Source: Pseudoalteromonas shioyasakiensis (GTDB lineage: Bacteria; Pseudomonadota; Gammaproteobacteria; Enterobacterales; Alteromonadaceae). Taken from it: 64,000 nucleotides of DNA. The position numbers and the translations under genes are program-made. Shown one piece after another: positions 1-64,000 of the stretch. Every line of letters starts with the position of its first letter. Position 1 is the stretch's first letter. The DNA is taken from NCBI GenBank assembly GCA_013391845.1, contig CP058414.1:2714501-2778500 (forward strand). The letters are read 5' to 3'. The notes beneath the pieces are model-generated. The model did not search any database and was not told the origin of the DNA. It was given only the letters and a program-made list of their open reading frames with translations.

Positions 1-190
1 GCTCATAGTAAGATAACGCAGTTTCTGTACAAGTTGCCGGTGGAACAAGATTAGGCATGATAATTGCGCGACCCATGTAACGGCTTGCGTCACGAACGGT
101 ATCAACGAGTTGCTCACCATCACGTAAATGAATGTGCCAATCATCAGGGCGTGTAATTGTTAGAGTTTGCATCGAATTTAAATCTGACAT
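1..190 (-). CDS. pyrC: Dihydroorotase PyrC, N-terminal part (cut by window edge)
   Basis: The first 63 residues of a reverse-strand protein are visible; the rest lies before base 1. They contain [10 protein letters not shown], where the His-x-His pair (H19, H21) binds zinc in dihydroorotases, followed by [12 protein letters not shown]. This is the N-terminus of the class II dihydroorotase PyrC, which closes carbamoyl-aspartate to dihydroorotate in pyrimidine synthesis in the cytoplasm. Two in-frame ATGs are possible: base 190 (MSDLNS) or base 172 (MQTLTITRP). The second would match the short N-terminus of the E. coli enzyme better; the longer form is given here. The gene is divergent from the GGDEF/EAL gene across 191 bases, in which I see no clear operator. 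Confidence 0.93.
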
Positions 191-381
191 TGCTTGTTTC
201 CACGGCTAAAGTTAGGGGGATAGCGTAAACTTTGAGCAAATAACCTTGCTAAATTACCCAAGTTCATATTCAGGTGCCTAGTTTACACCAGTTCCAGTTT
301 TTTTTGAAAATAACTTTGTGGATAGTTTGATAGTAGGTTAACGTAATAAATTAATACAACATTTCGGTTACCTTTTATTCT

Positions 382-2751
382 ATGCCTAAGAGTTTAGACA
401 CTGCTTTTGCACTTGAGGTCAAAACAGACCAACTACATATAATTAATCAATTTTCATCATCTGTAATGCAATTAGACACAGTTGAAGAATTATTAGAATA
501 TGTTACGTCTGAAGTAGTTAGCCGCCTAGGCTTTATTGAATGTGTAATTTACCTCGCAGATGATAAAACTCGCACCCTAAAAGAAATGGCTTCTATAGGC
601 ACAGCTGGCAGCCATGATACTTACCATATTGACCGTACAGAAATCAGCTTTGATCAAGGCATTACGGGTTATGTCGCAAGTACTGGTAAACCTTTGATGA
701 TTGCTGATGTTAGCCAAGATCCACGTTACATCGCTGATTCTCGCCCAGCTCTTTCTGAGCTTTGCGTACCATTAGTTTACAAAGAAAAAATACTGGGTGT
801 GATTGACTGTGAGCATCCGCAAAAAGATTACTACAATGACGCGCATTTAGAGATTTTATCAACTGTCGCGCATTTATTAAGTGCCAAGATCAATCAGGTT
901 CGCACCATAGAAAACTTACAGCAAACCGTCATGCAGTTAAACGATGCGCAAAAGCTAGAACGATCGATGCTGCAAATCGCCAATTTGACGTATCAATCAA
1001 GTGAACTAGATAGTTTTTTTGAGTCATTACACGGCATTATTACCTCTTTACTCAGGGCAGATAATTTCTTCATTGGCCTTTATGACAAGCAGCTCGATGT
1101 GCTTGATTTAGTTTATATTATTGAAGAAGGCGTGCGCTCAAATGCTCATAAAAAAATATCGAAAGAACAACTAAAAGACACTGCGTCTTATTACTTACTA
1201 AATATAGATCAGTCACTTCTTTTTACTAAAGAAGAATTTCAGCAGCACATTGATGCTGGGCATTTTAAAATGGTCGGTCGTCAGGCTGAGTCTTGGCTAG
1301 GTGTACCGTTTAAAGTGAATGAGCGTATTAGCGGTGTCATTGCCGTACAAAGCTACAGTAAAAGTTACCATTATGACGAGCATGATCGTGCCTTACTCAC
1401 TTATGTTAGCCGTCAAATCAGCATGGCAATAGACCGTCAATTATCAAGGCAAGAGCTTGAGCATCGAGCTCTTCACGATGAATTAACAGGACTTGCTAAT
1501 CGTTCTTTACTGATTGAGCGAATTAAACATGCAATACTTCGCCTTGCAAGAGCAAATAAGCAACATAAGCATGCCCTACTCTATTTAGACTTTGACCGCT
1601 TTAAAAGTATCAATGATTCGTTAGGCCATGAAGTTGGTGACCATTTTTTAGTTAAAATTTGTGAATTGATCTTAAGCACTATTCGTAACACCGACACCTT
1701 CGCCCGCTTAGGAGGCGATGAGTTTGCCATTTTTATGGAAAACATTACCGATAAACAACAAATAAATGATGCCCTTGAACGGATCCAGCATGTGCTCGCA
1801 CAGCCCCTTGATATTGATGGACACCTTCTACAAGCATCGACTAGTATAGGTGTTGCTTTTTGTGAAAGTAGTCGCGATCAAGCGTATAAGCTATTGCAGC
1901 ATGCTGATGCAGCAATGTACGAGGCGAAATCATCTGGCCGTGGTAAAGTTAAGTTTTTCAACAATACAATGCGTAAAAAACTTAAAAATCATGCCGATAT
2001 AGAAAATGATTTACAGCATGGCATTGAGCATGACGACTTTGAACTTTACTACCAGCCAATTTTTACTATTCAAGACACAAGAGTTGTTGGTTTTGAGGCC
2101 CTTGTGCGCTGGCATCACCCAAGCAAAGGCTTTGTCTCGCCAAATGATTTTATTCCGGTAGCAGAAGACACAGGTCAAATTATCAACCTAGATTTACATT
2201 TACTTCAGCTTGCTGCAAAGCAAATTGCAAAGTGGACGAGTGAAGGAAAAGCATTTGGCCGAATTACCGTAAATGTGTCATCGCGTCACTTTGCTAGCCT
2301 CGATTTTGTGGAACAAATACATGCCTTATATAAGCAATATAAGTTACCTCTTGGCTCACTATGCTTAGAAATAACCGAATCTGGACTTATCGGTAATCTA
2401 GAGCTGGCGACAAAAATCATCAAGGGTCTTGAGCCTCTTGAAGTGAAACTGTGTTTAGATGACTTTGGTACAGGCTATTCCGCGCTTGGGTATTTACACC
2501 AATTACCGATTCATATAATGAAAATTGATAAAAGTTTCATTGACCATTTAAACAAAGCGCACAACCCCTTAGTCGATGCTATTTTATCGTTAGCGCAATC
2601 ATTAAAGCTCGATGTAGTCGCAGAAGGAATTGAAACGGAAAAACAATTGGCTATTTTAAAGCAAACTCAATGTAAATTTGGCCAAGGCTTTTTAAAAGCA
2701 AAGCCTATGCCCGCTAGTGAAGCAGAAAAAGTGATAGCAAACGGCCTGTAA
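382..2751 (+). CDS. GAF-GAF-GGDEF-EAL cyclic-di-GMP signalling protein
   Basis: A 789-residue cytoplasmic protein with no membrane segment. Two GAF-like sensor regions (about residues 20-165 and 195-355) precede a GGDEF domain (about 360-525) and an EAL domain (about 535-785). The cyclase motif GGDEF (444-448) is intact, and RNTD lies five residues before it, matching the RxxD inhibitory I-site. The phosphodiesterase side is also intact: EAL (572-574) inside FEALVRW, then LDDFGTGYSAL and VAEGIE. By sequence it could both make and break cyclic di-GMP; which activity dominates cannot be read from the sequence. GAF domains bind small ligands or cyclic nucleotides, but the ligand here is unknown. 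The ribosome-binding site is weak. The gene is transcribed alone and converges on the acyl-CoA dehydrogenase gene. Confidence 0.95.
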   Translation: MPKSLDTAFALEVKTDQLHIINQFSSSVMQLDTVEELLEYVTSEVVSRLGFIECVIYLADDKTRTLKEMASIGTAGSHDTYHIDRTEISFDQGITGYVASTGKPLMIADVSQDPRYIADSRPALSELCVPLVYKEKILGVIDCEHPQKDYYNDAHLEILSTVAHLLSAKINQVRTIENLQQTVMQLNDAQKLERSMLQIANLTYQSSELDSFFESLHGIITSLLRADNFFIGLYDKQLDVLDLVYIIEEGVRSNAHKKISKEQLKDTASYYLLNIDQSLLFTKEEFQQHIDAGHFKMVGRQAESWLGVPFKVNERISGVIAVQSYSKSYHYDEHDRALLTYVSRQISMAIDRQLSRQELEHRALHDELTGLANRSLLIERIKHAILRLARANKQHKHALLYLDFDRFKSINDSLGHEVGDHFLVKICELILSTIRNTDTFARLGGDEFAIFMENITDKQQINDALERIQHVLAQPLDIDGHLLQASTSIGVAFCESSRDQAYKLLQHADAAMYEAKSSGRGKVKFFNNTMRKKLKNHADIENDLQHGIEHDDFELYYQPIFTIQDTRVVGFEALVRWHHPSKGFVSPNDFIPVAEDTGQIINLDLHLLQLAAKQIAKWTSEGKAFGRITVNVSSRHFASLDFVEQIHALYKQYKLPLGSLCLEITESGLIGNLELATKIIKGLEPLEVKLCLDDFGTGYSALGYLHQLPIHIMKIDKSFIDHLNKAHNPLVDAILSLAQSLKLDVVAEGIETEKQLAILKQTQCKFGQGFLKAKPMPASEAEKVIANGL

Positions 2752-2758
2752 CTAAGTA

Positions 2759-2785
2759 TAAAAAAGCCTTGCGAATGCAAGGCTT
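2759..2785 (-). terminator. Rho-independent terminator of the first fadE
   Basis: A perfect 9-bp stem (AAGCCTTGC / GCAAGGCTT) with a 4-nt loop is followed, on the minus strand, by six T. It lies 25 bases past the stop codon of the reverse-strand acyl-CoA dehydrogenase gene. On the plus strand it lacks a T tract. Confidence 0.85.
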
Positions 2786-2809
2786 GGCTCTATTAAATAT
2801 TAGCAACGT

Positions 2810-5089
2810 TTACAGCTCCCCAGGAGCGAAGTTATCCACAGCTATCGCTTTTTTGCGCAGCTCATTGGCTTTGTTCATTCGCTCAGCAACGGTTTCGTTA
2901 ATCAAGTTTTTCTCTGCCGCTACGACTATTGCATCCTCAAGTTCAAGGTTTTTAGCAATAGTGCCTTCTTTTTGCCATTTACGAAGCTGCTTAAAGTCAT
3001 CGTGGGTATCAATCATGGCTAGAAAGGCATTTTCCATCACCCCTGTGCCGGCATTTTCATCAACATAACAAAGGTGAGTTAATCTGTCTCTGAAGACACC
3101 TGGCTTGCTCATGTGCTCACACATAGTTTGTGCTAACTCGTCACTTGGGCGGTGATAATGATTACCTACCGGGAACACAATGCGTTTCAGTAAGAAATTA
3201 ATTACAGGATTAGAGAAGTTTTTAAAGAAACCATCGAATGCCTGACCTATGCAAAATAACGAATGCTCAACAGCATATTGTACAAATGATAAATCAGCTT
3301 GTTGACGGCCTTCATCTTCGTAGCGTTTCAGTACACATGAAGCTAAATATAAGTGACTAAGCACATCACCTAGGCGCGCCGAAATCATCTCTTTACGTTT
3401 TAACTCACCGCCTAAAACCAGCATAGCAACATCAGTACAAAACGCTAAGCCACGACTCATGCGGCTTAATTGTTTGTAATACACAGCTGTTGCACCAGAT
3501 ACCGGCGCTTTTGCGAAGTAACTACGTGTTAACCCGTGTACAAACGCCATGCCTGCATTGCTACCAGCAAACAAAATATGTTGCAGTAGTAATGAGTCAA
3601 ACTCTTTTAAAGCAACATCATGATCTTCCATTGCAGCCGCTTCCATTTCTTTAAGAACAAAAGGATGGCAACGCGTAGCACCTTGACCAAAAATCATCAA
3701 ATTACGAGTGAGAATGTTTGCACCTTCTACAGTAATCGACACAGGGATCCCCATATAGCCATGAGCTAAATAGTTATTTGGGCCCACTTGGATCCCTTTA
3801 CCTGAGTGAATATCCATAGCGTCATTCATAACAGTACGACCCATTTCTGTCATATGATATTTTGCAATTGCAGTAACCACAGACGGACTCAACTTCATAT
3901 CAATCGCGCCTGCAGTCATTAGTCTTGCAGACTCTAAGGTGTAAGTTAAACCACCTATGCGCGCAAGAGCCTCTTGCACTCCTTCGAATTGTCCAATTGA
4001 AACACCAAATTGTTGACGCACAGTTGCATAGGCTGATGTCATTCTTGAAGCCAAATGGCCTGTTGCTGTACTAAGCGCAGGTAACGAAATACCTCGGCCT
4101 GCACTTAAACACTCAACTAACATGCGCCAACCTCTACCTGCGCCTTTTTCGCCACCAATGATCCAATCAAGTGGAATAAACACATCTTTACCGTAAGTTG
4201 TGCCATTCATAAATGCCATATTCAACGGGTAATGACGCTCACCTGTCTGTACACCTTCGTGATCAGTAGGAATTAGCGCACATGTAATGCCAAGCTCTGT
4301 TTTATCACCTAATAAGCCGTCAGGATCGTACATTTTAAATGCAAGACCCAGCACTGTAGCAATTGGTGCAAGAGTGATATAGCGTTTTGACCAGTTAAGT
4401 TTTAAGCCAATCACTTCTTCACCGTTATGCATGCCCTTACAAACTACACCAGTATCTGGAATACTACCCGCATCAGAACCCGCCTCAGGGCCCGTTAAAG
4501 CAAAACAAGGCACATCATCACCTTTCGCTAGGCTTGGTAACCAACGCTCTTGTTGCTCGGTAGTACCATAATGAAGCAGTAATTCGCCTGGGCCTAAGCT
4601 ATTTGGCACCATGACGGTGACCGCAGCGGTTAAGCTCTTAGTGGCAATTTTCGATACGATGGTTGAATTAGCTATGGCTGAAAACTCACGGCCACCAAAT
4701 TTTTCAGGAATAATTAACGCAAAGAAACCTTCTTTTTTTAGGTAGTCCCACACTTCTTTTGGTAGGTCTTTATCTTTTTGCACGATTTGATAGTCATCAA
4801 GCATAGCTAACAAGGTTTCGACTTGCTCGCTCATAAATGCGCGTTCTTTTTCGCTAAGTTCGGGTTTAGGGAAACGATGCAGCTTTTGCCAATCAGGGTT
4901 ACCGCTGAATAATTCACCATCCCACCAAACATCACCTGCTTCCATGGCTTCACGCTCTGTTTGCGATAATGGCGGCAAAACTTTTTTAAACATACTAAAC
5001 GTAGGTCGTGTAACAAGATTGATGCGAATGTCTTTCACAGCAAAAATTACAATCACAGCAACTAGTAACAGAATAATTACGGTCGTCAT
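2810..5089 (-). CDS. fadE: FadE-type acyl-CoA dehydrogenase (759 aa)
   Basis: This protein belongs to the large FadE acyl-CoA dehydrogenases that carry out the first, FAD-dependent step of fatty-acid beta-oxidation. One N-terminal membrane segment (about residues 3-18) is followed by the family block VWWDGELFSGNPDW, the flavin-binding segment [27 protein letters not shown], and the C-terminal [20 protein letters not shown]. It is shorter than E. coli FadE (814 aa) because it has a reduced membrane segment at the N-terminus. A second, 818-residue paralogue lies about 33 kb away in this window on the other strand, so the two probably differ in substrate or regulation. No FadR-like site is seen in its 168-base upstream region, unlike the paralogue. 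The gene is monocistronic with its own terminator. Substrate chain length cannot be inferred. Confidence 0.93.
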   Translation of the reverse strand: MTTVIILLLVAVIVIFAVKDIRINLVTRPTFSMFKKVLPPLSQTEREAMEAGDVWWDGELFSGNPDWQKLHRFPKPELSEKERAFMSEQVETLLAMLDDYQIVQKDKDLPKEVWDYLKKEGFFALIIPEKFGGREFSAIANSTIVSKIATKSLTAAVTVMVPNSLGPGELLLHYGTTEQQERWLPSLAKGDDVPCFALTGPEAGSDAGSIPDTGVVCKGMHNGEEVIGLKLNWSKRYITLAPIATVLGLAFKMYDPDGLLGDKTELGITCALIPTDHEGVQTGERHYPLNMAFMNGTTYGKDVFIPLDWIIGGEKGAGRGWRMLVECLSAGRGISLPALSTATGHLASRMTSAYATVRQQFGVSIGQFEGVQEALARIGGLTYTLESARLMTAGAIDMKLSPSVVTAIAKYHMTEMGRTVMNDAMDIHSGKGIQVGPNNYLAHGYMGIPVSITVEGANILTRNLMIFGQGATRCHPFVLKEMEAAAMEDHDVALKEFDSLLLQHILFAGSNAGMAFVHGLTRSYFAKAPVSGATAVYYKQLSRMSRGLAFCTDVAMLVLGGELKRKEMISARLGDVLSHLYLASCVLKRYEDEGRQQADLSFVQYAVEHSLFCIGQAFDGFFKNFSNPVINFLLKRIVFPVGNHYHRPSDELAQTMCEHMSKPGVFRDRLTHLCYVDENAGTGVMENAFLAMIDTHDDFKQLRKWQKEGTIAKNLELEDAIVVAAEKNLINETVAERMNKANELRKKAIAVDNFAPGEL

Positions 5090-5257
5090 TGTGCAATCCT
5101 TTTATTTTATTTAACTGCTTCAAGTATGACTGATCGTGCCATAAATACAACGTAAGCAGCTCTTACTAAGGTTGTTTTTAGCGATGCTGTTTGTTGTTTA
5201 CTAAGACACTGCTATTATGCATGTGCAATAAATAACAATAAACTTCTAGGGAACGTT

Positions 5258-7108
5258 ATGAAAAAGACTCCATTTAAGCTCAGTATGAGCGCACTTATGG
5301 TAGCGAGTGCTCTTGCACTTACTGGCTGTAATGATGACGCTGCGAGTACTAAAACGACAACGACTGAAGTCCAAACAAGTCAAGTAACCGCACAAGATGC
5401 CGCTAAATTTATCGCCGATACTGAAAAAGAATTAAGTGCGCTTTATTTAGAAGCAAGCCGCGCTGAGTGGATTTATGCCAACTTCATCACCTATGATACT
5501 GCTGAGCTATCTGCTGAAGTTAATCGCAAAATGACCGAAGCCGTTGTACGCCTTGCTAATGAAGCTGCAAAATTTGATAGTTTAGAACTTGATTACGATG
5601 CACGCCGTAAACTTGATAAGCTAAAACTAGCGCTCACTTTACCTGCACCACAAGATGCTGAAAAAACAGCAAAACTCTCGCAGTTAGTTGCTGAGTTAGG
5701 TGGTATATATGGTAAAGGTAAATACTGTAAAGAAGATGGTAGCTGTTTAAGCCTTGGCGAAATGACCGCTAAAATGGCAACGAGCCGTGATTACAATGAA
5801 TTGCTTGATTTATGGCAAGGTTGGCGTCAGGTTTCAAAACCAATGCGCCCACTGTATGAACAACAAGTTGCTTTAACCAATGAAGGCGCAAAAGAGCTAG
5901 GTTATGCGGATACAGGTGCTATGTGGCGTAGTAAATACGACATGCCAGCCGATGATTTTGCAAAAGAGCTTGACCGTATTTGGGGCCAAGTTAAACCTCT
6001 TTATGATTCATTACATTGTCATGTTCGTGCCAAGCTAGGTGAAAAATATGGCGAAGATAAAGTACCACAAGACCAACCTATCCCAGCACACCTTTTAGGT
6101 AATATGTGGGCACAGACTTGGGGTAACATTTACGATGTTGTCGCACCTGAAAATGCCGATCCTGGTTATGACGTAACTGAACTATTAGCTGAGCACGATT
6201 ACGACGAACTTAAAATGGTACGTGGTGCTGAGAAGTTCTTTACATCGATGGGCTTTGCGCCACTGCCAGATACTTTCTATGAACGCTCACTGTTTACTAA
6301 ACCACAAGACCGTGACGTGCAGTGTCATGCTTCAGCATGGGATATTGATAGCAAAGATGACCTGCGTATTAAGATGTGTATTCAACGTACAGGTGAAGAA
6401 TTCTCTGTTATTCACCACGAGCTAGGCCATAACTTCTATCAACGTGCATACAAAAATCAGCCTGTTTACTATCAAGAGAGTGCGAACGATGGTTTCCACG
6501 AAGCGATTGGTGACACCATTGCGCTTTCGGTTACACCGGGTTATTTAAAAGAAATTGGTTTATTAGACGAAGTGCCTGATGAGTCAAAAGATATTGGCCT
6601 ACTAATGAAAATGGCATTAGACAAAGTAGCATTTATCCCATTTGGTTTATTAGTAGACCAATGGCGCTGGAAAGTTTTCTCAGGTGAAGTAACGCCAGAG
6701 AACTACAACAAAGCGTGGTGGGAATTACGTGAAAAATACCAAGGTGTACAAGCGCCTATCGCACGTAGCGAAGCAGACTTCGATCCGGGTGCAAAATATC
6801 ACGTACCAGGTAACACGCCTTACACGCGTTATTTCTTAGCACACATTTTACAATTCGACTTCCACAGAAGTTTATGTGAAATTGCTGGTAACAAAGAAGC
6901 GATACACCGCTGCTCAGTTTACAACTCTGCTGAGGCGGGTGAAAAACTAAATGCGATGTTAGAAATGGGTTCAAGCCGCCCATGGCAAGAAGCTCTTGCG
7001 ACGATCACTGGTAAAGAAGAAATGGATGCAACAGCAATCTTAGATTACTTTGCACCGTTACAAAAATACCTTGATGAGCAAAATGAAGGCCGCCAGTGCG
7101 GTTGGTAA
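5258..7108 (+). CDS. M2 family (angiotensin-converting-enzyme-like) peptidyl-dipeptidase, lipoprotein
   Basis: A 616-residue zinc peptidase of the M2 family, which removes C-terminal dipeptides from peptides. The N-terminus is a lipoprotein signal ending LALTGC, so the mature protein is probably anchored in the outer membrane or periplasm. The zinc motif HELGH (H387-H391) is followed by a glutamate ligand in EAIGD (E415), which gives the HExxH-23-E spacing of ACE. Cysteine pairs and the FEPLTP-like C-terminal half also fit the family. The start is supported by AGGGAA five bases before the ATG. The gene is flanked by its own promoter region and a strong terminator. A marine bacterium would use it for external peptide scavenging, which is inference. 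Confidence 0.94.
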   Translation: MKKTPFKLSMSALMVASALALTGCNDDAASTKTTTTEVQTSQVTAQDAAKFIADTEKELSALYLEASRAEWIYANFITYDTAELSAEVNRKMTEAVVRLANEAAKFDSLELDYDARRKLDKLKLALTLPAPQDAEKTAKLSQLVAELGGIYGKGKYCKEDGSCLSLGEMTAKMATSRDYNELLDLWQGWRQVSKPMRPLYEQQVALTNEGAKELGYADTGAMWRSKYDMPADDFAKELDRIWGQVKPLYDSLHCHVRAKLGEKYGEDKVPQDQPIPAHLLGNMWAQTWGNIYDVVAPENADPGYDVTELLAEHDYDELKMVRGAEKFFTSMGFAPLPDTFYERSLFTKPQDRDVQCHASAWDIDSKDDLRIKMCIQRTGEEFSVIHHELGHNFYQRAYKNQPVYYQESANDGFHEAIGDTIALSVTPGYLKEIGLLDEVPDESKDIGLLMKMALDKVAFIPFGLLVDQWRWKVFSGEVTPENYNKAWWELREKYQGVQAPIARSEADFDPGAKYHVPGNTPYTRYFLAHILQFDFHRSLCEIAGNKEAIHRCSVYNSAEAGEKLNAMLEMGSSRPWQEALATITGKEEMDATAILDYFAPLQKYLDEQNEGRQCGW

Positions 7109-7120
7109 TGATAAAAACGA

Positions 7121-7147
7121 AAAAGCCCGCATAATGCGGGCTTTTTT
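7121..7147. terminator. Bidirectional terminator between M2 peptidase and porin genes
   Basis: AAAAGCCCGC and GCGGGCTTTT form a perfect stem around a 4-5 nt loop, with A and T tracts on both sides. It serves the two convergent genes that end at 7108 and 7166. Confidence 0.9.
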
Positions 7148-7165
7148 ATGTCATCAAATTAATGA

Positions 7166-7960
7166 TTAAAACTGTAAGCTTACGTTTGCAAAGTATGCAT
7201 CGTAATCTGAGTCATCCCAGTTGTTTGCATAACCTGCTTTTAAGCCAACGTTTTTGTTAAAGAAGTGCTGTGCACCAAAGCTGTAGTCATCTTCTTTGTC
7301 AAACGTCACAAACACTGATGTTGCTTTGCTGAAGTAATAGTTAGATGCTAATTCCCAAGAACTACCTACATTATCAGTATCAGAAATAGTCCCTTCCACT
7401 GTTAGGTAATTGCCTTGCTGTAAATCCATAAAATATTTGGCGCTAACAGCACGATAATCAAAATTATCATCACTGGTTAGCGTAAAGCCAATGTAATCTG
7501 TGCTATTCAGCTCATGATTGTAAACAAGATCAAACATAACTTGATTTTCATTATCTTCGATATCGTAAAAAGTGGCTTTTAATAACACGTTTGGATTGAA
7601 GAAATACCCTGCTGACACATTAAACTGATCAATGCTTGAAGCGACGTCAGAATCATAATTGGTATAACCTGCACCGATTACGAAATCTTGTACGAAGTAT
7701 TCACCACCGATGTTAGTCACATCACCAAAGTCATCATCAGCGTACGAACCAAACACGTTGGTTGTTCTGTTGATGTATTCAAACTGGTCGTATGGACCCA
7801 TTGTTTTCTTTGGTGCGAAGTAATATGTTGAATCAACACTTACTGTGTCGTTGCCATCGGTGTCCATGTACCCTAAATGGCTGATTGATTGGTAACTATC
7901 CGCAGCAGTCGCGGCAGTTGACAGAAGCATACTCGAAATAATAACTGCTAACTTTTTCAT
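7166..7960 (-). CDS. Putative porin / outer-membrane beta-barrel protein
   Basis: A 264-residue exported protein. A signal peptide (MKKLAVIISSMLLSTAATA, cleavage after ATA) precedes a chain of short alternating aromatic/polar strands with acidic loops, ending in ANVSLQF. The terminal phenylalanine is the recognition signal of outer-membrane barrels for the BAM complex. Number and pattern of strands suggest a small barrel of 10-14 strands. It resembles the 'putative porin' proteins of Pseudoalteromonas and Shewanella; the substrate is unknown. It stands alone, with a terminator shared with the M2 peptidase gene. The acidic, lysine-poor composition is usual for marine outer-membrane proteins. 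Confidence 0.8.
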   Translation of the reverse strand: MKKLAVIISSMLLSTAATAADSYQSISHLGYMDTDGNDTVSVDSTYYFAPKKTMGPYDQFEYINRTTNVFGSYADDDFGDVTNIGGEYFVQDFVIGAGYTNYDSDVASSIDQFNVSAGYFFNPNVLLKATFYDIEDNENQVMFDLVYNHELNSTDYIGFTLTSDDNFDYRAVSAKYFMDLQQGNYLTVEGTISDTDNVGSSWELASNYYFSKATSVFVTFDKEDDYSFGAQHFFNKNVGLKAGYANNWDDSDYDAYFANVSLQF

Positions 7961-8111
7961 AAACAGATTTCCCTATTAACATTGTTTCATTGCTGTTGAA
8001 AACTAGCCTGATGGCTAAGTTGGGCACATGCTAACGTGAGAAAACTGAATGAGAACTTAACTAAGCATTTGTTTTTACTTGATTAATTGTAATAAAGTGT
8101 CGGCAAATGTA

Positions 8112-8152
8112 AAGAAAAAGTTGGCCGAAACTTTCGCCTCTGAGCCAACTTT
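8112..8152 (-). terminator. Candidate terminator after the PH-domain gene
   Basis: A 9-bp perfect stem (GAAAGTTGGC arm against GCCAACTTT) encloses a smaller CGAAA/TTTCG hairpin. On the minus strand it is followed by TTTCTTT. It lies about 30 bases past the stop of the PH-domain gene. Confidence 0.6.
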
Positions 8153-8180
8153 CAAAGAAAAAATAAAGTGTGTCAGTACC

Positions 8181-8555
8181 TTATAAAGCAAACTGGCTTA
8201 TAATTCTATAAACCTCATTAATGTTATCTCCTGCTTTAAAGTCTTTACTAATTGGTGTTGGATCTGAACCAACCCAAATTTTCAGTTCAGCATCTAGGTC
8301 AAAATGCCCGGCACTTTCTTTACTAAACTTAGTAATTTTTGAGTAAGCAATGCTCAACATTTCAACTTTTGAACCAGTAACACCTTGTTTATCAATGATA
8401 ATCAATCTTTTATTTGTAAAGATGAACATATCACGAATGACTTTATAGGCTCTTTGTACTGTTTCACCATCAATCAGGGTATTGGCAAGCAGTTCTTCTA
8501 AATCGTCGTTATCAACTTCACTTGCGTTACCCATTAATCCACTTAATAGCCCCAT
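8181..8555 (-). CDS. Bacterial PH-domain protein (YvbH/DUF1696 type)
   Basis: A 124-residue protein almost wholly made of one bacterial pleckstrin-homology domain: GETVQRAYKVIRDMFIFTNKRLIIIDKQG and SIAYSKITKFSKESAGHFDLDAELKIWVG are the typical strand pairs of the bPH family (Pfam bPH_1). There is no signal peptide or membrane segment. Molecular function in this family is not known; the fold usually mediates protein or lipid contacts. It begins only 2 bases after the ABC ATPase stop and is therefore the third gene of the permease-ATPase-PH operon, which suggests a link to that exporter or to envelope stress. That link is inference from position. Confidence 0.85.
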   Translation of the reverse strand: MGLLSGLMGNASEVDNDDLEELLANTLIDGETVQRAYKVIRDMFIFTNKRLIIIDKQGVTGSKVEMLSIAYSKITKFSKESAGHFDLDAELKIWVGSDPTPISKDFKAGDNINEVYRIISQFAL

Positions 8556-8557
8556 AA

Positions 8558-9466
8558 CTAGCTCTCCTTATGAAAGATTTGGTTTTCGAGTGTGTGACCA
8601 TTCACCAGTTGACGATACTGCCAACCTTGTTGATAACAAAAGTGTAGAAGATTGATATCAAAAGGCTCGGCTGTTTTCTCAAACTCGATCACATATTCTT
8701 TTGCTTGGCTCATATAAACATGATGTACGTGGGCAAGGCCAGCAAGCTTTGCTTCTACATCATCATATTGTTGATTCAACTGTAGCGTAATAAAGTGTTT
8801 GTTATCTTGAGTGCTTGAACGGGCTTGATGTTCACTTAAAATACCTTTATCAAGGTGTAACACCTGAGAACATAAACGCTCAAGCTCAGTCAAGTCATGG
8901 GAGCTTAAAATAAATGTTGCTTCGTTACTTAAAGAACTTACCAGCTCTCTCACCTCACGAGCATGAATTGGGTCAAGGCCCGCAGTTGCTTCATCAAGCA
9001 TCACTATTTCTGGTGAACCAATCAAGGCTTGTGCAATCGTCACTCGCTTACGCATACCATGAGAAAGGTCATCTGGTCGCTGCTTAGCCACTTCTGACAA
9101 ACCAACGAGCTCTAAAACACGAGCCGTTTCTTTTTTACGAACCGCACCACTTAGCCCTTGTAATTGACCATAAAAGTTAAGTTGATGCGCAATACTAAAG
9201 CGAGGATCAAGCTGTGCATCTTGTGGTAATGCCGTTAGCTTACCAAATAACTCCGCACTCCCTGGGGTATGTCCCATTACCGATAATTTTCCTGAACTAG
9301 GTAAAATATAGCCGCATAACAAGCTAAATAAGGTCGTTTTACCCGCACCATTTGGACCAACCAGCGCCACTGGAGCCCCTTTATTTATTTCAAAGCTGAC
9401 GTTATCTAGCGCTCGTTTAGCCCCATAGTTTTTTGACAAACCTTGTGCTTGAATTAAAACGGTCAT
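8558..9466 (-). CDS. ABC transporter ATP-binding protein
   Basis: A 302-residue ATPase of the ABC-2 (drug/lipid/Cu-type exporter) class. Walker A is GPNGAGKTT (residues 37-45), the signature is LSHGMRKRV, Walker B is IVMLDEATAGLD, and the switch histidine is in SSHDL. The roughly 80 residues after the nucleotide-binding domain form the small C-terminal domain common in this class. Start ATG follows a strong GAGGAG. The stop of the permease overlaps this start by four bases (ATGA), so the two are translationally coupled. The pair presumably forms a 2+2 exporter; NosF/NosY- and CcmA-like systems are the nearest type, but the substrate is unknown. Confidence 0.93.
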   Translation of the reverse strand: MTVLIQAQGLSKNYGAKRALDNVSFEINKGAPVALVGPNGAGKTTLFSLLCGYILPSSGKLSVMGHTPGSAELFGKLTALPQDAQLDPRFSIAHQLNFYGQLQGLSGAVRKKETARVLELVGLSEVAKQRPDDLSHGMRKRVTIAQALIGSPEIVMLDEATAGLDPIHAREVRELVSSLSNEATFILSSHDLTELERLCSQVLHLDKGILSEHQARSSTQDNKHFITLQLNQQYDDVEAKLAGLAHVHHVYMSQAKEYVIEFEKTAEPFDINLLHFCYQQGWQYRQLVNGHTLENQIFHKES

Positions 9467-10281
9467 AGTGAGCTCCTCGAAAAAATTCGTTCACCAGCAA
9501 TCAATAACACTGCAGTTTGTAAGAGTGGTAAACCAAGAGCAAGTGTTACGCCGGCACGTTGACCAGCCATTAAATCAAGTTGATAGCCCGGAAATATGTA
9601 ATTTAAAACCTCAAATGCAGGCCATTGCCATGTTAGTAAGCCAATCACAATATTACCGCCAGCAAAGAACAAAATAGCCAATACAAATGCAAGACGCGAT
9701 GAACGAGCAAAGGTATTCAAAAAGCTCATTAGGGCAATAAAAGGCATAACCGCAACAAGCAAATAAAATAACAACATAAAGCTTCGTGATAAGCCAGAAA
9801 GCAGCAAACTTGGCTCACGATAACCGAGCATTGCAACCGTTGCCATCAAAGTAACAAACAACAGTGCCGCTAAAATTAATAGCTGTCCTAAAAAGCGGCC
9901 AATGATAATTTCTGAGCGAGTGGCTCTAAGTGATAAAAAGCGTAACGTACCTCGTTGTCTGTCGCCCACTGTCTGGTCACTACATAAAAACAAACAAAAG
10001 CTTGGGAAACTAAATAAAGCAATCAGCCAATAAACGGCCAGTTCAGATTCAGGCCAATCAAGTAATTTACTGATGCCAATGGCGCCAAATGCCTGCCTAG
10101 CAAAGTCGGCAAAATCAGGTGAGCTAATCAAGGTCACAGATTGGGCAATGGGATAGCGTAAAATAAGTAGCCAACAAATGGCAAAAGCGGCAACCGCCAA
10201 CAAACCACGCTTGGTCAAAAATAGTCGTACCAGCTCAAATTGGGCAATTTGTGCAAGACGTTTAGGATGTAACTGCGTCAC
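9463..10281 (-). CDS. ABC-2 type transporter permease
   Basis: A 272-residue integral membrane protein with about six hydrophobic segments (near residues 27-46, 85-105, 130-155, 165-190, 200-220, 240-262). The order, with a first segment then a long loop, a GDRQRGTLRFLSLRATRSEIIIGRF amphipathic stretch and the remaining helices, is that of ABC-2 permeases such as NosY. The start is a GTG preceded by AAGGA; an overlapping ATG is in another frame. It is the first gene of a three-gene operon (permease, ATPase, PH-domain protein). A terminator separates it from metC upstream, so it should have its own promoter in the 110-base gap. Substrate unknown. Confidence 0.88.
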   Translation of the reverse strand: MTQLHPKRLAQIAQFELVRLFLTKRGLLAVAAFAICWLLILRYPIAQSVTLISSPDFADFARQAFGAIGISKLLDWPESELAVYWLIALFSFPSFCLFLCSDQTVGDRQRGTLRFLSLRATRSEIIIGRFLGQLLILAALLFVTLMATVAMLGYREPSLLLSGLSRSFMLLFYLLVAVMPFIALMSFLNTFARSSRLAFVLAILFFAGGNIVIGLLTWQWPAFEVLNYIFPGYQLDLMAGQRAGVTLALGLPLLQTAVLLIAGERIFSRSSL

Positions 10282-10343
10282 TCATAATCCTTAATGAATT
10301 TTATTATTAGAATTACACTAAGTTGAAACAGCTTGAATTACCA

Positions 10344-10371
10344 GAAAAAAAAGACCCGACTAGCAGGTCTT
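10344..10371 (-). terminator. Terminator after metC
   Basis: AAGACC and GGTCTT pair across a 9-nt loop; on the minus strand the hairpin is followed by a run of about eight T. It lies 25 bases past the metC stop and separates metC from the ABC operon. Confidence 0.75.
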
Positions 10372-10395
10372 ATGTAACAAAGTATAAACTTTAAC

Positions 10396-11574
10396 CTAGA
10401 GGTGGCTTTCGTACACAGCCAGTGCTTGATCAAGGTCGGCTAGTAAATCAGACACATCTTCAAGACCAATGTGTAGCCTTATCACTGGGCCCTGCGACCA
10501 ACCAGTTTCAGAGCGAAGACCTTTCATGCTCAAGTTTGCCGTGACTAAGCTCTCATAACCGCCCCATGAAAAGCCCATTTTAAAATGGTGCAGGCTATCT
10601 AAAAAGGCATCAATCGCTTGTTGATTACCCTGCTTCATTACAAATGAAAATAAGCCGTTACTGCCATCAAAGTCTCGTTTGAAGAACTCATGACCAGGGC
10701 ACGTTGCAAAGGCTGGATGGCGAATATGATCAACCAAAGGGTGTGTTTCAAGCCATTTAGCCACTTCTATGGCTGCTTGTTCATGTTGTTTTAAACGCAC
10801 AGCCATAGTACGCAGACCACGTAGCGCTAAATAGGCATCATCTGCAGAGGTACATTGACCAAGTAGGTATGAATTTTCTCGAAGTGTTGGCCAATACTTT
10901 TTGTTGGCAACAGCAACACCCATCATCACATCTGAGTGACCAACAATGTATTTTGTAGCCGCTTGAATACTAATATCAACGCCATGCTCGAGCGGTCTAA
11001 AATGCAGACCATTACCCCAAGTGTTATCTAGCATGGTCATAACACCGCACTCATTTGCTTTAGCAACCATCGCTGGGACATCTTGCACTTCCATGGTGAT
11101 TGAGCCAGGTGATTCTAAAAACAATACACGGGTGTTATCTTTAATAAGCTCACTAATCCCTGCGCCGATCCCCGGCGGGTAATAGGTTGTTTCAATCCCT
11201 AAGCCAGCAAGTATTTTGTCACAAAAATCACGGGTAGGTTCATAAGCTGTATCCACCATTAAAATATGATCACCCGTTTTCACAAACGATAGCAAGGCAT
11301 TACTGATTGCAGCCGCACCTGATGGGTAAAGCGCACAACCCTCACCACCTTCAAGCTCTGCAATTGCTTCTTGCAGAGCAAAATGCGTCGTCGTACCGCG
11401 ACGGCCATAAAATAAAGTTTTATCGCCACGTTTCTTAGCCGCAGCTTTTAAGTCGGCAACTGAGTCAAATACCACAGTTGATGCACGTTGTACGACAGGG
11501 TTCACAACCCCTTGTGTATACGCTTTTTTACGCCCTGCAGAGACGATTTGGGTATTTTTATTTGTCTTTGTCAT
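10396..11574 (-). CDS. metC: Cystathionine beta-lyase MetC
   Basis: A PLP enzyme of the Cys/Met metabolism family that splits cystathionine to homocysteine, pyruvate and ammonia in methionine synthesis. It follows E. coli MetC closely along its length: FYGRRGT, ESPGSITMEVQDVPA, AATKYIVGHSD with the PLP-binding lysine, SWGGYESL and IRLHIGLEDV. The start is set at the ATG giving MTKTNKNTQIVSAGRKKAY, 14 codons inside the longest frame, because that matches the E. coli N-terminus and has GGACAA upstream; the extension would overlap nudC. It follows nudC by 19 bases and is probably cotranscribed. No MetJ box is seen before either gene. Confidence 0.95.
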   Translation of the reverse strand: MTKTNKNTQIVSAGRKKAYTQGVVNPVVQRASTVVFDSVADLKAAAKKRGDKTLFYGRRGTTTHFALQEAIAELEGGEGCALYPSGAAAISNALLSFVKTGDHILMVDTAYEPTRDFCDKILAGLGIETTYYPPGIGAGISELIKDNTRVLFLESPGSITMEVQDVPAMVAKANECGVMTMLDNTWGNGLHFRPLEHGVDISIQAATKYIVGHSDVMMGVAVANKKYWPTLRENSYLLGQCTSADDAYLALRGLRTMAVRLKQHEQAAIEVAKWLETHPLVDHIRHPAFATCPGHEFFKRDFDGSNGLFSFVMKQGNQQAIDAFLDSLHHFKMGFSWGGYESLVTANLSMKGLRSETGWSQGPVIRLHIGLEDVSDLLADLDQALAVYESHL

Positions 11575-11593
11575 AATTTGTCCAAGCTGTGCT

Positions 11594-12511
11594 TTACAGG
11601 TTGCGCCAGTGCTCAACCAAAAATCGAGAAATAGAATCTTGTCGGGTTAGTTTAAGATGACTACCCTGCTCATGCCATTGGCCGAATTCATTAAGTTCAG
11701 CACGGCTAAACCATCTTGCATCGTCTAACTCGTCTTTATCTACCTGAATATCTTCTGAGACCGCTGTGGCCATAAAGCCAAACATAATTGATGATGGAAA
11801 TGGCCAGGGCTGTGAAGCTATATATTGAATATCTGTAACAGCAACACCCGCTTCTTCCATTACTTCACGGGCAACGGCTTGCTCTAGTGTTTCACCTGGG
11901 TCAACAAAACCTGCAAGTGTTGAAAAAACACCCTCAGGCCAGCTTGCTTGACGGCCCAGCAGGCAACGCTCTATTCCGTCTGAAAAAGTTTTCGTAACGA
12001 TCATAATAACGGCAGGATCGGTTCGCGGAAAAGTTTGATGCTGACAAGTTTGGTTTTCACATAAACGCGAATGCCCAGCTTCAACCATATTATTTTCATG
12101 ACCACAACGACCACAAAAACGGTGCGTTGCGTGCCAAAAACACAAGCCTCTTGCCAGTGCTGCAATTGAGCCTTGTTTAAGCTCAACTTGTGGGCCCAAC
12201 TTGCGAATATCAACAAACTCAGCGCCGTTGAGCATTGGCTCAATAAGTGAGTCTGGTTCATGGCTGACATCTAATGCAAAATGAGCCACATCATCGTCGT
12301 CTAACCCCAATAAAATGCCTTTTGATAAATCGAGATGATCCACTTGAGATAAGCGTAAATAACACACTTCAGGACTGTCTTTAACAAATAAACTTTGATT
12401 GTTATTGACTAATAACCAGCGACTCTGAGAATTCATTTGAGCCTTTAGCCACTTAGGATCTTTGCGGCGGTTTGATGCACGATCCAATGGCATTTGAGAG
12501 TAATTCAGCAT
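11594..12511 (-). CDS. nudC: NAD-capped RNA / NADH pyrophosphatase NudC
   Basis: A Nudix hydrolase that splits NADH and removes NAD caps from RNA. The zinc ribbon has four cysteines (CGRC and CENQTC), followed by the Nudix box GFVDPGETLEQAVAREVMEE and the NudC signature SQPWPFPSS. The start is placed at the ATG giving MLNYSQMPLDRA because AAGGAA lies 6 bases before it, and because the longer frame would begin inside the terminator at 12584-12608. This gives 305 residues against 257 in E. coli; the extra length is in the N-terminal domain. The gene is upstream of metC in the same orientation. Active-site residues appear intact. Confidence 0.93.
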   Translation of the reverse strand: MLNYSQMPLDRASNRRKDPKWLKAQMNSQSRWLLVNNNQSLFVKDSPEVCYLRLSQVDHLDLSKGILLGLDDDDVAHFALDVSHEPDSLIEPMLNGAEFVDIRKLGPQVELKQGSIAALARGLCFWHATHRFCGRCGHENNMVEAGHSRLCENQTCQHQTFPRTDPAVIMIVTKTFSDGIERCLLGRQASWPEGVFSTLAGFVDPGETLEQAVAREVMEEAGVAVTDIQYIASQPWPFPSSIMFGFMATAVSEDIQVDKDELDDARWFSRAELNEFGQWHEQGSHLKLTRQDSISRFLVEHWRNL

Positions 12512-12583
12512 GGCGTTCCTTGAAAATAGTTTACTTAGTAAAACTACCATAAGCGGATGATAAACCCAATTTATTACAGGCAT

Positions 12584-12608
12584 AAAAAAAGCCCAAACAG
12601 GGCTTTTT
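12584..12608. terminator. Bidirectional terminator between nagB and nudC
   Basis: GCCC and GGGC with flanking A5-7 and T5 extend to a 9-bp stem around AAACA. It lies 18 bases past the nagB stop on the minus strand and isolates nudC from the nag genes. Confidence 0.85.
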
Positions 12609-12625
12609 TATTCTCTCTCACAATT

Positions 12626-13420
12626 TTACAAGGTCGCTAGATGCGCTTGTAGTTTTTGGTTCTCAGCTTCAATATGCCGATAGAACTCTAAATCTTCTAA
12701 TTTACTCGCTGCTGCTTTATCAATGATGATTACGGCATCTTTATGAAGTTGCAGTGCTGAGGCTGGGCATTTAGCCATTAACGGACCTTCAACCATGGCG
12801 TGAACGGCATCTGCTTTACTTGCACCGGTTGCTAAAAGTACCACTTTTTTAGCTTCTAAAATGGTGCCAATACCCATAGTGATTGATAAATGTGGTTGAT
12901 ATTCGCCTTCGGCAAAAAATCGTGCATTGTCTTCAATTGTCGCTTTCGTAAGTGTTTTAACACGCGTGCGTGATGTCAAACCTGAAGATGGTTCGTTAAA
13001 ACCAATATGACCATTACGGCCAATACCAAGTAGCTGTATATCAATACCACCAGCTGCTGCGATTTTTTGTTCGTATTCAGTACAAGCAACAAGCGGGTTT
13101 ACTGCATCACCCGGCGGTACATGGGTGTTCTGTTTGTCGATATCAACATGGTTAAACAGCTGCTCATTCATAAAGTAGCGGTAACTTTGTGGATGTTCGC
13201 CAGTTAAGCCTAAGTATTCGTCTAAGTTAAATGTTGTCGCTTGGCTAAACGAAATATCGCCTGCTTTATTTTTTTCGATCAGTTGTTGATACAAGGCAAC
13301 GGGTGTTGAACCTGTAGCAAGGCCAAGCACTGATGCTGGTTTTTTTAGTAATTGTTTAGCAAAGATGTTGGCACCATAAGCTGCAACTTGGGCTGCATCA
13401 TCAAGAATCACTATTTGCAT
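12626..13420 (-). CDS. nagB: Glucosamine-6-phosphate deaminase NagB
   Basis: A 264-residue enzyme that isomerises and deaminates glucosamine 6-phosphate to fructose 6-phosphate and ammonia, the last step of GlcNAc catabolism. The family motifs are [35 protein letters not shown] with the catalytic histidine and glutamate, and the C-terminal [13 protein letters not shown]. It matches E. coli NagB in length. It is the last gene of the reverse-strand nag cluster, separated from nagX by 210 bases that hold its own promoter and a NagR-type operator. It ends at a bidirectional terminator. Confidence 0.96.
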
Positions 13421-13540
13421 ATCGATTAGCTCTAATTATAAGTTGGAAAAAAATGGGACCTAAAACCCAACCCCACGTGCAATCGAGCTGGGTTTTAGAT
13501 CAAACCACTGCCAGGATACGATGCAGTAGCTATAACCATT

Positions 13541-13556
13541 ATGACAACGCTGTCAT
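13541..13556 (-). promoter_or_regulatory. NagR-type (LacI family) operator before nagB
   Basis: ATGACAACGCTGTCAT is a palindrome with the central CG typical of LacI-family operators. It is nearly identical to the box before nagK and overlaps the -10 element of the nagB promoter, a position that fits repression. In Alteromonadales the GlcNAc regulator NagR is known to bind sites of this kind; the exact consensus here is from memory. Confidence 0.85.
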
Positions 13557-13583
13557 TATCACTTCTAGTTTTACCTTTGTAAA
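13555..13583 (-). promoter_or_regulatory. Sigma-70 promoter of nagB
   Basis: On the minus strand TTTACA and GATAAT are separated by exactly 17 bases. The -10 hexamer overlaps the NagR-type operator by two bases. Transcription would start about 15-20 bases downstream, giving a leader of roughly 120 bases before the nagB ATG. Confidence 0.7.
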
Positions 13584-13609
13584 GTAAAAGTGAATAAAAA
13601 ATTACTCTT

Positions 13610-13645
13610 TTTGTTAGTGTTTAATAATTATCAAACACTAACAAA
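13610..13645. repeat. Perfect 13-bp inverted repeat over the nagX stop codon
   Basis: TTTGTTAGTGTTT and AAACACTAACAAA form a perfect 13-bp stem around a 10-nt loop. The nagX TGA straddles the loop and stem. Neither strand has a good T tract after the stem, so it may act as a 3'-end stabiliser or an imperfect terminator rather than a standard one. Confidence 0.8.
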
Positions 13646-14761
13646 GATCTTACGGCGATACATCCAATGCAATACCAGCATTTGTACTGCTAATAACGCA
13701 ATCACCGCCATCAGGGGTTGCCATACCTCTGGCACAGCTCGAACCACACCACCAAAAACGCTTTGGCTTACATAACCCCAATTCACAAGACTTGAGGCTA
13801 AGTAAATAATAATTGAGTTTGCACCTATGATCACAAAAGGATACGCGGCGCGCTGGCCCGGCAGAATATCAACCAGTGCATAAAATACGGCTAGCAACAT
13901 GGCACTCCAACCAACCGTTACAAGCACAAATGAACTGCTCCAAAGCTCTTTATTTACTGGGAACTGTAAGTCCCATAACCAACCTAAACAGACACTTACA
14001 ATCCCTGCAGCAAACAATAATGCGGTCATTTTCCACTCGCCAATTTGCTGAGCACGGGCGACTAATTGACCTGCAAACACGCCCATTAAAGCATTGACAA
14101 TCGCTGGGATATTCGACAAGACACCTTCTGGGTCTACCACACGGTTTTGATAACTAATACCTGGCAGTAAGTGTGCATCAAACCATGCATTCCAACTCCC
14201 TGCTGCTGAAAGGTCACCAGCACTGCCGCCTGGCACAGGCACAAAACAAAGCAGTAACCAATAGCCCACTAAAATAGTCGCTGCGGTTATAATTTGCGTT
14301 CGTAAACTGGTGTGCCAAACCAACATAGCACAGAAGAACCATGCAATGGCGATTCGCCCAAGTACACTGGCATAGCGAATTTCATCCAAAGCCATTGGCA
14401 TACCAGTGCCCCAGCCGTGGTTATACAAAATACCTAATAAACACAATAGTAAAAGGCGTTTTCCCGCCTTACGGTAATAAACTTTGCGTTCCTCAAAAGG
14501 CAAATGGTCAATGCGTTTCGGGGCTAGCCCCATCGCCACACCCGATAAGAAGATAAATAATGGGAAAATCAGATCGTAAAATGTGAAGCCATGCCAGACG
14601 CTATGTACTGTATGTGCTTCAAAAACTTTCCAGCCAGTCCAGCCTGTTAAAACGAATAGCGCTGCGAATAGTGACTGTCCGCCTAATATCCAAAACATAT
14701 CCATGCCACGCAATGCATCCAGCGATGCCAAACGTTTTCTTGTTGGTTGTGTTGTTGTCAT
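13631..14761 (-). CDS. nagX: NagX-type membrane protein (DUF5009, heparan-alpha-glucosaminide acetyltransferase-like)
   Basis: A 376-residue protein with about ten membrane segments. The N-terminal RLASLDALRGMDMFWILGG, with the LDALRG motif, and the following FYDLIFPLFIFLSGVAMGLA mark the family related to the lysosomal heparan-alpha-glucosaminide N-acetyltransferase. In Shewanella and other marine Gammaproteobacteria this protein is called NagX and lies in GlcNAc utilisation operons; its biochemical role is not settled. It lies 61 bases after nagA with an intrinsic terminator in the gap, so its expression may be lower than that of nagKA. The start ATG has AAAGGT upstream. Confidence 0.88.
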   Translation of the reverse strand: MTTTQPTRKRLASLDALRGMDMFWILGGQSLFAALFVLTGWTGWKVFEAHTVHSVWHGFTFYDLIFPLFIFLSGVAMGLAPKRIDHLPFEERKVYYRKAGKRLLLLCLLGILYNHGWGTGMPMALDEIRYASVLGRIAIAWFFCAMLVWHTSLRTQIITAATILVGYWLLLCFVPVPGGSAGDLSAAGSWNAWFDAHLLPGISYQNRVVDPEGVLSNIPAIVNALMGVFAGQLVARAQQIGEWKMTALLFAAGIVSVCLGWLWDLQFPVNKELWSSSFVLVTVGWSAMLLAVFYALVDILPGQRAAYPFVIIGANSIIIYLASSLVNWGYVSQSVFGGVVRAVPEVWQPLMAVIALLAVQMLVLHWMYRRKIFVSV

Positions 14762-14777
14762 TGTTTACCTTTAATAC

Positions 14778-14806
14778 AAAAAGCCCCGCGATACTTCGGC
14801 GGGGAT
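14778..14806 (-). terminator. Intrinsic terminator between nagA and nagX
   Basis: On the minus strand CCCCGC and GCGGGG pair around CGAAGTATC and are followed by CTTTTTG. It lies just past the nagA stop, inside what looks like one operon, and would reduce readthrough into nagX. Confidence 0.75.
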
Positions 14807-14822
14807 TTTTCCAGGGAAGTTC

Positions 14823-15935
14823 TTACAAAGCTTTACCAGCTATATATGTCGCTTTTACATATTGATTATCATCTAGCACAACAAAATCAGCATCAAACCC
14901 GCTCAGCAAGCGACCTTTTTTATGTAAACCTAAATATTGTGCAGGATAAAGTGATGCCATACGTAAGCTCTCAGCAAGGCTAACATCCAATGTATTCACT
15001 GTGTTGCGCACCGCACTTGCCATATCAAGTACGCTGCCTGCTAATTCACCGGTAGTTGAATTTAATCGATCGCCAGTACGAATGACTTTACGACCATCAA
15101 AGAAATCAAACTCCATATCGTCAGTACCCACAGGTGGCATTGCATCTGTGACTAACATAATTTTTCCGCGCTGCTTGGTGCGAATTGCTAATTTTGCTGA
15201 TGATGGGTGTACATGATGACCATCAACAATTAAGCCGCACCAGCTGTTATCATCCCAAAGTGCTGCACCAACAACACCCGGTTCTCGTGATGTAAATGCT
15301 GACATAGCATTAAATAAGTGGGTGAATCCATCAGCACCAGCAGCAAGTGCTGCATTGGTAGTCGCAAAGTCCGCATTAGTGTGGCCAATAGATACTTTTA
15401 CGCCACACTCAACTAAGCGAGCGATATCATCAGCACTAACATTCTCAGGAGCCAAGGTAACGATTTTAATGCCTAGATCTTGGCGTGCATAAATTGCAAA
15501 TTCTTGCTCTGTGATTGGACGAATGAATTGCTCGCTGTGGGTACCTTTTTTAGGAAAGGAAAGATGTGGCCCTTCAAAGTGCACGCCCATAACGCCCGGA
15601 ACCCCTTCAGCAATTGCTTGTGCGGTTGCATCAGCGGCCTTTGCCATTACTTCTACTTTGTCGGTAATAAGCGTTGGCATAATCGCTGTTGAACCAAACT
15701 GACCATGCGCTTTGGCTATTCTATCTAAGCAATCTGGCGTTTGTTCTGCATTAAAAAATGCCCCGCCACCGCCATTAACTTGAACATCAATAAAACCAGG
15801 GGTAACTAAACCTGTTAATTCAACAGCATCAGCATGTGCTTCAACACGTTTAAAGACACCATTGTCGACGCTAAAATACACATCTGATAAAAATTCTTCA
15901 CCGGTAAACAATTTACTCGCATGATAAATCGTCAT
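14823..15935 (-). CDS. nagA: N-acetylglucosamine-6-phosphate deacetylase NagA
   Basis: A 370-residue amidohydrolase that removes the acetyl group of GlcNAc 6-phosphate. Family motifs are GFIDVQVNGGGGAFF, MGVHFEGPHLSFPKKGTH with the metal-binding glutamate, SIGHTNADF, HLFNAMS and LIVDGHHVHP, then the catalytic aspartate in LVTDAMPP. Length matches the family. Its start overlaps the nagK stop by one base (TAATG), so the two are translationally coupled. AGAGG precedes the start. Downstream are an intrinsic terminator and nagX. Confidence 0.96.
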   Translation of the reverse strand: MTIYHASKLFTGEEFLSDVYFSVDNGVFKRVEAHADAVELTGLVTPGFIDVQVNGGGGAFFNAEQTPDCLDRIAKAHGQFGSTAIMPTLITDKVEVMAKAADATAQAIAEGVPGVMGVHFEGPHLSFPKKGTHSEQFIRPITEQEFAIYARQDLGIKIVTLAPENVSADDIARLVECGVKVSIGHTNADFATTNAALAAGADGFTHLFNAMSAFTSREPGVVGAALWDDNSWCGLIVDGHHVHPSSAKLAIRTKQRGKIMLVTDAMPPVGTDDMEFDFFDGRKVIRTGDRLNSTTGELAGSVLDMASAVRNTVNTLDVSLAESLRMASLYPAQYLGLHKKGRLLSGFDADFVVLDDNQYVKATYIAGKAL

Positions 15936-16849
15936 TACAAACCTACCTCTTGACTTTGTTCTAGTACAGATTGCTGAGCAAAATAAACAGCGCCCATTTC
16001 AGGTGGTTGAATAGGTGTCTCAACTCGTTTAGCAATATCTTCTGCAAGCCACTTATTCAGAGGCTCAGCTAAACCGCCAATCATAGATAAACGTGGAGGC
16101 TTATTCTCAAGTAAGCGCTGCGCTAATTTGCTCACGTAATCTGCGCCTTCTTTGACTATCGCAACGGCAACTTTGTCATTGTTATTGGCTGCTTCAAATA
16201 CATAACGGGCTAATTTAGCAAAACTGCTCGAAGGCTGACCAGACATTTGCTCAACAATTGCCATCGCATTATCAGCAGCAAAATGCTCAGTGATCACTTT
16301 AGTTAAATTTGTTGATTCGCCTAGACCATCAAGGTCTAGCAAGGTCGCTTTTATTGCTTCAAGACCCATCCATGCGCCACTGCCTTTATCTCCTAGGGCA
16401 AAACCATGACCACCAAAGTTAGTTGTACGACCATTTACACATGAAAAACCACAAGAGCCCGTGCCAGTGATAATCACCGCACCATCACTGCCTTCATGTG
16501 CACCAATGCAAGCAGTATGTAAATCAGTCGTGAGGAACATTTGTTTGAATGGATGTTCCCATTCCATAATCTTGTCATACAAGCTAGGTAGGTTAACACC
16601 CGCCAGACCTAAGCCGGCATAAAGCTGATGAACTGTATCAAGTGGTAAACCAGCATCACGAAGCGCTAATTGTGTTGAGACCATAATTGATTCGAGAGTA
16701 CGTTCCAAACCATGTAATGGATTTGCAGGACCACCTAGGCCAGTTCCTAATACACCTTGTTTAACAGAGTAGATAGTTGCTCGACATTTCGTTCCGCCAC
16801 CATCAATACCAATAAACAATTGGTCCTCATTCACACTCTTCGCCATCAT
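15935..16849 (-). CDS. nagK: N-acetylglucosamine kinase NagK (BadF/BadG family)
   Basis: A 304-residue kinase of the ASKHA superfamily, BadF/BadG/BcrA/BcrD branch. The phosphate-1 motif is LFIGIDGGGTKCRAT, the phosphate-2 region GAVIITGTGSCGF, and FGGHGFALGDKGSGAWMG completes the nucleotide site. In Shewanella-type pathways this non-ROK kinase makes GlcNAc 6-phosphate from free GlcNAc entering through a permease; that pathway assignment follows from the neighbours nagA and nagB. It is the first gene of the cluster. The start is the first of two adjacent ATGs, with AGGGG upstream. A NagR-type operator lies 104 bases before it. Confidence 0.92.
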   Translation of the reverse strand: MMAKSVNEDQLFIGIDGGGTKCRATIYSVKQGVLGTGLGGPANPLHGLERTLESIMVSTQLALRDAGLPLDTVHQLYAGLGLAGVNLPSLYDKIMEWEHPFKQMFLTTDLHTACIGAHEGSDGAVIITGTGSCGFSCVNGRTTNFGGHGFALGDKGSGAWMGLEAIKATLLDLDGLGESTNLTKVITEHFAADNAMAIVEQMSGQPSSSFAKLARYVFEAANNNDKVAVAIVKEGADYVSKLAQRLLENKPPRLSMIGGLAEPLNKWLAEDIAKRVETPIQPPEMGAVYFAQQSVLEQSQEVGL

Positions 16850-16952
16850 TTAACGACCCCTAGCCTTCGTTTAGTTTTTATCTAAATCGCATTATTTTTA
16901 TTATCTGAATGCGAAATCATCTCAACCTTTGTTGATTTAATGTTACACAACA

Positions 16953-16970
16953 AATGACAGCGTTGTCATT
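16953..16970 (-). promoter_or_regulatory. NagR-type operator and -10 element before nagK
   Basis: AATGACAGCGTTGTCATT is an 18-bp palindrome (one central-pair mismatch) that matches the box before nagB in 14 of its central bases apart from one transition. On the minus strand TATAAT (bases 16968-16973) overlaps it, so the operator covers the promoter as at nagB; no good -35 hexamer is seen. The surrounding gene-free stretch 16850-17221 is very AT-rich and holds no other feature I recognise. No nagR or transporter gene is adjacent. Confidence 0.85.
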
Positions 16971-17221
16971 ATATTTTTTATAAAATTTCGTATAACTTTT
17001 ATATTTATTTTTAATTTGTTGAATTAAATAGCTTTATTTAATAGAAAAGAAAATTAGAAACCACATCAACGATGTCCTATAACACCTTAAATTATACTTT
17101 TTTGCATAATTTAGCGCATTGTGAGTGACTATTCTTTTATTCATCATCAAGTTTAACTAATGCAAGCTTAGCCGAAATAATACTTTAGTTAAACATTTTA
17201 TTTAAAATGGAATATTTTTTT

Positions 17222-17716
17222 CTACCTTGATAACAACAGTGAATCGTCAATACAGTGAAATTCAGCTGCGGCTTGCTTTAAAATATCGGCAGTGAGGTGC
17301 TCTGCCCCATAGACATCACACGGTAGCTGATACTTATTCGCTAAATGGCCAAGCAATAACGCAAAATCTCCATCACCCGAAAGTAATACCATTTTATCGA
17401 GCTGCTTGGCATGCTCTAGCATATCAATGGTAATGCCAACATCCCAATCCCCTTTCGCACTACCATCTCTGCGCTGAATAAAAGGTTTCAGTTTTACCTC
17501 AAAGCCAATTGCGCGCAGAATATTTTGAAACTGCGATTGCTTTTCATCACCACGATAAATTGCATACGCAATGGCGCAATCAATTTCATAGCGTTCGCTC
17601 ATCTGTGCCCAAAAGGCATTATAATCAAAGTTTTTCTTGTAGCTTTCTTTACAGGTGTAATAAATATTTTGTACATCTACAAAGATACCGACTCTTGGCT
17701 TATCAACTGCTGACAT
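17222..17716 (-). CDS. NYN-domain (LabA/DUF88) putative ribonuclease
   Basis: A 164-residue cytoplasmic protein consisting of one NYN domain. The PIN-like acidic residues are visible at the N-terminus (VGIFVDVQNIYYT), in the middle (KGDWDVGITIDML) and in the C-terminal half (VLLSGDGDFALLLGHL). NYN domains are predicted metal-dependent ribonucleases with a PIN fold; LabA homologues have been linked to output regulation, but the RNA target is not known. It is divergent from the satD-like gene across 155 bases that contain three palindromes, so it may share that control. It is not obviously linked with the nag genes further on, from which 372 bases separate it. Confidence 0.85.
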   Translation of the reverse strand: MSAVDKPRVGIFVDVQNIYYTCKESYKKNFDYNAFWAQMSERYEIDCAIAYAIYRGDEKQSQFQNILRAIGFEVKLKPFIQRRDGSAKGDWDVGITIDMLEHAKQLDKMVLLSGDGDFALLLGHLANKYQLPCDVYGAEHLTADILKQAAAEFHCIDDSLLLSR

Positions 17717-17779
17717 AATTTTTCTGTTTTTAGTGATTTGTGTTCACTGTAGCATATCTAGGTTGATATTTACGAAAAA

Positions 17780-17853
17780 GTAACCTAAATTGGTTACATA
17801 AAACAAAGTAACCAAATTTGGTTACTTAACGCGATGTAACTAAATTAAGTTAC
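17780..17853 (+). promoter_or_regulatory. Three 18-bp palindromic operators with 28-bp spacing
   Basis: Boxes at 17780-17797 (GTAACCTAAATTGGTTAC), 17808-17825 (GTAACCAAATTTGGTTAC, a perfect palindrome) and 17836-17853 (GTAACTAAATTAAGTTAC) all have GTAAC and GTTAC arms. Their centres are exactly 28 bases apart. They fill most of the intergenic region between the NYN gene and the satD-like gene, with the last box ending 18 bases before the satD ATG. Confidence 0.88.
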
Positions 17854-17871
17854 TTAACCTAAGGGATCATA

Positions 17872-18489
17872 ATGATTGCGGTGATCAGCGGTGATTTAAT
17901 TAAATCACAAAAAATTCCACAACAAGAATACGATGCCATGCTGTATCAGCTTGATCAAAGCTTACGCTTTGTTGCTAAGCGCTTTAATGCAAGTTTTAGC
18001 ATATATCGTGGCGATGCATTGCAAATACAGTTAACAGAGCCAGAGCAGGTCTGTCATGCTGCAATTTTGTTGTATTTGCAAATGAAAGCATCCAATTACG
18101 AACTGCGACAAAGTTTGGCTATTGGCTCACTCGATAACTCCCGTGCCGATATAAAAACAGCCACAGGCAGCGCCTATACTCTATCTGGCCGGGGGTTAGA
18201 TAATATGGGCCATCAACGGCTCACTTTACAAATAGACAATCAACCCCTTGAAGAGGGTTTTTTACTCAATATTGAACTAATAGAAGTATTACTTGAAAAA
18301 ATGAGTCAAAAACAAGCAAATGCATTGTTTTATTATTTAACAGCAGAACACAACAACCATGCCGAACTTGCTAAAGAACTCGCAACAAGCCGAGCCAATG
18401 TCACAAAGCTATTAAATTTGGCTCACTACCAATTAATTGAACGTTTTATACAGTACAGCCAAACCACACTCAAAGGAATGACAAAATGA
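17872..18489 (+). CDS. SatD-family protein with C-terminal helix-turn-helix
   Basis: A 205-residue protein. The N-terminus MIAVISGDLIKSQ, the middle FSIYRGDALQIQL and TGSAYTLSGRGLD fit the SatD family (Pfam SatD), named from a Streptococcus operon and without a firmly known activity. The C-terminal 50 residues (HNNHAELAKELATSRANVTKLLNLAHYQLIERF) form a helix-turn-helix like those in DNA-binding regulators. It overlaps the next gene by four bases (ATGA) and is therefore coupled to it. Three GTAAC/GTTAC palindromes lie immediately upstream, which suggests the protein controls its own promoter; this is inference. The N-terminal domain could be a sensor or nucleotide-binding module. Confidence 0.75.
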   Translation: MIAVISGDLIKSQKIPQQEYDAMLYQLDQSLRFVAKRFNASFSIYRGDALQIQLTEPEQVCHAAILLYLQMKASNYELRQSLAIGSLDNSRADIKTATGSAYTLSGRGLDNMGHQRLTLQIDNQPLEEGFLLNIELIEVLLEKMSQKQANALFYYLTAEHNNHAELAKELATSRANVTKLLNLAHYQLIERFIQYSQTTLKGMTK

Positions 18490-19232
18490 GTTTTTCATTA
18501 CTTATCGTAAGCTTAATTTTAGCGCATTCAATTGCCGACTTTTACTGGCAACCTATGAGCTGGGTACATGACAGAAATACGCGCCACTTTCGTGCCAGTA
18601 AACTTTACTTGCACGTGCTCATCCACGGTGCTAGCTCATTTTTGGTACTATTATTTTGGGAGTTTAATTATGGCTGGCAAGCGCTTTCAAACGTCGTTAT
18701 CGCCACGGCAGTGATTATGGTTACACACTATCTAATCGACCTTGCTAAATCTTACTCAAGTAAAGGTGTGGTTCCTTTTATTGTTGACCAACTTGCACAT
18801 TTAGTTATCTTGTTCTTACTGGCTATATGGTTAAGCGAAAACGATGAGTTTTTTACACATAGCTGGCAATGGCTAATGCAACCGGCAACATTATGGGTGC
18901 TGTGTGGCTATTTATTAATTTTAAATCCAACAGCGGTGTTTATTAGAATGATGTTAGAGCGGATCACATCTGGCTTTAGCGCCACGGGCAGTTTACCAGC
19001 GGCGGGGCAAAGTATCGGCATGCTTGAGCGGGTATTGATGCTAACATTTATCTTACTGGACCAATTTTCAGGCGTTGGCTTTTTACTTGCGGCAAAATCC
19101 GTATTCCGCTTTGGTGATTTAAGTGCCAGTAGAGATAAAAAACTGACTGAATACGTTATGCTCGGTACCTTACTCAGTGTCAGCGTGACTTTATTTATTG
19201 GTTTAGCTGTTAATTACCTTAAAGCCGTGTGA
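18486..19232 (+). CDS. DUF3307 integral membrane protein
   Basis: A 248-residue membrane protein with about seven hydrophobic segments. The N-terminal LILAHSIADFYWQPMSWVHDRN and the following LHVLIHG and THYLIDLAKSY are the histidine/aspartate-bearing motifs of DUF3307 proteins. No function has been shown for the family. The start overlaps the end of the SatD-like gene, and this two-gene arrangement (SatD-like regulator plus DUF3307) recurs in other bacteria as far as I recall. Conserved His and Asp residues near membrane faces could be catalytic, but that is speculation. A terminator follows the gene. Confidence 0.8.
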   Translation: MSFSLLIVSLILAHSIADFYWQPMSWVHDRNTRHFRASKLYLHVLIHGASSFLVLLFWEFNYGWQALSNVVIATAVIMVTHYLIDLAKSYSSKGVVPFIVDQLAHLVILFLLAIWLSENDEFFTHSWQWLMQPATLWVLCGYLLILNPTAVFIRMMLERITSGFSATGSLPAAGQSIGMLERVLMLTFILLDQFSGVGFLLAAKSVFRFGDLSASRDKKLTEYVMLGTLLSVSVTLFIGLAVNYLKAV

Positions 19233-19246
19233 CTTTGCAGACCCAT

Positions 19247-19271
19247 AAAAAAACGCGCCAACACAGGCGCG
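19247..19271. terminator. Terminator between DUF3307 and rhlE
   Basis: GCGCC and GGCGC with one more C-G pair around AACACA form the stem. On the minus strand seven T follow, so it mainly ends rhlE; on the plus strand it is followed by CTTTATATT, a weaker tail for the convergent gene. Confidence 0.8.
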
Positions 19272-19294
19272 CTTTATATTAATTAACCAATAAA

Positions 19295-20701
19295 TTAGCT
19301 GTTATTTGAGCCATCATTCTTAGGGCGACGTCTGCGCTGAGAATTCTCCCCTACAGACTGACGCTTAGCCCATGGGCTTTGTGTTTGCTCGTCACTTGCT
19401 TTCTTGGCATTAGATTTTTTCCCAGAACCACCACGGCGTGGACCTATGCCACTGCCATTGCTATTTGGTTTTTTACTATCCGACTTAGGCTTAGAAAACG
19501 GCTGTTTGGCTTTTTTCGGCTTTTTGGGTTTAATTGGGCGTGCATCAAGCTCTCGTTCAGGTACGGGATTGCTTGGTTCAAAACCGGCTTCAGTCGCGCG
19601 TGGGATCAATTCACCAATAAAACGTTCAATACCGTAAAGATCAACTGCATCTTCAGCTGTCACAAACGAAATAGCATGACCCGATGCACCTGCTCGGCCT
19701 GTACGGCCGATACGGTGTACGTAATCTTCATAAATATTCGGTAAATCGTAGTTAACAACGTGAGGTAGCTCAACAATATCAAGACCTCGGGCAACGATAT
19801 CGGTTGCCACTAGTACGCGCACTTCACCTGATTTAAAGCCTTCGAGTGCTTTAACACGAGCGCCTTGCGATTTATTTCCGTGAATGGCAGCACCCACAAT
19901 ATCATCGCGTTCAAGCTGCTTAACTAAACGGTTAGCACCATGTTTGGTACGACAAAATACCAATACTTGTTGCCAATCGTTAGTACGGATCAAGTGGCTA
20001 AGTAATGCTGTTTTGCGCGATTTATCTAGTGCATAAACTGATTGAGTAACCGATTTAGCGGTCGTGTTTTTTGCTGCAACTGAAATTTCAACCGGATCGT
20101 TAATTAGCCCTTTTGCAAGTTCACGAATTTCATCAGAGAAAGTCGCTGAGAACATCAGGTTTTGACGTTTAGTTGGCAGTTTAGCAATGATACGTTTGAT
20201 ATCATGGATAAAGCCCATATCAAGCATACGATCGGCTTCATCAAGGATCAGTACTTCTAAATCATCAAACTTAAGAGCATTTTGATTGTGTAGGTCTAAT
20301 AAACGACCTGGTGTTGCCACTAAAATATCAACACCTTTGCGAAGGCGCATCATTTGCGGGTTAATTTTAACACCACCATACACTACAAATGAGCTGACAT
20401 TTGAATGCTTAGCATATTGCTCAACATTTTCGCTTACTTGCAAAGCAAGCTCACGAGTTGGTGCCAATACTAATGCACGTACTTTATTGCCACCGGCTTT
20501 AGGGCCTTTTGACAAGCGCTCAATTAGCGGCAGCGTAAAACCCGCGGTTTTGCCTGTGCCAGTTTGCGCTGCGGCCATAACATCGCGACCTTCAATGATC
20601 GCAGGGATAGCTTGTGATTGAATAGGCGTTGGTGCTTCATAGCCCTTTTCTAAAACTGCATTTACTAAAGCTGGTGATAAACCTAACCCATCAAAACTCA
20701 T
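19295..20701 (-). CDS. rhlE: ATP-dependent RNA helicase RhlE
   Basis: A 468-residue DEAD-box helicase. Motifs in order: Q motif ([13 protein letters not shown]), I AQTGTGKT, Ia APTRELA, Ib [50 protein letters not shown]. The short N-terminus [10 protein letters not shown] and the sequence around TPGRLLDL group it with RhlE rather than SrmB, DbpA or DeaD. A basic, low-complexity tail (residues about 390-468, rich in Lys, Ser, Asn and Arg) probably binds RNA. RhlE acts in ribosome maturation and RNA turnover. The gene is monocistronic and converges on the DUF3307 gene. Confidence 0.95.
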
Positions 20702-20830
20702 ACTATCTCTCTTTAAAAAATTCAGCCGATACGGCGAAGTGGGCGCATTATACCTAGGATAGTCAATAATGCATGGAATTATTTACAAACTAGTACTTAA
20801 TGGTGGATTTAGCAGAATAATTTTAGGTAT

Positions 20831-20855
20831 AAAAAAAGCGGCTCTGATGCCGCTT
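20831..20855 (-). terminator. Terminator downstream of the 2OG-Fe(II) oxygenase gene
   Basis: AAAGCGGC and GCCGCTTT form an 8-bp stem around TCTGAT; on the minus strand it is followed by seven T. A 34-base inverted repeat lies between it and the stop codon. Confidence 0.85.
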
Positions 20856-20862
20856 TATCTTA

Positions 20863-20896
20863 TATACCCAAACCACCTTGAGGTGGTTTGGGTATA
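20863..20896. repeat. Perfect inverted repeat (16-bp arms), REP-like
   Basis: TATACCCAAACCACCT and AGGTGGTTTGGGTATA are perfect complements separated by TG. It lies between the oxygenase stop codon and its terminator. The first 13 bases recur at 26990-27002, which suggests a dispersed family in this genome; copy number cannot be judged from one window. Confidence 0.8.
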
Positions 20897-20904
20897 GCTA
20901 ATCT

Positions 20905-21747
20905 TTACTTAACACCAAGTTCGCGTAAACGCTCTTGTAAATAGCTGTCTGCAGTGTAGCGCTCAGAAAGCACAACATCAGGACGCGGGTGTAAGAATAG
21001 TGGTAACGAAATACGTGATTTCGTTGACGCTTTACCCGTTGGGTTGATCACGCGGTGAATAGTTGATGGGAAGTAACCACCTGACGCTTCTTGTAGCATG
21101 TCACCAATATTGATGATCAGGTTACCAAAATCACATGGTACGTCTAACCAACCACCATCTGTTTTTTGTACTTGTAAACCGGGTTCATTCGCCGCTGGTA
21201 ATACAGTTAATAAATTGATGTCACCGTGTGCTGCCGCACGGATTGCACCAGGCTCTTCATCACCAGTCATTGGTGGATAGTGAAGAATACGCAGGAGTGT
21301 TTGCTCAGAGTCAGCAATCATATCTTTAAGGTCGATAGAGAACTTAGCACGCACCTCTTCTGGTGCTTCTGCCTGAACCCAACTTAATAATGTTGCCGCA
21401 AACTCATTGGCTAAGCGATAGTACTCACGGATTTCTTCTTCTAGCTGTGCTGGAACACGGCCTTTTGGATAAACGTGGTAGTACTCTTTAATATCTTTAA
21501 CGGTAAAGCCTTTTGCAACTTCTGACACTGATGGTGGGAAGTAACCATCTTGTGTTTCTTTTGAAAATAAAAACTCATGCTTTTGCTCAGAATTAAAGAA
21601 TTCTTGCCAATTTTTGTAAATAGACTCAACTAATGACTGAGGTATTGGGTGGTTTTTTAATACACCGAAACCTGTGTTTCTTAGTGACTCAACAAATTGA
21701 GCGGCCGCATCGCTCGCTTTATAATCAACGGTAGGTAAATGTTGCAT
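20905..21747 (-). CDS. Isopenicillin-N-synthase-type 2-oxoglutarate/Fe(II) oxygenase
   Basis: A 280-residue non-haem iron oxygenase. The iron triad is visible as H174 and D176 (AAHGDINLLT) and H231 (STIHRVINP); the co-substrate carboxylate is bound by R245/S247 (SRISLPLF). An N-terminal DIOX_N-type segment (FVESLRNTGFGVLKNHPIP) precedes it. The family oxidises small molecules, but the substrate cannot be deduced. The start has GGAAAAG upstream. The gene is divergent from the metallo-beta-lactamase-fold gene; an FNR-type site lies between them, about 140 bases upstream of this start. Confidence 0.9.
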   Translation of the reverse strand: MQHLPTVDYKASDAAAQFVESLRNTGFGVLKNHPIPQSLVESIYKNWQEFFNSEQKHEFLFSKETQDGYFPPSVSEVAKGFTVKDIKEYYHVYPKGRVPAQLEEEIREYYRLANEFAATLLSWVQAEAPEEVRAKFSIDLKDMIADSEQTLLRILHYPPMTGDEEPGAIRAAAHGDINLLTVLPAANEPGLQVQKTDGGWLDVPCDFGNLIINIGDMLQEASGGYFPSTIHRVINPTGKASTKSRISLPLFLHPRPDVVLSERYTADSYLQERLRELGVK

Positions 21748-21886
21748 TGTCTTTTCCAGTGAATAAGGTTCTAGAAGTCTGTGCTAAGCATAGCATTTCT
21801 TCATTATAGCGCTTCGCGAGAATAGAGAAACACAAGCAAAAACATAAGGACTTATGTCCGCCCCTGCCTAGCTTAGCTCCTTAAGT

Positions 21887-21900
21887 TTGATACAGATCAA
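21887..21900. promoter_or_regulatory. Perfect FNR/CRP-family site (EtrA/Fnr type)
   Basis: TTGATACAGATCAA has both half-sites of the FNR consensus TTGAT-N4-ATCAA exactly. It lies 86 bases before the MBL-fold gene start. TATAAT at 21917-21922 could be that gene's -10; the site centre would then be near -36, closer than the -41.5 usual for FNR activation. Confidence 0.75.
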
Positions 21901-21985
21901 CTAAGCCTTTAAGTAGTATAATGCGTACTATTACATAAACTTTGATATGGTTAAAAAGACATGTTTCAACACGAAAGGATCGCTT

Positions 21986-22873
21986 ATGTTCACAAGGCTG
22001 CAAATTTTACTTTTCAGTGCGCTCATACTCGTTACCAATCCGGTCACCTCAGCTGTGCAAGCAAACTATAAAGTCGAAAATATTAAAGATAATGTATATC
22101 GCTTTACTGCCGGCCATTATCATAGTGCTTTTATGATTGTTGATAACCTTGCCTTGGTAACTGATCCTATTAATAGCGATGCCGCAAAATACTTAAAACG
22201 CTATATAAAGAAAACCTTTAACGCAGATATCAAATACATGCTATACAGCCATAGCCATGTTGACCATGCGATGGGCGGTAATGAGCTAATCGATACCAAC
22301 ACAACTGTCGTCGCTCATCAGTTTGCAGCTGAGGACCTTAAATTGAATAAAGTGCCTACTGCCCTGCCTGATCTTACTTTTACCGATACACTCAAAGTCG
22401 ATTTAGGTGATAGCTACGTGCAGCTTAATTACTATGGGCCAAATAATGGCCGTGGTAATGTCAGTATGCGCTTTATGCCTGCCAATGTACTTTATGTTGT
22501 TGATTGGATTGTACTTGGCCGCATGCCATATAAAAATCTGATTGGTTACGATATTAACGGCATGCTGCATTCAACCAAAGCCGTGTTAAATGAACCTGCG
22601 TTTGCTGCATTTATAGGTGGCCATGCTGATACAGGCAACCGCGATGATGTTGTTTCTTACTTACACTACATTGAAGACTTACACACTGCCGTTCGCGATG
22701 GCATGTTAAAAGGTAAAAACCTTGCTACCTTACAAAAAGAAATAAGCTTGCCCCAATACAGCCATTTAAAAATGTACCAGCAATGGCTACCACTGAATAT
22801 TGAGGGTGTGTATAACAACCTTGTCGAGATGGGCTATTTTAATTTTCGCAGCGATATTGATGCTCAGTTTTAA
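21986..22873 (+). CDS. Secreted metallo-beta-lactamase-fold hydrolase
   Basis: A 295-residue MBL-fold protein. The signature HSHVDH (H89, H91, D93, H94) binds two metals, with further ligand positions in the NNGRGN and GGHADTGN regions. The start chosen (MFTRLQILLF) has AAAGGAT upstream and gives a classical signal peptide ending near SAVQA, so the enzyme is likely periplasmic; a longer frame starting at 21947 lacks a good ribosome-binding site. It resembles the quinoprotein-relay and glyoxalase-like MBL proteins of marine bacteria more than beta-lactamases. Substrate unknown. A perfect FNR-type site lies upstream. The following esterase gene is on the other strand, ending 7 bases away. Confidence 0.87.
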   Translation: MFTRLQILLFSALILVTNPVTSAVQANYKVENIKDNVYRFTAGHYHSAFMIVDNLALVTDPINSDAAKYLKRYIKKTFNADIKYMLYSHSHVDHAMGGNELIDTNTTVVAHQFAAEDLKLNKVPTALPDLTFTDTLKVDLGDSYVQLNYYGPNNGRGNVSMRFMPANVLYVVDWIVLGRMPYKNLIGYDINGMLHSTKAVLNEPAFAAFIGGHADTGNRDDVVSYLHYIEDLHTAVRDGMLKGKNLATLQKEISLPQYSHLKMYQQWLPLNIEGVYNNLVEMGYFNFRSDIDAQF

Positions 22874-22880
22874 CTGAGCA

Positions 22881-23612
22881 TCAAAAACGTGCCAAAAACG
22901 TATTAAGTTCTCTACTCATGCGTGCGACAAGCGCTTCTGGGCCACCATCATACATATCGTTATGGCGCGAATCTTTAAGCTTAATTTGCGTCACTGGGTA
23001 TACAGCGAGTTCTTGCTGCGTAAGCAATACGTTGCCATCTGCTGGGTAATCGCTACCACGTAGTGTCAGTACAGCAATATTTTTGTTCCTTGGGGTCAGC
23101 ATACGACGATGATCGAGGGTGATCAATTTAGAAACCTTAGCGGGATAAATAGCGGCATATAATGCTGCAATATCCCCCCCATTTGAGTGACCAAATAAAG
23201 TGAGCTGATTAAAGTCATACTCACCATAACGCTTTGCAAGTTCTACGGCTAAAAACTCAAGGGTTTGTACACCACGGTGCCAGTTTTCCATGCGTGTGGT
23301 CATGTAGGGTGGCTCAGGGTTTAAACTCGGATCGCCTTTTAACTCATGAGCAACTTCAACCGTTAAATAACCATGCTGATGGAAGGCCTGCTGGGCAAAT
23401 TGATAGTCTGTATGCGCCATACCATAGCCTGCCCCAATAAACGCCACTGGGCACTTTTTCTTTATCGTGCATTTGCTATCGGCTGCTGTAATGGTCACCG
23501 GAATATGGCGGGTGCGCTCAGTATCAAACAGTATCTCTGTTTGATTAGCAAAGGCTTTCTGCCCGCTAAGGGTTAAAGCGAGTATTAGCGCCGCCTTTTT
23601 AATATTTAACAT
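22881..23612 (-). CDS. Secreted alpha/beta hydrolase
   Basis: A 243-residue exported hydrolase. The signal peptide MLNIKKAALILALTLSGQKAFA precedes a typical fold with the oxyanion-side FIGAGYG, the nucleophile elbow FGHSNGG, an acid-region VLTLRGSDYPADG and a late histidine in DSRHNDMYDGG. The Ser-His-Asp set appears complete. The family covers esterases and peptidases, so the substrate is not assigned. It starts one base before the GNAT gene ends, so the two are in one operon with the pentapeptide-repeat and small membrane genes upstream. Confidence 0.85.
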   Translation of the reverse strand: MLNIKKAALILALTLSGQKAFANQTEILFDTERTRHIPVTITAADSKCTIKKKCPVAFIGAGYGMAHTDYQFAQQAFHQHGYLTVEVAHELKGDPSLNPEPPYMTTRMENWHRGVQTLEFLAVELAKRYGEYDFNQLTLFGHSNGGDIAALYAAIYPAKVSKLITLDHRRMLTPRNKNIAVLTLRGSDYPADGNVLLTQQELAVYPVTQIKLKDSRHNDMYDGGPEALVARMSRELNTFLARF

Positions 23613-23613
23613 T

Positions 23614-24201
23614 CTATGACTGCTCTAATTTGAATTCTAAGCTACGTTTAACCATAGGCCACTCACCATCAATAATTGAAAACACCACGGTGTCGCGTAC
23701 GCATCCATCGGCCATAATTTGGTGATTACGAAGCACCCCATCTTGTTTCGCTCCTAAGCGGGCAATGGCATTGCGTGAAGCCTGGTTATGCCAATGGGTA
23801 CGAAACTCAACAGCAATCACATTAAGTGTTTCAAATGCATAACTCAGTAGCAGTTTTTTACATTCAGTATTAACACCAGTACGCTGAAAACGCTTGGCAT
23901 ACCAGGTGTAGCCAATTTCTAAACGGCGGTTTTTACTGTCGATATTACAAAAGCGAGTTGAGCCTATCACCTCATCGGTGTGTTTATCGATGACAGCAAA
24001 TGGTATTGCGCGACCAAGTGATTGTTGTTCAAACGCCATACTTAAATAATCGTCAACACGTTCTTCATTGGGCACCGAGGTAAACCAAAGCTCCCAAAGC
24101 TTTCCATCTGAAGCGGCGTTTACTAAAGCATCACGGTGCTCAAGCGTTAACGGCACTAATTTAACAAATTGACCTTCCAAAAAGATGGGACTTAAATCCA
24201 T
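23614..24201 (-). CDS. GNAT-family N-acetyltransferase (RimJ/RimL-like)
   Basis: A 195-residue acetyltransferase of the GNAT fold. FVKLVPLTLEHRDALVNAA, the IGSTRFCNIDSKNRRLEIGYTW beta-strand block and YAFETLNVIAVEFRTHWHNQASRNAIARLGAKQDGVLRNH, with the acetyl-CoA pyrophosphate-binding region, match RimJ/RimL-type enzymes (Pfam Acetyltransf_3). Substrate may be a protein N-terminus, an amino-acid or a small molecule. AAGGAAA precedes the ATG. It sits between the pentapeptide-repeat gene (14 bases upstream) and the secreted hydrolase gene. Confidence 0.88.
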   Translation of the reverse strand: MDLSPIFLEGQFVKLVPLTLEHRDALVNAASDGKLWELWFTSVPNEERVDDYLSMAFEQQSLGRAIPFAVIDKHTDEVIGSTRFCNIDSKNRRLEIGYTWYAKRFQRTGVNTECKKLLLSYAFETLNVIAVEFRTHWHNQASRNAIARLGAKQDGVLRNHQIMADGCVRDTVVFSIIDGEWPMVKRSLEFKLEQS

Positions 24202-24215
24202 AACTTTCCTTAACT

Positions 24216-24806
24216 TTAATCCACCAGCTCGATGTCGAGCCCTGCTAATAAATCCAAAGCGGCATAACGTTCAAATTTGGCCTTACTGATATTGTTAGCT
24301 GTTATATCAATAGCAAAGTGACTAGCACCTATAAAATTAGCTTTACTGAGATTGGTTTGTTGAAACAAGCTGTCACGAAAATCAGTATCAGTAAAATCAG
24401 CAGAAGATAAATCTGCATGTCTAAAATCAACATCTTTGGCAAAACAGCTACGCATTTTTAAAGCTTTTAAGCTAAGCTCAAAAAAGCTGCTGTGGCTAAG
24501 CTCACAGCCAATAAAACTCACTGGAGCACGGCTAGCGAGTAGCGGCCAATCAACATCAGTAAAGCGCACACTGGTTAATTTACACTGTTTAAAGTTCACT
24601 TCTTCGAGTGAGGTGTATCTAAGCCCAAGCGCAGCTAAATTACAGTTTTTAAACTCACACTCTATAAACCGGCAGTTTTCAAACTGACTATTGCTAAAGT
24701 CACAGTCGATAAATTCACATTGCTCAAATTCGCAATGCGAAAATGTTTGGTCTACTAGGTTTACTTCAAAGGTGTGTTCAAAATAAAGCGAGTGGCTTAC
24801 GATCAC
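24216..24806 (-). CDS. Pentapeptide-repeat protein
   Basis: A 196-residue protein with two runs of A(D/N)LXX-type repeats: residues about 17-60 (SHCEFEQCEFIDCDFSNSQF and following) and about 110-165 (FRHADLSSADFTDTDFRDSLF). These fold as a right-handed quadrilateral beta-helix. The break near residues 75-95 and the short C-terminal helix recall the Qnr/MfpA gyrase-protecting proteins, but I cannot assign that activity. It starts at GTG overlapping the small membrane gene's TGA by four bases, so it is translated together with it. No cysteine pair or signal peptide is evident. Confidence 0.85.
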   Translation of the reverse strand: MIVSHSLYFEHTFEVNLVDQTFSHCEFEQCEFIDCDFSNSQFENCRFIECEFKNCNLAALGLRYTSLEEVNFKQCKLTSVRFTDVDWPLLASRAPVSFIGCELSHSSFFELSLKALKMRSCFAKDVDFRHADLSSADFTDTDFRDSLFQQTNLSKANFIGASHFAIDITANNISKAKFERYAALDLLAGLDIELVD

Positions 24807-25009
24807 GCGGTGGTCTCAATATCTTGTTTAAGCGCAAGAACTGCAATAAAAATAAGACCAAACAAGGGAATAAGCGCTAATAATCCACCAATAACGGCCA
24901 CCACGATTGGTGTTGAGGTTTTACGCTTGCCTAAGTAATAGCTGATAGCGGCAAACACAGGGATTAAAATAACAATTATTTGGCCGATTAAAGTTGCATT
25001 GATATTCAT
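24803..25009 (-). CDS. Small two-helix membrane protein, unknown
   Basis: A 68-residue protein with two hydrophobic helices (about residues 8-25 and 36-58) joined by a basic loop GKRKTST, ending in an acidic tail. It has a strong AAGGAGAG ribosome-binding site six bases before its ATG. Its stop overlaps the GTG start of the pentapeptide-repeat gene, so it is a real, translationally coupled gene. I do not recognise the family. It is the first gene of a four-gene reverse operon (small membrane protein, pentapeptide, GNAT, hydrolase). Confidence 0.75.
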   Translation of the reverse strand: MNINATLIGQIIVILIPVFAAISYYLGKRKTSTPIVVAVIGGLLALIPLFGLIFIAVLALKQDIETTA

Positions 25010-25052
25010 TTTCTCTCCTTGAAGAACATACTAAATATTCATTTAAGCACAA

Positions 25053-25082
25053 AAAAACCCTAAGGCATATACCTTAGGGTTA
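25053..25082 (-). terminator. Terminator of aspS
   Basis: AACCCTAAGG and CCTTAGGGTT pair around CATATA; on the minus strand the hairpin is followed by seven T. It lies about 37 bases past the aspS stop. Confidence 0.88.
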
Positions 25083-25118
25083 TTATTCATAAAGTCTTAT
25101 AATTCAGTTTATTATGAA

Positions 25119-26888
25119 TTATTCAGCGTCTTTCGCTACAACATTAATTGCTAGCTCAGTTAATGCATCTGCATTTGCTTTGCTTGGTGCATCTGTTAAT
25201 AAACATGATGCTTGCGTTGTTTTAGGGAAAGCAATCACGTCACGAATGTTGTCAGTACCACATAACAGCATAACTAAACGGTCAAGACCAAACGCAAGAC
25301 CCGCATGCGGAGGTGTACCGTACTTAAGTGCATCAAGTAAGAAACCAAACTTGTCTTGTTGCTCTTGTGCATCAATACCTAAGATTCTGAATGCTGTTTC
25401 TTGCATATCGGCATTGTGAATACGTACCGAACCGCCACCAACTTCGTAGCCATTTAATACCATGTCGTATGCATCTGATAATGCTGCAGCTGGGTTTGCT
25501 TCAAGCTCTTGGGCAGAAATACCTTTCGGTGCAGTGAATGGGTGGTGAACCGCATGCAATGTACCTTCGTCGTCTTCTTCGAACATTGGGAAGTCAACAA
25601 CCCATAAAGGTTTCCAGCTATCAAGATCAGTAATGCCTAAATCAACACCAATCTTAAGACGTAATGCACCCATTGCTTCGTTTACAACGTTGCGCTTATC
25701 AGCACCGAATAAAATGATATCACCAGATTGCGCATTAGTACGCTCAAGTAATTGGTTGATCACCTCTTCGTTTAAGAATTTAGCGATTGGTGATTGCACA
25801 CCTTCAACGCCCGCAGCACGGTCGTTCACTTTCATCCAAGCTAGACCTTTCGCACCATAGATACCGATGAATTTAGTGTAATCGTCGATTTGTTTACGAG
25901 AAAGCTCAGCACCGCCTGGTACAGTTAATACAGCAACACGGCCTTTTTCGTCATTAGCAGGACCTGAGAATACTTTAAACTCAACGTCTTTTACTAAATC
26001 AGCAACGTCAACAAGCTGCATTGGGTTACGTAGGTCTGGTTTATCAGAACCATATAAACGCATTGCTTCGCTGTATGGCATCACTGGGAAGTCGCCTAAG
26101 TCAACGTCTAATAATGATTGCCACATTTCTGTAATCATTTTCTCAGTCATTGCACGCACTTCATCAGAGCTCATGAATGACGTCTCTAAATCGATTTGTG
26201 TGAATTCTGGCTGACGGTCTGCACGTAAGTCTTCGTCACGGAAACATTTAACAATTTGATAGTAACGGTCAAAGCCCGACATCATTAATAATTGCTTAAA
26301 TAACTGTGGCGACTGAGGTAAAGCGTAGAAGCTACCTTTATGAACACGGCTAGGTACTAAGTAGTCACGCGCACCCTCTGGTGTTGCTTTTGTTAGTACC
26401 GGTGTTTCGATATCTAAGAAACCGTTGTCATCCAAGAAACGACGCACAAAGCTGCTCGCTTTTGCACGAAGCTTGATACGGTCGCTCATTTCAAGACGAC
26501 GTAAATCTAGGTAACGGTATTTTAAGCGGCGCTCTTCAGAGTTTTGCTGATTAAAATCAAGTGGTAATGGCTCTGAACGGTTGATGATAGTTAAGCTTGT
26601 GCCTAAAATTTCAACTTCACCTGTTGCCATGTCTTTGTTTACTTGGCTATCAGGGCGTGCGCGAACAACACCTTTTAACTGCACACAAAACTCTTGACGT
26701 AGTTTATTCGCAGTATCCATTAATCCTTCTACTTCAGGATCAAAAACAACTTGTACTAAACCTTCTCTGTCACGTAAATCGACGAAGATAAGGCCACCAA
26801 GGTCACGGCGTTTGTTGATCCAACCACATAGTTCAACTTCTTGATCTACGTGAGATTTATTTAGCTGTCCGCAATATATAGAGCGCAT
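25119..26888 (-). CDS. aspS: Aspartyl-tRNA synthetase AspS
   Basis: A class II aminoacyl-tRNA synthetase that attaches aspartate to tRNA-Asp. The N-terminal OB domain ([29 protein letters not shown]) is followed by the class II motifs: motif 1 region, motif 2 [18 protein letters not shown], the bacterial GAD insertion, and motif 3 [15 protein letters not shown]. It tracks E. coli AspS over the whole length. The start is placed at [14 protein letters not shown], with CAGGAA upstream, because that matches the E. coli N-terminus; the 29-residue upstream extension is not homologous. Monocistronic with a strong terminator. Confidence 0.97.
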
Positions 26889-26989
26889 AGTATTCCTGTC
26901 AGTTAAAGACTTATAGCCGCCTGCTCTTAAGAGTTCGCTATTTTGAGAGCAAAAGCCACTATACAAAGTAATCATTTAAGGCAGAGCAT

Positions 26990-27015
26990 TATACCCAAAC
27001 CATCGCAAAATGCGA
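26990..27015. repeat. Partial copy of the 20863 inverted repeat
   Basis: The 13 bases TATACCCAAACCA match the left arm of the inverted repeat at 20863-20896 exactly. Here they are followed by a different small hairpin (TCGCA AAA TGCGA) instead of the matching right arm. It lies between the divergent aspS and DUF72 genes. Confidence 0.5.
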
Positions 27016-27115
27016 GTGCCAGCAGTGCTTGTCGGGGGCTAAATATACGCCTCGACTTCTGAGCAAACATTTCTTTTGTTACACTAAGCAAAGTTTCAAT
27101 TTATTGGTTGATTTA

Positions 27116-27964
27116 ATGCTGTATTTAGGTTGTCCGCAGTGGTCTAGTACCGCATGGAAAGGAAATTTACTCTCTAGTCACTGTAAAAGCGCCGACATGC
27201 TCAGTGAGTATGCGCAATGCTTTAACTCAGTTGAGGGCAACACCAGTTTTTATGCTGACCCAAGTCATGAGTCATTATTGCGCTGGCATGATGCGGTACC
27301 CGAAGATTTTAAATTTACTTTTAAGTTTCATCGTCGTTTTAGTCACGAATTACAACTGACAAATATAAATAATGAACTTAATGCATGGCTAAACTTATTT
27401 GAGCCAATCTTTGCTAAAACGGGGCAAGTTATGTTGCAGCTACCCCGCGCCTTTGGACCAGAAGCACTGCCACTGCTTGCTAATTTTATTGCACAACTCC
27501 CCAAGCAACTTAGTTACGGTGTAGAAGTACGTCACCCAGGCTTTTTTAACAAAGATGATGCTGAAATTCGTTTAAATCAGCTATTAATTGAAAACAATAT
27601 AGACCGCATAAGCATGGATACCCGCGCTTTATTTGCTGTACCCGCCGATACCGATGCACTCATTGATGCGCAAAAGAAAAAGCCTTATTTACCTGTGCAT
27701 GCCATTGCAACAGGAGATCAGCCAATGCTGCGCTTTGTGATTGCCAGTCTTGAACATGAATACAAGTCGTATTACCAGCCATGGCTGAAAAAAGTAAAAC
27801 AATGGCTTGATGAAGGAAAATCACCCTATTTGTTTTTCCATACCGCAGATAATCGCCAGTCACCACTTTTAGCAAGACAGTTTTGCCAAGATTTAGGTTA
27901 CAATCACCCCGCGCTCGCGCCGTTTATAGGTGAACGCGAAGCAAGCCAAAGCAGTTTATTTTAG
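27116..27964 (+). CDS. DUF72 (YecE-like) protein
   Basis: A 282-residue protein of the DUF72/YecE family, a TIM-barrel fold of unknown biochemical role. Conserved features are the N-terminal LYLGCPQWSSTAWKGN, NSVEGNTSFYADPS, DFKFTFKFHRRFSH, the middle QLPRAFGP and SYGVEVRHPGFF, and IDRISMDTRALF. The start is taken at MLYLGCPQW, where homology begins; the in-frame upstream extension of 29 residues is unlike the family. Its ribosome-binding site is weak. It is divergent from aspS and followed 34 bases later by the YgjP-like gene, so they may be one unit. Confidence 0.88.
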   Translation: MLYLGCPQWSSTAWKGNLLSSHCKSADMLSEYAQCFNSVEGNTSFYADPSHESLLRWHDAVPEDFKFTFKFHRRFSHELQLTNINNELNAWLNLFEPIFAKTGQVMLQLPRAFGPEALPLLANFIAQLPKQLSYGVEVRHPGFFNKDDAEIRLNQLLIENNIDRISMDTRALFAVPADTDALIDAQKKKPYLPVHAIATGDQPMLRFVIASLEHEYKSYYQPWLKKVKQWLDEGKSPYLFFHTADNRQSPLLARQFCQDLGYNHPALAPFIGEREASQSSLF

Positions 27965-27998
27965 CGCTTAGTATAAAGCCCGATTTGTCAGAGAACAT

Positions 27999-28493
27999 AT
28001 GAAAGATTACAGCCGTTATTTTCAAGGTTACCCGCCCCACATCATTGAGCAAGTGTTACAGTTATTTAAGGGTGACAGAGCCGCAAAATACCTTAAAGGC
28101 AAATACCCTGATGCGCATAGCATTACCAGCGATAAAGCTTTATACAATTACGCCACTGAATTGAAAAAGCGTTACCTTAAAAATGCCCTGCCATTTGGCC
28201 GTGCCGCGTTCAAAAAACAAGGCGATATGGTCACAAATGCCTTAGGCACCCATACTTTCCGTATGCAAGGTAAAACCCGAAAACACGACCTTGCCATTAA
28301 TAGCGATCTACTTCGCGCACCTGAACCACTTCTCAAAGCACTCGTCGTACACGAGCTGGCTCATTTTAAAGAAAAAGACCACAACAAAGCTTTCTATCAA
28401 CTTTGCTGCCACATGGAACCGCAATACCATCAACTAGAACTGGATTTGAGAATATTCAGTGTGTTGGTAGGTGAAGGGAAAAATCCGTACTAA
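27999..28493 (+). CDS. YgjP-like (DUF45) zinc metallopeptidase-domain protein
   Basis: A 164-residue protein with HELAH at H118-H122 in KALVVHELAHFKEKDHNKAFYQLC, and a following histidine/acidic set typical of the YgjP/M48-like metallopeptidase family (Pfam YgjP-like). The conserved sequence suggests zinc binding. No signal peptide is seen, so it is cytoplasmic. The function in bacteria is not established; the fold resembles SprT/WLM proteases that act on DNA-protein crosslinks, but no claim of that role is made. It is close behind the DUF72 gene in the same direction. Confidence 0.88.
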   Translation: MKDYSRYFQGYPPHIIEQVLQLFKGDRAAKYLKGKYPDAHSITSDKALYNYATELKKRYLKNALPFGRAAFKKQGDMVTNALGTHTFRMQGKTRKHDLAINSDLLRAPEPLLKALVVHELAHFKEKDHNKAFYQLCCHMEPQYHQLELDLRIFSVLVGEGKNPY

Positions 28494-28589
28494 AGCTATC
28501 AGCTAAAAACATAAAACCTGAGGAATGAATGTTAAGCTATTGTTGTTCAAAAACACTAATAACTATCCTCCATCTCAATCAGCTAAAAA

Positions 28590-28612
28590 CTGACGGCTGA
28601 AAGCTGACAGCT
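28590..28612. repeat. Dispersed repeat copy 1 (CTGACGGCTGAAAGCTGACAGCT)
   Basis: A 23-base block of GCTGA-like units lies at the end of the DUF2914 gene and overlaps its TAG stop. A longer variant is at 29943-29972 just past the next reverse-strand gene. ATCAGCTAAAAAC precedes it and is also repeated 80 bases upstream (28498-28510). Such tandem 'AGCTGA' stretches are common interspersed repeats in marine Gammaproteobacteria. Confidence 0.65.
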
Positions 28613-29627
28613 AGACTTCAATTACCTCAAACCTTTTCTGTCCTATCAGCTGACCTGACTCGGTAACCACTTTAACGACCCATTTTCCTGCAGCATTTGC
28701 AGGGAAATTCGTTTTATGACTCCAGGCACGATAGCCCTCTTTGCGACCACCAGAAATATCCAAGGCTATGCGGTCAACTTCTTTACGATTATGTACCCAT
28801 ACATGGAAGATTTTTTCATCTAAACCTCGAGGGGCTTTTACCGCACTAAAACTATATAAACCTTTTCCATGCAAGCTCTGCTCAGTGAGTTCTGTTATTG
28901 GCGAAAGCGGTTTACGGGCTTGTTCATCAAGCTGATACGACATGCTCATATCAGTTAAACGCAGTGCCGCAGGGGGTACAAAACTGCGTAATTGCCAAAG
29001 CCCAGCACTTAAAGCGCAAAGCAATAACACCAACAGTGGGAAACGCCACCATTTCGCATTTGGCATCAAATTGCCAAGACTTGGAATCGTTAAAATAACA
29101 GCCGTGATCAGCGCAATTTCAAAACTCTGGCTGGTCGTTAACTTTAATAAAATAGGTAAGGTAACCGACAGCACGACAAATAAAGAAAAGCTATGAAACA
29201 CACTAAACCAGACACTGTGCCTTGCAAGCTTTTTGTAATAGAGGGGATCAACAACAGAAACGAACGCACAAAGTATAATTAAAGCGGTAAACGCGGCCTG
29301 ACCATGGTCCCAAGTTGTCACCGCCAAGAAAAATGGTAAGGCAAAAAACAAACTTTCTTGCTGCACAACTTGAAGCGCAAAGCGCATCACGTTGGGCGAC
29401 ACCGCCACACCAAAACGCTCCTCTACTTTATCTCTTAGCCAGTTATCTATTAACAACCACAACCAAGTAACTAATAACAAAATAGAGATAAGCTGCGAAA
29501 ACGACTCTTTTCGCTCAACAAAGACAAAACTTGCCACACCACTGCAAAAAGCCAACACAGCCATCAACCCCGGCCGCTTCTGCATCATGAAAACAAATTT
29601 AGTTATAAAGTTTTTTAAGTAATTCAT
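28611..29627 (-). CDS. DUF5924/DUF2914 membrane protein
   Basis: A 338-residue protein with about eight membrane segments in the first 210 residues, then a soluble C-terminal domain (about 225-338) with the DUF2914 pattern IFHVWVHNRKEVDRIALDISGGRKEGYRAWSHK and GKWVVKVVTESGQLIGQKRFEV. The C-terminal domain resembles periplasmic all-beta domains. No function has been demonstrated for either part. The stop codon lies inside a dispersed repeat. It is on the opposite strand from the DUF72-YgjP pair, and nothing nearby indicates a pathway. Confidence 0.82.
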   Translation of the reverse strand: MNYLKNFITKFVFMMQKRPGLMAVLAFCSGVASFVFVERKESFSQLISILLLVTWLWLLIDNWLRDKVEERFGVAVSPNVMRFALQVVQQESLFFALPFFLAVTTWDHGQAAFTALIILCAFVSVVDPLYYKKLARHSVWFSVFHSFSLFVVLSVTLPILLKLTTSQSFEIALITAVILTIPSLGNLMPNAKWWRFPLLVLLLCALSAGLWQLRSFVPPAALRLTDMSMSYQLDEQARKPLSPITELTEQSLHGKGLYSFSAVKAPRGLDEKIFHVWVHNRKEVDRIALDISGGRKEGYRAWSHKTNFPANAAGKWVVKVVTESGQLIGQKRFEVIEV

Positions 29628-29984
29628 GCAATCATCAAATCCATTTAAGGCTTAATGAGTAAAGCATAAATTGGATGAATGTAGGCTTTAAAAGGAGCTT
29701 TAAATTCAGCTTTAAGCCAAGACTAGTTACTCAACTGCCTATTGAGTTATTTCAGTTATTTAATTTATGTATAACGCACCAAAGCATTAACTTAATAAAA
29801 GCTGCAAAACCATATTTCAAACTCCGAGTTTAGTGCCCTCAATTGAATTTTACAGTTGCAATAAGCTTATTATAAAGCACTGAGTGTTTAGCACTTTAAA
29901 CACAAAAAAGCGCGGTCTAAACCGCGCCTCTGTTTATTTTATCTGACGGCTGAAAGCTGATGGCTGACAGCTCAAGTCGTTGGG
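29628..29984. other. Gene-free stretch: terminator and dispersed repeat
   Basis: This 357-base region holds no open frame I would call. It contains the terminator of the DUF3334 gene (GCGCGGT, CTAA, ACCGCGC at 29910-29927, with six T following on the minus strand) and a 30-base dispersed repeat at 29943-29972 that matches the copy at 28590-28612. The remainder, upstream of the DUF2914 gene, is AT-rich and shows no recognisable promoter box. Confidence 0.8.
29943..29972. repeat. Dispersed repeat copy 2
   Basis: CTGACGGCTGAAAGCTGA at the start is identical to the first 18 bases of the copy at 28590-28612; an extra TGGCTGA unit follows before the shared CAGCT end. It lies 13 bases past the stop of the DUF3334 gene and before its terminator. 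Confidence 0.65.
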
Positions 29985-30665
29985 TTACAAACCAAGTTCT
30001 GCCATAAAATCATCATCTGCATCGTCTGCTTGTGATGATGCTTTTTGCTTTTCAGCTTTTTGTTTAGCTTCGTTCTCAATGATGTCATCTGGGTCAACGG
30101 CTTCTGAAATATCAAAGTCATGTAGCTTGATGAATTCAGTTTTATCCATTGCCAGCTCAAGATAGAAGATATTTTGCTTAGCTGTGGTGAATGTCACACG
30201 GCGTGCTTGCGGTCTATCCATGGTAGTATCAACAGAGATTTGAACCTGCTTGTTAATTGCCATCATCTTAGGTTGGTTTTGCGTGATAGAAGTATGCAGC
30301 TGGTCACGTACTTTTGACGTAAAGTCACCAACGATTTGGTTCATCAGCTCTCCGAGTACGTTCGCCACATCATCTGATAAATGGCTTTGTGCAATTTCGT
30401 CTTCTGGCATACCCATGTTACGCATGTAATCATGGTAAATTTCCATGGCTGCTTGCGCTGTGAAGTTTGTTACCACAAGACCGGTAAAGCCACCATCGAA
30501 CAATACAAAACAGCCAATATCTGGGCGCATACAGGTGCGGGTGATTTTTTGAACCATAGCAGAATAACTAATACCGTTACCACTTGCTGAAGACAGAACT
30601 CCAGTCACTGAATGACACAGAGTTGATAAGATATCTTCTGTACTGATCACTTTGCTTTTTGTCAT
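29985..30665 (-). CDS. DUF3334 protein, CheX-like
   Basis: A 226-residue cytoplasmic protein, DUF3334. The stretch LSDDVANVLGELMNQIVGDF contains E-x-x-N-x-x-x-G, the core of the CheC/CheX phosphatase active-site motif, in a CheX-like fold of about 150 residues. A low-complexity, Asp/Ala/Lys-rich tail ends in DDFMAELGL, a form seen at the C-terminus of chemotaxis and phosphorelay partners. This suggests a phosphatase or adaptor for a response regulator, but is inference. The start is the ATG giving MTKSKVISTED, with AGAGAAG upstream, 20 codons inside the longest frame. It is divergent from cmoA. The gene is common in Pseudoalteromonas and Shewanella, as I recall. Confidence 0.78.
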   Translation of the reverse strand: MTKSKVISTEDILSTLCHSVTGVLSSASGNGISYSAMVQKITRTCMRPDIGCFVLFDGGFTGLVVTNFTAQAAMEIYHDYMRNMGMPEDEIAQSHLSDDVANVLGELMNQIVGDFTSKVRDQLHTSITQNQPKMMAINKQVQISVDTTMDRPQARRVTFTTAKQNIFYLELAMDKTEFIKLHDFDISEAVDPDDIIENEAKQKAEKQKASSQADDADDDFMAELGL

Positions 30666-30783
30666 TAAACTTCTCTTTTTTGTACTTGTTATTGATAATT
30701 CTAGCCAAGCTACTGAATTTATCACTGACTATCCAGTTAAAAATGCTAAAATAGCGGTATTATTTTTTAAAGAGACTGTTCAC

Positions 30784-31509
30784 GTGACGCAAAAAGACAG
30801 TATTTATGCCACTGAGCAAGCGGTTAAAGACTTTAGCTTTGACCAACATGTAGTAGAAGTTTTCCCTGATATGATCCAGCGTTCGGTGCCGGGTTACGCA
30901 ACCATTGTTAGCACCATAGGTAAACTGGCTGGCGAGTACGCGCAAAGTAATTCAAACCTATACGACCTAGGCTGTTCACTTGGTGCTGTAACGTTAAGTA
31001 TGCGCCGTAATATTCGCACCGATAACTGTAATATTATTGCCGTCGATAACTCAGAAGCGATGGTTGAACGCTGTAAATTACATTTACAAGGTTTTCGCTC
31101 TGACGTGCCGGTCACTGTCACGCTGGGTGATATAAACGATTTAGCAATCGAGAATGCTTCTGTGGTAGCGATGAACTTTACACTACAGTTTATTCCACCT
31201 GAAAAGCGCCAAGCAGTGCTTGAAAAGATTTATGCAAATTTAAAACCTGGCGGCGTTTTGCTGCTTAGCGAAAAAATTAGAGGTGAAAATGAGCAATGCG
31301 ATAATTTGCTCATTGATTTGCACCATGATTTTAAACGTCACAACGGCTATTCAGAACTGGAGATCAGCCAAAAGCGCACGGCTATCGAAAATGTCATGCG
31401 CCCTGATCATTTATCTACCCACTTAAACCGATTAAGTGAAATTGGTTTTAGCCAAACGCAAGTGTGGTATCAATGTTTTAACTTCTGCTCGATGATTGCA
31501 ATCAAGTAA
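30784..31509 (+). CDS. cmoA: Carboxy-SAM synthase CmoA (GTG start)
   Basis: A 242-residue methyltransferase-fold enzyme that converts SAM and prephenate to carboxy-SAM for tRNA wobble-uridine modification. It matches E. coli CmoA along its length: VAEVFPDMIQRSVPGY-like, YDLGCSLGA, AVDNSEAMVERC, MNFTLQFI, LLLSEKI, HHDFKRHNGYSELEISQKR. No ATG starts at the homologous position. The GTG giving VTQKDSIYA, preceded by AAAGAG, fits best; the frame extends 44 codons upstream without homology. cmoB follows after 27 bases, so they form an operon. The gene is divergent from DUF3334. Confidence 0.93.
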   Translation: MTQKDSIYATEQAVKDFSFDQHVVEVFPDMIQRSVPGYATIVSTIGKLAGEYAQSNSNLYDLGCSLGAVTLSMRRNIRTDNCNIIAVDNSEAMVERCKLHLQGFRSDVPVTVTLGDINDLAIENASVVAMNFTLQFIPPEKRQAVLEKIYANLKPGGVLLLSEKIRGENEQCDNLLIDLHHDFKRHNGYSELEISQKRTAIENVMRPDHLSTHLNRLSEIGFSQTQVWYQCFNFCSMIAIK

Positions 31510-31536
31510 TCATCACAACGATATAAAGAGTATTTC

Positions 31537-32505
31537 ATGTCTCAATGGTTTAACCAATTTTACGCTGCGATTGCACAAAGCCCGCTTAGCCACTGGCTCG
31601 AAACTTTGCCTGGCCAATTAAAGCACTGGGAACTAGAAGCTAGCCACGGTGATTTACCAAAATGGCAAAAAGTGCTGAAAAACTTACCTGAGGTAAGCAC
31701 AAACCATGTGAACCTTCAGGATAAAGTACAAATTGGCACCGGTGATGAGCTATCTGAAGGCCAGCAAAAACAGTTAACGCATTTATTAAAGCGCATGATG
31801 CCATGGCGTAAAGGACCATTCAGCTTACACGGTATCGAGATTGATACTGAGTGGCGCAGTGATTGGAAATGGGATCGTTTACTGCCTCATATCGAACCGT
31901 TAAAAGGCCGCACTGTGCTTGATATTGGCTGTGGCTCAGGTTATCACTTGTGGCGCATGCGCGGTGAAGGCGCTAATTTTGTAGTGGGCATTGATCCATC
32001 CGATTTGTTCTTATGCCAATTCCAAGCGATTAAACACTATCATCAAGATGACAACGTGCACTTATTGCCGCTAGGTGTAGAAGCCCTGCCAGAGCTAAAA
32101 GCATTCGATACAGTATTTTCGATGGGTGTTTTATATCACCGTCGTTCACCTATCGACTTTTTAGCACAATTAAAAGCGCAGCTTCGTCCAGGTGGTGAGT
32201 TAGTTCTTGAAACTTTGGTTGTTGAAGGTGACGAACATACAGTTTTAGTGCCAACCGACCGTTATGCGAAAATGCGTAATGTATGGTTTATCCCAAGCAC
32301 CGCCGCATTAAAACTATGGATGGAGCGCGTTGGTTTTAAAGATGTGCAAGTAAAAGACTGCGCAATCACAACGCTTGAAGAACAACGTAAAACCCAGTGG
32401 ATGGAAAACGAATCACTGGTCGACTTTTTAGACCCAAATGACACCAGCAAAACCATCGAAGGTTACCCAGCCCCTCTTCGCGCTATTTTAACCGCGAAAG
32501 CTTAA
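31537..32505 (+). CDS. cmoB: tRNA uridine-34 carboxymethyltransferase CmoB
   Basis: A 322-residue SAM-fold enzyme that transfers the carboxymethyl group from carboxy-SAM to 5-hydroxyuridine at position 34 of tRNAs, giving cmo5U. Matches in E. coli CmoB include [29 protein letters not shown], [38 protein letters not shown], and [18 protein letters not shown]. Length matches exactly within one residue. It follows cmoA, supplying the second step of the same pathway. An imperfect hairpin (32568-32605) lies before purM. Confidence 0.95.
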
Positions 32506-32696
32506 CAAATATCAGTTACAAGGCTGAAGGGTCATTTGCTTGATACTTTAGCCTTGTAACTTGAAAGCAAAAAAAACCGGACAACTGTCCTTGTCAAGTC
32601 GGTTAAAGTGATTTTTCAACTAGCCGCGCCATTGCAATTGTTGTAAAATACGCGCGTTTCTAAGCAACCCACATGCAACTTTTTTGAGGAAAACCT

Positions 32697-33749
32697 GTGA
32701 GCGAACAAAAACAGTCTCTTAGCTATAAAGACGCGGGCGTAGATATCGATGCCGGTAATGCACTTGTTGAGCGTATTAAAGGCGTAGTTAAAAAAACCAG
32801 ACGTCCTGAAGTAATGGGCGGTATCGGTGGTTTTGGCGCACTTTGCGAACTACCAACTGGCTATAAAGAGCCTGTACTGGTTGCTGGCACAGACGGTGTT
32901 GGTACAAAACTACGTTTAGCAATCGATCTTAAAAAGCACGACACAGTGGGTATCGACCTTGTTGCTATGTGTGTAAACGACCTTATTGTACAAGGTGCAG
33001 AGCCACTATTTTTCCTTGATTACTATGCAACTGGTAAATTAGACGTAGATACTGCGGCTGATGTTGTAACAGGTATTGGTAAAGGCTGTGAGCTTTCTGG
33101 CTGTGCATTAATCGGTGGTGAAACTGCTGAAATGCCAGGTATGTACGACGGCGAAGACTATGACATGGCTGGTTTCTGTACTGGTGTGGTAGAAAAATCA
33201 AAAATTATCGACGGTACTAAAGTTGCTGCAGGCGACCAATTAATCGCACTTGCATCAAGTGGTCCTCATTCAAACGGTTTCTCATTAATTCGTAAAGTCC
33301 TTGAAGTATCTGGTGCAGACACAAGCGCTGAACTTGAAGGCAAAGCACTTGGCGATCACCTTTTAGAGCCAACTCGCATCTACGTTAAACAATTACTTGA
33401 GCTATTCAAGCAAGTTGATGTACACGCGTTATCTCACATCACAGGTGGTGGCTTCTGGGAAAACATCCCGCGCGTACTTCCTGAGTCTGCAAAAGCAGTA
33501 ATCAAAGGCGACAGCTGGGAATGGCCTGTAGTTTTCAACTGGTTACAAGAAAACGGCAACATTACAACACACGAAATGTACCGTACATTCAACTGTGGTG
33601 TAGGCATGGTATTAGTTGTTCCAGCTGACAAACTTGAGCAAAGCTTAACAATTCTTAAAGATCTTGGCGAAAATGCATGGCATATCGGTGAGATCCAAGA
33701 TGCAAAAGCAGGCGAAGAGCAAGTAGAAATTTTAGGTGGTCGTGACTAA
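32697..33749 (+). CDS. purM: Phosphoribosylformylglycinamidine cyclo-ligase PurM (AIR synthetase)
   Basis: A 350-residue ATP-dependent ligase that closes FGAM to aminoimidazole ribonucleotide in purine synthesis. The N-terminus [35 protein letters not shown] and the stretches [43 protein letters not shown] and [13 protein letters not shown] match E. coli PurM. The start is a GTG preceded by TTGAGGAAAA. Its stop overlaps the purN start by one base (TAATG). I looked for a PurR box before it; only a weak partial match is present. Confidence 0.97.
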
Positions 33750-34396
33750 TGACCCCTTGTCGTCTTGTTGTATTAATTTCTGGTAGCGGTTCTAACCTTC
33801 AAGCCATCATTGACGCGTGTGCGCGTGGTGAAATTAAGGCCGAAATCGCCGCTGTAATTAGTAATAAAGCCGACGCCTATGGCCTTGAGCGAGCAAAAAA
33901 TGCAGGTATACAAACTCGTGTACTTAGCCATAAAGATTTTGACTCGCGCGAGGCCTATGATGCTGAGTTAATGGACATTATTGACAATTTTGAACCAAAT
34001 CTAGTTGTATTAGCTGGTTTTATGCGTATTCTTACTCCTAGCTTAGTGCAAAAATTTAAGGGAAAAATGTTGAACATTCACCCTTCTTTGTTGCCTAAGT
34101 ACCAAGGGCTGAATACCCACCAACGAGCGATAGATGCAAAAGATGACGTTCATGGTGTTAGTGTTCACTTTGTCACAGAAGAGCTAGACGGCGGTCCCGT
34201 TGTTCTTCAAGCCAAAGTTCCGGTACTCGAAAGCGATACCGCAGAGACACTCGCACAACGTGTTCATCAGCAAGAACATATAATCTATCCATTGGTGGTC
34301 AAGTGGTTCAGTGAACAACGACTCAAGATGGAAGCAGATTATGCAGTTTTTGACGAAAAGAAACTTCCTGCACACGGCGCGCACTACCCAGAATAA
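33749..34396 (+). CDS. purN: Phosphoribosylglycinamide formyltransferase PurN
   Basis: A 215-residue enzyme that adds a formyl group from 10-formyltetrahydrofolate to GAR. The catalytic set is in NIHPSLLPKYQGLNTHQRAI (Asn and His) and HFVTEELDGGPVV (Asp). The N-terminal LVVLISGSGSNLQAIIDA binds the phosphate. It is translationally coupled to purM. Its last 56 bases are overlapped by the start of the DUF3108 gene in another frame. The length is slightly above the E. coli 212 residues. Confidence 0.96.
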   Translation: MTPCRLVVLISGSGSNLQAIIDACARGEIKAEIAAVISNKADAYGLERAKNAGIQTRVLSHKDFDSREAYDAELMDIIDNFEPNLVVLAGFMRILTPSLVQKFKGKMLNIHPSLLPKYQGLNTHQRAIDAKDDVHGVSVHFVTEELDGGPVVLQAKVPVLESDTAETLAQRVHQQEHIIYPLVVKWFSEQRLKMEADYAVFDEKKLPAHGAHYPE

Positions 34397-35141
34397 AAAT
34401 CTAAGTGCCCTACTTGCTTGTGTGGGCACTTTATTACTTCCTACCAGTGTTTTAGCTGGCGACCTCACTCAATACCAAGCAGAATACGATGTACTTCGTA
34501 AAGGCGAAACCCATGGTAAAGCAGTCCGCGAGCTTAAAAGAGCCGCAGACGGTAATTACGTGATCACTTATCACAGTGAAATCGAATGGATGATTTTTTC
34601 GGACTCACGAAAAGAAACATCAATGTTTACTTATCATGATCACAAAATCTCTCCAGTAAGTTACACTATGGAGCGCTCGGGAACAGGGCCTGATAAAGAA
34701 TACAGCTTAAAATTTGATTCAACTCAAAAGCAAGTGCAAAGCAATCAAAGTAAATACCCACTTAAAATTGATTGGTCTGATGATTTTCAAGATTCACTGT
34801 CTTATCAAGTACAAGTCCGCGAAGAACTAAAACAAGGCAAAACGCAATTATCGTATCCATTGATTGATAAAAAAGGTAATCTGCGAAATTACGACTTTGA
34901 AGTTGTGGGCACAGAAATGATTTCGCTGCCAATTGGTAATGTAGAAGCCATTAAAGTAAAACGTTTATACGATAACGATAAGCGTCAAGCGCTAGCTTGG
35001 TTTGCTCCTGAAATGGATTACATGTTAGTTCGTATGTGGAAAGGTGAAAAAGGGGTAGAACAATTTGAAGTGCAACTTAATTCATTCACTGTGACCACAC
35101 CAGTCTCGTTAACAAATCAAGAAAGTAAAGAAGCGCCCTAA
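34341..35141 (+). CDS. DUF3108 exported protein
   Basis: A 266-residue protein, DUF3108. The start chosen (MQFLTKRNFL) has GGAAG seven bases upstream and lies inside purN, giving a 56-base overlap. A hydrophobic segment near residues 28-40 (ALLACVGTLLLPTSVLAG) is a signal peptide with an unusually long, basic n-region. The mature part is a beta-rich chain (QYQAEYDVLRKGETHGKAVREL, MERSGTGPDKEYSLKF, LPIGNVEAIKVKRLYD) that fits the family. It is periplasmic or outer-membrane associated and of unknown function. The overlap places it in the purMN transcript. Whether the start is 34311 (GTG) instead is uncertain. Confidence 0.82.
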   Translation: MQFLTKRNFLHTARTTQNKNLSALLACVGTLLLPTSVLAGDLTQYQAEYDVLRKGETHGKAVRELKRAADGNYVITYHSEIEWMIFSDSRKETSMFTYHDHKISPVSYTMERSGTGPDKEYSLKFDSTQKQVQSNQSKYPLKIDWSDDFQDSLSYQVQVREELKQGKTQLSYPLIDKKGNLRNYDFEVVGTEMISLPIGNVEAIKVKRLYDNDKRQALAWFAPEMDYMLVRMWKGEKGVEQFEVQLNSFTVTTPVSLTNQESKEAP

Positions 35142-35158
35142 TAGCGCTTCATTCTTTT

Positions 35159-35923
35159 TTAGATTTTTTCGCCCATTTTAAACAGTGCAAACTCACCCGG
35201 TTCCATTTTTTGCCAGCGCTCGTCATTGGTGAGTGGTCTTGTCGCAATGACAGTAACCACATCATTCGGTGTGGTTTCTTTTTGAAAATCGACCACCATA
35301 TCAGCATCAATTAATGTTGCTTTACCAAACGGTGCTCGACGAGTGATCCAATGTAAGTTATTGGTACAATAAGCTAAAACATAAACACCATCGGTAAGTA
35401 GCATGTTAAATACGCCTTTTTCACGCAGTGTGTGAGCAAGCTTAGCAGCATAACGAAATACAGATGCCATATTTGATGGGCGCTTAGGGTATTTTTCGCG
35501 AATTTTATCGAGCAACCAACAAAACGCTAGCTCACTGTCGGTATTACCCACTGGCCGATAATAATCTGGCTTTAAATCATGATAATTCGATAATTGCCCG
35601 TTGTGAGCATAGGTAATTTCGCGTCCCCACAACTCTCGGGTAAATGGATGAGTGTTTTCAAGACATACACGGCCACGATTACCTTGGCGAATATGACTTA
35701 TCACCGAAATACTTTTTATTGGATACGCTTTAACGAGTTTAGCAATTTCTGATTGGCAACTTGGCTCTGGATCTTTAAATGTACGACAGCCTTTACCTTC
35801 ATAAAAGGTGATGCCCCAGCCATCTTTATGTGGGCCAGTATTACCGCCCCGCTCTAATAATCCTGAAAAACTGAAACAAATATCCGTTGGTACATTGGCC
35901 GACATGCCAAGCAACTCACACAT
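35159..35923 (-). CDS. yafJ: Class II glutamine amidotransferase YafJ
   Basis: A 254-residue N-terminal-nucleophile hydrolase. Cys2 follows the initiating Met (MCELLGMSANVPTD) and would be the nucleophile after Met removal; GPHKDGWGITFY, HIRQGNRGRVCLENTHPF, TYAHNGQLSNY and GNTDSELAFCWLL complete the glutaminase site. It resembles E. coli YafJ, a stand-alone glutaminase domain with no known acceptor. It stands alone, convergent with the DUF3108 gene and divergent from the second fadE. Confidence 0.92.
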   Translation of the reverse strand: MCELLGMSANVPTDICFSFSGLLERGGNTGPHKDGWGITFYEGKGCRTFKDPEPSCQSEIAKLVKAYPIKSISVISHIRQGNRGRVCLENTHPFTRELWGREITYAHNGQLSNYHDLKPDYYRPVGNTDSELAFCWLLDKIREKYPKRPSNMASVFRYAAKLAHTLREKGVFNMLLTDGVYVLAYCTNNLHWITRRAPFGKATLIDADMVVDFQKETTPNDVVTVIATRPLTNDERWQKMEPGEFALFKMGEKI

Positions 35924-36260
35924 AGAACTCTTAACCTATAAAACTAATCGAAGGAAAGGCATGATGGGCTGATCCCTGCCTGCGCTCATTGTTAAACATA
36001 GCGCTAAAGATGGCAACTGCTATGCTGAGATTTTCAGAACTATCTGAGCAATTCACAACTAATAGCTGTTTTAGCGGCGATGATTATCAGTAATTACTCA
36101 ACAATTTCTAATTTGCTGTAAATCTTTTTGCACTGATAGTCATTTTTAAATGAATAAAACTCACTGAACAGACTGTTTTAATCTCTGTTCTGCTCTTGAT
36201 AATTCGCTTTTCTAGCGCTACTCTAAAAGAGGTGGTCTGACCTCTATTAAGGAATAATCA
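35924..36260. other. Divergent promoter region before second fadE
   Basis: The 337 bases between yafJ and the second fadE hold no open frame I would call. The only feature recognised is a FadR-type palindrome at 36228-36245, just before the fadE ribosome-binding site. The yafJ promoter side shows nothing conserved that I can identify. Confidence 0.8.
36228..36245 (+). promoter_or_regulatory. FadR-type operator before the second fadE
   Basis: AGAGGTGGTCTGACCTCT contains TGGTCTGACC, the core of the FadR site TGGTCNGACCA, with extended arms. It ends 15 bases before the fadE ATG, partly over the ribosome-binding site, and would block transcription when FadR is bound. FadR sites with this core are known from E. 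coli and related bacteria. Confidence 0.7.
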
Positions 36261-38717
36261 ATGACTCTCATATTTTTACTTGGTTTACTCGTGCTGCTTA
36301 GTATTGCGAGTTACCACAGAGCAAGCTGGAATACCTGCTTAGGTATTACCATTGCGACTTTACTTGTTGGCACATTTGCTGGCGCGTTTGGCGCAATTAG
36401 TTGGCTACTATTCTTACTTATCGCTGTGCCACTTTCTGTGACTGGCGTTCGTCAACAATACATCATTAAACCTATTTTTGCTGCTTTCAAAAAAGTAACA
36501 CCGACTATGTCGGATACTGAAAAATCAGCAATCGATGCCGGTACTACGTGGTGGGAAGCGGATCTGTTTTGTGGTCGTCCTGACTGGAACAAATTACACC
36601 AATACCCAGCTCCTAAACTGACTATCGAAGAACAAGCATTTATTGATGGTCCTGTTGAAGAAGTGTGTAGTATGCTAGATGACTGGCACGCAACTCACGA
36701 ACTAACTGATTTACCGCAAGATGTTTGGCAATATCTAAAAGATAATAAGTTCTTTGCCATGATCATCAAAAAAGAATACGGCGGTTTAGAGTTTTCTGCC
36801 TATGCACAATCATGTGTACTGCAAAAACTAACAAGTAAATCAACGTTGCTATCTTCTATCGTAGGTGTACCTAACTCATTAGGTCCGGGCGAGTTACTTC
36901 AGCACTATGGTACTAAAGAGCAAAAAGATCATTACTTACCACGCTTAGCGAGTGGTCAAGAAATTCCTTGTTTTGCGCTAACCTCACCAGAAGCAGGTTC
37001 TGACGCAAGTGCAATTCCTGATTACGGTGTTGTTTGTAAAGGTCAATGGAACGGTGAAGAAGTTGTTGGTATCAGCCTAACATGGAACAAGCGTTATATT
37101 ACTCTTGCTCCTGTTGCAACTGTACTTGGCCTTGCATTTAAATTGCAAGATCCTGACGGTTTACTAGGTGATGACAAAGAACCTGGTATTACCTGTGCGC
37201 TGATCCCAACAGATACTCCGGGAGTAGAAATTGGCCGTCGTCACTTCCCGCTAAACGTACCATTCCAAAATGGTCCTACTCGCGGTAAAGATATCTTTGT
37301 ACCACTTGATTACATCATTGGTGGCCCGAAAATGGCAGGTCAAGGCTGGCGTATGCTTGTTGAATGTTTATCTGTTGGTCGTGCAATCACATTGCCGTCT
37401 AACTCTACAGGTGGCATAAAAACAATCGCGCTTGCAACAGGCTCTTACAGCCGTATTCGTCGTCAATTCCGTTTACCAATTGGTCAAATGGAAGGTGTTG
37501 AAGAATCAATGGCAAAACTTGCAGGTTACGCATATAGCTCTGATGCTGCAGTTAGTATGTCTACAGGGGCTGTTGACCTTGGTGAAAAACCATCGGTTGT
37601 ATCTGCAATTATTAAATACCACTTAACTGAGCAAATGCGTGAAGCGACTATTCACGGCATGGATGTTCACGGTGGTAAAGGCATCATGCTTGGTCCAAAC
37701 AACTATTTAGGTCGTGGCTACCAAGGTGCGCCAATTGCGATTACCGTTGAAGGTGCAAATATCTTAACACGTAACATGATCATCTATGGTCAAGGTGCAA
37801 TTCGTTGTCATCCATTTGTGTTAACTGAGCTAGGCGCTTGTGCAATTGAAGACCGCGAAGAAGCCCTTGCAGTATTCGATAAAGCGTTAATGGGTCACGT
37901 TGGCTTTACTATTTCGAACCTTGTTCGCACTAAGTGGTTAGCATTCACAAATGCCCGTTTTACGAGTACGCCGTACAAAGATGAAACCGCTGAGTTTTAT
38001 CGTGTTGCGTCACGTTTCAGTGCATCGTTAGCATTAATGTCAGATATCAGCATGGCGGTATTTGGTGGTTCATTAAAACGTAAAGAGCGTATATCTGCAC
38101 GTTTAGGTGACTTACTAAGCTACTTATACCTTGTATCTGCAACACTTAAACGTTACAACGACGAAGGCCGTAAAAAAGAAGATTTTGCGCTTGTTCAATG
38201 GAGCTGCCAAGATCACCTTTACCACTGCCAACGTGCACTAGCTGACTTAATTAACAACATGCCATCTGCCCCACTTCGTGCGATGCTAAAAATCATGTTA
38301 TTCCCATTCGGTCGTCCAGTTCGTAAGCCTACAGATAAGCTTGAGCACAAACTTGCTCACTTATTACAAGTACCAAGCGAAACTCGTAACCGTTTAGCTA
38401 ACTACATTTACCTTAAAAACGAGCCGCTTAACCTTGTGGGTCGTCAGGAGCAAACGCTTAAAGACATTCTTGAAGTTGAGCCTTTGTTTGACAAGGTATG
38501 CCGTGAAAAAGGCGTGAAACTGCCTTTCTTCCAGCTTGATAAAGTAGCGCAAATGGGCCTTGAAGCAGGTATTTTAAGCCAAGCTGAAGCCGACAAATTA
38601 GCTGCTGTTGAAAAAGCCCGTCTTGATGTTATTAACGTTGACGACTTTGACCCAGCTGACTTAGTTGCCGGTAAGGTAGCCCGCGGCGAGAGCGATAAAA
38701 AAGCAGACGCCGCTTAA
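36261..38717 (+). CDS. fadE: FadE acyl-CoA dehydrogenase (818 aa)
   Basis: An 818-residue acyl-CoA dehydrogenase close in length to E. coli FadE (814 aa). Two N-terminal hydrophobic stretches (residues 2-17 and 25-50) precede [32 protein letters not shown], the substrate segment, [20 protein letters not shown], and a C-terminal Val/Ala-rich extension ending in [10 protein letters not shown]. The paralogue at 2810-5089 is shorter and lacks this N-terminal extension. The start ATG is preceded by AAGGA. A FadR-type operator overlaps the 5' end and a strong terminator follows. It is the more likely of the two to be the fatty-acid-regulated beta-oxidation enzyme. Confidence 0.94.
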
Positions 38718-38752
38718 GCTAGCAAAACAATTCCAATTGTTATGAAAAACCA

Positions 38753-38779
38753 AACCAGCGCAAATTGCGCTGGTTTTTT
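38753..38779 (+). terminator. Terminator of the second fadE
   Basis: AACCAGCGC and GCGCTGGTT pair around AAATT and are followed by TTTTC. It lies 36 bases past the stop codon. Confidence 0.88.
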
Positions 38780-38915
38780 CGTTTAAAAACTCTCTAACAC
38801 ACTCATGTACCTATTCATTTACATGATTTGTAACAAATATCGAACGGGTAAAACTTGCGTTTAGATTATGAACAGGCAACACTTTATAACGAAAAATTAA
38901 CAAGGAATAATTACA

Positions 38916-40841
38916 ATGAAACCGAGTTTTCAAATAGCAGCAGTTGCATGTGCGCTTAGCCTTGCACTTGCAGGATGTTCACAATCAACCCCATCAATTA
39001 GCATCACCGAAAGCGTGCAACAAAGCCAAAATGTTAAACAGTATGATGCTGAAACTTTTTTTGATACAACCTCAATTATGGGCAGCAGCTTTTCACCTAA
39101 AGGCGACAAAATACTCGTTAGCAGTGACGAAAGCGGCATTTATAGCCTGTATGAAGTAGATATAAAAACTGCCAAAAAAACCCGCTTAACAGACTTTGAA
39201 GACAGTACTTATGCAGTGGCTTATTTCCCTCAAGATGAGCGCGTATTATTTACTAAAGACTCAGGCGGTAACGAGCGTTATCACATCTATGTTCGCGAAA
39301 CAGATGGCACAGTGAAAGACCTCACCCCTGGTGAAGAAACCCGAGCAGGGTTTGCTGGCTTCACCGAAGACGGTAAACAGTTTTTTATAACCAGCAATCA
39401 GCGTGATGCTAAGTTTATGGACCTATATCGTGTTGATGCTAACAGCTATGAAGTAACACCTGTTTATCAAAATACCATGGGCCTTGATGTCGGCGCAATC
39501 AGCCCTGATGGCCGTTTTATTGCTTTATCGAAAAACAATTCGAACAAAGACAGCGATGTATTCATACTTGATACTCGTAAAAAAACTCTGAAACCAGAGC
39601 TCATTACCCGCCATGACGGCGACGCTAAATACGGCCCTGAAACATTTTCAAGAGACAGTAAATCATTGTACTACTCAACTGATGCTAAGGGTGAGTTTGC
39701 AGAAGTATGGCGTTATGATTTAACTACCGGTGAGCACAGCCCTGCCCTCAAAGATGAGTGGGATGTAAGCTTTATTTACTTCTCTAAATCTGGCCGTTAC
39801 CAAGTAAGCGGTGTTAATGCTGATGCAAGCACTAAGGTGTCGATAATCGATACCACCACAGGTAAAGGTATTGCCATGCCATCACTGCCTGCTGGTAACT
39901 TACGCGGTGTAAATTTTTCAGCTGATGAAAAAACCATGGCGTTTTACCTAAATTCAGACACCTCTCCAAGCAACCTATTTGTATGGCAAGTCGGTGAGTC
40001 GAAAGCTAAACAATTAACCAATACATTAAGTGATGCAATTGATCAAAGTGACTTGGTTGAAAGCACCATTGTGCGATTTAAAAGCTTTGATGGTTTAGAA
40101 ATTCCGGGAGTTTTATACAAGCCTAAGCAAGCCAACAGCAACAACAAAGTACCTGCTTTAGTATGGGTGCATGGCGGCCCTGGTGGACAAAGCCGCACTG
40201 GATATAGTGCTATGCAGCAACATCTAGTAAATCATGGTTATGCCATTTTTGCAGTCAATAACCGAGGTAGCTCAGGTTACGGTAAAACCTTCTTCCATTT
40301 AGATGACAAAAAGCATGGCACTGACGATTTACAAGATATCGTTTACGGTAAAAAACACCTGCAAAGCCTAGATTGGGTCGATGCTGATAAAATTGGCATC
40401 ATAGGGGGCAGCTATGGTGGTTTTATGACTGCTGCTGCACTTGCCTTCGAACCTGAAGAGTTTAAAGTCGGCATTAATATTTTTGGTGTAACGAATTGGG
40501 TTAGAACCTTAAACTCGATTCCACCATGGTGGGAAAGCTTTAAAAAGGCGCTGTATGACGAAATGGGCGACCCCGCGACAGACGGTGAACGTCACCGTGC
40601 AATTTCGCCACTATTTCATGCTAAAAACATCACTAAGCCTTTAATGGTGATTCAAGGTGCTAACGACCCTCGCGTTTTACAAGTTGAAAGCGATGAGCTC
40701 GTTGCCGCTGTAAAAGCAAATGGTGTGCCTGTCGAATATGTATTATTCGATGATGAAGGCCATGGGTTTACTAAAAAGGAAAACCGTATAAAAGCCTCAA
40801 ACGCATATCTTGAGTTTTTAAATACCTACTTAGATAAATAG
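38916..40841 (+). CDS. S9 family (prolyl-oligopeptidase-like) lipoprotein peptidase
   Basis: A 641-residue peptidase. A lipoprotein signal ends in LAGC, a beta-propeller region with PDGR- and SRDSK-type repeats (about residues 50-370) follows, then a catalytic alpha/beta-hydrolase domain. The triad is visible as S499 (GGSYGGF), D584 (GANDPRV) and H616 (DDEGHGF). The N-terminal extension and architecture fit S9C/acylaminoacyl-peptidase-like enzymes that cleave short peptides. It is probably periplasmic or outer-membrane attached, useful for peptide nutrition. AAGGAATAA precedes the start. A terminator with six T follows. Substrate specificity cannot be read. Confidence 0.93.
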   Translation: MKPSFQIAAVACALSLALAGCSQSTPSISITESVQQSQNVKQYDAETFFDTTSIMGSSFSPKGDKILVSSDESGIYSLYEVDIKTAKKTRLTDFEDSTYAVAYFPQDERVLFTKDSGGNERYHIYVRETDGTVKDLTPGEETRAGFAGFTEDGKQFFITSNQRDAKFMDLYRVDANSYEVTPVYQNTMGLDVGAISPDGRFIALSKNNSNKDSDVFILDTRKKTLKPELITRHDGDAKYGPETFSRDSKSLYYSTDAKGEFAEVWRYDLTTGEHSPALKDEWDVSFIYFSKSGRYQVSGVNADASTKVSIIDTTTGKGIAMPSLPAGNLRGVNFSADEKTMAFYLNSDTSPSNLFVWQVGESKAKQLTNTLSDAIDQSDLVESTIVRFKSFDGLEIPGVLYKPKQANSNNKVPALVWVHGGPGGQSRTGYSAMQQHLVNHGYAIFAVNNRGSSGYGKTFFHLDDKKHGTDDLQDIVYGKKHLQSLDWVDADKIGIIGGSYGGFMTAAALAFEPEEFKVGINIFGVTNWVRTLNSIPPWWESFKKALYDEMGDPATDGERHRAISPLFHAKNITKPLMVIQGANDPRVLQVESDELVAAVKANGVPVEYVLFDDEGHGFTKKENRIKASNAYLEFLNTYLDK

Positions 40842-40860
40842 CAGAACTACAAAGATTAAG

Positions 40861-40885
40861 AGCCGGTTTCTATACCGGCTTTTTT
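40861..40885 (+). terminator. Terminator of the S9 peptidase gene
   Basis: AGCCGGT and ACCGGCT pair around TTCTAT and are followed by TTTTTT. Confidence 0.88.
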
Positions 40886-40896
40886 ATGCAAAATAC

Positions 40897-41131
40897 CTGT
40901 ATAGAAGCAAAACTTAGCTATTTACATAGTACTGTATAAAATACTGTATAGCTTTAGCGGTAAATTTCTCACCTTTTTCAACCTTCAACACAAAACCATA
41001 ACCAATTGTTTAATAACAACTAAATTATTTTAATTAAAATAAAACTGAATTATTGGTTAAAAAATAGCAAAAAGTACTTGCGCAAGAACACTGTATAAAC
41101 TACTGTATACACATACTGTATAAACAACCAG
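40897..41131 (+). promoter_or_regulatory. Cluster of CTGTATA half-sites before sulA
   Basis: CTGTATA occurs six times in the same orientation: at 40897, 40932, 40944, 41091, 41103 and 41116. Within each group the copies are 12 or 13 bases apart. It matches the left half of the LexA box. Only the last copy has a CAG partner ten bases later and so is a complete LexA-type box. Confidence 0.75.
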
Positions 41132-41133
41132 TG
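41114..41133 (+). promoter_or_regulatory. LexA box before sulA
   Basis: TACTGTATAAACAACCAGTG has the SOS core CTG-N10-CAG and 14 of 16 bases of the gammaproteobacterial consensus CTGTATATATATACAG in its flanks by eye. It lies 11 bases before the sulA ATG, a position that would repress transcription start or early elongation. Confidence 0.75.
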
Positions 41134-41143
41134 AGTGAAAGTT

Positions 41144-41581
41144 ATGTTACAGCCAATTACCTTAAGAACAGTTAAAAGCTACCAACAAGATAACGACAAA
41201 GCGTCTGTTAACTTAATTCAAATTGAAGATGAAATATCAGCAACCTTTGAACTATTAAAGGTATTGCATCATTACAATAGCCAAAATGCATGGACCCTAT
41301 TAATTGCTCCTGATCATGTTCCTAGTAAAGCGTTATTAGATTCGTGTTCGATTGATACCAGCAAACTGCTTGTGATAAGACAAAAGCATTTAGTTAACCT
41401 TGAGTATGTACTTAGCTCAGCATTACATAACGGTAATTTTGCTGCTGTAATCACATGGACAGATATTGTAAGCAATCATCAACTTGATTCGATGAACTTA
41501 AACCTTGAGCAGGCATCTGCTAAGTTTTATTGTTTTACAAAAAGCGCCCAATTAGACAATTTAGTACCGCAGCCACAATAG
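41144..41581 (+). CDS. sulA: SOS cell-division inhibitor SulA
   Basis: A 145-residue protein. From about residue 40 on, it aligns with E. coli SulA: NAWTLLIAPDHVPSKALLDSCSIDTSKLLVIRQKH and LHNGNFAAVITWTD match the central SulA domain, which binds FtsZ and stops septation when DNA is damaged. The N-terminal 35 residues are not conserved, as usual. The start is placed at the ATG of MLQPITLRT; a GTG three codons earlier is also possible. The LexA box in front makes SOS control likely. The gene is isolated from lexA. Confidence 0.85.
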   Translation: MLQPITLRTVKSYQQDNDKASVNLIQIEDEISATFELLKVLHHYNSQNAWTLLIAPDHVPSKALLDSCSIDTSKLLVIRQKHLVNLEYVLSSALHNGNFAAVITWTDIVSNHQLDSMNLNLEQASAKFYCFTKSAQLDNLVPQPQ

Positions 41582-41621
41582 GCTTGTTAAAATAACAATT
41601 TATAGTTTTAGGTAAGTTGTT

Positions 41622-42101
41622 ATGACATCACTCACACACTCCCTTTGTCCTTGTGGCAGCGAATTGACTTACGAGCTTTGCTGCCAACCTTTTCATACAG
41701 GTGCAAGCCAAGCTGATAACCCAGAGCAACTTATGCGTTCTCGTTTTAGTGCCTACGCGCTAAAAGATGCTAAATATGTATTTAGTACCTATGCACAAAG
41801 CCAGCAAGCCGCTAACCCGGTTCGCGAAATCAAAGATTTTGCTAATAGCTGCCGTTTTACCAAACTCAGTGTTTTAGATACTGAACATAATGATCAAGAA
41901 GGTTTTGTAGAATTTAAAGCAAATTACTTTTACCAAAACTTGTATTGTGAGTTACACGAAAAATCGCGTTTTATTAAAGAAGATGGCCTATGGCGTTACC
42001 TAGATGGTGATATAACGCCAGTTGCAGATATTAAAATTGGCCGTAATGATGAATGCCCTTGTGGTAGCGGCAAAAAATATAAAAAGTGTCACGCTCTTTA
42101 G
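41622..42101 (+). CDS. ychJ: YchJ family protein with SEC-C motif
   Basis: A 159-residue protein of UPF0225. The N-terminus [19 protein letters not shown] and [21 protein letters not shown] match YchJ; the C-terminal [18 protein letters not shown] is a SEC-C zinc motif with the Cys-x-Cys-x8-Cys-His pattern, as in SecA. It is a small cytoplasmic protein of unknown role. Its stop overlaps the stop of the convergent esterase gene by four bases. Confidence 0.93.
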
Positions 42102-42922
42102 TTATCATTAACCTGATAAATCCAGTCTAAGGCTTGGGTAATCGTTGTTGGGAATGCAGTTGCATGGCGTGCCTGAGGGATAACAAATAAATTTGTTGTA
42201 ACCAGCGCGCCGCTTTGTTTATTTATTTTAGCTGCTAATTGCCTTGCGCCCGAAACCATTTGTTCACCTTCACTTTCTTCAAGTTCTCCGATACCAATAT
42301 ACACTTTAGTTGTTTTGCTCGTGGCCACCACAGGTAAAGCTAAAAGGTCATGCTGCTTAAACCACACTGAAGGGCTACCTATGACATAACTGGAAAAAAG
42401 CGTAGGCTCAGTAAACAAGGTATAGGCTGCAAATAAACCACCAAGCGAGTTACCGACCAAGGTGTTTTTTTGGCTCGTTCTGTAGTGAGCATCAATATAG
42501 GGCAATACGGATTGTTTTAAATAATTGAGGTAGTTTCTTGCTCCCCCAGTCTGTCGCTGCCAATTTTTATCTTCAAATGGGGTGTAGTCATAAATACGGC
42601 TATTAAGCCCAGACATGCCTTTTTGGTATCCTATAGCAACGATAATCACCTCTTCAATGGACCCCGAATTCATCATAAAGCGACTAGCACCAGAGGCAAT
42701 TGGCAAACTATAATTTGCATCTAATAGATACACCACAGGGTAGCGTTTATGACTTTGCTTTTGGTAGCTAGGTGGCAGTTTAATAGTGATTGGGTATTCG
42801 TTGTCTGAATGTTTATCTTTAAGCAAAACTGTATCAGTGCGCGGCAACGTAAACGGCTCAGCATCGCTTGAAAAGCTTATTCCGAAAACACTAATCGCTA
42901 AAAATAACAATATATAAGGCAT
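42098..42922 (-). CDS. Secreted alpha/beta hydrolase (esterase D/Fes-type, Pfam Esterase)
   Basis: A 274-residue exported hydrolase. The signal peptide [21 protein letters not shown] precedes [19 protein letters not shown], the nucleophile elbow [12 protein letters not shown] and the late histidine in [10 protein letters not shown]. This is the family that includes S-formylglutathione hydrolase, enterobactin esterase Fes/IroE and YbbA-type esterases. The start ATG follows AAAGGA, which lies inside the last codons of the upstream hydrolase gene; the two genes are three bases apart and translationally coupled. No iron-uptake genes or Fur box are seen nearby, so a siderophore role is not supported. 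Confidence 0.87.
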
Positions 42923-42924
42923 AG

Positions 42925-43575
42925 TTAATCCTTTAGCCACTTCTTAATAGGTAACACCCATTCATCTTTTGGCTTATAAAATGCGCCATGTGATAGCCCT
43001 GTATTGATGCTTATTTCTTCGAACTTGGTTACCTCATTCCTATCAATTAAAAATTGGCAAGAGCCAACCTGATCTGAACGTTCAAAGATAGAGTAAACCT
43101 TGCCGTAAGCTTTAACTGATGGGAGCTTTTTAATTAAACCAGCACAACCAGCTAAAATAATTAAATTGATATTTGTACGTTTAAGTTCATTGGCTGCCAT
43201 TATCGACAATGCCCCACCCCTTGAAAAACCAACCAAACTGATGTTTGATTCAGCAACACCGGCAGTTATTAATGCTTCAACGTCTGCTGCAAGCTTTTTC
43301 GCAAACACAAAAGGTTCTGTGCCTTTTGGTCTATGGTAAGCAATTAAATGATAGCTCTCATCTGCAAGCGCTTCTTTTACGGCAACAAAATCATAAATCC
43401 CAAAGGTTTTGTGAACAGGCTTAGGGTTATGCCCTTCTACAATAAAACCATGTGAATAAAAAACATAGTGACCATTTGGGTCAATTTCTGTCGGAAACTG
43501 GCTGTTAATAGTGCCAGCAAAAGCAGGCATAACCCAACAAGCACAGAGTAAAAATACAGTACGCAACACAGACAT
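42925..43575 (-). CDS. Secreted alpha/beta hydrolase-fold protein
   Basis: A protein of about 216 residues. The signal peptide MSVLRTVFLLCACWVMPAFA is followed by HYVFYSHGFIVEG (oxyanion region), VGFSRGGALSIMAA (nucleophile elbow) and a C-terminal SHGAFY histidine. The start is uncertain: this ATG gives a classical signal peptide, but in-frame ATGs at 43599 and 43617 are possible and none has a clear ribosome-binding site. It is the first gene of a two-hydrolase operon. A NagR-like palindrome lies 200 bases upstream, beyond which metR begins on the other strand. Substrate unknown. Confidence 0.78.
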   Translation of the reverse strand: MSVLRTVFLLCACWVMPAFAGTINSQFPTEIDPNGHYVFYSHGFIVEGHNPKPVHKTFGIYDFVAVKEALADESYHLIAYHRPKGTEPFVFAKKLAADVEALITAGVAESNISLVGFSRGGALSIMAANELKRTNINLIILAGCAGLIKKLPSVKAYGKVYSIFERSDQVGSCQFLIDRNEVTKFEEISINTGLSHGAFYKPKDEWVLPIKKWLKD

Positions 43576-43773
43576 CCCTATGAAAAATAAAACTACCATT
43601 GTTTTAGATAATAACATTATAAAAAATAATACCTTAGCGAACAGCTCTACCCTACTACTATTAATTGAGAATAAATATCAAGTTAGTTCTCGCAAGCTAT
43701 AACACTATTAAAATAGCAAGTTTCAACTTGAGGTAAATTCATATAATTTCATAACTAAATTACAAAAAATCAC

Positions 43774-43789
43774 ATGACAACGCTGTCAA
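43774..43789. promoter_or_regulatory. NagR-like LacI-type box outside the nag cluster
   Basis: ATGACAACGCTGTCAA shares 15 of 16 bases with the box before nagB, including the complete TGACAACGCTGTCA core. It lies about 200 bases before the hydrolase start and 140 before metR, on no shared promoter that I can identify. Confidence 0.7.
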
Positions 43790-43842
43790 TTATTTATAGG
43801 AAGGCGTATTGTAAAAAAGCGGTTAAATTAATCGCCAATTTT

Positions 43843-43858
43843 AGACGTCTAGACGTTG
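43843..43858 (+). promoter_or_regulatory. MetJ operator (tandem met boxes) before metR
   Basis: AGACGTCT is an exact met box and is followed immediately by AGACGTTG, a second box with six of eight matches. MetJ binds two or more adjacent boxes. The pair lies 74 bases before the metR ATG, consistent with MetJ control of metR as in E. coli. A third palindrome, TGAGTC-A-GACTCA at 43895-43907, lies between them and the start and could be a LysR-type autoregulatory site. Confidence 0.85.
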
Positions 43859-43931
43859 AAAAAAAGAATTCTAAGGCGTAGTATGTTCGTAATCTGAGTC
43901 AGACTCACATTTTTCATGAGATTTTTTAAAG

Positions 43932-44819
43932 ATGATTGATATAAAACACTTAAAAACCATAGCGACCCTTAAAGAAACAGGCTCTTTGGTCAATACAGCG
44001 CGTGAGTTATTTCTAACTCAATCGGCTTTATCGCATCAAATTAAAGATCTTGAGAATAAGTTAGATTGCCAACTGTTTGAACGTAAGACACAGCCTGTGC
44101 GCTTCACACCACAAGGTATGTTACTTCTGGAACTTGCTAACGAGGTATTACCTCGAGTTGAAGCAACGAAATGTCGCTTAAAGGAAAGCCTGAATCAGCC
44201 AATATCAAATTTACGTTTAAGTGTTGAGTGTCATGCCTGCTTTCATTGGTTGCTACCAACCATAAAAGAATTTAATAACTTTTGGCCTGATATTAAAATT
44301 GATTACGAGCGCGGCTTTAGTTACGACGCTATCCCAGATTTAATTAATGATGAATTAGATCTAGTGCTGACTTCTGATATTCGTGAACCCGATCAGCTTG
44401 AATATGCTCACCTGTTTGATTTTAAATTAAAACTAATCGTTGCACCGGATCATGAATTGGCAAAAAAAGCCTATGTCACGGCCCTTGATTTAAAGAACGA
44501 AACAATTATTTCTTACCCTATTCCGCGTGAACGCCAAGATATCTTTAAACATTTCATTCAAAATGCACGATTTGATGGCACCCTTAAAACTGTTGACCAA
44601 GGCTTATTGATTTTCCAATTAGTGAGCGCAGGTATGGGAGTTGCTGCATTACCAGATTGGCTAGTCACCCCTTATGAAAGCCAAGGGCTTATTAAGTCTA
44701 TTCCGTTAGGTGCATTAGGTCTTACACGCCCTATGTATTTAGCGATGAAAAAAAATATGAAAGATAACCCTGTTTATCGCCACTTTTTAAATACTTGTAA
44801 GCAAAATAACGGTCGCTAA
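43932..44819 (+). CDS. metR: LysR-type methionine regulator MetR
   Basis: A 295-residue LysR-family activator. The helix-turn-helix MIDIKHLKTIATLKETGSL...TQSALSHQIKDLENKLDCQLFERKTQPVRFTPQG and the effector domain (SVECHACFHWLLPT, LDLVLTSDI, LIVAPDHELA, FKHFIQNA) track E. coli MetR closely; MetR activates metE and metH with homocysteine as cofactor. The E. coli C-terminal 20 residues are absent. It sits behind a tandem MetJ operator and is divergent from the two-hydrolase operon. metE/metH are not in the window; metC is 33 kb away. Confidence 0.93.
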   Translation: MIDIKHLKTIATLKETGSLVNTARELFLTQSALSHQIKDLENKLDCQLFERKTQPVRFTPQGMLLLELANEVLPRVEATKCRLKESLNQPISNLRLSVECHACFHWLLPTIKEFNNFWPDIKIDYERGFSYDAIPDLINDELDLVLTSDIREPDQLEYAHLFDFKLKLIVAPDHELAKKAYVTALDLKNETIISYPIPRERQDIFKHFIQNARFDGTLKTVDQGLLIFQLVSAGMGVAALPDWLVTPYESQGLIKSIPLGALGLTRPMYLAMKKNMKDNPVYRHFLNTCKQNNGR

Positions 44820-44874
44820 AGCAAGGCAAAATAACTAACATAGCATTATCTGTCACAGACAATAGCATTGATAT

Positions 44875-45639
44875 ATGTTTGAAATTAAAAAGATCATTGG
44901 CTCATTATTAATGCCCCTGCCGTTGTTGGGGCTGCTTACTTTAGTGATGGTATTTTTAGCCATTACACATAAACGCAAAGCACTCTATTTTGGCTTTGTT
45001 AGCATTTTAACTTTAATGCTGATAAGCACGCCATTTATTGGCCAGTCATTGATAGCTACAAGCAATAACCCTGCATGGCAATTTAACCAAGCAAAACATC
45101 CTAAACTTGATAATATTGTGGTACTTGGCTGCTCAATAATGCCCAACTCGCGCCTTCAAGCAAACCACCAGTTAGGCGATTGTGCGCTTGCTCGCTTACT
45201 TGAAGGTGTTAAGCTTGCTCACCATTATCCAAATGCCACCCTCTATGTATCAGGGGGCGGTTTTGCTAATACCACCAATAGTCAACTCATGTTTGAAACA
45301 GCAAAAGCGTTAGGTATTTCTGCAACAAGAATTAAACAAAACCCCCTCGCTATGGATACCGCAGAAGAAGCGAAGCGACTTGCCATATATTTAGTTGATA
45401 AAGAAACTGCCCTAGTCACCTCAGCAAGCCATATGCCGCGAGCGAAAGACTTATTTAATGCACAAGGTGTTGATGTGATCCCAGCGGCAACCGACTTTCA
45501 AGATTTTAGTCAGTATCCAACGTATAAACAGTTTATACCTGATGACGCTGTACTTGTTGCAGTTACCAGAGTTGCTCATGAGAAAATTGGCAGTGCATGG
45601 GTGAGTGTGCGCCGCTGGATTGATCCAGAGGCGCTATAG
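44875..45639 (+). CDS. elyC: ElyC/SanA/YdcF family protein (DUF218), ElyC-like
   Basis: A 254-residue envelope protein. Two N-terminal membrane helices (about residues 10-30 and 36-56) precede a DUF218 domain: IVVLGC, ATLYVSGGGFANTTNSQ, LAMDTAEEAKRLAIY, ALVTSASHMPRAKDLF. The domain order and length match E. coli ElyC, which supports peptidoglycan assembly at low temperature. The gene lies 54 bases after metR in the same direction, but with no functional link. It converges on the NIF3-like gene. Confidence 0.88.
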   Translation: MFEIKKIIGSLLMPLPLLGLLTLVMVFLAITHKRKALYFGFVSILTLMLISTPFIGQSLIATSNNPAWQFNQAKHPKLDNIVVLGCSIMPNSRLQANHQLGDCALARLLEGVKLAHHYPNATLYVSGGGFANTTNSQLMFETAKALGISATRIKQNPLAMDTAEEAKRLAIYLVDKETALVTSASHMPRAKDLFNAQGVDVIPAATDFQDFSQYPTYKQFIPDDAVLVAVTRVAHEKIGSAWVSVRRWIDPEAL

Positions 45640-45645
45640 ACTTAA

Positions 45646-46398
45646 TCAGACTGGATTGTCTATATCGATAAACGTTACATCAAAACCATGCTGCTCAGCT
45701 AAAAGTTCGCCTAAGGCTTTAATGCCATAACGCTCAGTAGCATGGTGTCCTGCTGCAAAAAAGTCGATGCCTTGCTCACGTGAACTATGAATAGTCTGCT
45801 CAGAGGCTTCACCAGTAAGATAAGCATCAATACCTTGAGCAGCCGCTAAATCAATATACCCTTGTCCACCTCCTGTACACCAAGCGATGGTTTCGATTTT
45901 CTGTTCTCTAACCAAACTAGTTAATGGTGCACGGTTAAGTACTTGAGTAATTTTGTCGGAAAACTCTTCACCGCTTAATGGTGTTTTTAAACGTCCCTTT
46001 ACTGGCACACTATTTGGACCTGATTCAAGCCCGCCTGTGAACTCAATATCGAGTAACTTTGCCAATTGTGCGTTATTACCAATGTCGGGGTGAATATCAA
46101 GCGGTAAATGATAGCCATATAAATTAATATCATTTTTTAAAAGTGCCGCTATACGGCGCTTTTTCATGCCCGTGATTGGCTGTGATTCCCCTTTCCAGAA
46201 ATAACCGTGGTGTACCAAAATAGTATCTGCATTTTGTGTAATAGCAGCATCAATCAATGCTTGACTTGCTGTGACACCCGTCACTATTTTTTTTACTTCG
46301 CTCGCACCTTCAACTTGTAAGCCATTTGGGCAAAAGTCAGCGATAGAATCAGGTTTAAGAATGTCGTTTAATAATTGAGTAAATTGTTTGCGTTGCAT
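45646..46398 (-). CDS. ybgI: NIF3/DUF34 family protein (YbgI-like)
   Basis: A 250-residue protein of the NIF3 family, which forms hexamers with a dinuclear metal site. Metal residues are visible in ILVHHGYFWKG, YHLPLDIHPDIGNNAQLA and the C-terminal FFAAGHHATERYG; the middle CTGGGQGYIDLA is also conserved. E. coli YbgI belongs here. Biochemical function remains unclear. The ATG at the given start is preferred; a TTG six codons earlier, with no better ribosome-binding site, is possible. It is divergent from the small Ala/Lys-rich gene. Confidence 0.92.
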   Translation of the reverse strand: MQRKQFTQLLNDILKPDSIADFCPNGLQVEGASEVKKIVTGVTASQALIDAAITQNADTILVHHGYFWKGESQPITGMKKRRIAALLKNDINLYGYHLPLDIHPDIGNNAQLAKLLDIEFTGGLESGPNSVPVKGRLKTPLSGEEFSDKITQVLNRAPLTSLVREQKIETIAWCTGGGQGYIDLAAAQGIDAYLTGEASEQTIHSSREQGIDFFAAGHHATERYGIKALGELLAEQHGFDVTFIDIDNPV

Positions 46399-46548
46399 AT
46401 AAAAATCGTCCTTCAACCCTCTATTTTGTGCAAATTTTGGCGTTTATGAGTGAAAAATGGAAGGAAAATCGCAAAAAATTGAAAAGTAAGCTGAAAATAG
46501 GTATAAATATATATTCTTAATCTGTGTTTACAACGTATAGGGTCTCTG

Positions 46549-46926
46549 ATGAGCAAACTAGACAAAACAGAAGTGTTAAATGCCTTCGAAGCAGCATACG
46601 AAGCAGCGAATGGTAAGAAACCTGAAATCACAACAAAACCTGGTTGGTATAGCATCGACGGTGGCAAAAATATGCGCCTTGCTGATGTTGCAGCGCTGAC
46701 TGAAGAGCTCACTTCTGGTAAAACAGCTGAGCCTAAAGCAGAAGAAGCACCAAAAGCACCAGCGAAAAAAACCAAAACTAAAACCGCTGCGCCGGCTAAA
46801 ACAGCTAAGAAAGCATCGTTCACTGTTGTTACAGCAAACGATGATGGTTACAAAGCTGAAGAGCTTTGGATTGTTAACCTAGCTGAAAAAGACCACGATT
46901 GTCGTTTACCGCGTGGTGTTGTGTAA
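46549..46926 (+). CDS. Small Ala/Lys-rich protein of unknown function
   Basis: A 125-residue protein. An N-terminal folded segment (LNAFEAAYEAANGKKPEITTKPGWYSIDGGKNMRLADVAALTEEL, about residues 8-55) is followed by a repetitive linker of Ala, Pro and Lys (about 60-90) and a short C-terminal segment (SFTVVTANDDGYKAEELWIVNLAEKDHDCRLPRGVV). The linker resembles histone H1-like or cytochrome/dehydrogenase linker sequences and may bind nucleic acid, which is speculative. I do not recognise the family; it is probably conserved in the Alteromonadales. The start follows AGGGTCTCTG weakly, and a strong terminator follows the stop. Its codon use does not stand out. Confidence 0.75.
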   Translation: MSKLDKTEVLNAFEAAYEAANGKKPEITTKPGWYSIDGGKNMRLADVAALTEELTSGKTAEPKAEEAPKAPAKKTKTKTAAPAKTAKKASFTVVTANDDGYKAEELWIVNLAEKDHDCRLPRGVV

Positions 46927-46948
46927 TTTAATTACACTTAAAAATTTT

Positions 46949-46978
46949 AAAAACCGCTACTCGTTAGCGGTTTTTTTA
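46949..46978. terminator. Bidirectional terminator embedded in the hpp 3' end
   Basis: AAACCGCTA and TAGCGGTTT pair around CTCGT, with seven T following on the plus strand and four A before it. The hpp coding sequence runs through it, with its TAG stop inside the stem, so it serves the small gene on the plus strand while encoding the last residues of HPP. Confidence 0.85.
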
Positions 46979-47433
46979 TGTCCATTCAACTGAATATTTA
47001 ATAGCCATTGACTTAAGTAACCAAATAACACAATAAACACAGTTCCAATCAGTACGGGCATCACTAAAAAATCCCAACTTTGTAGAGATTGCATAATCAA
47101 AATTGGGTTAGCGCCTGCTGCGGGATGAATTGTATCTGTCAACATCATCAGGCTAATTGCCAACCCTGTGGCTAAAGCAATTTCAACGGGCCCTACTCCA
47201 ACATAATTTACAAATACAACGCCGATTAAAGCAGTCAAAATGTGCCCGCCGATGACATTCTTCGCTTTCGCTAAAGGACTGTGCGGTACACCAAACACCA
47301 GCACCGCAGTTGCACCAAATGGCGCCATCAACCAAACACCATAATTTCCTAATTGCTGCAAATACGCTAAAACAAAAATTGCCATACAAGCAAATATGCC
47401 AGCAATAGCAGCTTTACGAAATTTATTTTCCAT
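46957..47433 (-). CDS. HPP family membrane protein
   Basis: A 158-residue protein with four to five membrane helices. MAPFGATAVLVFGVPHSPLAKAKNVIGGH and LTDTIHPAAGANPIL contain the HPP family signature (His-Pro-Pro in others, His-Pro-Ala here). HPP proteins are small integral membrane proteins proposed to carry nitrite in chloroplasts and cyanobacteria; a transport function here is not proven. The last codons (GHKKTANE) lie inside an intrinsic terminator. It is divergent from a TetR regulator, with paired operators in the gap, so it is probably the target of that regulator. Confidence 0.87.
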   Translation of the reverse strand: MENKFRKAAIAGIFACMAIFVLAYLQQLGNYGVWLMAPFGATAVLVFGVPHSPLAKAKNVIGGHILTALIGVVFVNYVGVGPVEIALATGLAISLMMLTDTIHPAAGANPILIMQSLQSWDFLVMPVLIGTVFIVLFGYLSQWLLNIQLNGHKKTANE

Positions 47434-47446
47434 AACACCTCCAAAA

Positions 47447-47492
47447 GTAGACCAAGTTGTCTACCTCGCAAATGGTAGACAACTCGGTCTAC
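47447..47492. promoter_or_regulatory. Paired TetR operators between hpp and tetR
   Basis: Two GTAGAC-N6-GTCTAC palindromes, GTAGACCAAGTTGTCTAC (47447-47464) and GTAGACAACTCGGTCTAC (47475-47492), are themselves an inverted repeat with 20 of 21 arm bases paired. Centres are 28 bases apart. The region sits in the 100-base gap between the divergent genes and is positioned for autoregulation and control of hpp. Confidence 0.88.
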
Positions 47493-47532
47493 TTCTGTCA
47501 AGCTATCATTAGTCACCCAATGAGGCTTTGTT

Positions 47533-48075
47533 ATGGATAAACGAACACATATTATTTTGACTGCCCTGTCACTTTTTTATCAAAAAGGCATTCATAGTGT
47601 GGGAATAAACGAAATTATTAATGTGGCTGGTGTCGCCAAAAAAACCATGTACCACCATTTCGCAAGTAAAGATGAATTATTACTTGCGTGCCTTAGTGAG
47701 CGACATAACAGATTCTTAAATTGGTTAACGCATGCCACCAGCAAGCTAACCACTGTTGAAGAATTTAAAGTAGCTTTGATCAGCTGCCATGAAGCTTGGT
47801 TTAATTCTGAGGTGACTGAGTTAGGTGATTTCAATGGCTGTTTATTTATTAACACTGCAGCCGAGTTTCCTGATCCTGCCAGCCTGATAAATCAAGCCTG
47901 TAAAGAACATAAAATGGCCATACAGCAGTTAATTAAACTGCGTCTGTCATCGTGTAATAACATGGAAAGTGCGCAGCTGGACACGCACAGCTACTATTTA
48001 ATGACGCTCGTTGAAGGCATGATCTGCCAAGCAAAACTAATAGGAACTAAACAGTTTCCTCACTTAAAACAATAA
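47533..48075 (+). CDS. TetR/AcrR family transcriptional regulator
   Basis: A 180-residue repressor. The helix-turn-helix (ILTALSLFYQKGIHSVGINEIINVAGVAKKTMYHHFASKDELLLACL) is the standard TetR DNA-binding domain. The C-terminal ligand domain (GDFNGCLFINTAAEF, a cysteine-bearing GCLF motif) resembles regulators that sense electrophiles or small toxic compounds. It is divergent from the hpp gene across two TetR-type operators, which makes local, self-repressed control likely. Ligand unknown. Confidence 0.9.
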   Translation: MDKRTHIILTALSLFYQKGIHSVGINEIINVAGVAKKTMYHHFASKDELLLACLSERHNRFLNWLTHATSKLTTVEEFKVALISCHEAWFNSEVTELGDFNGCLFINTAAEFPDPASLINQACKEHKMAIQQLIKLRLSSCNNMESAQLDTHSYYLMTLVEGMICQAKLIGTKQFPHLKQ

Positions 48076-48081
48076 GTAAAT

Positions 48082-48110
48082 CATAAAAAAAGCGGCACAA
48101 TGGCCGCTTT
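48082..48110. terminator. Bidirectional terminator, tetR / amidohydrolase genes
   Basis: AAAGCGGC and GCCGCTTT pair around ACAATG. On the minus strand seven T follow, for the amidohydrolase gene; on the plus strand it ends tetR with a weaker tail. Confidence 0.82.
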
Positions 48111-48130
48111 CAGTTTAGATTTTTACTATG

Positions 48131-51100
48131 TTAGATTTTTTCAAAATATAACTTTTCGCGTTTTTTCTCACCCACTTCGTTCATTGTTGCAGCATCAAAT
48201 AAACGACCATTAATCATGGTGTAATCTATTTTATCTGTATCACGAATATTAGTTAGCGGGTTACCGTCAATAACGATTAAATCGGCAAGTTTACCCGGTT
48301 CAAGAGAACCGATGTTGTTATCAAGGCCAATGTATTTAGCAGGATCTAACGTTGCTGCACGAATTGCTTCTAGTGGCGTCATACCACCTTGAGCAAACAT
48401 CCAAATCTCCCAGTGTGCAGCTAAACCTTCACGTTGACCGTGTGCTCCCAGATTGACTAAAACACCTAAGTCCTGTAGCTCTTTGGCAACACGGGCATTG
48501 TTAAAGTGATTATAGTGATGATCGGGAGCCTTAACACGACGCATTGAACGAGGTAAAAGCTGATTCTTTGGTACAAACTTACTTAAACGCGGGTGATTCC
48601 ACACATCAGTCTTATCGTACCAATAATTTTCACCCCAAATGCCACCGTATGCTACACCGAGTGTCGGCGTGTAACCAACATCGCTTTGTGACCAAAGCTG
48701 GCGAATATCATCGTATATATTGGCTACAGGAATTGAGTGTTCAATACCCGTATGACCATCAACCACCATGGTTAAGTTGTGCTGCAGTAATGATCCACCC
48801 TCTGGCACAACCATCATTTCAAGTTCACGACCTGCTTCAATTACTTGCTGGCGCTGTTCACGACGCGGTTGGTTATATGATTTAACACTAAACGCGCCCA
48901 CTTTCTTTAAGCGCTCAAGGTGGAACTTAGCATCTTCTAGCGAGTCAATGTGCGATGTATAACCTGGCATATTCGCACCATATAAAATGGTACCCGTAGA
49001 GAAGATACGAGGGCCGACAATCATGCCTGCTTTTTGCATTTCACTTGCAGCAAAAATCTCAGTGGTGTCGTTTGATGGATCATGAATCGTTGTCACACCT
49101 AACGCTAATCCAGCTAAGTTCTTCCAGTTTTGCTGTGGAATGATCTCATCGCTACCTTGCGAGCCATGTGCATGCGCATCAACAATACCCGGCATAATTG
49201 TTTTACCAGTCACATCAATTACTTCTGCGCCTTTAGGAATATCAACACTGTCTTTACTACCTACAGCTTTAATATGCTTACCGTCGGTAACAATAACGCC
49301 GTTTTCAATGACCTGCTCACCATTCATGGTAATAATGCGCGCGCCAGTTAATGCAAATACAGATTTAGGCTCCGCCATGGTTTTTGTAAAACCGATATTG
49401 TCGCCACTTTTAACTTTAAAATCAGTCTCAGCATTTTGGTTAATATCAAATAAACCCGCTAGGCTTGCATGATATAACTCAGGGCCCAAGCTCCAATAAA
49501 GTTTATCGCTTGTACCACTCCAACTGATATTTTCACCCGCACGAACAGAGAGCTGCTCAATTGGGAATTGGCTATCTTTCGGGCCAATATTAATGGTTTT
49601 ACCACGTTCAACAAATGGCGTGACAAACACTTTAAATCGCTCTGCAAACGCTAAGTATTTACCATCTGGTGATACTCTAAACTCTGTTGCATGCTCTGAT
49701 TCATAAAGTTTACGAATTTGTTTTGATTCAAGTTCAACAACGCTTAATGTTGGTTTTGGCCAAGGACTCATCACATAAATACGGTCGTTTGCTACACCAA
49801 ATTGTGGTTGATAGCCTGATTTAGTGATAAGCGTTGCTTTACCGCCTTTAGCACTTACTGAGTAAATACCTGGCTCTAATGACCATGTAGGATTAAGAAT
49901 ACTGCCGCCTGACGCTTTACGGTAAACAACCGTTTTGCCATCTGGGCTAAATGTTGGCTCTACATATTTACCCGGCTCTTTGGTAATAGTATCACCACGA
50001 CCACTACGCGCAGATACAACACGTACTGAGCCCTGCTCATTATCATCCCATGTTGTGTAAACAATTTTCTTTCCATCACGAGAGAACTGTGGGAATAATT
50101 CAAAGTGATCGTCTTGCTTAGTTAAGCGCTTCACTTTGCCAGACTCTAAATCACGCTTATAAATATGACCTAGCGCTTCAAATATAGCCGTTTCACCATC
50201 CGGTGAAATTTGTACATTGCGCAGCATTTTCACATCAAAATTATCGCTATCGATGTTTTGTGTAAAACGCACTGCTTTTTGAATTTGCTTATTGGTTTCA
50301 ACTTTAAATGGAATAGTCGAAACAGACTTATCATCGACATCTAGCTTATGGATAGTACCACCAGCCCAAAATACCAATTGTTCGTTATCTGGTGTCCAAG
50401 CGATTGTTGGATATACGCCATGAATAGCCCATGTCTCTTGCATATCGCGCTCAAGCTCGCCATACAGCTTAGTATGCTCACCGGTGTGAAGGTCATATAA
50501 GTACAAGCTTGTTTGAAAATCATCACGCTTGATGTAAGCAAGCTTTTTACCATCTGGCGAAGGTGTAGGACGAATAGCCCCGCCCATGCCATCGATAATT
50601 GTTTCAATATCGCCAGTTTCACGGTCATAGCGTTTAATTTTATAAATACCCGCTACAGAGTCTTTAGAGTAATGAAATGTTTTACCCGGCGTTGCATCAT
50701 GAGAGAAATAAACATAACGCCCATCTGGCGAGAACATTGGCTCACCTAAGTCTTTTTGGTCGTTTTCGCGTGCAGTTAGCTGTACACCTTTACCACCCGC
50801 TTTATGGTATAGCCATACTTCACCTGCACCCAAAGAGCGGCTTGCAGTAAAGTGCTTACGAGCCACTAAGTAGTCTCCATCAGGGCTCCAAGCTGGGCTA
50901 TTTAATAAACGAAATGTTTCATTCGTTACTGCCTTTTGGTTTTCACCATTTAAATCCATAACCCAAATGTTGTCGCCACCACCTTGGTCTGAAGTAAATG
51001 CAATGTGCTTACCATCAGGGCTAAAGCGCGGTTGCATTTGCCATGCTATATCACTGGTTAATTGCGTTGCAGTACCACCAGACATTGGCATGGTATAAAT

Positions 51101-51316
51101 ATCGCCGAGTAGGTCAAACACGACTGTTTTACCATCAGGGCTAATATCAACATTCATCCACGTGCCTTGCTCAACACTAATTTTAGCGTCTAAGAATTGG
51201 CCTTTTGGTGCGTCTACCTGCCATTTTTCATCATTTGATTGCTCAGCTGCAGCCACTTGCCCTGTTAAAGCAAGTGAAATCGATACAGCAAGCGCTGTAT
51301 GAAGCATTTTCTTCAT
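48131..51316 (-). CDS. Secreted PD40 beta-propeller / amidohydrolase protein (1061 aa)
   Basis: A large exported protein. The signal peptide MKKMLHTALAVSISLALTGQVAAA precedes a long WD40-like/TolB-type propeller (about residues 40-640) with many PDGK- and SPDG-repeats, then an amidohydrolase domain (about 650-1040). The metal site is visible as DAHAHG (His-x-His), the tail LGAHGQREGLAAHWE and the C-terminal IGSLEPGKLADLIVIDGNPL typical of the imidazolonepropionase-like amidohydrolases. Such fusions occur in marine Gammaproteobacteria; the substrate is unknown, with peptides or cyclic dipeptide-like compounds possible. It has its own terminator and is followed by mtfA on the same strand further upstream. 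Confidence 0.9.
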   Translation of the reverse strand: MKKMLHTALAVSISLALTGQVAAAEQSNDEKWQVDAPKGQFLDAKISVEQGTWMNVDISPDGKTVVFDLLGDIYTMPMSGGTATQLTSDIAWQMQPRFSPDGKHIAFTSDQGGGDNIWVMDLNGENQKAVTNETFRLLNSPAWSPDGDYLVARKHFTASRSLGAGEVWLYHKAGGKGVQLTARENDQKDLGEPMFSPDGRYVYFSHDATPGKTFHYSKDSVAGIYKIKRYDRETGDIETIIDGMGGAIRPTPSPDGKKLAYIKRDDFQTSLYLYDLHTGEHTKLYGELERDMQETWAIHGVYPTIAWTPDNEQLVFWAGGTIHKLDVDDKSVSTIPFKVETNKQIQKAVRFTQNIDSDNFDVKMLRNVQISPDGETAIFEALGHIYKRDLESGKVKRLTKQDDHFELFPQFSRDGKKIVYTTWDDNEQGSVRVVSARSGRGDTITKEPGKYVEPTFSPDGKTVVYRKASGGSILNPTWSLEPGIYSVSAKGGKATLITKSGYQPQFGVANDRIYVMSPWPKPTLSVVELESKQIRKLYESEHATEFRVSPDGKYLAFAERFKVFVTPFVERGKTINIGPKDSQFPIEQLSVRAGENISWSGTSDKLYWSLGPELYHASLAGLFDINQNAETDFKVKSGDNIGFTKTMAEPKSVFALTGARIITMNGEQVIENGVIVTDGKHIKAVGSKDSVDIPKGAEVIDVTGKTIMPGIVDAHAHGSQGSDEIIPQQNWKNLAGLALGVTTIHDPSNDTTEIFAASEMQKAGMIVGPRIFSTGTILYGANMPGYTSHIDSLEDAKFHLERLKKVGAFSVKSYNQPRREQRQQVIEAGRELEMMVVPEGGSLLQHNLTMVVDGHTGIEHSIPVANIYDDIRQLWSQSDVGYTPTLGVAYGGIWGENYWYDKTDVWNHPRLSKFVPKNQLLPRSMRRVKAPDHHYNHFNNARVAKELQDLGVLVNLGAHGQREGLAAHWEIWMFAQGGMTPLEAIRAATLDPAKYIGLDNNIGSLEPGKLADLIVIDGNPLTNIRDTDKIDYTMINGRLFDAATMNEVGEKKREKLYFEKI

Positions 51317-51423
51317 TGAAATCTCACTTTTTTATTGTTTTGCTTATATGCACACTTTTAGGATTGCACCAAATAGCATAGCAAGATTCCAGTGATTCGT
51401 GTTAAACAGACGTAAATAGTCGA

Positions 51424-52248
51424 CTAATGCCACGCAATCGGATCAAACTGATAAAAGCCAACCAGTAAATGGTATATTTCTGGGTCAAACTGTCTGAGTT
51501 CAGCAGGCTTTTCTAAAAAGGTTTCAGTAATAACAGCAAAAAACTCTGCCTCATTGGTCGCGCCATAGCTGTGAATAACATGAGGCATGCCATAGGCTAA
51601 ATGGGTTTTTAATTGATTAAACGCACGGCTAAATACTTTTGCCCACTTTTGGTAATCCTCATTACTCGAAAGCAATGGCGTGCCTGTAGTTTTGCCGGTT
51701 TCTTGGTCGAGCTGATGGGCAAATTCATGAAACACCAAATTATGACCATCACTTGGCAAGCGATTCCCCTCAAGGACATCATGCCAGCTCAATACCAGCG
51801 TTCCGCCCGGCCATGATTCACCTTGTCGCACAGTATTGTGATAACTGACAAGCCCAGCATTATCACGAGAAGTTTGCGGGGCATAATACGCGCTTGGGTA
51901 AAGTAGGATTTCTTTTACATTGCGATACAAAGGCCAAGGTTTATTAAGCACTAAAACACAAGCATCAGCCGCTACAATCAACTTCATTGCATCGTTAAGC
52001 TCAAGGCCATCACAGCCAATAAAGCGTTTTTCATTTAAAAACCAAACGATGTGACGCTCCAGCTTTTCGCGATCTGCATCCGTCATTTTTCGGTAGATGG
52101 GCATATAGTTTAACAGCAGGTTCTTTTGCTGTGCATTGAGGGAATTATTGAGGTATTTTTTCTGCCAAAAGTGATTACGGATATCGTCCCAGCGCCAGTA
52201 ACACACAACAAAAATTATTAAAAAAAGTATCAAAACCAGGTTAAGCAT
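51424..52248 (-). CDS. mtfA: MtfA-type zinc-dependent peptidase
   Basis: A 274-residue protein with one N-terminal membrane helix (residues 3-20) and the zinc motif HEFAHQLD (H174-H178) in NLVFHEFAHQLDQETG, as in MtfA, the E. coli Mlc-binding aminopeptidase of the phosphotransferase system. Further family stretches are MTDADREKLERHIVWFLNEKRF and NHTVRQGESWPGGTLVLSW. Length is close to E. coli MtfA (265). Here it carries a membrane anchor, so its substrate may differ. It is upstream of the amidohydrolase on the same strand with a 107-base gap. Confidence 0.9.
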   Translation of the reverse strand: MLNLVLILFLIIFVVCYWRWDDIRNHFWQKKYLNNSLNAQQKNLLLNYMPIYRKMTDADREKLERHIVWFLNEKRFIGCDGLELNDAMKLIVAADACVLVLNKPWPLYRNVKEILLYPSAYYAPQTSRDNAGLVSYHNTVRQGESWPGGTLVLSWHDVLEGNRLPSDGHNLVFHEFAHQLDQETGKTTGTPLLSSNEDYQKWAKVFSRAFNQLKTHLAYGMPHVIHSYGATNEAEFFAVITETFLEKPAELRQFDPEIYHLLVGFYQFDPIAWH

Positions 52249-52337
52249 TACTATCGCCTAAAAAACAATCTTGATACTTTAATGTGTGCAAACAAAAAAA
52301 GATCAATTGTTTACACACATTTTTATTTTCAGATTGG

Positions 52338-55244
52338 CTAATCTAGCGCAGTGCAACCTTGATTATAAATAAAAATTTTATTACGCCCGTTGTTTTTAGC
52401 GTGATAAAGAGCTGTATCTGCATGTGATAATAAACGGTCATAATCAGTAACTTCTGCATTATCTGCAACGCCAAAACTAACCGTCACTGAGAGCTCTTGT
52501 GCTAATTCTGAAAAATCGTAATCGGCTATTTCTAAACGGATAATTTCACACATTTTTGCAGCTTCTTCAGCATTTTTATAAGGGAACAGCAGAGTAAACT
52601 CTTCACCGCCCCAACGAGCGGCATAACCTTCATCAGGGAAGTTCAGGCGCAGCAAACGAGCAATTTCACAAATCACTTTATCGCCAATTAAGTGCGAGAA
52701 GTTGTCATTAATAAGTTTGAAGTGATCAATATCCATAATGGCAATACTAAGCGTTTTATTATCACGCTGAAATTGATTAAAGTTTTCAGATAACCAGCTA
52801 TCGAAAGCTCGTCTGTTCGGTAATTGCGTTAACTGATCATGGTTCGCTAAATGAGCAAAAGCATCCGCTTGGGTTTGTAAATCATGCATTTGCTGTTCAA
52901 CTTTTTCGGTTAACTCAATTTCAATACGCTTATAATGATATAAGCGGTATTTATAAATGACATAAGCAGTAAAAAGTACGGCAATTAAGATAAATAACTT
53001 AAAGCTAGTTTTTTGCCAAAAATAAGGGGCGATTTTAAAACGCAGTACTTGCTCATTATTTTGCCAATCACTATTAGGATACCCTGCACGCACTTTAAAG
53101 GTATATTCACCCGGCGGTAAATTGGTGTACTCCGTAATGGCCAGACGCCCCCTGTCTACCCATTGTTGATTGTAACCACTTAATTGAGTTTGGTAGTTTA
53201 AACGCCCAGGCATGATAAAACTAAGCCCTGCATAGTTAAACGAAACACGAGAAACACCAGCAGGTAAACTCAAAACTTCATTACCAACAGGTAAAGTCAT
53301 TGGTTTGCCATCGACTTCAAAGCTTTCAATAACCGTCGATAATCGTCGTTTACTAGCTTCTTTTAAGCGCTCTGGTGTTACGATAGCGACACCTTTAGCA
53401 GTAGCAACCCATATTTGTCCATCGGAATGAAGAACAGCTGCAGGGTTTGAACCGCCATTTGCTTGCGCGCTCAACATGCCATCGCCTTCATCATAAAGCT
53501 GCATCGAAATGCTCATTGGTTGAACTTTTTCAGGGTTATCTAGTATTGCAACTAACTGAGCTTTGTTGACTTGAATAACACCACGGTTACTGGTCAGCCA
53601 TAATGAGTCACCTTGCTCAATTACTTGGAACAGCTTATCAACTGGTAAACCATGATCTCGACCAAACAAGCTCATTTTATCTGTGCTGAGATTGTAGCGA
53701 ACTAGGCCTCTATCAGTAGCAAGCCACATAGTATCGTCATCTAAATAAAAGCCGAATGCATACTCAGTACTGAACTGCTTTGGAAACTCTAGAGTTTTAA
53801 ACTGCTTTGTTGCTGGGTCATAAATTGAAACACCGACCCCCGTACCAACCCATAACCTGCCATGGTCATCTTCGACAAGGGCCATAATGAAATCACCAAT
53901 TAAACCATCTTCTGTGGTGAATAATTCAGTTTGCCCGGCAGGATCTATTTTGGTTAAACCACCCGCAGTGCCAATCCATAAGTTATCCATTTTATCGAAC
54001 AACACAGCGCGAACTTCATTACTAATCAAACCATTACTGCGATTTCTTACTGGGTAAATTTGTTTGTTTACCACTTTCATTAAACCTGCAGTATAAGTGC
54101 CTAACCACACTGTGCCTTGTTTATCTTCGGTTAAACTTAAAACTGATAGCGGGTCTTTTTCATAGGCTTGGCTAAGAGTTGTGAGCTTGCCATTTTCAAT
54201 ACGGTTTAAACCATTACTACTGCCCACCCACAAACTACCATCAGAATGCGATAACACGGTACGCACATAGTCAGATGCAAGCCCACGACTTTGACTCCAA
54301 TTTGTAAATGGCGCTTCGCGCAGGCGAAATAAACCAGCATTAGTGCCAACCCAGATACTTTTTTCGCGATCTTGCAGTAAAGATAAAATACGGTTGTTGG
54401 GTAAACCATCATCGGCGGCCAAGTTTTCAAGTCCTACACTGCTGAGTCTGAACACCCCTTTATTGATGGTACCAAACCACAAATCGCCTTCACTATCTTC
54501 AAGTAAGCTAGAAATAGATTCTTTATTCAGTACAGGGTCAACAGAAATGAATTTGTCTTGCTGCTTTTTCCATACTCCCTTTTCGGTCCCAACAATTAAG
54601 GTACCTGAACTAGTGAGTAACAAAGTAAAGACAGAGGCGTCAGGTAGGCCTGATTCTTGACCTACTCTACGAACTTGATTATTAATAATTTGATAGAGTC
54701 CATCACTGGTAGCAGCCCAGATCACCCCAGTTTTGTCCTGTAAAAGACGATATGCGCTCAGCTTATCAAGTAACTTTTGCTCAGTGGCATTTTCAGAAGC
54801 ACGATAAGTAATGCCTTGTCCTTCTAGTGCTAACCAAAGCTCACCTTGTTCAGTGACAAGCGCATGATTTACCATCGCAGAAGAACTGGGTAATGCGCGC
54901 CACCCACCTTGTGAGCGAAGAGCAATACCACCTCGCGCACCCACGATATATAAATCTCCATTATCCATGGGAATAAGGCTACGTAAGCCTGAATCTGGTA
55001 AACCAGGAATTTCTGTGCGAGTGAAAAGTTTAAACTCACGGCCATTAAAGCGAGAAAGGCCTTCCCAAGTCGCTATCCAAATGTAGCCATCTTTAGTTTG
55101 CGTAACGCTATTAATACTATTATGAGGAAGTCCGGCGCGAGTGCTCCAAGTCTCTGTAAAGTAGTCACTCAGAGAGAGGCGTGCAGAGTCTGCAAAAGCG
55201 CTGAAACATAAGAAAAGAAAAATACAACTAACTACCCGCACCAT
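52338..55244 (-). CDS. Reg_prop/Y_Y_Y-sensor diguanylate cyclase (GGEEF)
   Basis: A 968-residue membrane sensor. A signal peptide (about 1-18) precedes some 14 Reg_prop beta-propeller repeats (WIATWEGLSRF, WVGTNAGLFR, WIGTAGGLTK and others), a Y_Y_Y domain (about 690-760), one membrane helix (about 765-785) and a GGDEF-type cyclase. The motif is GGEEF (residues 879-883), the active form; no RxxD I-site is seen five residues before it. No EAL domain is present. The outer part probably senses a ligand as in hybrid two-component sensors. Product-inhibition should be weak by that criterion. Confidence 0.93.
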   Translation of the reverse strand: MVRVVSCIFLFLCFSAFADSARLSLSDYFTETWSTRAGLPHNSINSVTQTKDGYIWIATWEGLSRFNGREFKLFTRTEIPGLPDSGLRSLIPMDNGDLYIVGARGGIALRSQGGWRALPSSSAMVNHALVTEQGELWLALEGQGITYRASENATEQKLLDKLSAYRLLQDKTGVIWAATSDGLYQIINNQVRRVGQESGLPDASVFTLLLTSSGTLIVGTEKGVWKKQQDKFISVDPVLNKESISSLLEDSEGDLWFGTINKGVFRLSSVGLENLAADDGLPNNRILSLLQDREKSIWVGTNAGLFRLREAPFTNWSQSRGLASDYVRTVLSHSDGSLWVGSSNGLNRIENGKLTTLSQAYEKDPLSVLSLTEDKQGTVWLGTYTAGLMKVVNKQIYPVRNRSNGLISNEVRAVLFDKMDNLWIGTAGGLTKIDPAGQTELFTTEDGLIGDFIMALVEDDHGRLWVGTGVGVSIYDPATKQFKTLEFPKQFSTEYAFGFYLDDDTMWLATDRGLVRYNLSTDKMSLFGRDHGLPVDKLFQVIEQGDSLWLTSNRGVIQVNKAQLVAILDNPEKVQPMSISMQLYDEGDGMLSAQANGGSNPAAVLHSDGQIWVATAKGVAIVTPERLKEASKRRLSTVIESFEVDGKPMTLPVGNEVLSLPAGVSRVSFNYAGLSFIMPGRLNYQTQLSGYNQQWVDRGRLAITEYTNLPPGEYTFKVRAGYPNSDWQNNEQVLRFKIAPYFWQKTSFKLFILIAVLFTAYVIYKYRLYHYKRIEIELTEKVEQQMHDLQTQADAFAHLANHDQLTQLPNRRAFDSWLSENFNQFQRDNKTLSIAIMDIDHFKLINDNFSHLIGDKVICEIARLLRLNFPDEGYAARWGGEEFTLLFPYKNAEEAAKMCEIIRLEIADYDFSELAQELSVTVSFGVADNAEVTDYDRLLSHADTALYHAKNNGRNKIFIYNQGCTALD

Positions 55245-55375
55245 AAAACTAAAACCCTGATATTTATTATCGTTCTATTCAGTGATGTAGCTCTGTGAAG
55301 CCAAAGTCATCGCTAACTTCAGATAATACTACATTAGTTGCAATTCTTACTCACTTTAATGACATTTAGCAACAA

Positions 55376-56032
55376 TCAATTACAAAAATTCGTAATTTTA
55401 TCTTGCAGTATTTTCAAAAATCGCGCCACATGTAAGCCATCCATCAAAGCATGATGCACATCAATTGAGAGTGGCATCTTGCCAGTTTTCGAGTCATATT
55501 GACCAAACACAAACTTAGGTATACCAAGGCCGTGCCCCTCACTCACGGCATGCGAGAAGCCTGTGAAGTTTAACCATGGAAGCACTGAGATATGAATAAG
55601 ATCAGGCTGCCCTTCTGTTGCAGCAAATGCATCAGAAAAAAATGGCTTTGCTTTACTTGTTTTGCTCGCTGCAATGGCATGTTTTGAGAAATCGTCCATC
55701 GACGCTTGTTTTTCAAAATAACTAAAGCGGAATGTTTCATCTTCAGCAAGCTCTACAACACTGCCTCTTACCGATGACAGTTGTACTGGCAAACAATCAA
55801 TAATACGTTGACGCATCGGCGCATAATCATGGCATGCTTCAAGTGTTAGGTAGACATAGCAGTGAAAAAACGAATAAGACTCTGTTTTACATTTAGTGTA
55901 GAGAGCTGCCATATCGAGCGAAACACACACATTAAAATAAGGCAGAGAAAATTCTTTGAAAAAAGCAAAATGCTGTTTACGAGGCCAAGTCGCTAGATCA
56001 ATAGGCGTGATTTCACAAGATGGAGCTTTCAT
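55376..56032 (-). CDS. Chloramphenicol acetyltransferase family protein
   Basis: A 218-residue protein of the CAT family. The catalytic HHxxxDG is complete: HHALMDG with H194 as base and D198 as partner, and the flanking VLPWLNFTGFSHAV and QVHH-like IDVHHALMDGLHVARFLKIL regions follow type A CAT. FAFFKEFSLPYFNVCVSLDM and YSFFHCYVYLTLEACHDYAPMRQRI match the N-terminal part. It probably acetylates a small acceptor using acetyl-CoA; whether it uses chloramphenicol is not established. The gene stands alone among housekeeping genes, so it looks chromosomal, not mobile. No integron or transposon is near. Confidence 0.88.
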   Translation of the reverse strand: MKAPSCEITPIDLATWPRKQHFAFFKEFSLPYFNVCVSLDMAALYTKCKTESYSFFHCYVYLTLEACHDYAPMRQRIIDCLPVQLSSVRGSVVELAEDETFRFSYFEKQASMDDFSKHAIAASKTSKAKPFFSDAFAATEGQPDLIHISVLPWLNFTGFSHAVSEGHGLGIPKFVFGQYDSKTGKMPLSIDVHHALMDGLHVARFLKILQDKITNFCN

Positions 56033-56111
56033 TAGGTGTCCTCGAAATTTAAAAGCTGAGTGTACCTAGCAAGCTTAACTTCGTCACCTTGATGCGATAA
56101 ATAACAGATAC

Positions 56112-56140
56112 AAAAAAGGTGCGACCTGCGCACCTTTTTT
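56112..56140. terminator. Bidirectional terminator after ldh
   Basis: A perfect 12-bp stem (AAAAAAGGTGCG / CGCACCTTTTTT) around ACCTG with T tracts on both strands. It lies 28 bases past the ldh stop on the minus strand. Confidence 0.9.
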
Positions 56141-56168
56141 TGACTGTAAATTTAGTGAATTTACTAAA

Positions 56169-57209
56169 TTATAAGCCGTTTTCGATGATTTCTAATGCTA
56201 GCTCATCTGCAATTAAATGCGTCGACTTTTGCTCTTTTTCAGAGCGAGCAAAGATTTCAGTTAGGGTATCAAAGATGCCTTCAACGTGTTTCGTTGATGC
56301 TTCTGCACTATAACCTTCTGGCGCTGTTTCGTAGTAAACGTTGATGATACCACCTGCGTTAATTACGTAATCTGGAGCGTATAAGATACCTTTTTCACGA
56401 ATAATTTCACCGTGACGAGACTCTGCTAATTGGTTATTCGCACAACCTGCAATAATCGTTGCTTTTAAACGAGGGATAGTCGTGTCGTTTACCGTTGCGC
56501 CTAGTGCACACGGTGCATAAACATCGACATCTAAGTCGTAGATTTCATCAATACCAACAGCCGTAGCGTTAAAGTCATTAACAACACGCTCAACAGCTTG
56601 CTCATTGATATCTGTTACAAATAACGTTGCGCCCGCTTCGTGTAAATGCTTACATAGGCCATACGCCACCGCACCTAAACCTTGAACTGCTACTTTAACA
56701 CCTGCTAGGTCTTGGTGACCACGTTGATGTTGTAATGCAGCTTTAATACCTAAGAATGTACCATAAGCAGTGAAAGGTGATGGGTTACCACTTTTACCTT
56801 CAAGACCTAATACATAGTTAGTTTCTTTATTCATAATAGCAACATCGTCACAGGTGATGTTCACGTCTTCAGCTGAATAGTAGCTACCGCTTAATCGCTC
56901 TAATTGACGACCAAATGCACGGAAAAGTTGCTCTGATTTTATTTCTTTTGCATTACCAATAATCACTGACTTACCGCCACCAAATGGTAAGCGTGCCACA
57001 GCATTTTTATACGTCATACCTTTTGATAAACGAAGTGCGTCAGTTACAGCATCTTCATCTGTTGAGTAGTCCCACATTCTGCAACCACCAACTGCTGGAC
57101 CTAACTTGGTATTATGAACCGCGATAATAGCTTTTAGGCCTGATTCTTTATCTGAACAAAACACCACTTGCTCGTGGTTATCAAAGTCGACTTTATTAAA
57201 TACAGCCAC
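56169..57209 (-). CDS. ldh: Leucine/valine-type amino-acid dehydrogenase (Glu/Leu/Phe/Val family)
   Basis: A 346-residue NAD-dependent dehydrogenase. The substrate pocket lysine is in LPFGGGKSVI, the NAD-binding glycines in VAVQGLGAVAYGLCKHL, and the N-terminal SGLKAIIAVHNTKLGPAVGGCRMW fits the short (346-residue) leucine/valine group rather than glutamate dehydrogenase. It would deaminate branched-chain amino acids to 2-oxo acids. The 400 bases upstream hold a palindrome like the LiuR site for branched-chain catabolism. Gene monocistronic. Confidence 0.92.
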   Translation of the reverse strand: MAVFNKVDFDNHEQVVFCSDKESGLKAIIAVHNTKLGPAVGGCRMWDYSTDEDAVTDALRLSKGMTYKNAVARLPFGGGKSVIIGNAKEIKSEQLFRAFGRQLERLSGSYYSAEDVNITCDDVAIMNKETNYVLGLEGKSGNPSPFTAYGTFLGIKAALQHQRGHQDLAGVKVAVQGLGAVAYGLCKHLHEAGATLFVTDINEQAVERVVNDFNATAVGIDEIYDLDVDVYAPCALGATVNDTTIPRLKATIIAGCANNQLAESRHGEIIREKGILYAPDYVINAGGIINVYYETAPEGYSAEASTKHVEGIFDTLTEIFARSEKEQKSTHLIADELALEIIENGL

Positions 57210-57437
57210 AGTTAAATACTCCGAAATTTTCTTACCCTAAGGGGTGTGAGCGCTGAAAGTGCCGAGACTTTATCACTTCGTTTGCTCCCTTGCCACTATA
57301 TGAGATGATAAAACTAAGCAAAGTTCCCCTGCCGAAATAACAACTCAAAAAATAACACTTTAAAGAAAAAACACACCATAAAAAGCACACTTTAAGCATT
57401 GTTAATTCAAAACAAAATATTAACATTGCATACTTAA

Positions 57438-57451
57438 TTACGTGAACGTAA
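57438..57451 (-). promoter_or_regulatory. Palindrome resembling the LiuR site upstream of ldh
   Basis: TTACGTGAACGTAA has 6-bp arms around GA, and with its flanks reads CTTTACGTTCACGTAATT on the minus strand. MerR-family LiuR in related bacteria binds a motif of TTTACGT/ACGTAAA arms, as I recall. It lies about 230 bases before ldh. Confidence 0.5.
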
Positions 57452-57560
57452 AGGTAAAGTATAGCGTAAAGAAAATATTACAAAGAAATTGTATCGATAA
57501 AGCCAAGAAATATATGCTTTTTAAGGGTATGGTGAAGAAATAACTAAGACTGGTCAGAGC

Positions 57561-57588
57561 TGAAAAAAACGGCGCTGTTGCGCCGTTT
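57561..57588 (-). terminator. Terminator of fumarase gene
   Basis: AAACGGCGC and GCGCCGTTT pair around TGTT; on the minus strand it is followed by seven T. It lies 22 bases past the fumarase stop. Confidence 0.88.
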
Positions 57589-57609
57589 ATTTAAAGAGTT
57601 ACAAGATGG

Positions 57610-59136
57610 TTATTTTAATTTGCCATCAAGTTCTTCGATCTTTGCTTTCCAAATAGCTGGACCTTGCGTATGCGCATTCGCACCTTCACTATCAACAGCA
57701 ACGGTTACTGGCATATCTTCTACTTCAAACTCGTAGATTGCTTCCATACCTAAATCTTCGAACGCAACAACACGTGCTTTCTTGATTGCTTTAGAAACAA
57801 GGTAAGCTGCACCACCTACCGCCATTAAGTAGATAGACTTATTGTTTTTGATTGATTCTACTGTAGCAGGACCACGCTCAGCTTTACCAATCATACCGAT
57901 GATGCCTGTGTTTTCTAACATCATATCGGTGAATTTATCCATACGAGTCGCAGTTGTAGGGCCTGCTGGGCCTACTGCTTCATCACCCACAGCATCTACA
58001 GGGCCAACGTAGTAGATAAACTTGTTATCAAAATCAACGCCTTCTGGTAAACCTTCACCTGATTGGATCATGTCTTGTAGACGCTTATGAGCTGCATCAC
58101 GACCCGTTAAGATAGTACCAGACAGAAGTACAGTTTCACCCATCTTCCATTCTTGCGTATCTTCTTTAGTCAGTGTGTTTAAATCAACGCGACGTGTACC
58201 TTCGCCAACTTCAAACGTAACTTCTGGCCAATCTTCTAGTTTCGGTGCTTTAAGATCAGCAGGGCCTGAACCATCTAACGTAAAGTGAACGTGACGAGTT
58301 GCTGCACAGTTAGGGATCATAACCACTGGTTTAGAGGCTGCGTGAGTCGGTGCAGTTTTGATTTTTACATCAACCACTGTTGTTAAACCGCCTAGGCCTT
58401 GTGCACCAATACCTAATTTATTTGCACGTTCGAAGATATCGATACGCATTTTTTCTTCAGTCGTTTCTGCGCCGCGCTCAATAAGCTCGTGAATATCAAC
58501 TGGGTCCATTAGAGATTCTTTCGCAAGAACAGCTGCTTTTTCTGCAGTACCACCAATACCTATACCTAGCATTCCAGGTGGACACCAACCAGCGCCCATA
58601 GTTGGTAATGTTTTTTCAACCCATGCAGCCACATCATCAGACGGGTTAAGCATAACCATTTTCGTTTTATTTTCTGAACCGCCGCCCTTAGCCGCAACCA
58701 TTACTTCAACTTCAGCGCCTGGCACTAAGTCGATATGAACAACTGATGGTGTATTGTCTTTGGTGTTTTTACGCGTACCAGCAGGGTCTGCAACAATTGA
58801 TGCACGTAACGGGTTATCTGGGTTTAAGTATGCGCGACGGGTACCTTCATCAACCATTTGCTGAACAGTCATGTCTGTTTTATCCCACTTAACATCCATA
58901 CCTACTTTTACGAAACAAGTAATGATACCTGTATCTTGGCACAGTGGACGTTTACCTTCAGCAGACATACGAGAGTTAATTAAAATTTGCGCAATGGCAT
59001 CTTTTGCCGCTTTGCTTTGCTCTTTGTTGTAAGCTTTTTCTAAGGCTTGTACGAAATCGAGAGGGTGATAAAAAGAAATGTATTGCAATGCATCTTCAAT
59101 GCTATCAATGAAGTCTTGCTGACGAATTGTACTCAT
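57610..59136 (-). CDS. fumA: Class I fumarate hydratase (iron-sulfur)
   Basis: A 508-residue fumarase of the oxygen-sensitive class I. Three conserved cysteines that hold the [4Fe-4S] cluster are visible in RPLCQDTGI, GAGWCPPGM and MIPNCAATRH. Other motifs are GGSENKTKMVML and KAERGPATVESI, and the C-terminal beta domain with AGGAAYLVSKAIKKA. It interconverts fumarate and malate in the TCA cycle. Length is between the E. coli FumA/FumB (548) and shorter archaeal enzymes. Whether the orthologue is called fumA or fumB is a naming issue. Monocistronic. Confidence 0.93.
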   Translation of the reverse strand: MSTIRQQDFIDSIEDALQYISFYHPLDFVQALEKAYNKEQSKAAKDAIAQILINSRMSAEGKRPLCQDTGIITCFVKVGMDVKWDKTDMTVQQMVDEGTRRAYLNPDNPLRASIVADPAGTRKNTKDNTPSVVHIDLVPGAEVEVMVAAKGGGSENKTKMVMLNPSDDVAAWVEKTLPTMGAGWCPPGMLGIGIGGTAEKAAVLAKESLMDPVDIHELIERGAETTEEKMRIDIFERANKLGIGAQGLGGLTTVVDVKIKTAPTHAASKPVVMIPNCAATRHVHFTLDGSGPADLKAPKLEDWPEVTFEVGEGTRRVDLNTLTKEDTQEWKMGETVLLSGTILTGRDAAHKRLQDMIQSGEGLPEGVDFDNKFIYYVGPVDAVGDEAVGPAGPTTATRMDKFTDMMLENTGIIGMIGKAERGPATVESIKNNKSIYLMAVGGAAYLVSKAIKKARVVAFEDLGMEAIYEFEVEDMPVTVAVDSEGANAHTQGPAIWKAKIEELDGKLK

Positions 59137-59317
59137 TACGGGTTCCTTAAGTTTTTATCGCGTAGCGCTGTACGTGATCCTGAGTAAACCGGTGACGAAG
59201 ATTTACTCTACGGGTTAGTCATGGCATCACTATAAAGGAAATCATAACGCTGCCAATCAAATTTAACTTATGATACCCTCCTCGCCCGTTTCGGGCTAGT
59301 TATTCAGGGCAATGTAG

Positions 59318-60661
59318 ATGATAAACGATGAAAATTTATGCATTAAATTAGAATTAAGCGGTGATTGCATCACGCTATTTACTCATTTCGCTCATTTGCC
59401 CCACGCCGTGTTACTTGATTCAGCTAATAGCGAGCATGTGAATAGCCGATTCGATATCATTGCCATTGCGCCATTAAAGCAATTAGAGGTGCGCGATAAT
59501 CAGTGCTTTGTAGATGGTAAATTACAATCAAGTGATTGCTTTAGTTTGATGAAATCTGGTCTTAGGGAGTTTAATCACACACCAAACTCAAACAACCTAC
59601 CTTTTACTGGTGGTTGGCTTGGTTATTTTGGTTATGATTTAGGTCGCGTGATTGAAAGCATGCCGACTACTGCCGAAAACGATATTAATATGCCGCAAAT
59701 GGCAATAGGTCTTTATCCTGATGCCCTTATTTTTGATAAGCAACAACAAAGCTGGTTTTACGTCTGTCAGCCAAATCATAATCGCTTAGCACTCTATCAA
59801 CAGCAGCTAAACGAAACACCAGAAAGTGCAGAGTTCGCTCTAACAAGTGGCTGGCACTCAAATATGACCAAAGCCAGCTACAGCGAAAAGTTTGAACAAA
59901 TTCAAGCTTATTTAAAAAACGGTGATTGCTACCAAATCAACCTTGCTCAGCGATTTAGAGCTGAATTTTCGGGTTCAACATGGCAAGCCTATAAACAGTT
60001 GCGAGAAGCCAATAAAGCACCATTCTCAAGCTATATAAACCACCCTGATGGCGCTATTTTATCAATCTCGCCTGAGCGTTTTATTTCAGTTAACCAGGGC
60101 CAAATAGAAACCAAACCAATTAAAGGAACGCTTCCTCGTTTGGCCGACCATGAACAAGACCAAGCGCAAGCTTCTCGCTTACAACAATCTGAGAAAGACC
60201 GTGCGGAAAATGTCATGATTGTCGATCTTTTGCGTAATGATTTAGGAAAAGTTGCCCGCCCAGGTAGTGTCACCGTGCCGTCCTTATTTGCCATAGAGAG
60301 CTTTCCGGCAGTACATCACTTAGTAAGTACTGTGCGCGCAGAATTAGCGGATGGCAAAGATGCCGTTGACCAAATTCATGCTGCTTTCCCGGGTGGTTCA
60401 ATTACCGGAGCACCGAAGATTCGCGCTATGGAAATCATAGAAGAGCTTGAACCGCATCGCCGTAGTGTGTACTGCGGCTCAATTGGCTACTTGAGTGCCT
60501 GTGGCAACATGGATACCAGTATAACAATTCGTACTTTAGTGTGTCATCAAGGTGCTATCTATTGCTGGGCTGGCGGCGGCATTGTGGCTGATTCAAAGGT
60601 CGACTTGGAGTACCAAGAAACTTACGATAAAGTAAATAAAATACTGCCTTTGTTAAAGTAA
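59318..60661 (+). CDS. pabB: Aminodeoxychorismate synthase component I PabB
   Basis: A 447-residue chorismate-binding enzyme. The active-site lysine is in ETKPIKGTLPR, followed by AENVMIVDLLRNDLGKV, AFPGGSITGAPKIRAMEI and the C-terminal YCWAGGGIVADSKVDLEYQET. These discriminate PabB (PIKGT) from anthranilate synthase TrpE. Together with a PabA glutaminase, not present here, it makes 4-amino-4-deoxychorismate for folate. The Nudix gene follows after 17 bases, so they share a transcript. PabB/Nudix pairing is common in Gammaproteobacteria. Confidence 0.95.
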   Translation: MINDENLCIKLELSGDCITLFTHFAHLPHAVLLDSANSEHVNSRFDIIAIAPLKQLEVRDNQCFVDGKLQSSDCFSLMKSGLREFNHTPNSNNLPFTGGWLGYFGYDLGRVIESMPTTAENDINMPQMAIGLYPDALIFDKQQQSWFYVCQPNHNRLALYQQQLNETPESAEFALTSGWHSNMTKASYSEKFEQIQAYLKNGDCYQINLAQRFRAEFSGSTWQAYKQLREANKAPFSSYINHPDGAILSISPERFISVNQGQIETKPIKGTLPRLADHEQDQAQASRLQQSEKDRAENVMIVDLLRNDLGKVARPGSVTVPSLFAIESFPAVHHLVSTVRAELADGKDAVDQIHAAFPGGSITGAPKIRAMEIIEELEPHRRSVYCGSIGYLSACGNMDTSITIRTLVCHQGAIYCWAGGGIVADSKVDLEYQETYDKVNKILPLLK

Positions 60662-60678
60662 AAGTTGAAGTAACTACC

Positions 60679-61257
60679 TTGAATAGTCAGCAAATAATAG
60701 CTCGTTTTAGTTTAAGTAAAACCACACAGAGCCCTACCACCATTCGCTTTAATGCCGAAAAGCGCGCCAGTGCCGTGATGCTACCATTGCTTGATGTAAA
60801 TGACGAAGCACATTTATTACTATGTAAACGACCAAGTTATCTGCTTCACCACCCGGGGGAAATTTGCTTACCAGGTGGTAAGTATGAAAAGCATGATGAC
60901 TCTTTGATGCACACAGCCCTTCGAGAGCTCAATGAAGAGCTCAATATTGCGACACATCAAGTGACGGTTCACGGTAAATTACACCAATACGCGACCCTAA
61001 CCGGTTTCACTATTGAGCCATTTGTTTGTGTCCTTAGCGAAGGCACAACATGGCAGGCAGATCCCAACGAAGTTGCTGCTAGCTTTTTACTGCCTTTATC
61101 TTATTTGAGTAATCAACAAAATTGGCAGCCCTTGCCCTTTGAACGAAATGGTAAAATCATTATTTTACAAGGCTTAATGACCCCGCATGGTCTGCTTTGG
61201 GGGGCAACAGCCAGCATTATTAATAACTTTATCAAACAGCTCGCCCTACCAGTTTAA
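60679..61257 (+). CDS. nudL: CoA-type Nudix hydrolase (NudL-like), TTG start
   Basis: A 192-residue Nudix protein. The Nudix box GGKYEKHDDSLMHTALRELNEEL (Gly-x5-Glu pattern with REL and EE) and the upstream LLLCKRPSYLLHHPGEICLPGG, which fits the coenzyme-A motif LLTxR-x-GxxxFPGG, point to a CoA diphosphatase like E. coli NudL. The start is a TTG, the first with homology; no ATG lies upstream in frame. It follows pabB by 17 bases, as nudL does in E. coli. Upstream of sdaA, a separate promoter is indicated. Confidence 0.9.
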   Translation: MNSQQIIARFSLSKTTQSPTTIRFNAEKRASAVMLPLLDVNDEAHLLLCKRPSYLLHHPGEICLPGGKYEKHDDSLMHTALRELNEELNIATHQVTVHGKLHQYATLTGFTIEPFVCVLSEGTTWQADPNEVAASFLLPLSYLSNQQNWQPLPFERNGKIIILQGLMTPHGLLWGATASIINNFIKQLALPV

Positions 61258-61284
61258 TTATCCTGCTTTTAGGGTTACACAGAC

Positions 61285-61296
61285 ACGTTTAAACGT
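61285..61296. promoter_or_regulatory. 12-bp perfect palindrome before sdaA
   Basis: ACGTTTAAACGT is perfectly self-complementary and lies 63 bases before the sdaA ATG. No regulator is assigned; it may be a transcription-factor site or chance. Confidence 0.35.
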
Positions 61297-61358
61297 TATC
61301 ATGTGGCACCGTTCAAAGGCAGGTAGTATGCCGTTAATAGAAAAATGAGTAGCAAATT

Positions 61359-62735
61359 ATGATCAGTGCATTCGATATGTTTAGTATTGGTATTGGCCCA
61401 TCGTCATCTCACACTGTTGGCCCAATGCGCGCTTCGCGTTTATTTGTAAACGAATTAGAAGAAAAAAACTTACTTGCAAACGTGACAGATATTAAAGTTG
61501 AGCTGTTTGGCTCATTAGGGCAGACAGGTATTGGCCACGGCTCTGGTAAAGCCGTAATATTAGGTCTTGCTGGTTATGATCCAGAAACCATTGATGCTGA
61601 TTTAGTAGACGATATCCTCGCAAAAATCGAAAAAGAACAGGTTATTTATTTAAACCAAAGCCATAAAGCCAATTTCCCAAAGCAAGGGGCGATTGTATTC
61701 CACCGCCGTAAAACACTACCAAAACATTCAAATGCAATGGAAATCATTGCCAGCCAAAATGGCGAAAAATTATTTAGTAAGGTGTATTACTCAATCGGTG
61801 GTGGTTTTATCGTAAGCGATGATGAGTTCGAGAACGAAAAACAAAAAGCGCTCGAGATACGCGAAGAAAACCCAGCTCCTTACCCGTTTAATACTGCAAA
61901 AGAGCTATTAGATCTATGCCGTGAATCAGGTTTTAGTGTATCAACGCTTATGATGCACAACGAAAAAACTCTACGCAGCGAAAAAGAAATTAAAGATGAG
62001 CTGTTTAATATTTGGCAAGTAATGAAAGCCTGTATCGAGCGAGGTATGCGTACAGAGGGTATCTTACCAGGTGGTTTAAAAGTAAAACGCCGCGCACCAA
62101 GCTTACACCTTAAATTAAATATTGAGGTTAATAATGACCCATTGCGCGCAATGGACTGGGTTGATTTGTTTGCTCTTGCAGTAAATGAAGAAAATGCAGC
62201 AGGTGGCCGTGTTGTTACCGCACCAACCAATGGTGCTGCGGGTATCTTGCCAGCGGTATTAATGTATTATCACACTTTCATTAAAGAAGTAGACCGTGAT
62301 ATTGCAACACGTTATTTATTAACAGCTGCAGCAATTGGTATTTTATATAAAAAGAATGCTTCAATTTCGGGTGCTGAAGTAGGTTGCCAAGGTGAAGTGG
62401 GCGTTGCCTGTTCAATGGCCGCTGGTGCACTAACTGAAATAATGGGTGGTAATGTTGTGCAAGTTGAAAATGCCGCTGAAATCGGTATGGAGCACAACCT
62501 GGGTTTAACTTGTGACCCTGTTGGCGGTCTTGTGCAAGTTCCGTGTATTGAACGTAATGCGATGGGTTCAATTAAAGCAATTAACGCATCACGTTTGGCA
62601 ATGCGCGGTTCTGGCGAGCAAAAGGTTACGCTTGATAAGGTCATTAAAACCATGCTCGACACAGGAAATGATATGAAAACAAAATACAAAGAAACCGCGC
62701 GCGGTGGCTTAGCTGTTAATATCATCGAGTGTTAA
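61359..62735 (+). CDS. sdaA: L-serine ammonia-lyase SdaA
   Basis: A 458-residue iron-sulfur L-serine deaminase, converting serine to pyruvate and ammonia. The start [30 protein letters not shown] is the family N-terminus. The Fe-S cysteines are in [21 protein letters not shown] and [20 protein letters not shown], with [14 protein letters not shown]. It matches E. coli SdaA in length (454). It is followed by a bidirectional terminator and the convergent cysB. Confidence 0.96.
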
Positions 62736-62762
62736 TTTATAGCACGTTTTGAGCACAATAAA

Positions 62763-62784
62763 AAAAGCCGCTTTAACGCGGCTT
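62763..62784. terminator. Bidirectional terminator between sdaA and cysB
   Basis: AAGCCGC and GCGGCTT pair around TTTAAC. On the minus strand a run of seven T follows, ending cysB; on the plus strand CTTTAT gives a weaker tail for sdaA. Confidence 0.82.
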
Positions 62785-62792
62785 CTTTATAT

Positions 62793-64000
<1,208 letters not shown>

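Follow-up and report, generated by a model that had tools for sequence, protein, structure and literature searches.

Introduction

Which protein reads three evenly spaced palindromes in front of a SatD-like gene and its membrane partner in Pseudoalteromonas shioyasakiensis, and what would its binding control? The question arose from a sequence-only reading of a 64,000-nucleotide stretch of this genome (the window), which took the palindromes for the operators of a self-regulated two-gene module and the SatD-like protein for their binder. The SatD family (PF16264) takes its name from satD in the sat operon of Streptococcus mutans, and a Streptococcus suis table enters satD as "DNA-binding protein". 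In the excerpts of this literature consulted, streptococcal satD receives passing mentions, in the context of acid tolerance or in gene lists, and these passages contain neither an operator array nor a cyclase-like domain. The little-studied satD-DUF3307 pair now gains a testable role, with a cyclase-fold regulator, a partly readable recognition code, an operator array of its own and a membrane partner.

Results

Three palindromes, each of 18 bp, lie in the gap between the start of a NYN-domain gene (17716, minus strand) and that of the SatD-like gene (17872). Both their starts and their centres are exactly 28 bp apart. One of nine base pairs is missed in box 1 and one in box 3, and none in box 2 (Table 1). 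A single box is unexceptional: allowing up to two mismatches, the window holds 38 sites against a shuffle mean of 29.5, which is no enrichment. The exact GTAAC-N8-GTTAC sequence occurs at 10 sites genome-wide, 3 of them in this gap, and the two-box pattern at the 28-bp step occurs with no mismatch only here, as two overlapping pairs; two other places in the genome match with three mismatches each. The array was thus confirmed at the positions first read for it, and so was the four-base overlap of the SatD-like stop with the DUF3307 start.

Table 1. Features of the satD-DUF3307 region; positions are those of the window.
Feature	Positions	Strand	Basis or remark
Divergent NYN-domain gene	17222..17716	-	PF01936, 135.5 bits
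-35 hexamer TTGATA, probable satD promoter	17763..17768	+	Consensus scan; TTG at conserved offset in 26/26 close Pseudoalteromonas rows
Operator box 1, GTAACCTAAATTGGTTAC	17780..17797	.	Inner six bases 17786-17791, TAAATT, probable -10
Operator box 2, GTAACCAAATTTGGTTAC, perfect 18-bp palindrome	17808..17825	.	Array recurs in relatives
Operator box 3, GTAACTAAATTAAGTTAC	17836..17853	.	Array recurs in relatives
SatD-like regulator, 205 aa; class III cyclase-like palm (about residues 1-121) and C-terminal HTH	17872..18489	+	Open reading frame, PDB profile, model, fold matches
Recognition-helix codons, residues 174-183	18391..18420	+	Modelled helix; half-site bases change together with residues 174, 175, 176 and 179
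DUF3307 membrane protein, 248 aa, translationally coupled to satD	18486..19232	+	PF11750, 101.4 bits against a cut-off of 23
Terminator-like stem-loop 3' of DUF3307	19254..19271	+	Consensus scan

The SatD-like protein shares N-terminal motifs with the SatD family and scores 18.3 bits against PF16264, below the gathering cut-off of 29, so that "SatD-like" is its correct name. Some relatives exceed the cut-off, and 20 of 35 match the family at E up to 1. As had been supposed, the protein carries a C-terminal helix-turn-helix (HTH) of its own: a confident structural model (pLDDT 94.2) places a helix, H174-183, in this domain, and many of the 35 relatives match HTH families weakly. Together these give it the DNA-binding domain expected of an autoregulator.

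Its N-terminal class III cyclase-like palm is new. A PDB profile of a class III cyclase matches at E=2e-6, with D8 and D48 aligned to the cyclase motifs, so that both the palm fold and the two metal-binding aspartates of this class are found. The aspartates are invariant in 95 of 95 sequences and in 35 of 35. Residues 103 and 107, which were placed by eye at the catalytic, transition-state Asn and Arg of the cyclases (the profile alignment ends at residue 100), vary, and cyclase activity is therefore doubtful. The class III nucleotidyl cyclases Ma1120 and Rv1900c have the palm and both aspartates in common with the SatD-like protein, which differs from them in being shorter, in its fusion to an HTH and in these variable, presumably catalytic positions. 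Cyclase-HTH proteins such as Rv0386 likewise unite a cyclase-related domain and an HTH in one chain; they are much longer and have an ATPase domain and an HTH of the LuxR type. One SatD-like palm (L172, on contig C38 of genome G118) has no recognisable HTH and no array, and the DUF3307 gene of that genome, one of the 53 with both genes mentioned below, lies on a different contig.

The DUF3307 protein of the window exceeds the PF11750 gathering cut-off. In 119 of 121 satD loci a DUF3307 frame on the same strand lies just after, or overlaps, the end of satD, the start choices being rough; two loci have no adjoining DUF3307 (L077 and L088), and in two the frames are short or broken (L018 and L033). 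DUF3307 is present in 57 of 147 genomes of the family. From listings compared by eye, 53 of these genomes have both genes, one has SatD only (G070) and four have DUF3307 only (G006, G055, G090 and G142). A hidden SatD upstream of DUF3307 in these four was sought and none was found in the stretches examined, nor was an array.

Residues H14, D18, H43, H47, H81, D85, D101 and H105 of DUF3307 are invariant in 28 near relatives and kept in 99-107 of 119 loci, a His/Asp pattern that we presume to resemble a membrane metal site. The C-terminal residues G174, G178, E181, R182, K204, R208, Y223 and G227 are present in 116-118 of 119. The structural model is only fair (pLDDT 76.3, pTM 0.59) and Foldseek returned no fold relative at E 0.001 or better; we therefore read no function from the fold. 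DUF3307 has a phage relative, phrog_2470, and one SatD query sequence found no match in phage records. DUF3307 of L035 is 95% identical to the window protein and that of L036-L041 about 66%, whereas SatD identity remains near 90%, a pattern that looks like recombination inside the operon.

SatD-like genes were found by single-sequence search in 54 of 147 family, 49 of 295 order and 7 of 200 phylum genomes, samples that overlap one another. The Pfam SatD model matched 3 of 274 class genomes, again an overlapping sample, and the window genome was not among the three. Contigs searched for satD yielded 24 loci, of which 23 came from Pseudoalteromonas; a weak spirochaete match (L058) was dropped. 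With extra stretches added, the collection comprised 121 satD loci, among them the window itself as L005 and two, L006 and L044, that have sequence in common. From these loci 62 representatives were taken at 70% identity. Start codons were set by profile match, sometimes early, so that box-to-start distances are rough.

Our strict scan accepted two 18-mers if each had 5 or more of its 6 outer pairs and the two agreed in 10 or more of 12 outer letters, at steps of 19-45 and up to 350 bp upstream. A 28-bp pair was found in 27 of the 62 representatives and a 29-bp pair in 10, one or the other in 35; the remaining 27 failed the scan. The other 25 steps gave two matches, one of which (L075, 20 bp) lies inside a long array, and 20 rounds of shuffling gave one. 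Over all loci, 78 of 121 have a 28- or 29-bp pair upstream of satD. Control windows contained pairs in 2 of 248 cases after the satD start and in 1 of 182 further upstream, and on inspection these matches were real arrays, one belonging to L016 and two lying between satD and DUF3307 in L125 and L126. A more permissive assignment, registered in part by hand, recognised upstream arrays in 112 of 121 loci; by this assignment no array was seen in nine (L018, L033, L119-L123, L125 and L126).

Three boxes are usual (32 of 53 assigned representatives), two occur in 13, and expanded arrays upstream of satD reach 9 boxes in L070, 10 in L075 and 11 in L016. Among 55 loci with at least two boxes, the step is 28 bp in 37, 29 bp in 13 and mixed in 5. 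In L075, two types of box alternate at 29 bp. The sequence-only reading had proposed to look for the boxes upstream of other satD-DUF3307 pairs; that search bore it out, with arrays of the same pitch in most family and order relatives and in 10 of 19 loci from another class. On geometry it had offered independent dimers on different faces of the DNA or a wrapped assembly. The 28/29-bp pitch and the arrays of 9-11 boxes would fit a wrapped assembly, or contacts between neighbours, better than independent dimers.

Could the palindromes act as RNA, as leader hairpins or terminators? Two of the boxes do score as terminator-like on the minus strand. On that strand, however, they lie upstream of the NYN start and so cannot end the NYN transcript, and neither a fixed 28/29-bp pitch nor covariation with an HTH, described below, is expected of hairpins. 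We give this explanation hardly any weight. Service to the divergent NYN gene is equally implausible: the boxes do lie in the intergenic region that it shares with satD, but NYN, a neighbour of satD at the 26 loci of the close Pseudoalteromonas group, was not found in the 1.5-kb flanks of satD at any of the 27 more distant loci tested, the majority of which retain arrays. The NYN gene is probably outside the satD-DUF3307 module.

The array overlaps a likely promoter. A consensus scan, whose yield taken alone is close to chance (6 matches where 4.1 were expected), finds TTGATA-17-TAAATT (17763-17791), which sets the -10 element in the middle of box 1. Within the close group (L005-L007 and L035-L057; SatD 56-100% identical), the -10 lies inside box 1 at 26 of 26 loci, as TAAATT in 25 and TAGATT in one, and the offset of the TTG is constant. 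Two Pseudoalteromonas loci stand outside this count, namely L083, with TTAGC boxes, and L127 of Pseudoalteromonas piscicida, 38% identical, with GTAAC boxes at 28 bp. A conserved operator thus sits at the regulator's own promoter. A -10 element within box 1 implies autorepression; with boxes 2 and 3 downstream of the likely transcription start, filling of the array would repress the operon. We infer such repression for the close Pseudoalteromonas group only.

Two features invite a different reading, in which SatD binds and activates, or in which the array is a structural, centromere-like or filament site where boxes are counted, with no repression: some arrays run to 9-11 boxes, and a fixed promoter position relative to the array was not seen beyond the close group. 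Against it stand the -10 within box 1 at every one of the 26 close loci and the fact that arrays adjoin the operon's own genes. We regard it as unlikely.

If the SatD-like protein binds the boxes, its recognition helix should bear the imprint of their letters. Half-site letters do switch between lineages while the pitch is constant; the curated half-sites of 56 representatives include GTAAC, GTAAT, GCAAC/T/A/G, ACAAC/T, TTAGC, ATACG, ATAGC, GTGAT/C and GGAAC. Residue 174 agrees with base 1 in 56 of 56 (R with G in 45, Q with A in 8, A/I/V with T in 3). Q at residue 175 goes with C at base 2 in 19 of 19, and other residues go with T in 36 of 37. For residue 176 and base 4 the pairs are N-A (42), S-A (5), R-C (5), T-G (3) and S-G (1), and for residue 179 and base 5 they are K-C (21), R-C (7), E-G (7), N-T (5), N-C (4), T-A (3), A-A (2), Q-T (2) and five single pairs. 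By mutual information, residues 174, 176 and 179 come top for bases 1, 4 and 5, residue 175 ties with residue 79 for base 2, and bases 3 and 6 have no link to the helix.

A branch test used a tree built from residues 1-140, from which the HTH was excluded, and ranked 204 columns with an uncorrected p per column. For base 1 the top column was R174 (4 of 4 base changes, uncorrected p 2.6e-6), for base 2 A175 (2 of 2, p 9e-3), for base 4 N176 (3 of 3, p 1.9e-5) and for base 5 K179 (6 of 14, p 1.5e-3). All four residues fall within the modelled helix 174-183.

These values depend on the register in which half-sites are paired. Where the half-sites are odd in number, two pairings are possible, and for 22 of 112 loci the curated register was therefore chosen manually, with the HTH alignment already known. 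A naive automatic register deviated from the curated half-site in 7 of 86 loci (six off register or missed, one with a different base 5); with it the helix loses bases 1, 4 and 5 in the branch test, and V177, within the helix, tops base 2. A rule blind to the HTH gave the same half-site as curation at 83 of 86 loci. When it is restricted to the 72 unambiguous loci (39 representatives), base 1 is topped by R174 (p 5.6e-4) and base 5 by K179 (p 3.3e-4), columns 185/186 take base 4, and base 2, with a single change, is uninformative; the tables read R-G 31/31, Q-A 4/5, A/I/V-T 3/3, Q175-C 15/15 and others with T 24/24. On all 86 loci (43 representatives), R174 again wins base 1 (p 2e-3) and N176 is second for base 4. 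Under the HTH-blind rule, then, residues 175 and 176 win neither base 2 nor base 4, and 179 takes base 5 in one of the two sets.

Nineteen previously unused loci from an alphaproteobacterial-type family (class inferred from Rhodobacterales names; centre G774, 21 of 120 genomes at E 1e-20) were put through the strict scan with no hand work. The 10 loci with an array include nine at 28/29 bp; counted by step, 29 bp occurs in 9 loci, 28 in 2, 30 in 1 and the other 24 steps in none. At base 1, R goes with G in 8 of 8 and A with T in 1 of 1, as predicted, and one locus pairs P, a residue new to the set, with T. At base 2, Q goes with C in 9 of 9, and P175 pairs with A where T was expected. At base 5, K goes with C in 1 of 1, whereas Q179 pairs with G in five loci against the earlier Q-T. 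The code for bases 1 and 2 thus transfers to another class, and that for base 5 does so only in part.

Because the half-site letters follow residues of the SatD helix, the SatD-like protein is the most probable binder, and very probably itself occupies the array; its proposed part as operator-binding regulator gains support from this covariation. In the competing view the boxes are bound by a regulator whose gene lies elsewhere, and the SatD-like HTH serves other targets. In its favour, 4 of the 57 family genomes with DUF3307 yielded no SatD, but a foreign regulator would hardly make the letters track SatD's own helix, no array was seen in five DUF3307-only stretches or at the SatD-like gene lacking a recognisable HTH, and the window genome has no second exact array. 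We judge this view very improbable.

Arrays also occur inside the operon. The satD-DUF3307 junction carries one in L125, L126 and L131, and in L184 and L186 the junction has a second array besides the upstream one, with matching letters (GAAAG and GCAAG, respectively). Arrays immediately before DUF3307 suggest that DUF3307 is itself a target and hence a gene under control. The letters at L125, L126, L131 and L128 fit the code at base 2 in 4 of 4, at base 4 in 3 of 3, at base 1 in 1 of 2 testable cases and at base 5 in 2 of 3; the misfits are R174 with T1 in L131 and Q179 with G5 in L126. The Salinivibrio costicola plasmid L128 has two TTAGCC-type boxes 28 bp apart at 3879-3924, immediately downstream of DUF3307, with an S9 peptidase gene following them.

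Discussion

Array, pitch, covariation, fold and gene pairing are observations made in silico, and they strongly suggest that the SatD-like protein switches its own operon and, with it, its membrane partner. In the mechanism that we favour, the two recognition helices of a dimer would read both half-sites of each 18-bp box, residue 174 contacting base 1 and residue 175 base 2, with 176 and 179 probably at bases 4 and 5. Adjacent dimers would stand at a fixed pitch, 28 or 29 bp according to lineage, probably through mutual contacts, and such contacts would make filling of the array cooperative. As the palm keeps both metal aspartates, the likely signal is a nucleotide-metal complex that alters DNA binding; through it the signal would set the dose of DUF3307, the putative output of the module. 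We assign a probability of roughly 0.83 to this explanation, in which the array serves satD-DUF3307 as its operator and has the operon's own SatD-like protein as its cognate regulator.

Self-regulating one-component repressors combine an HTH protein, an operator at its own promoter and a co-transcribed target, and may have repeated operators. The satD-DUF3307 module has HTH, own-promoter operator and co-transcribed target in common with them; it differs in its cyclase-like sensor domain, in a 28/29-bp pitch that is constant despite changing letters and in arrays of up to 11 boxes. Pycsar and Panoptes/mCpol are antiphage systems in which the gene for a palm protein adjoins that for a membrane protein. 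The satD-DUF3307 module shares this pairing of a small palm protein with a membrane protein, whereas the HTH and the operator array set the SatD-like protein apart. PADLOC (2023 database) returned nothing for the SatD-like module beyond a weak HTH match.

The natural co-switches of half-site and recognition helix form a ready data set on binding specificity, and the fixed pitch, which at 28/29 bp does not correspond to an integral number of helical turns, raises a well-defined question of structure. A bolder scheme is a long shot: the palm would sense or make a nucleotide signal acting on DUF3307, and SatD would form a filament on DNA with a helical pitch of 28/29 bp, one protein serving as sensor, part of the messenger system and switch. 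If true, it would make satD-DUF3307 a widespread, undescribed membrane signalling or defence module.

The pair also travels on plasmids, 7 of 72,556 plasmid records matching SatD. Five records were opened, and DUF3307 adjoins satD in all four that have annotated genes. The Segatella copri record showed no boxes, and a Vibrio lentus plasmid has three TTAGCC boxes at 28 bp upstream of satD. On the Sphingomonas insulae plasmid L131 (NZ_CP048421.1, 1-5612), satD-DUF3307 lies beside an annotated Pycsar effector and cyclase, with a TIR-domain gene on the opposite side, a single case that hints at a defence neighbourhood.
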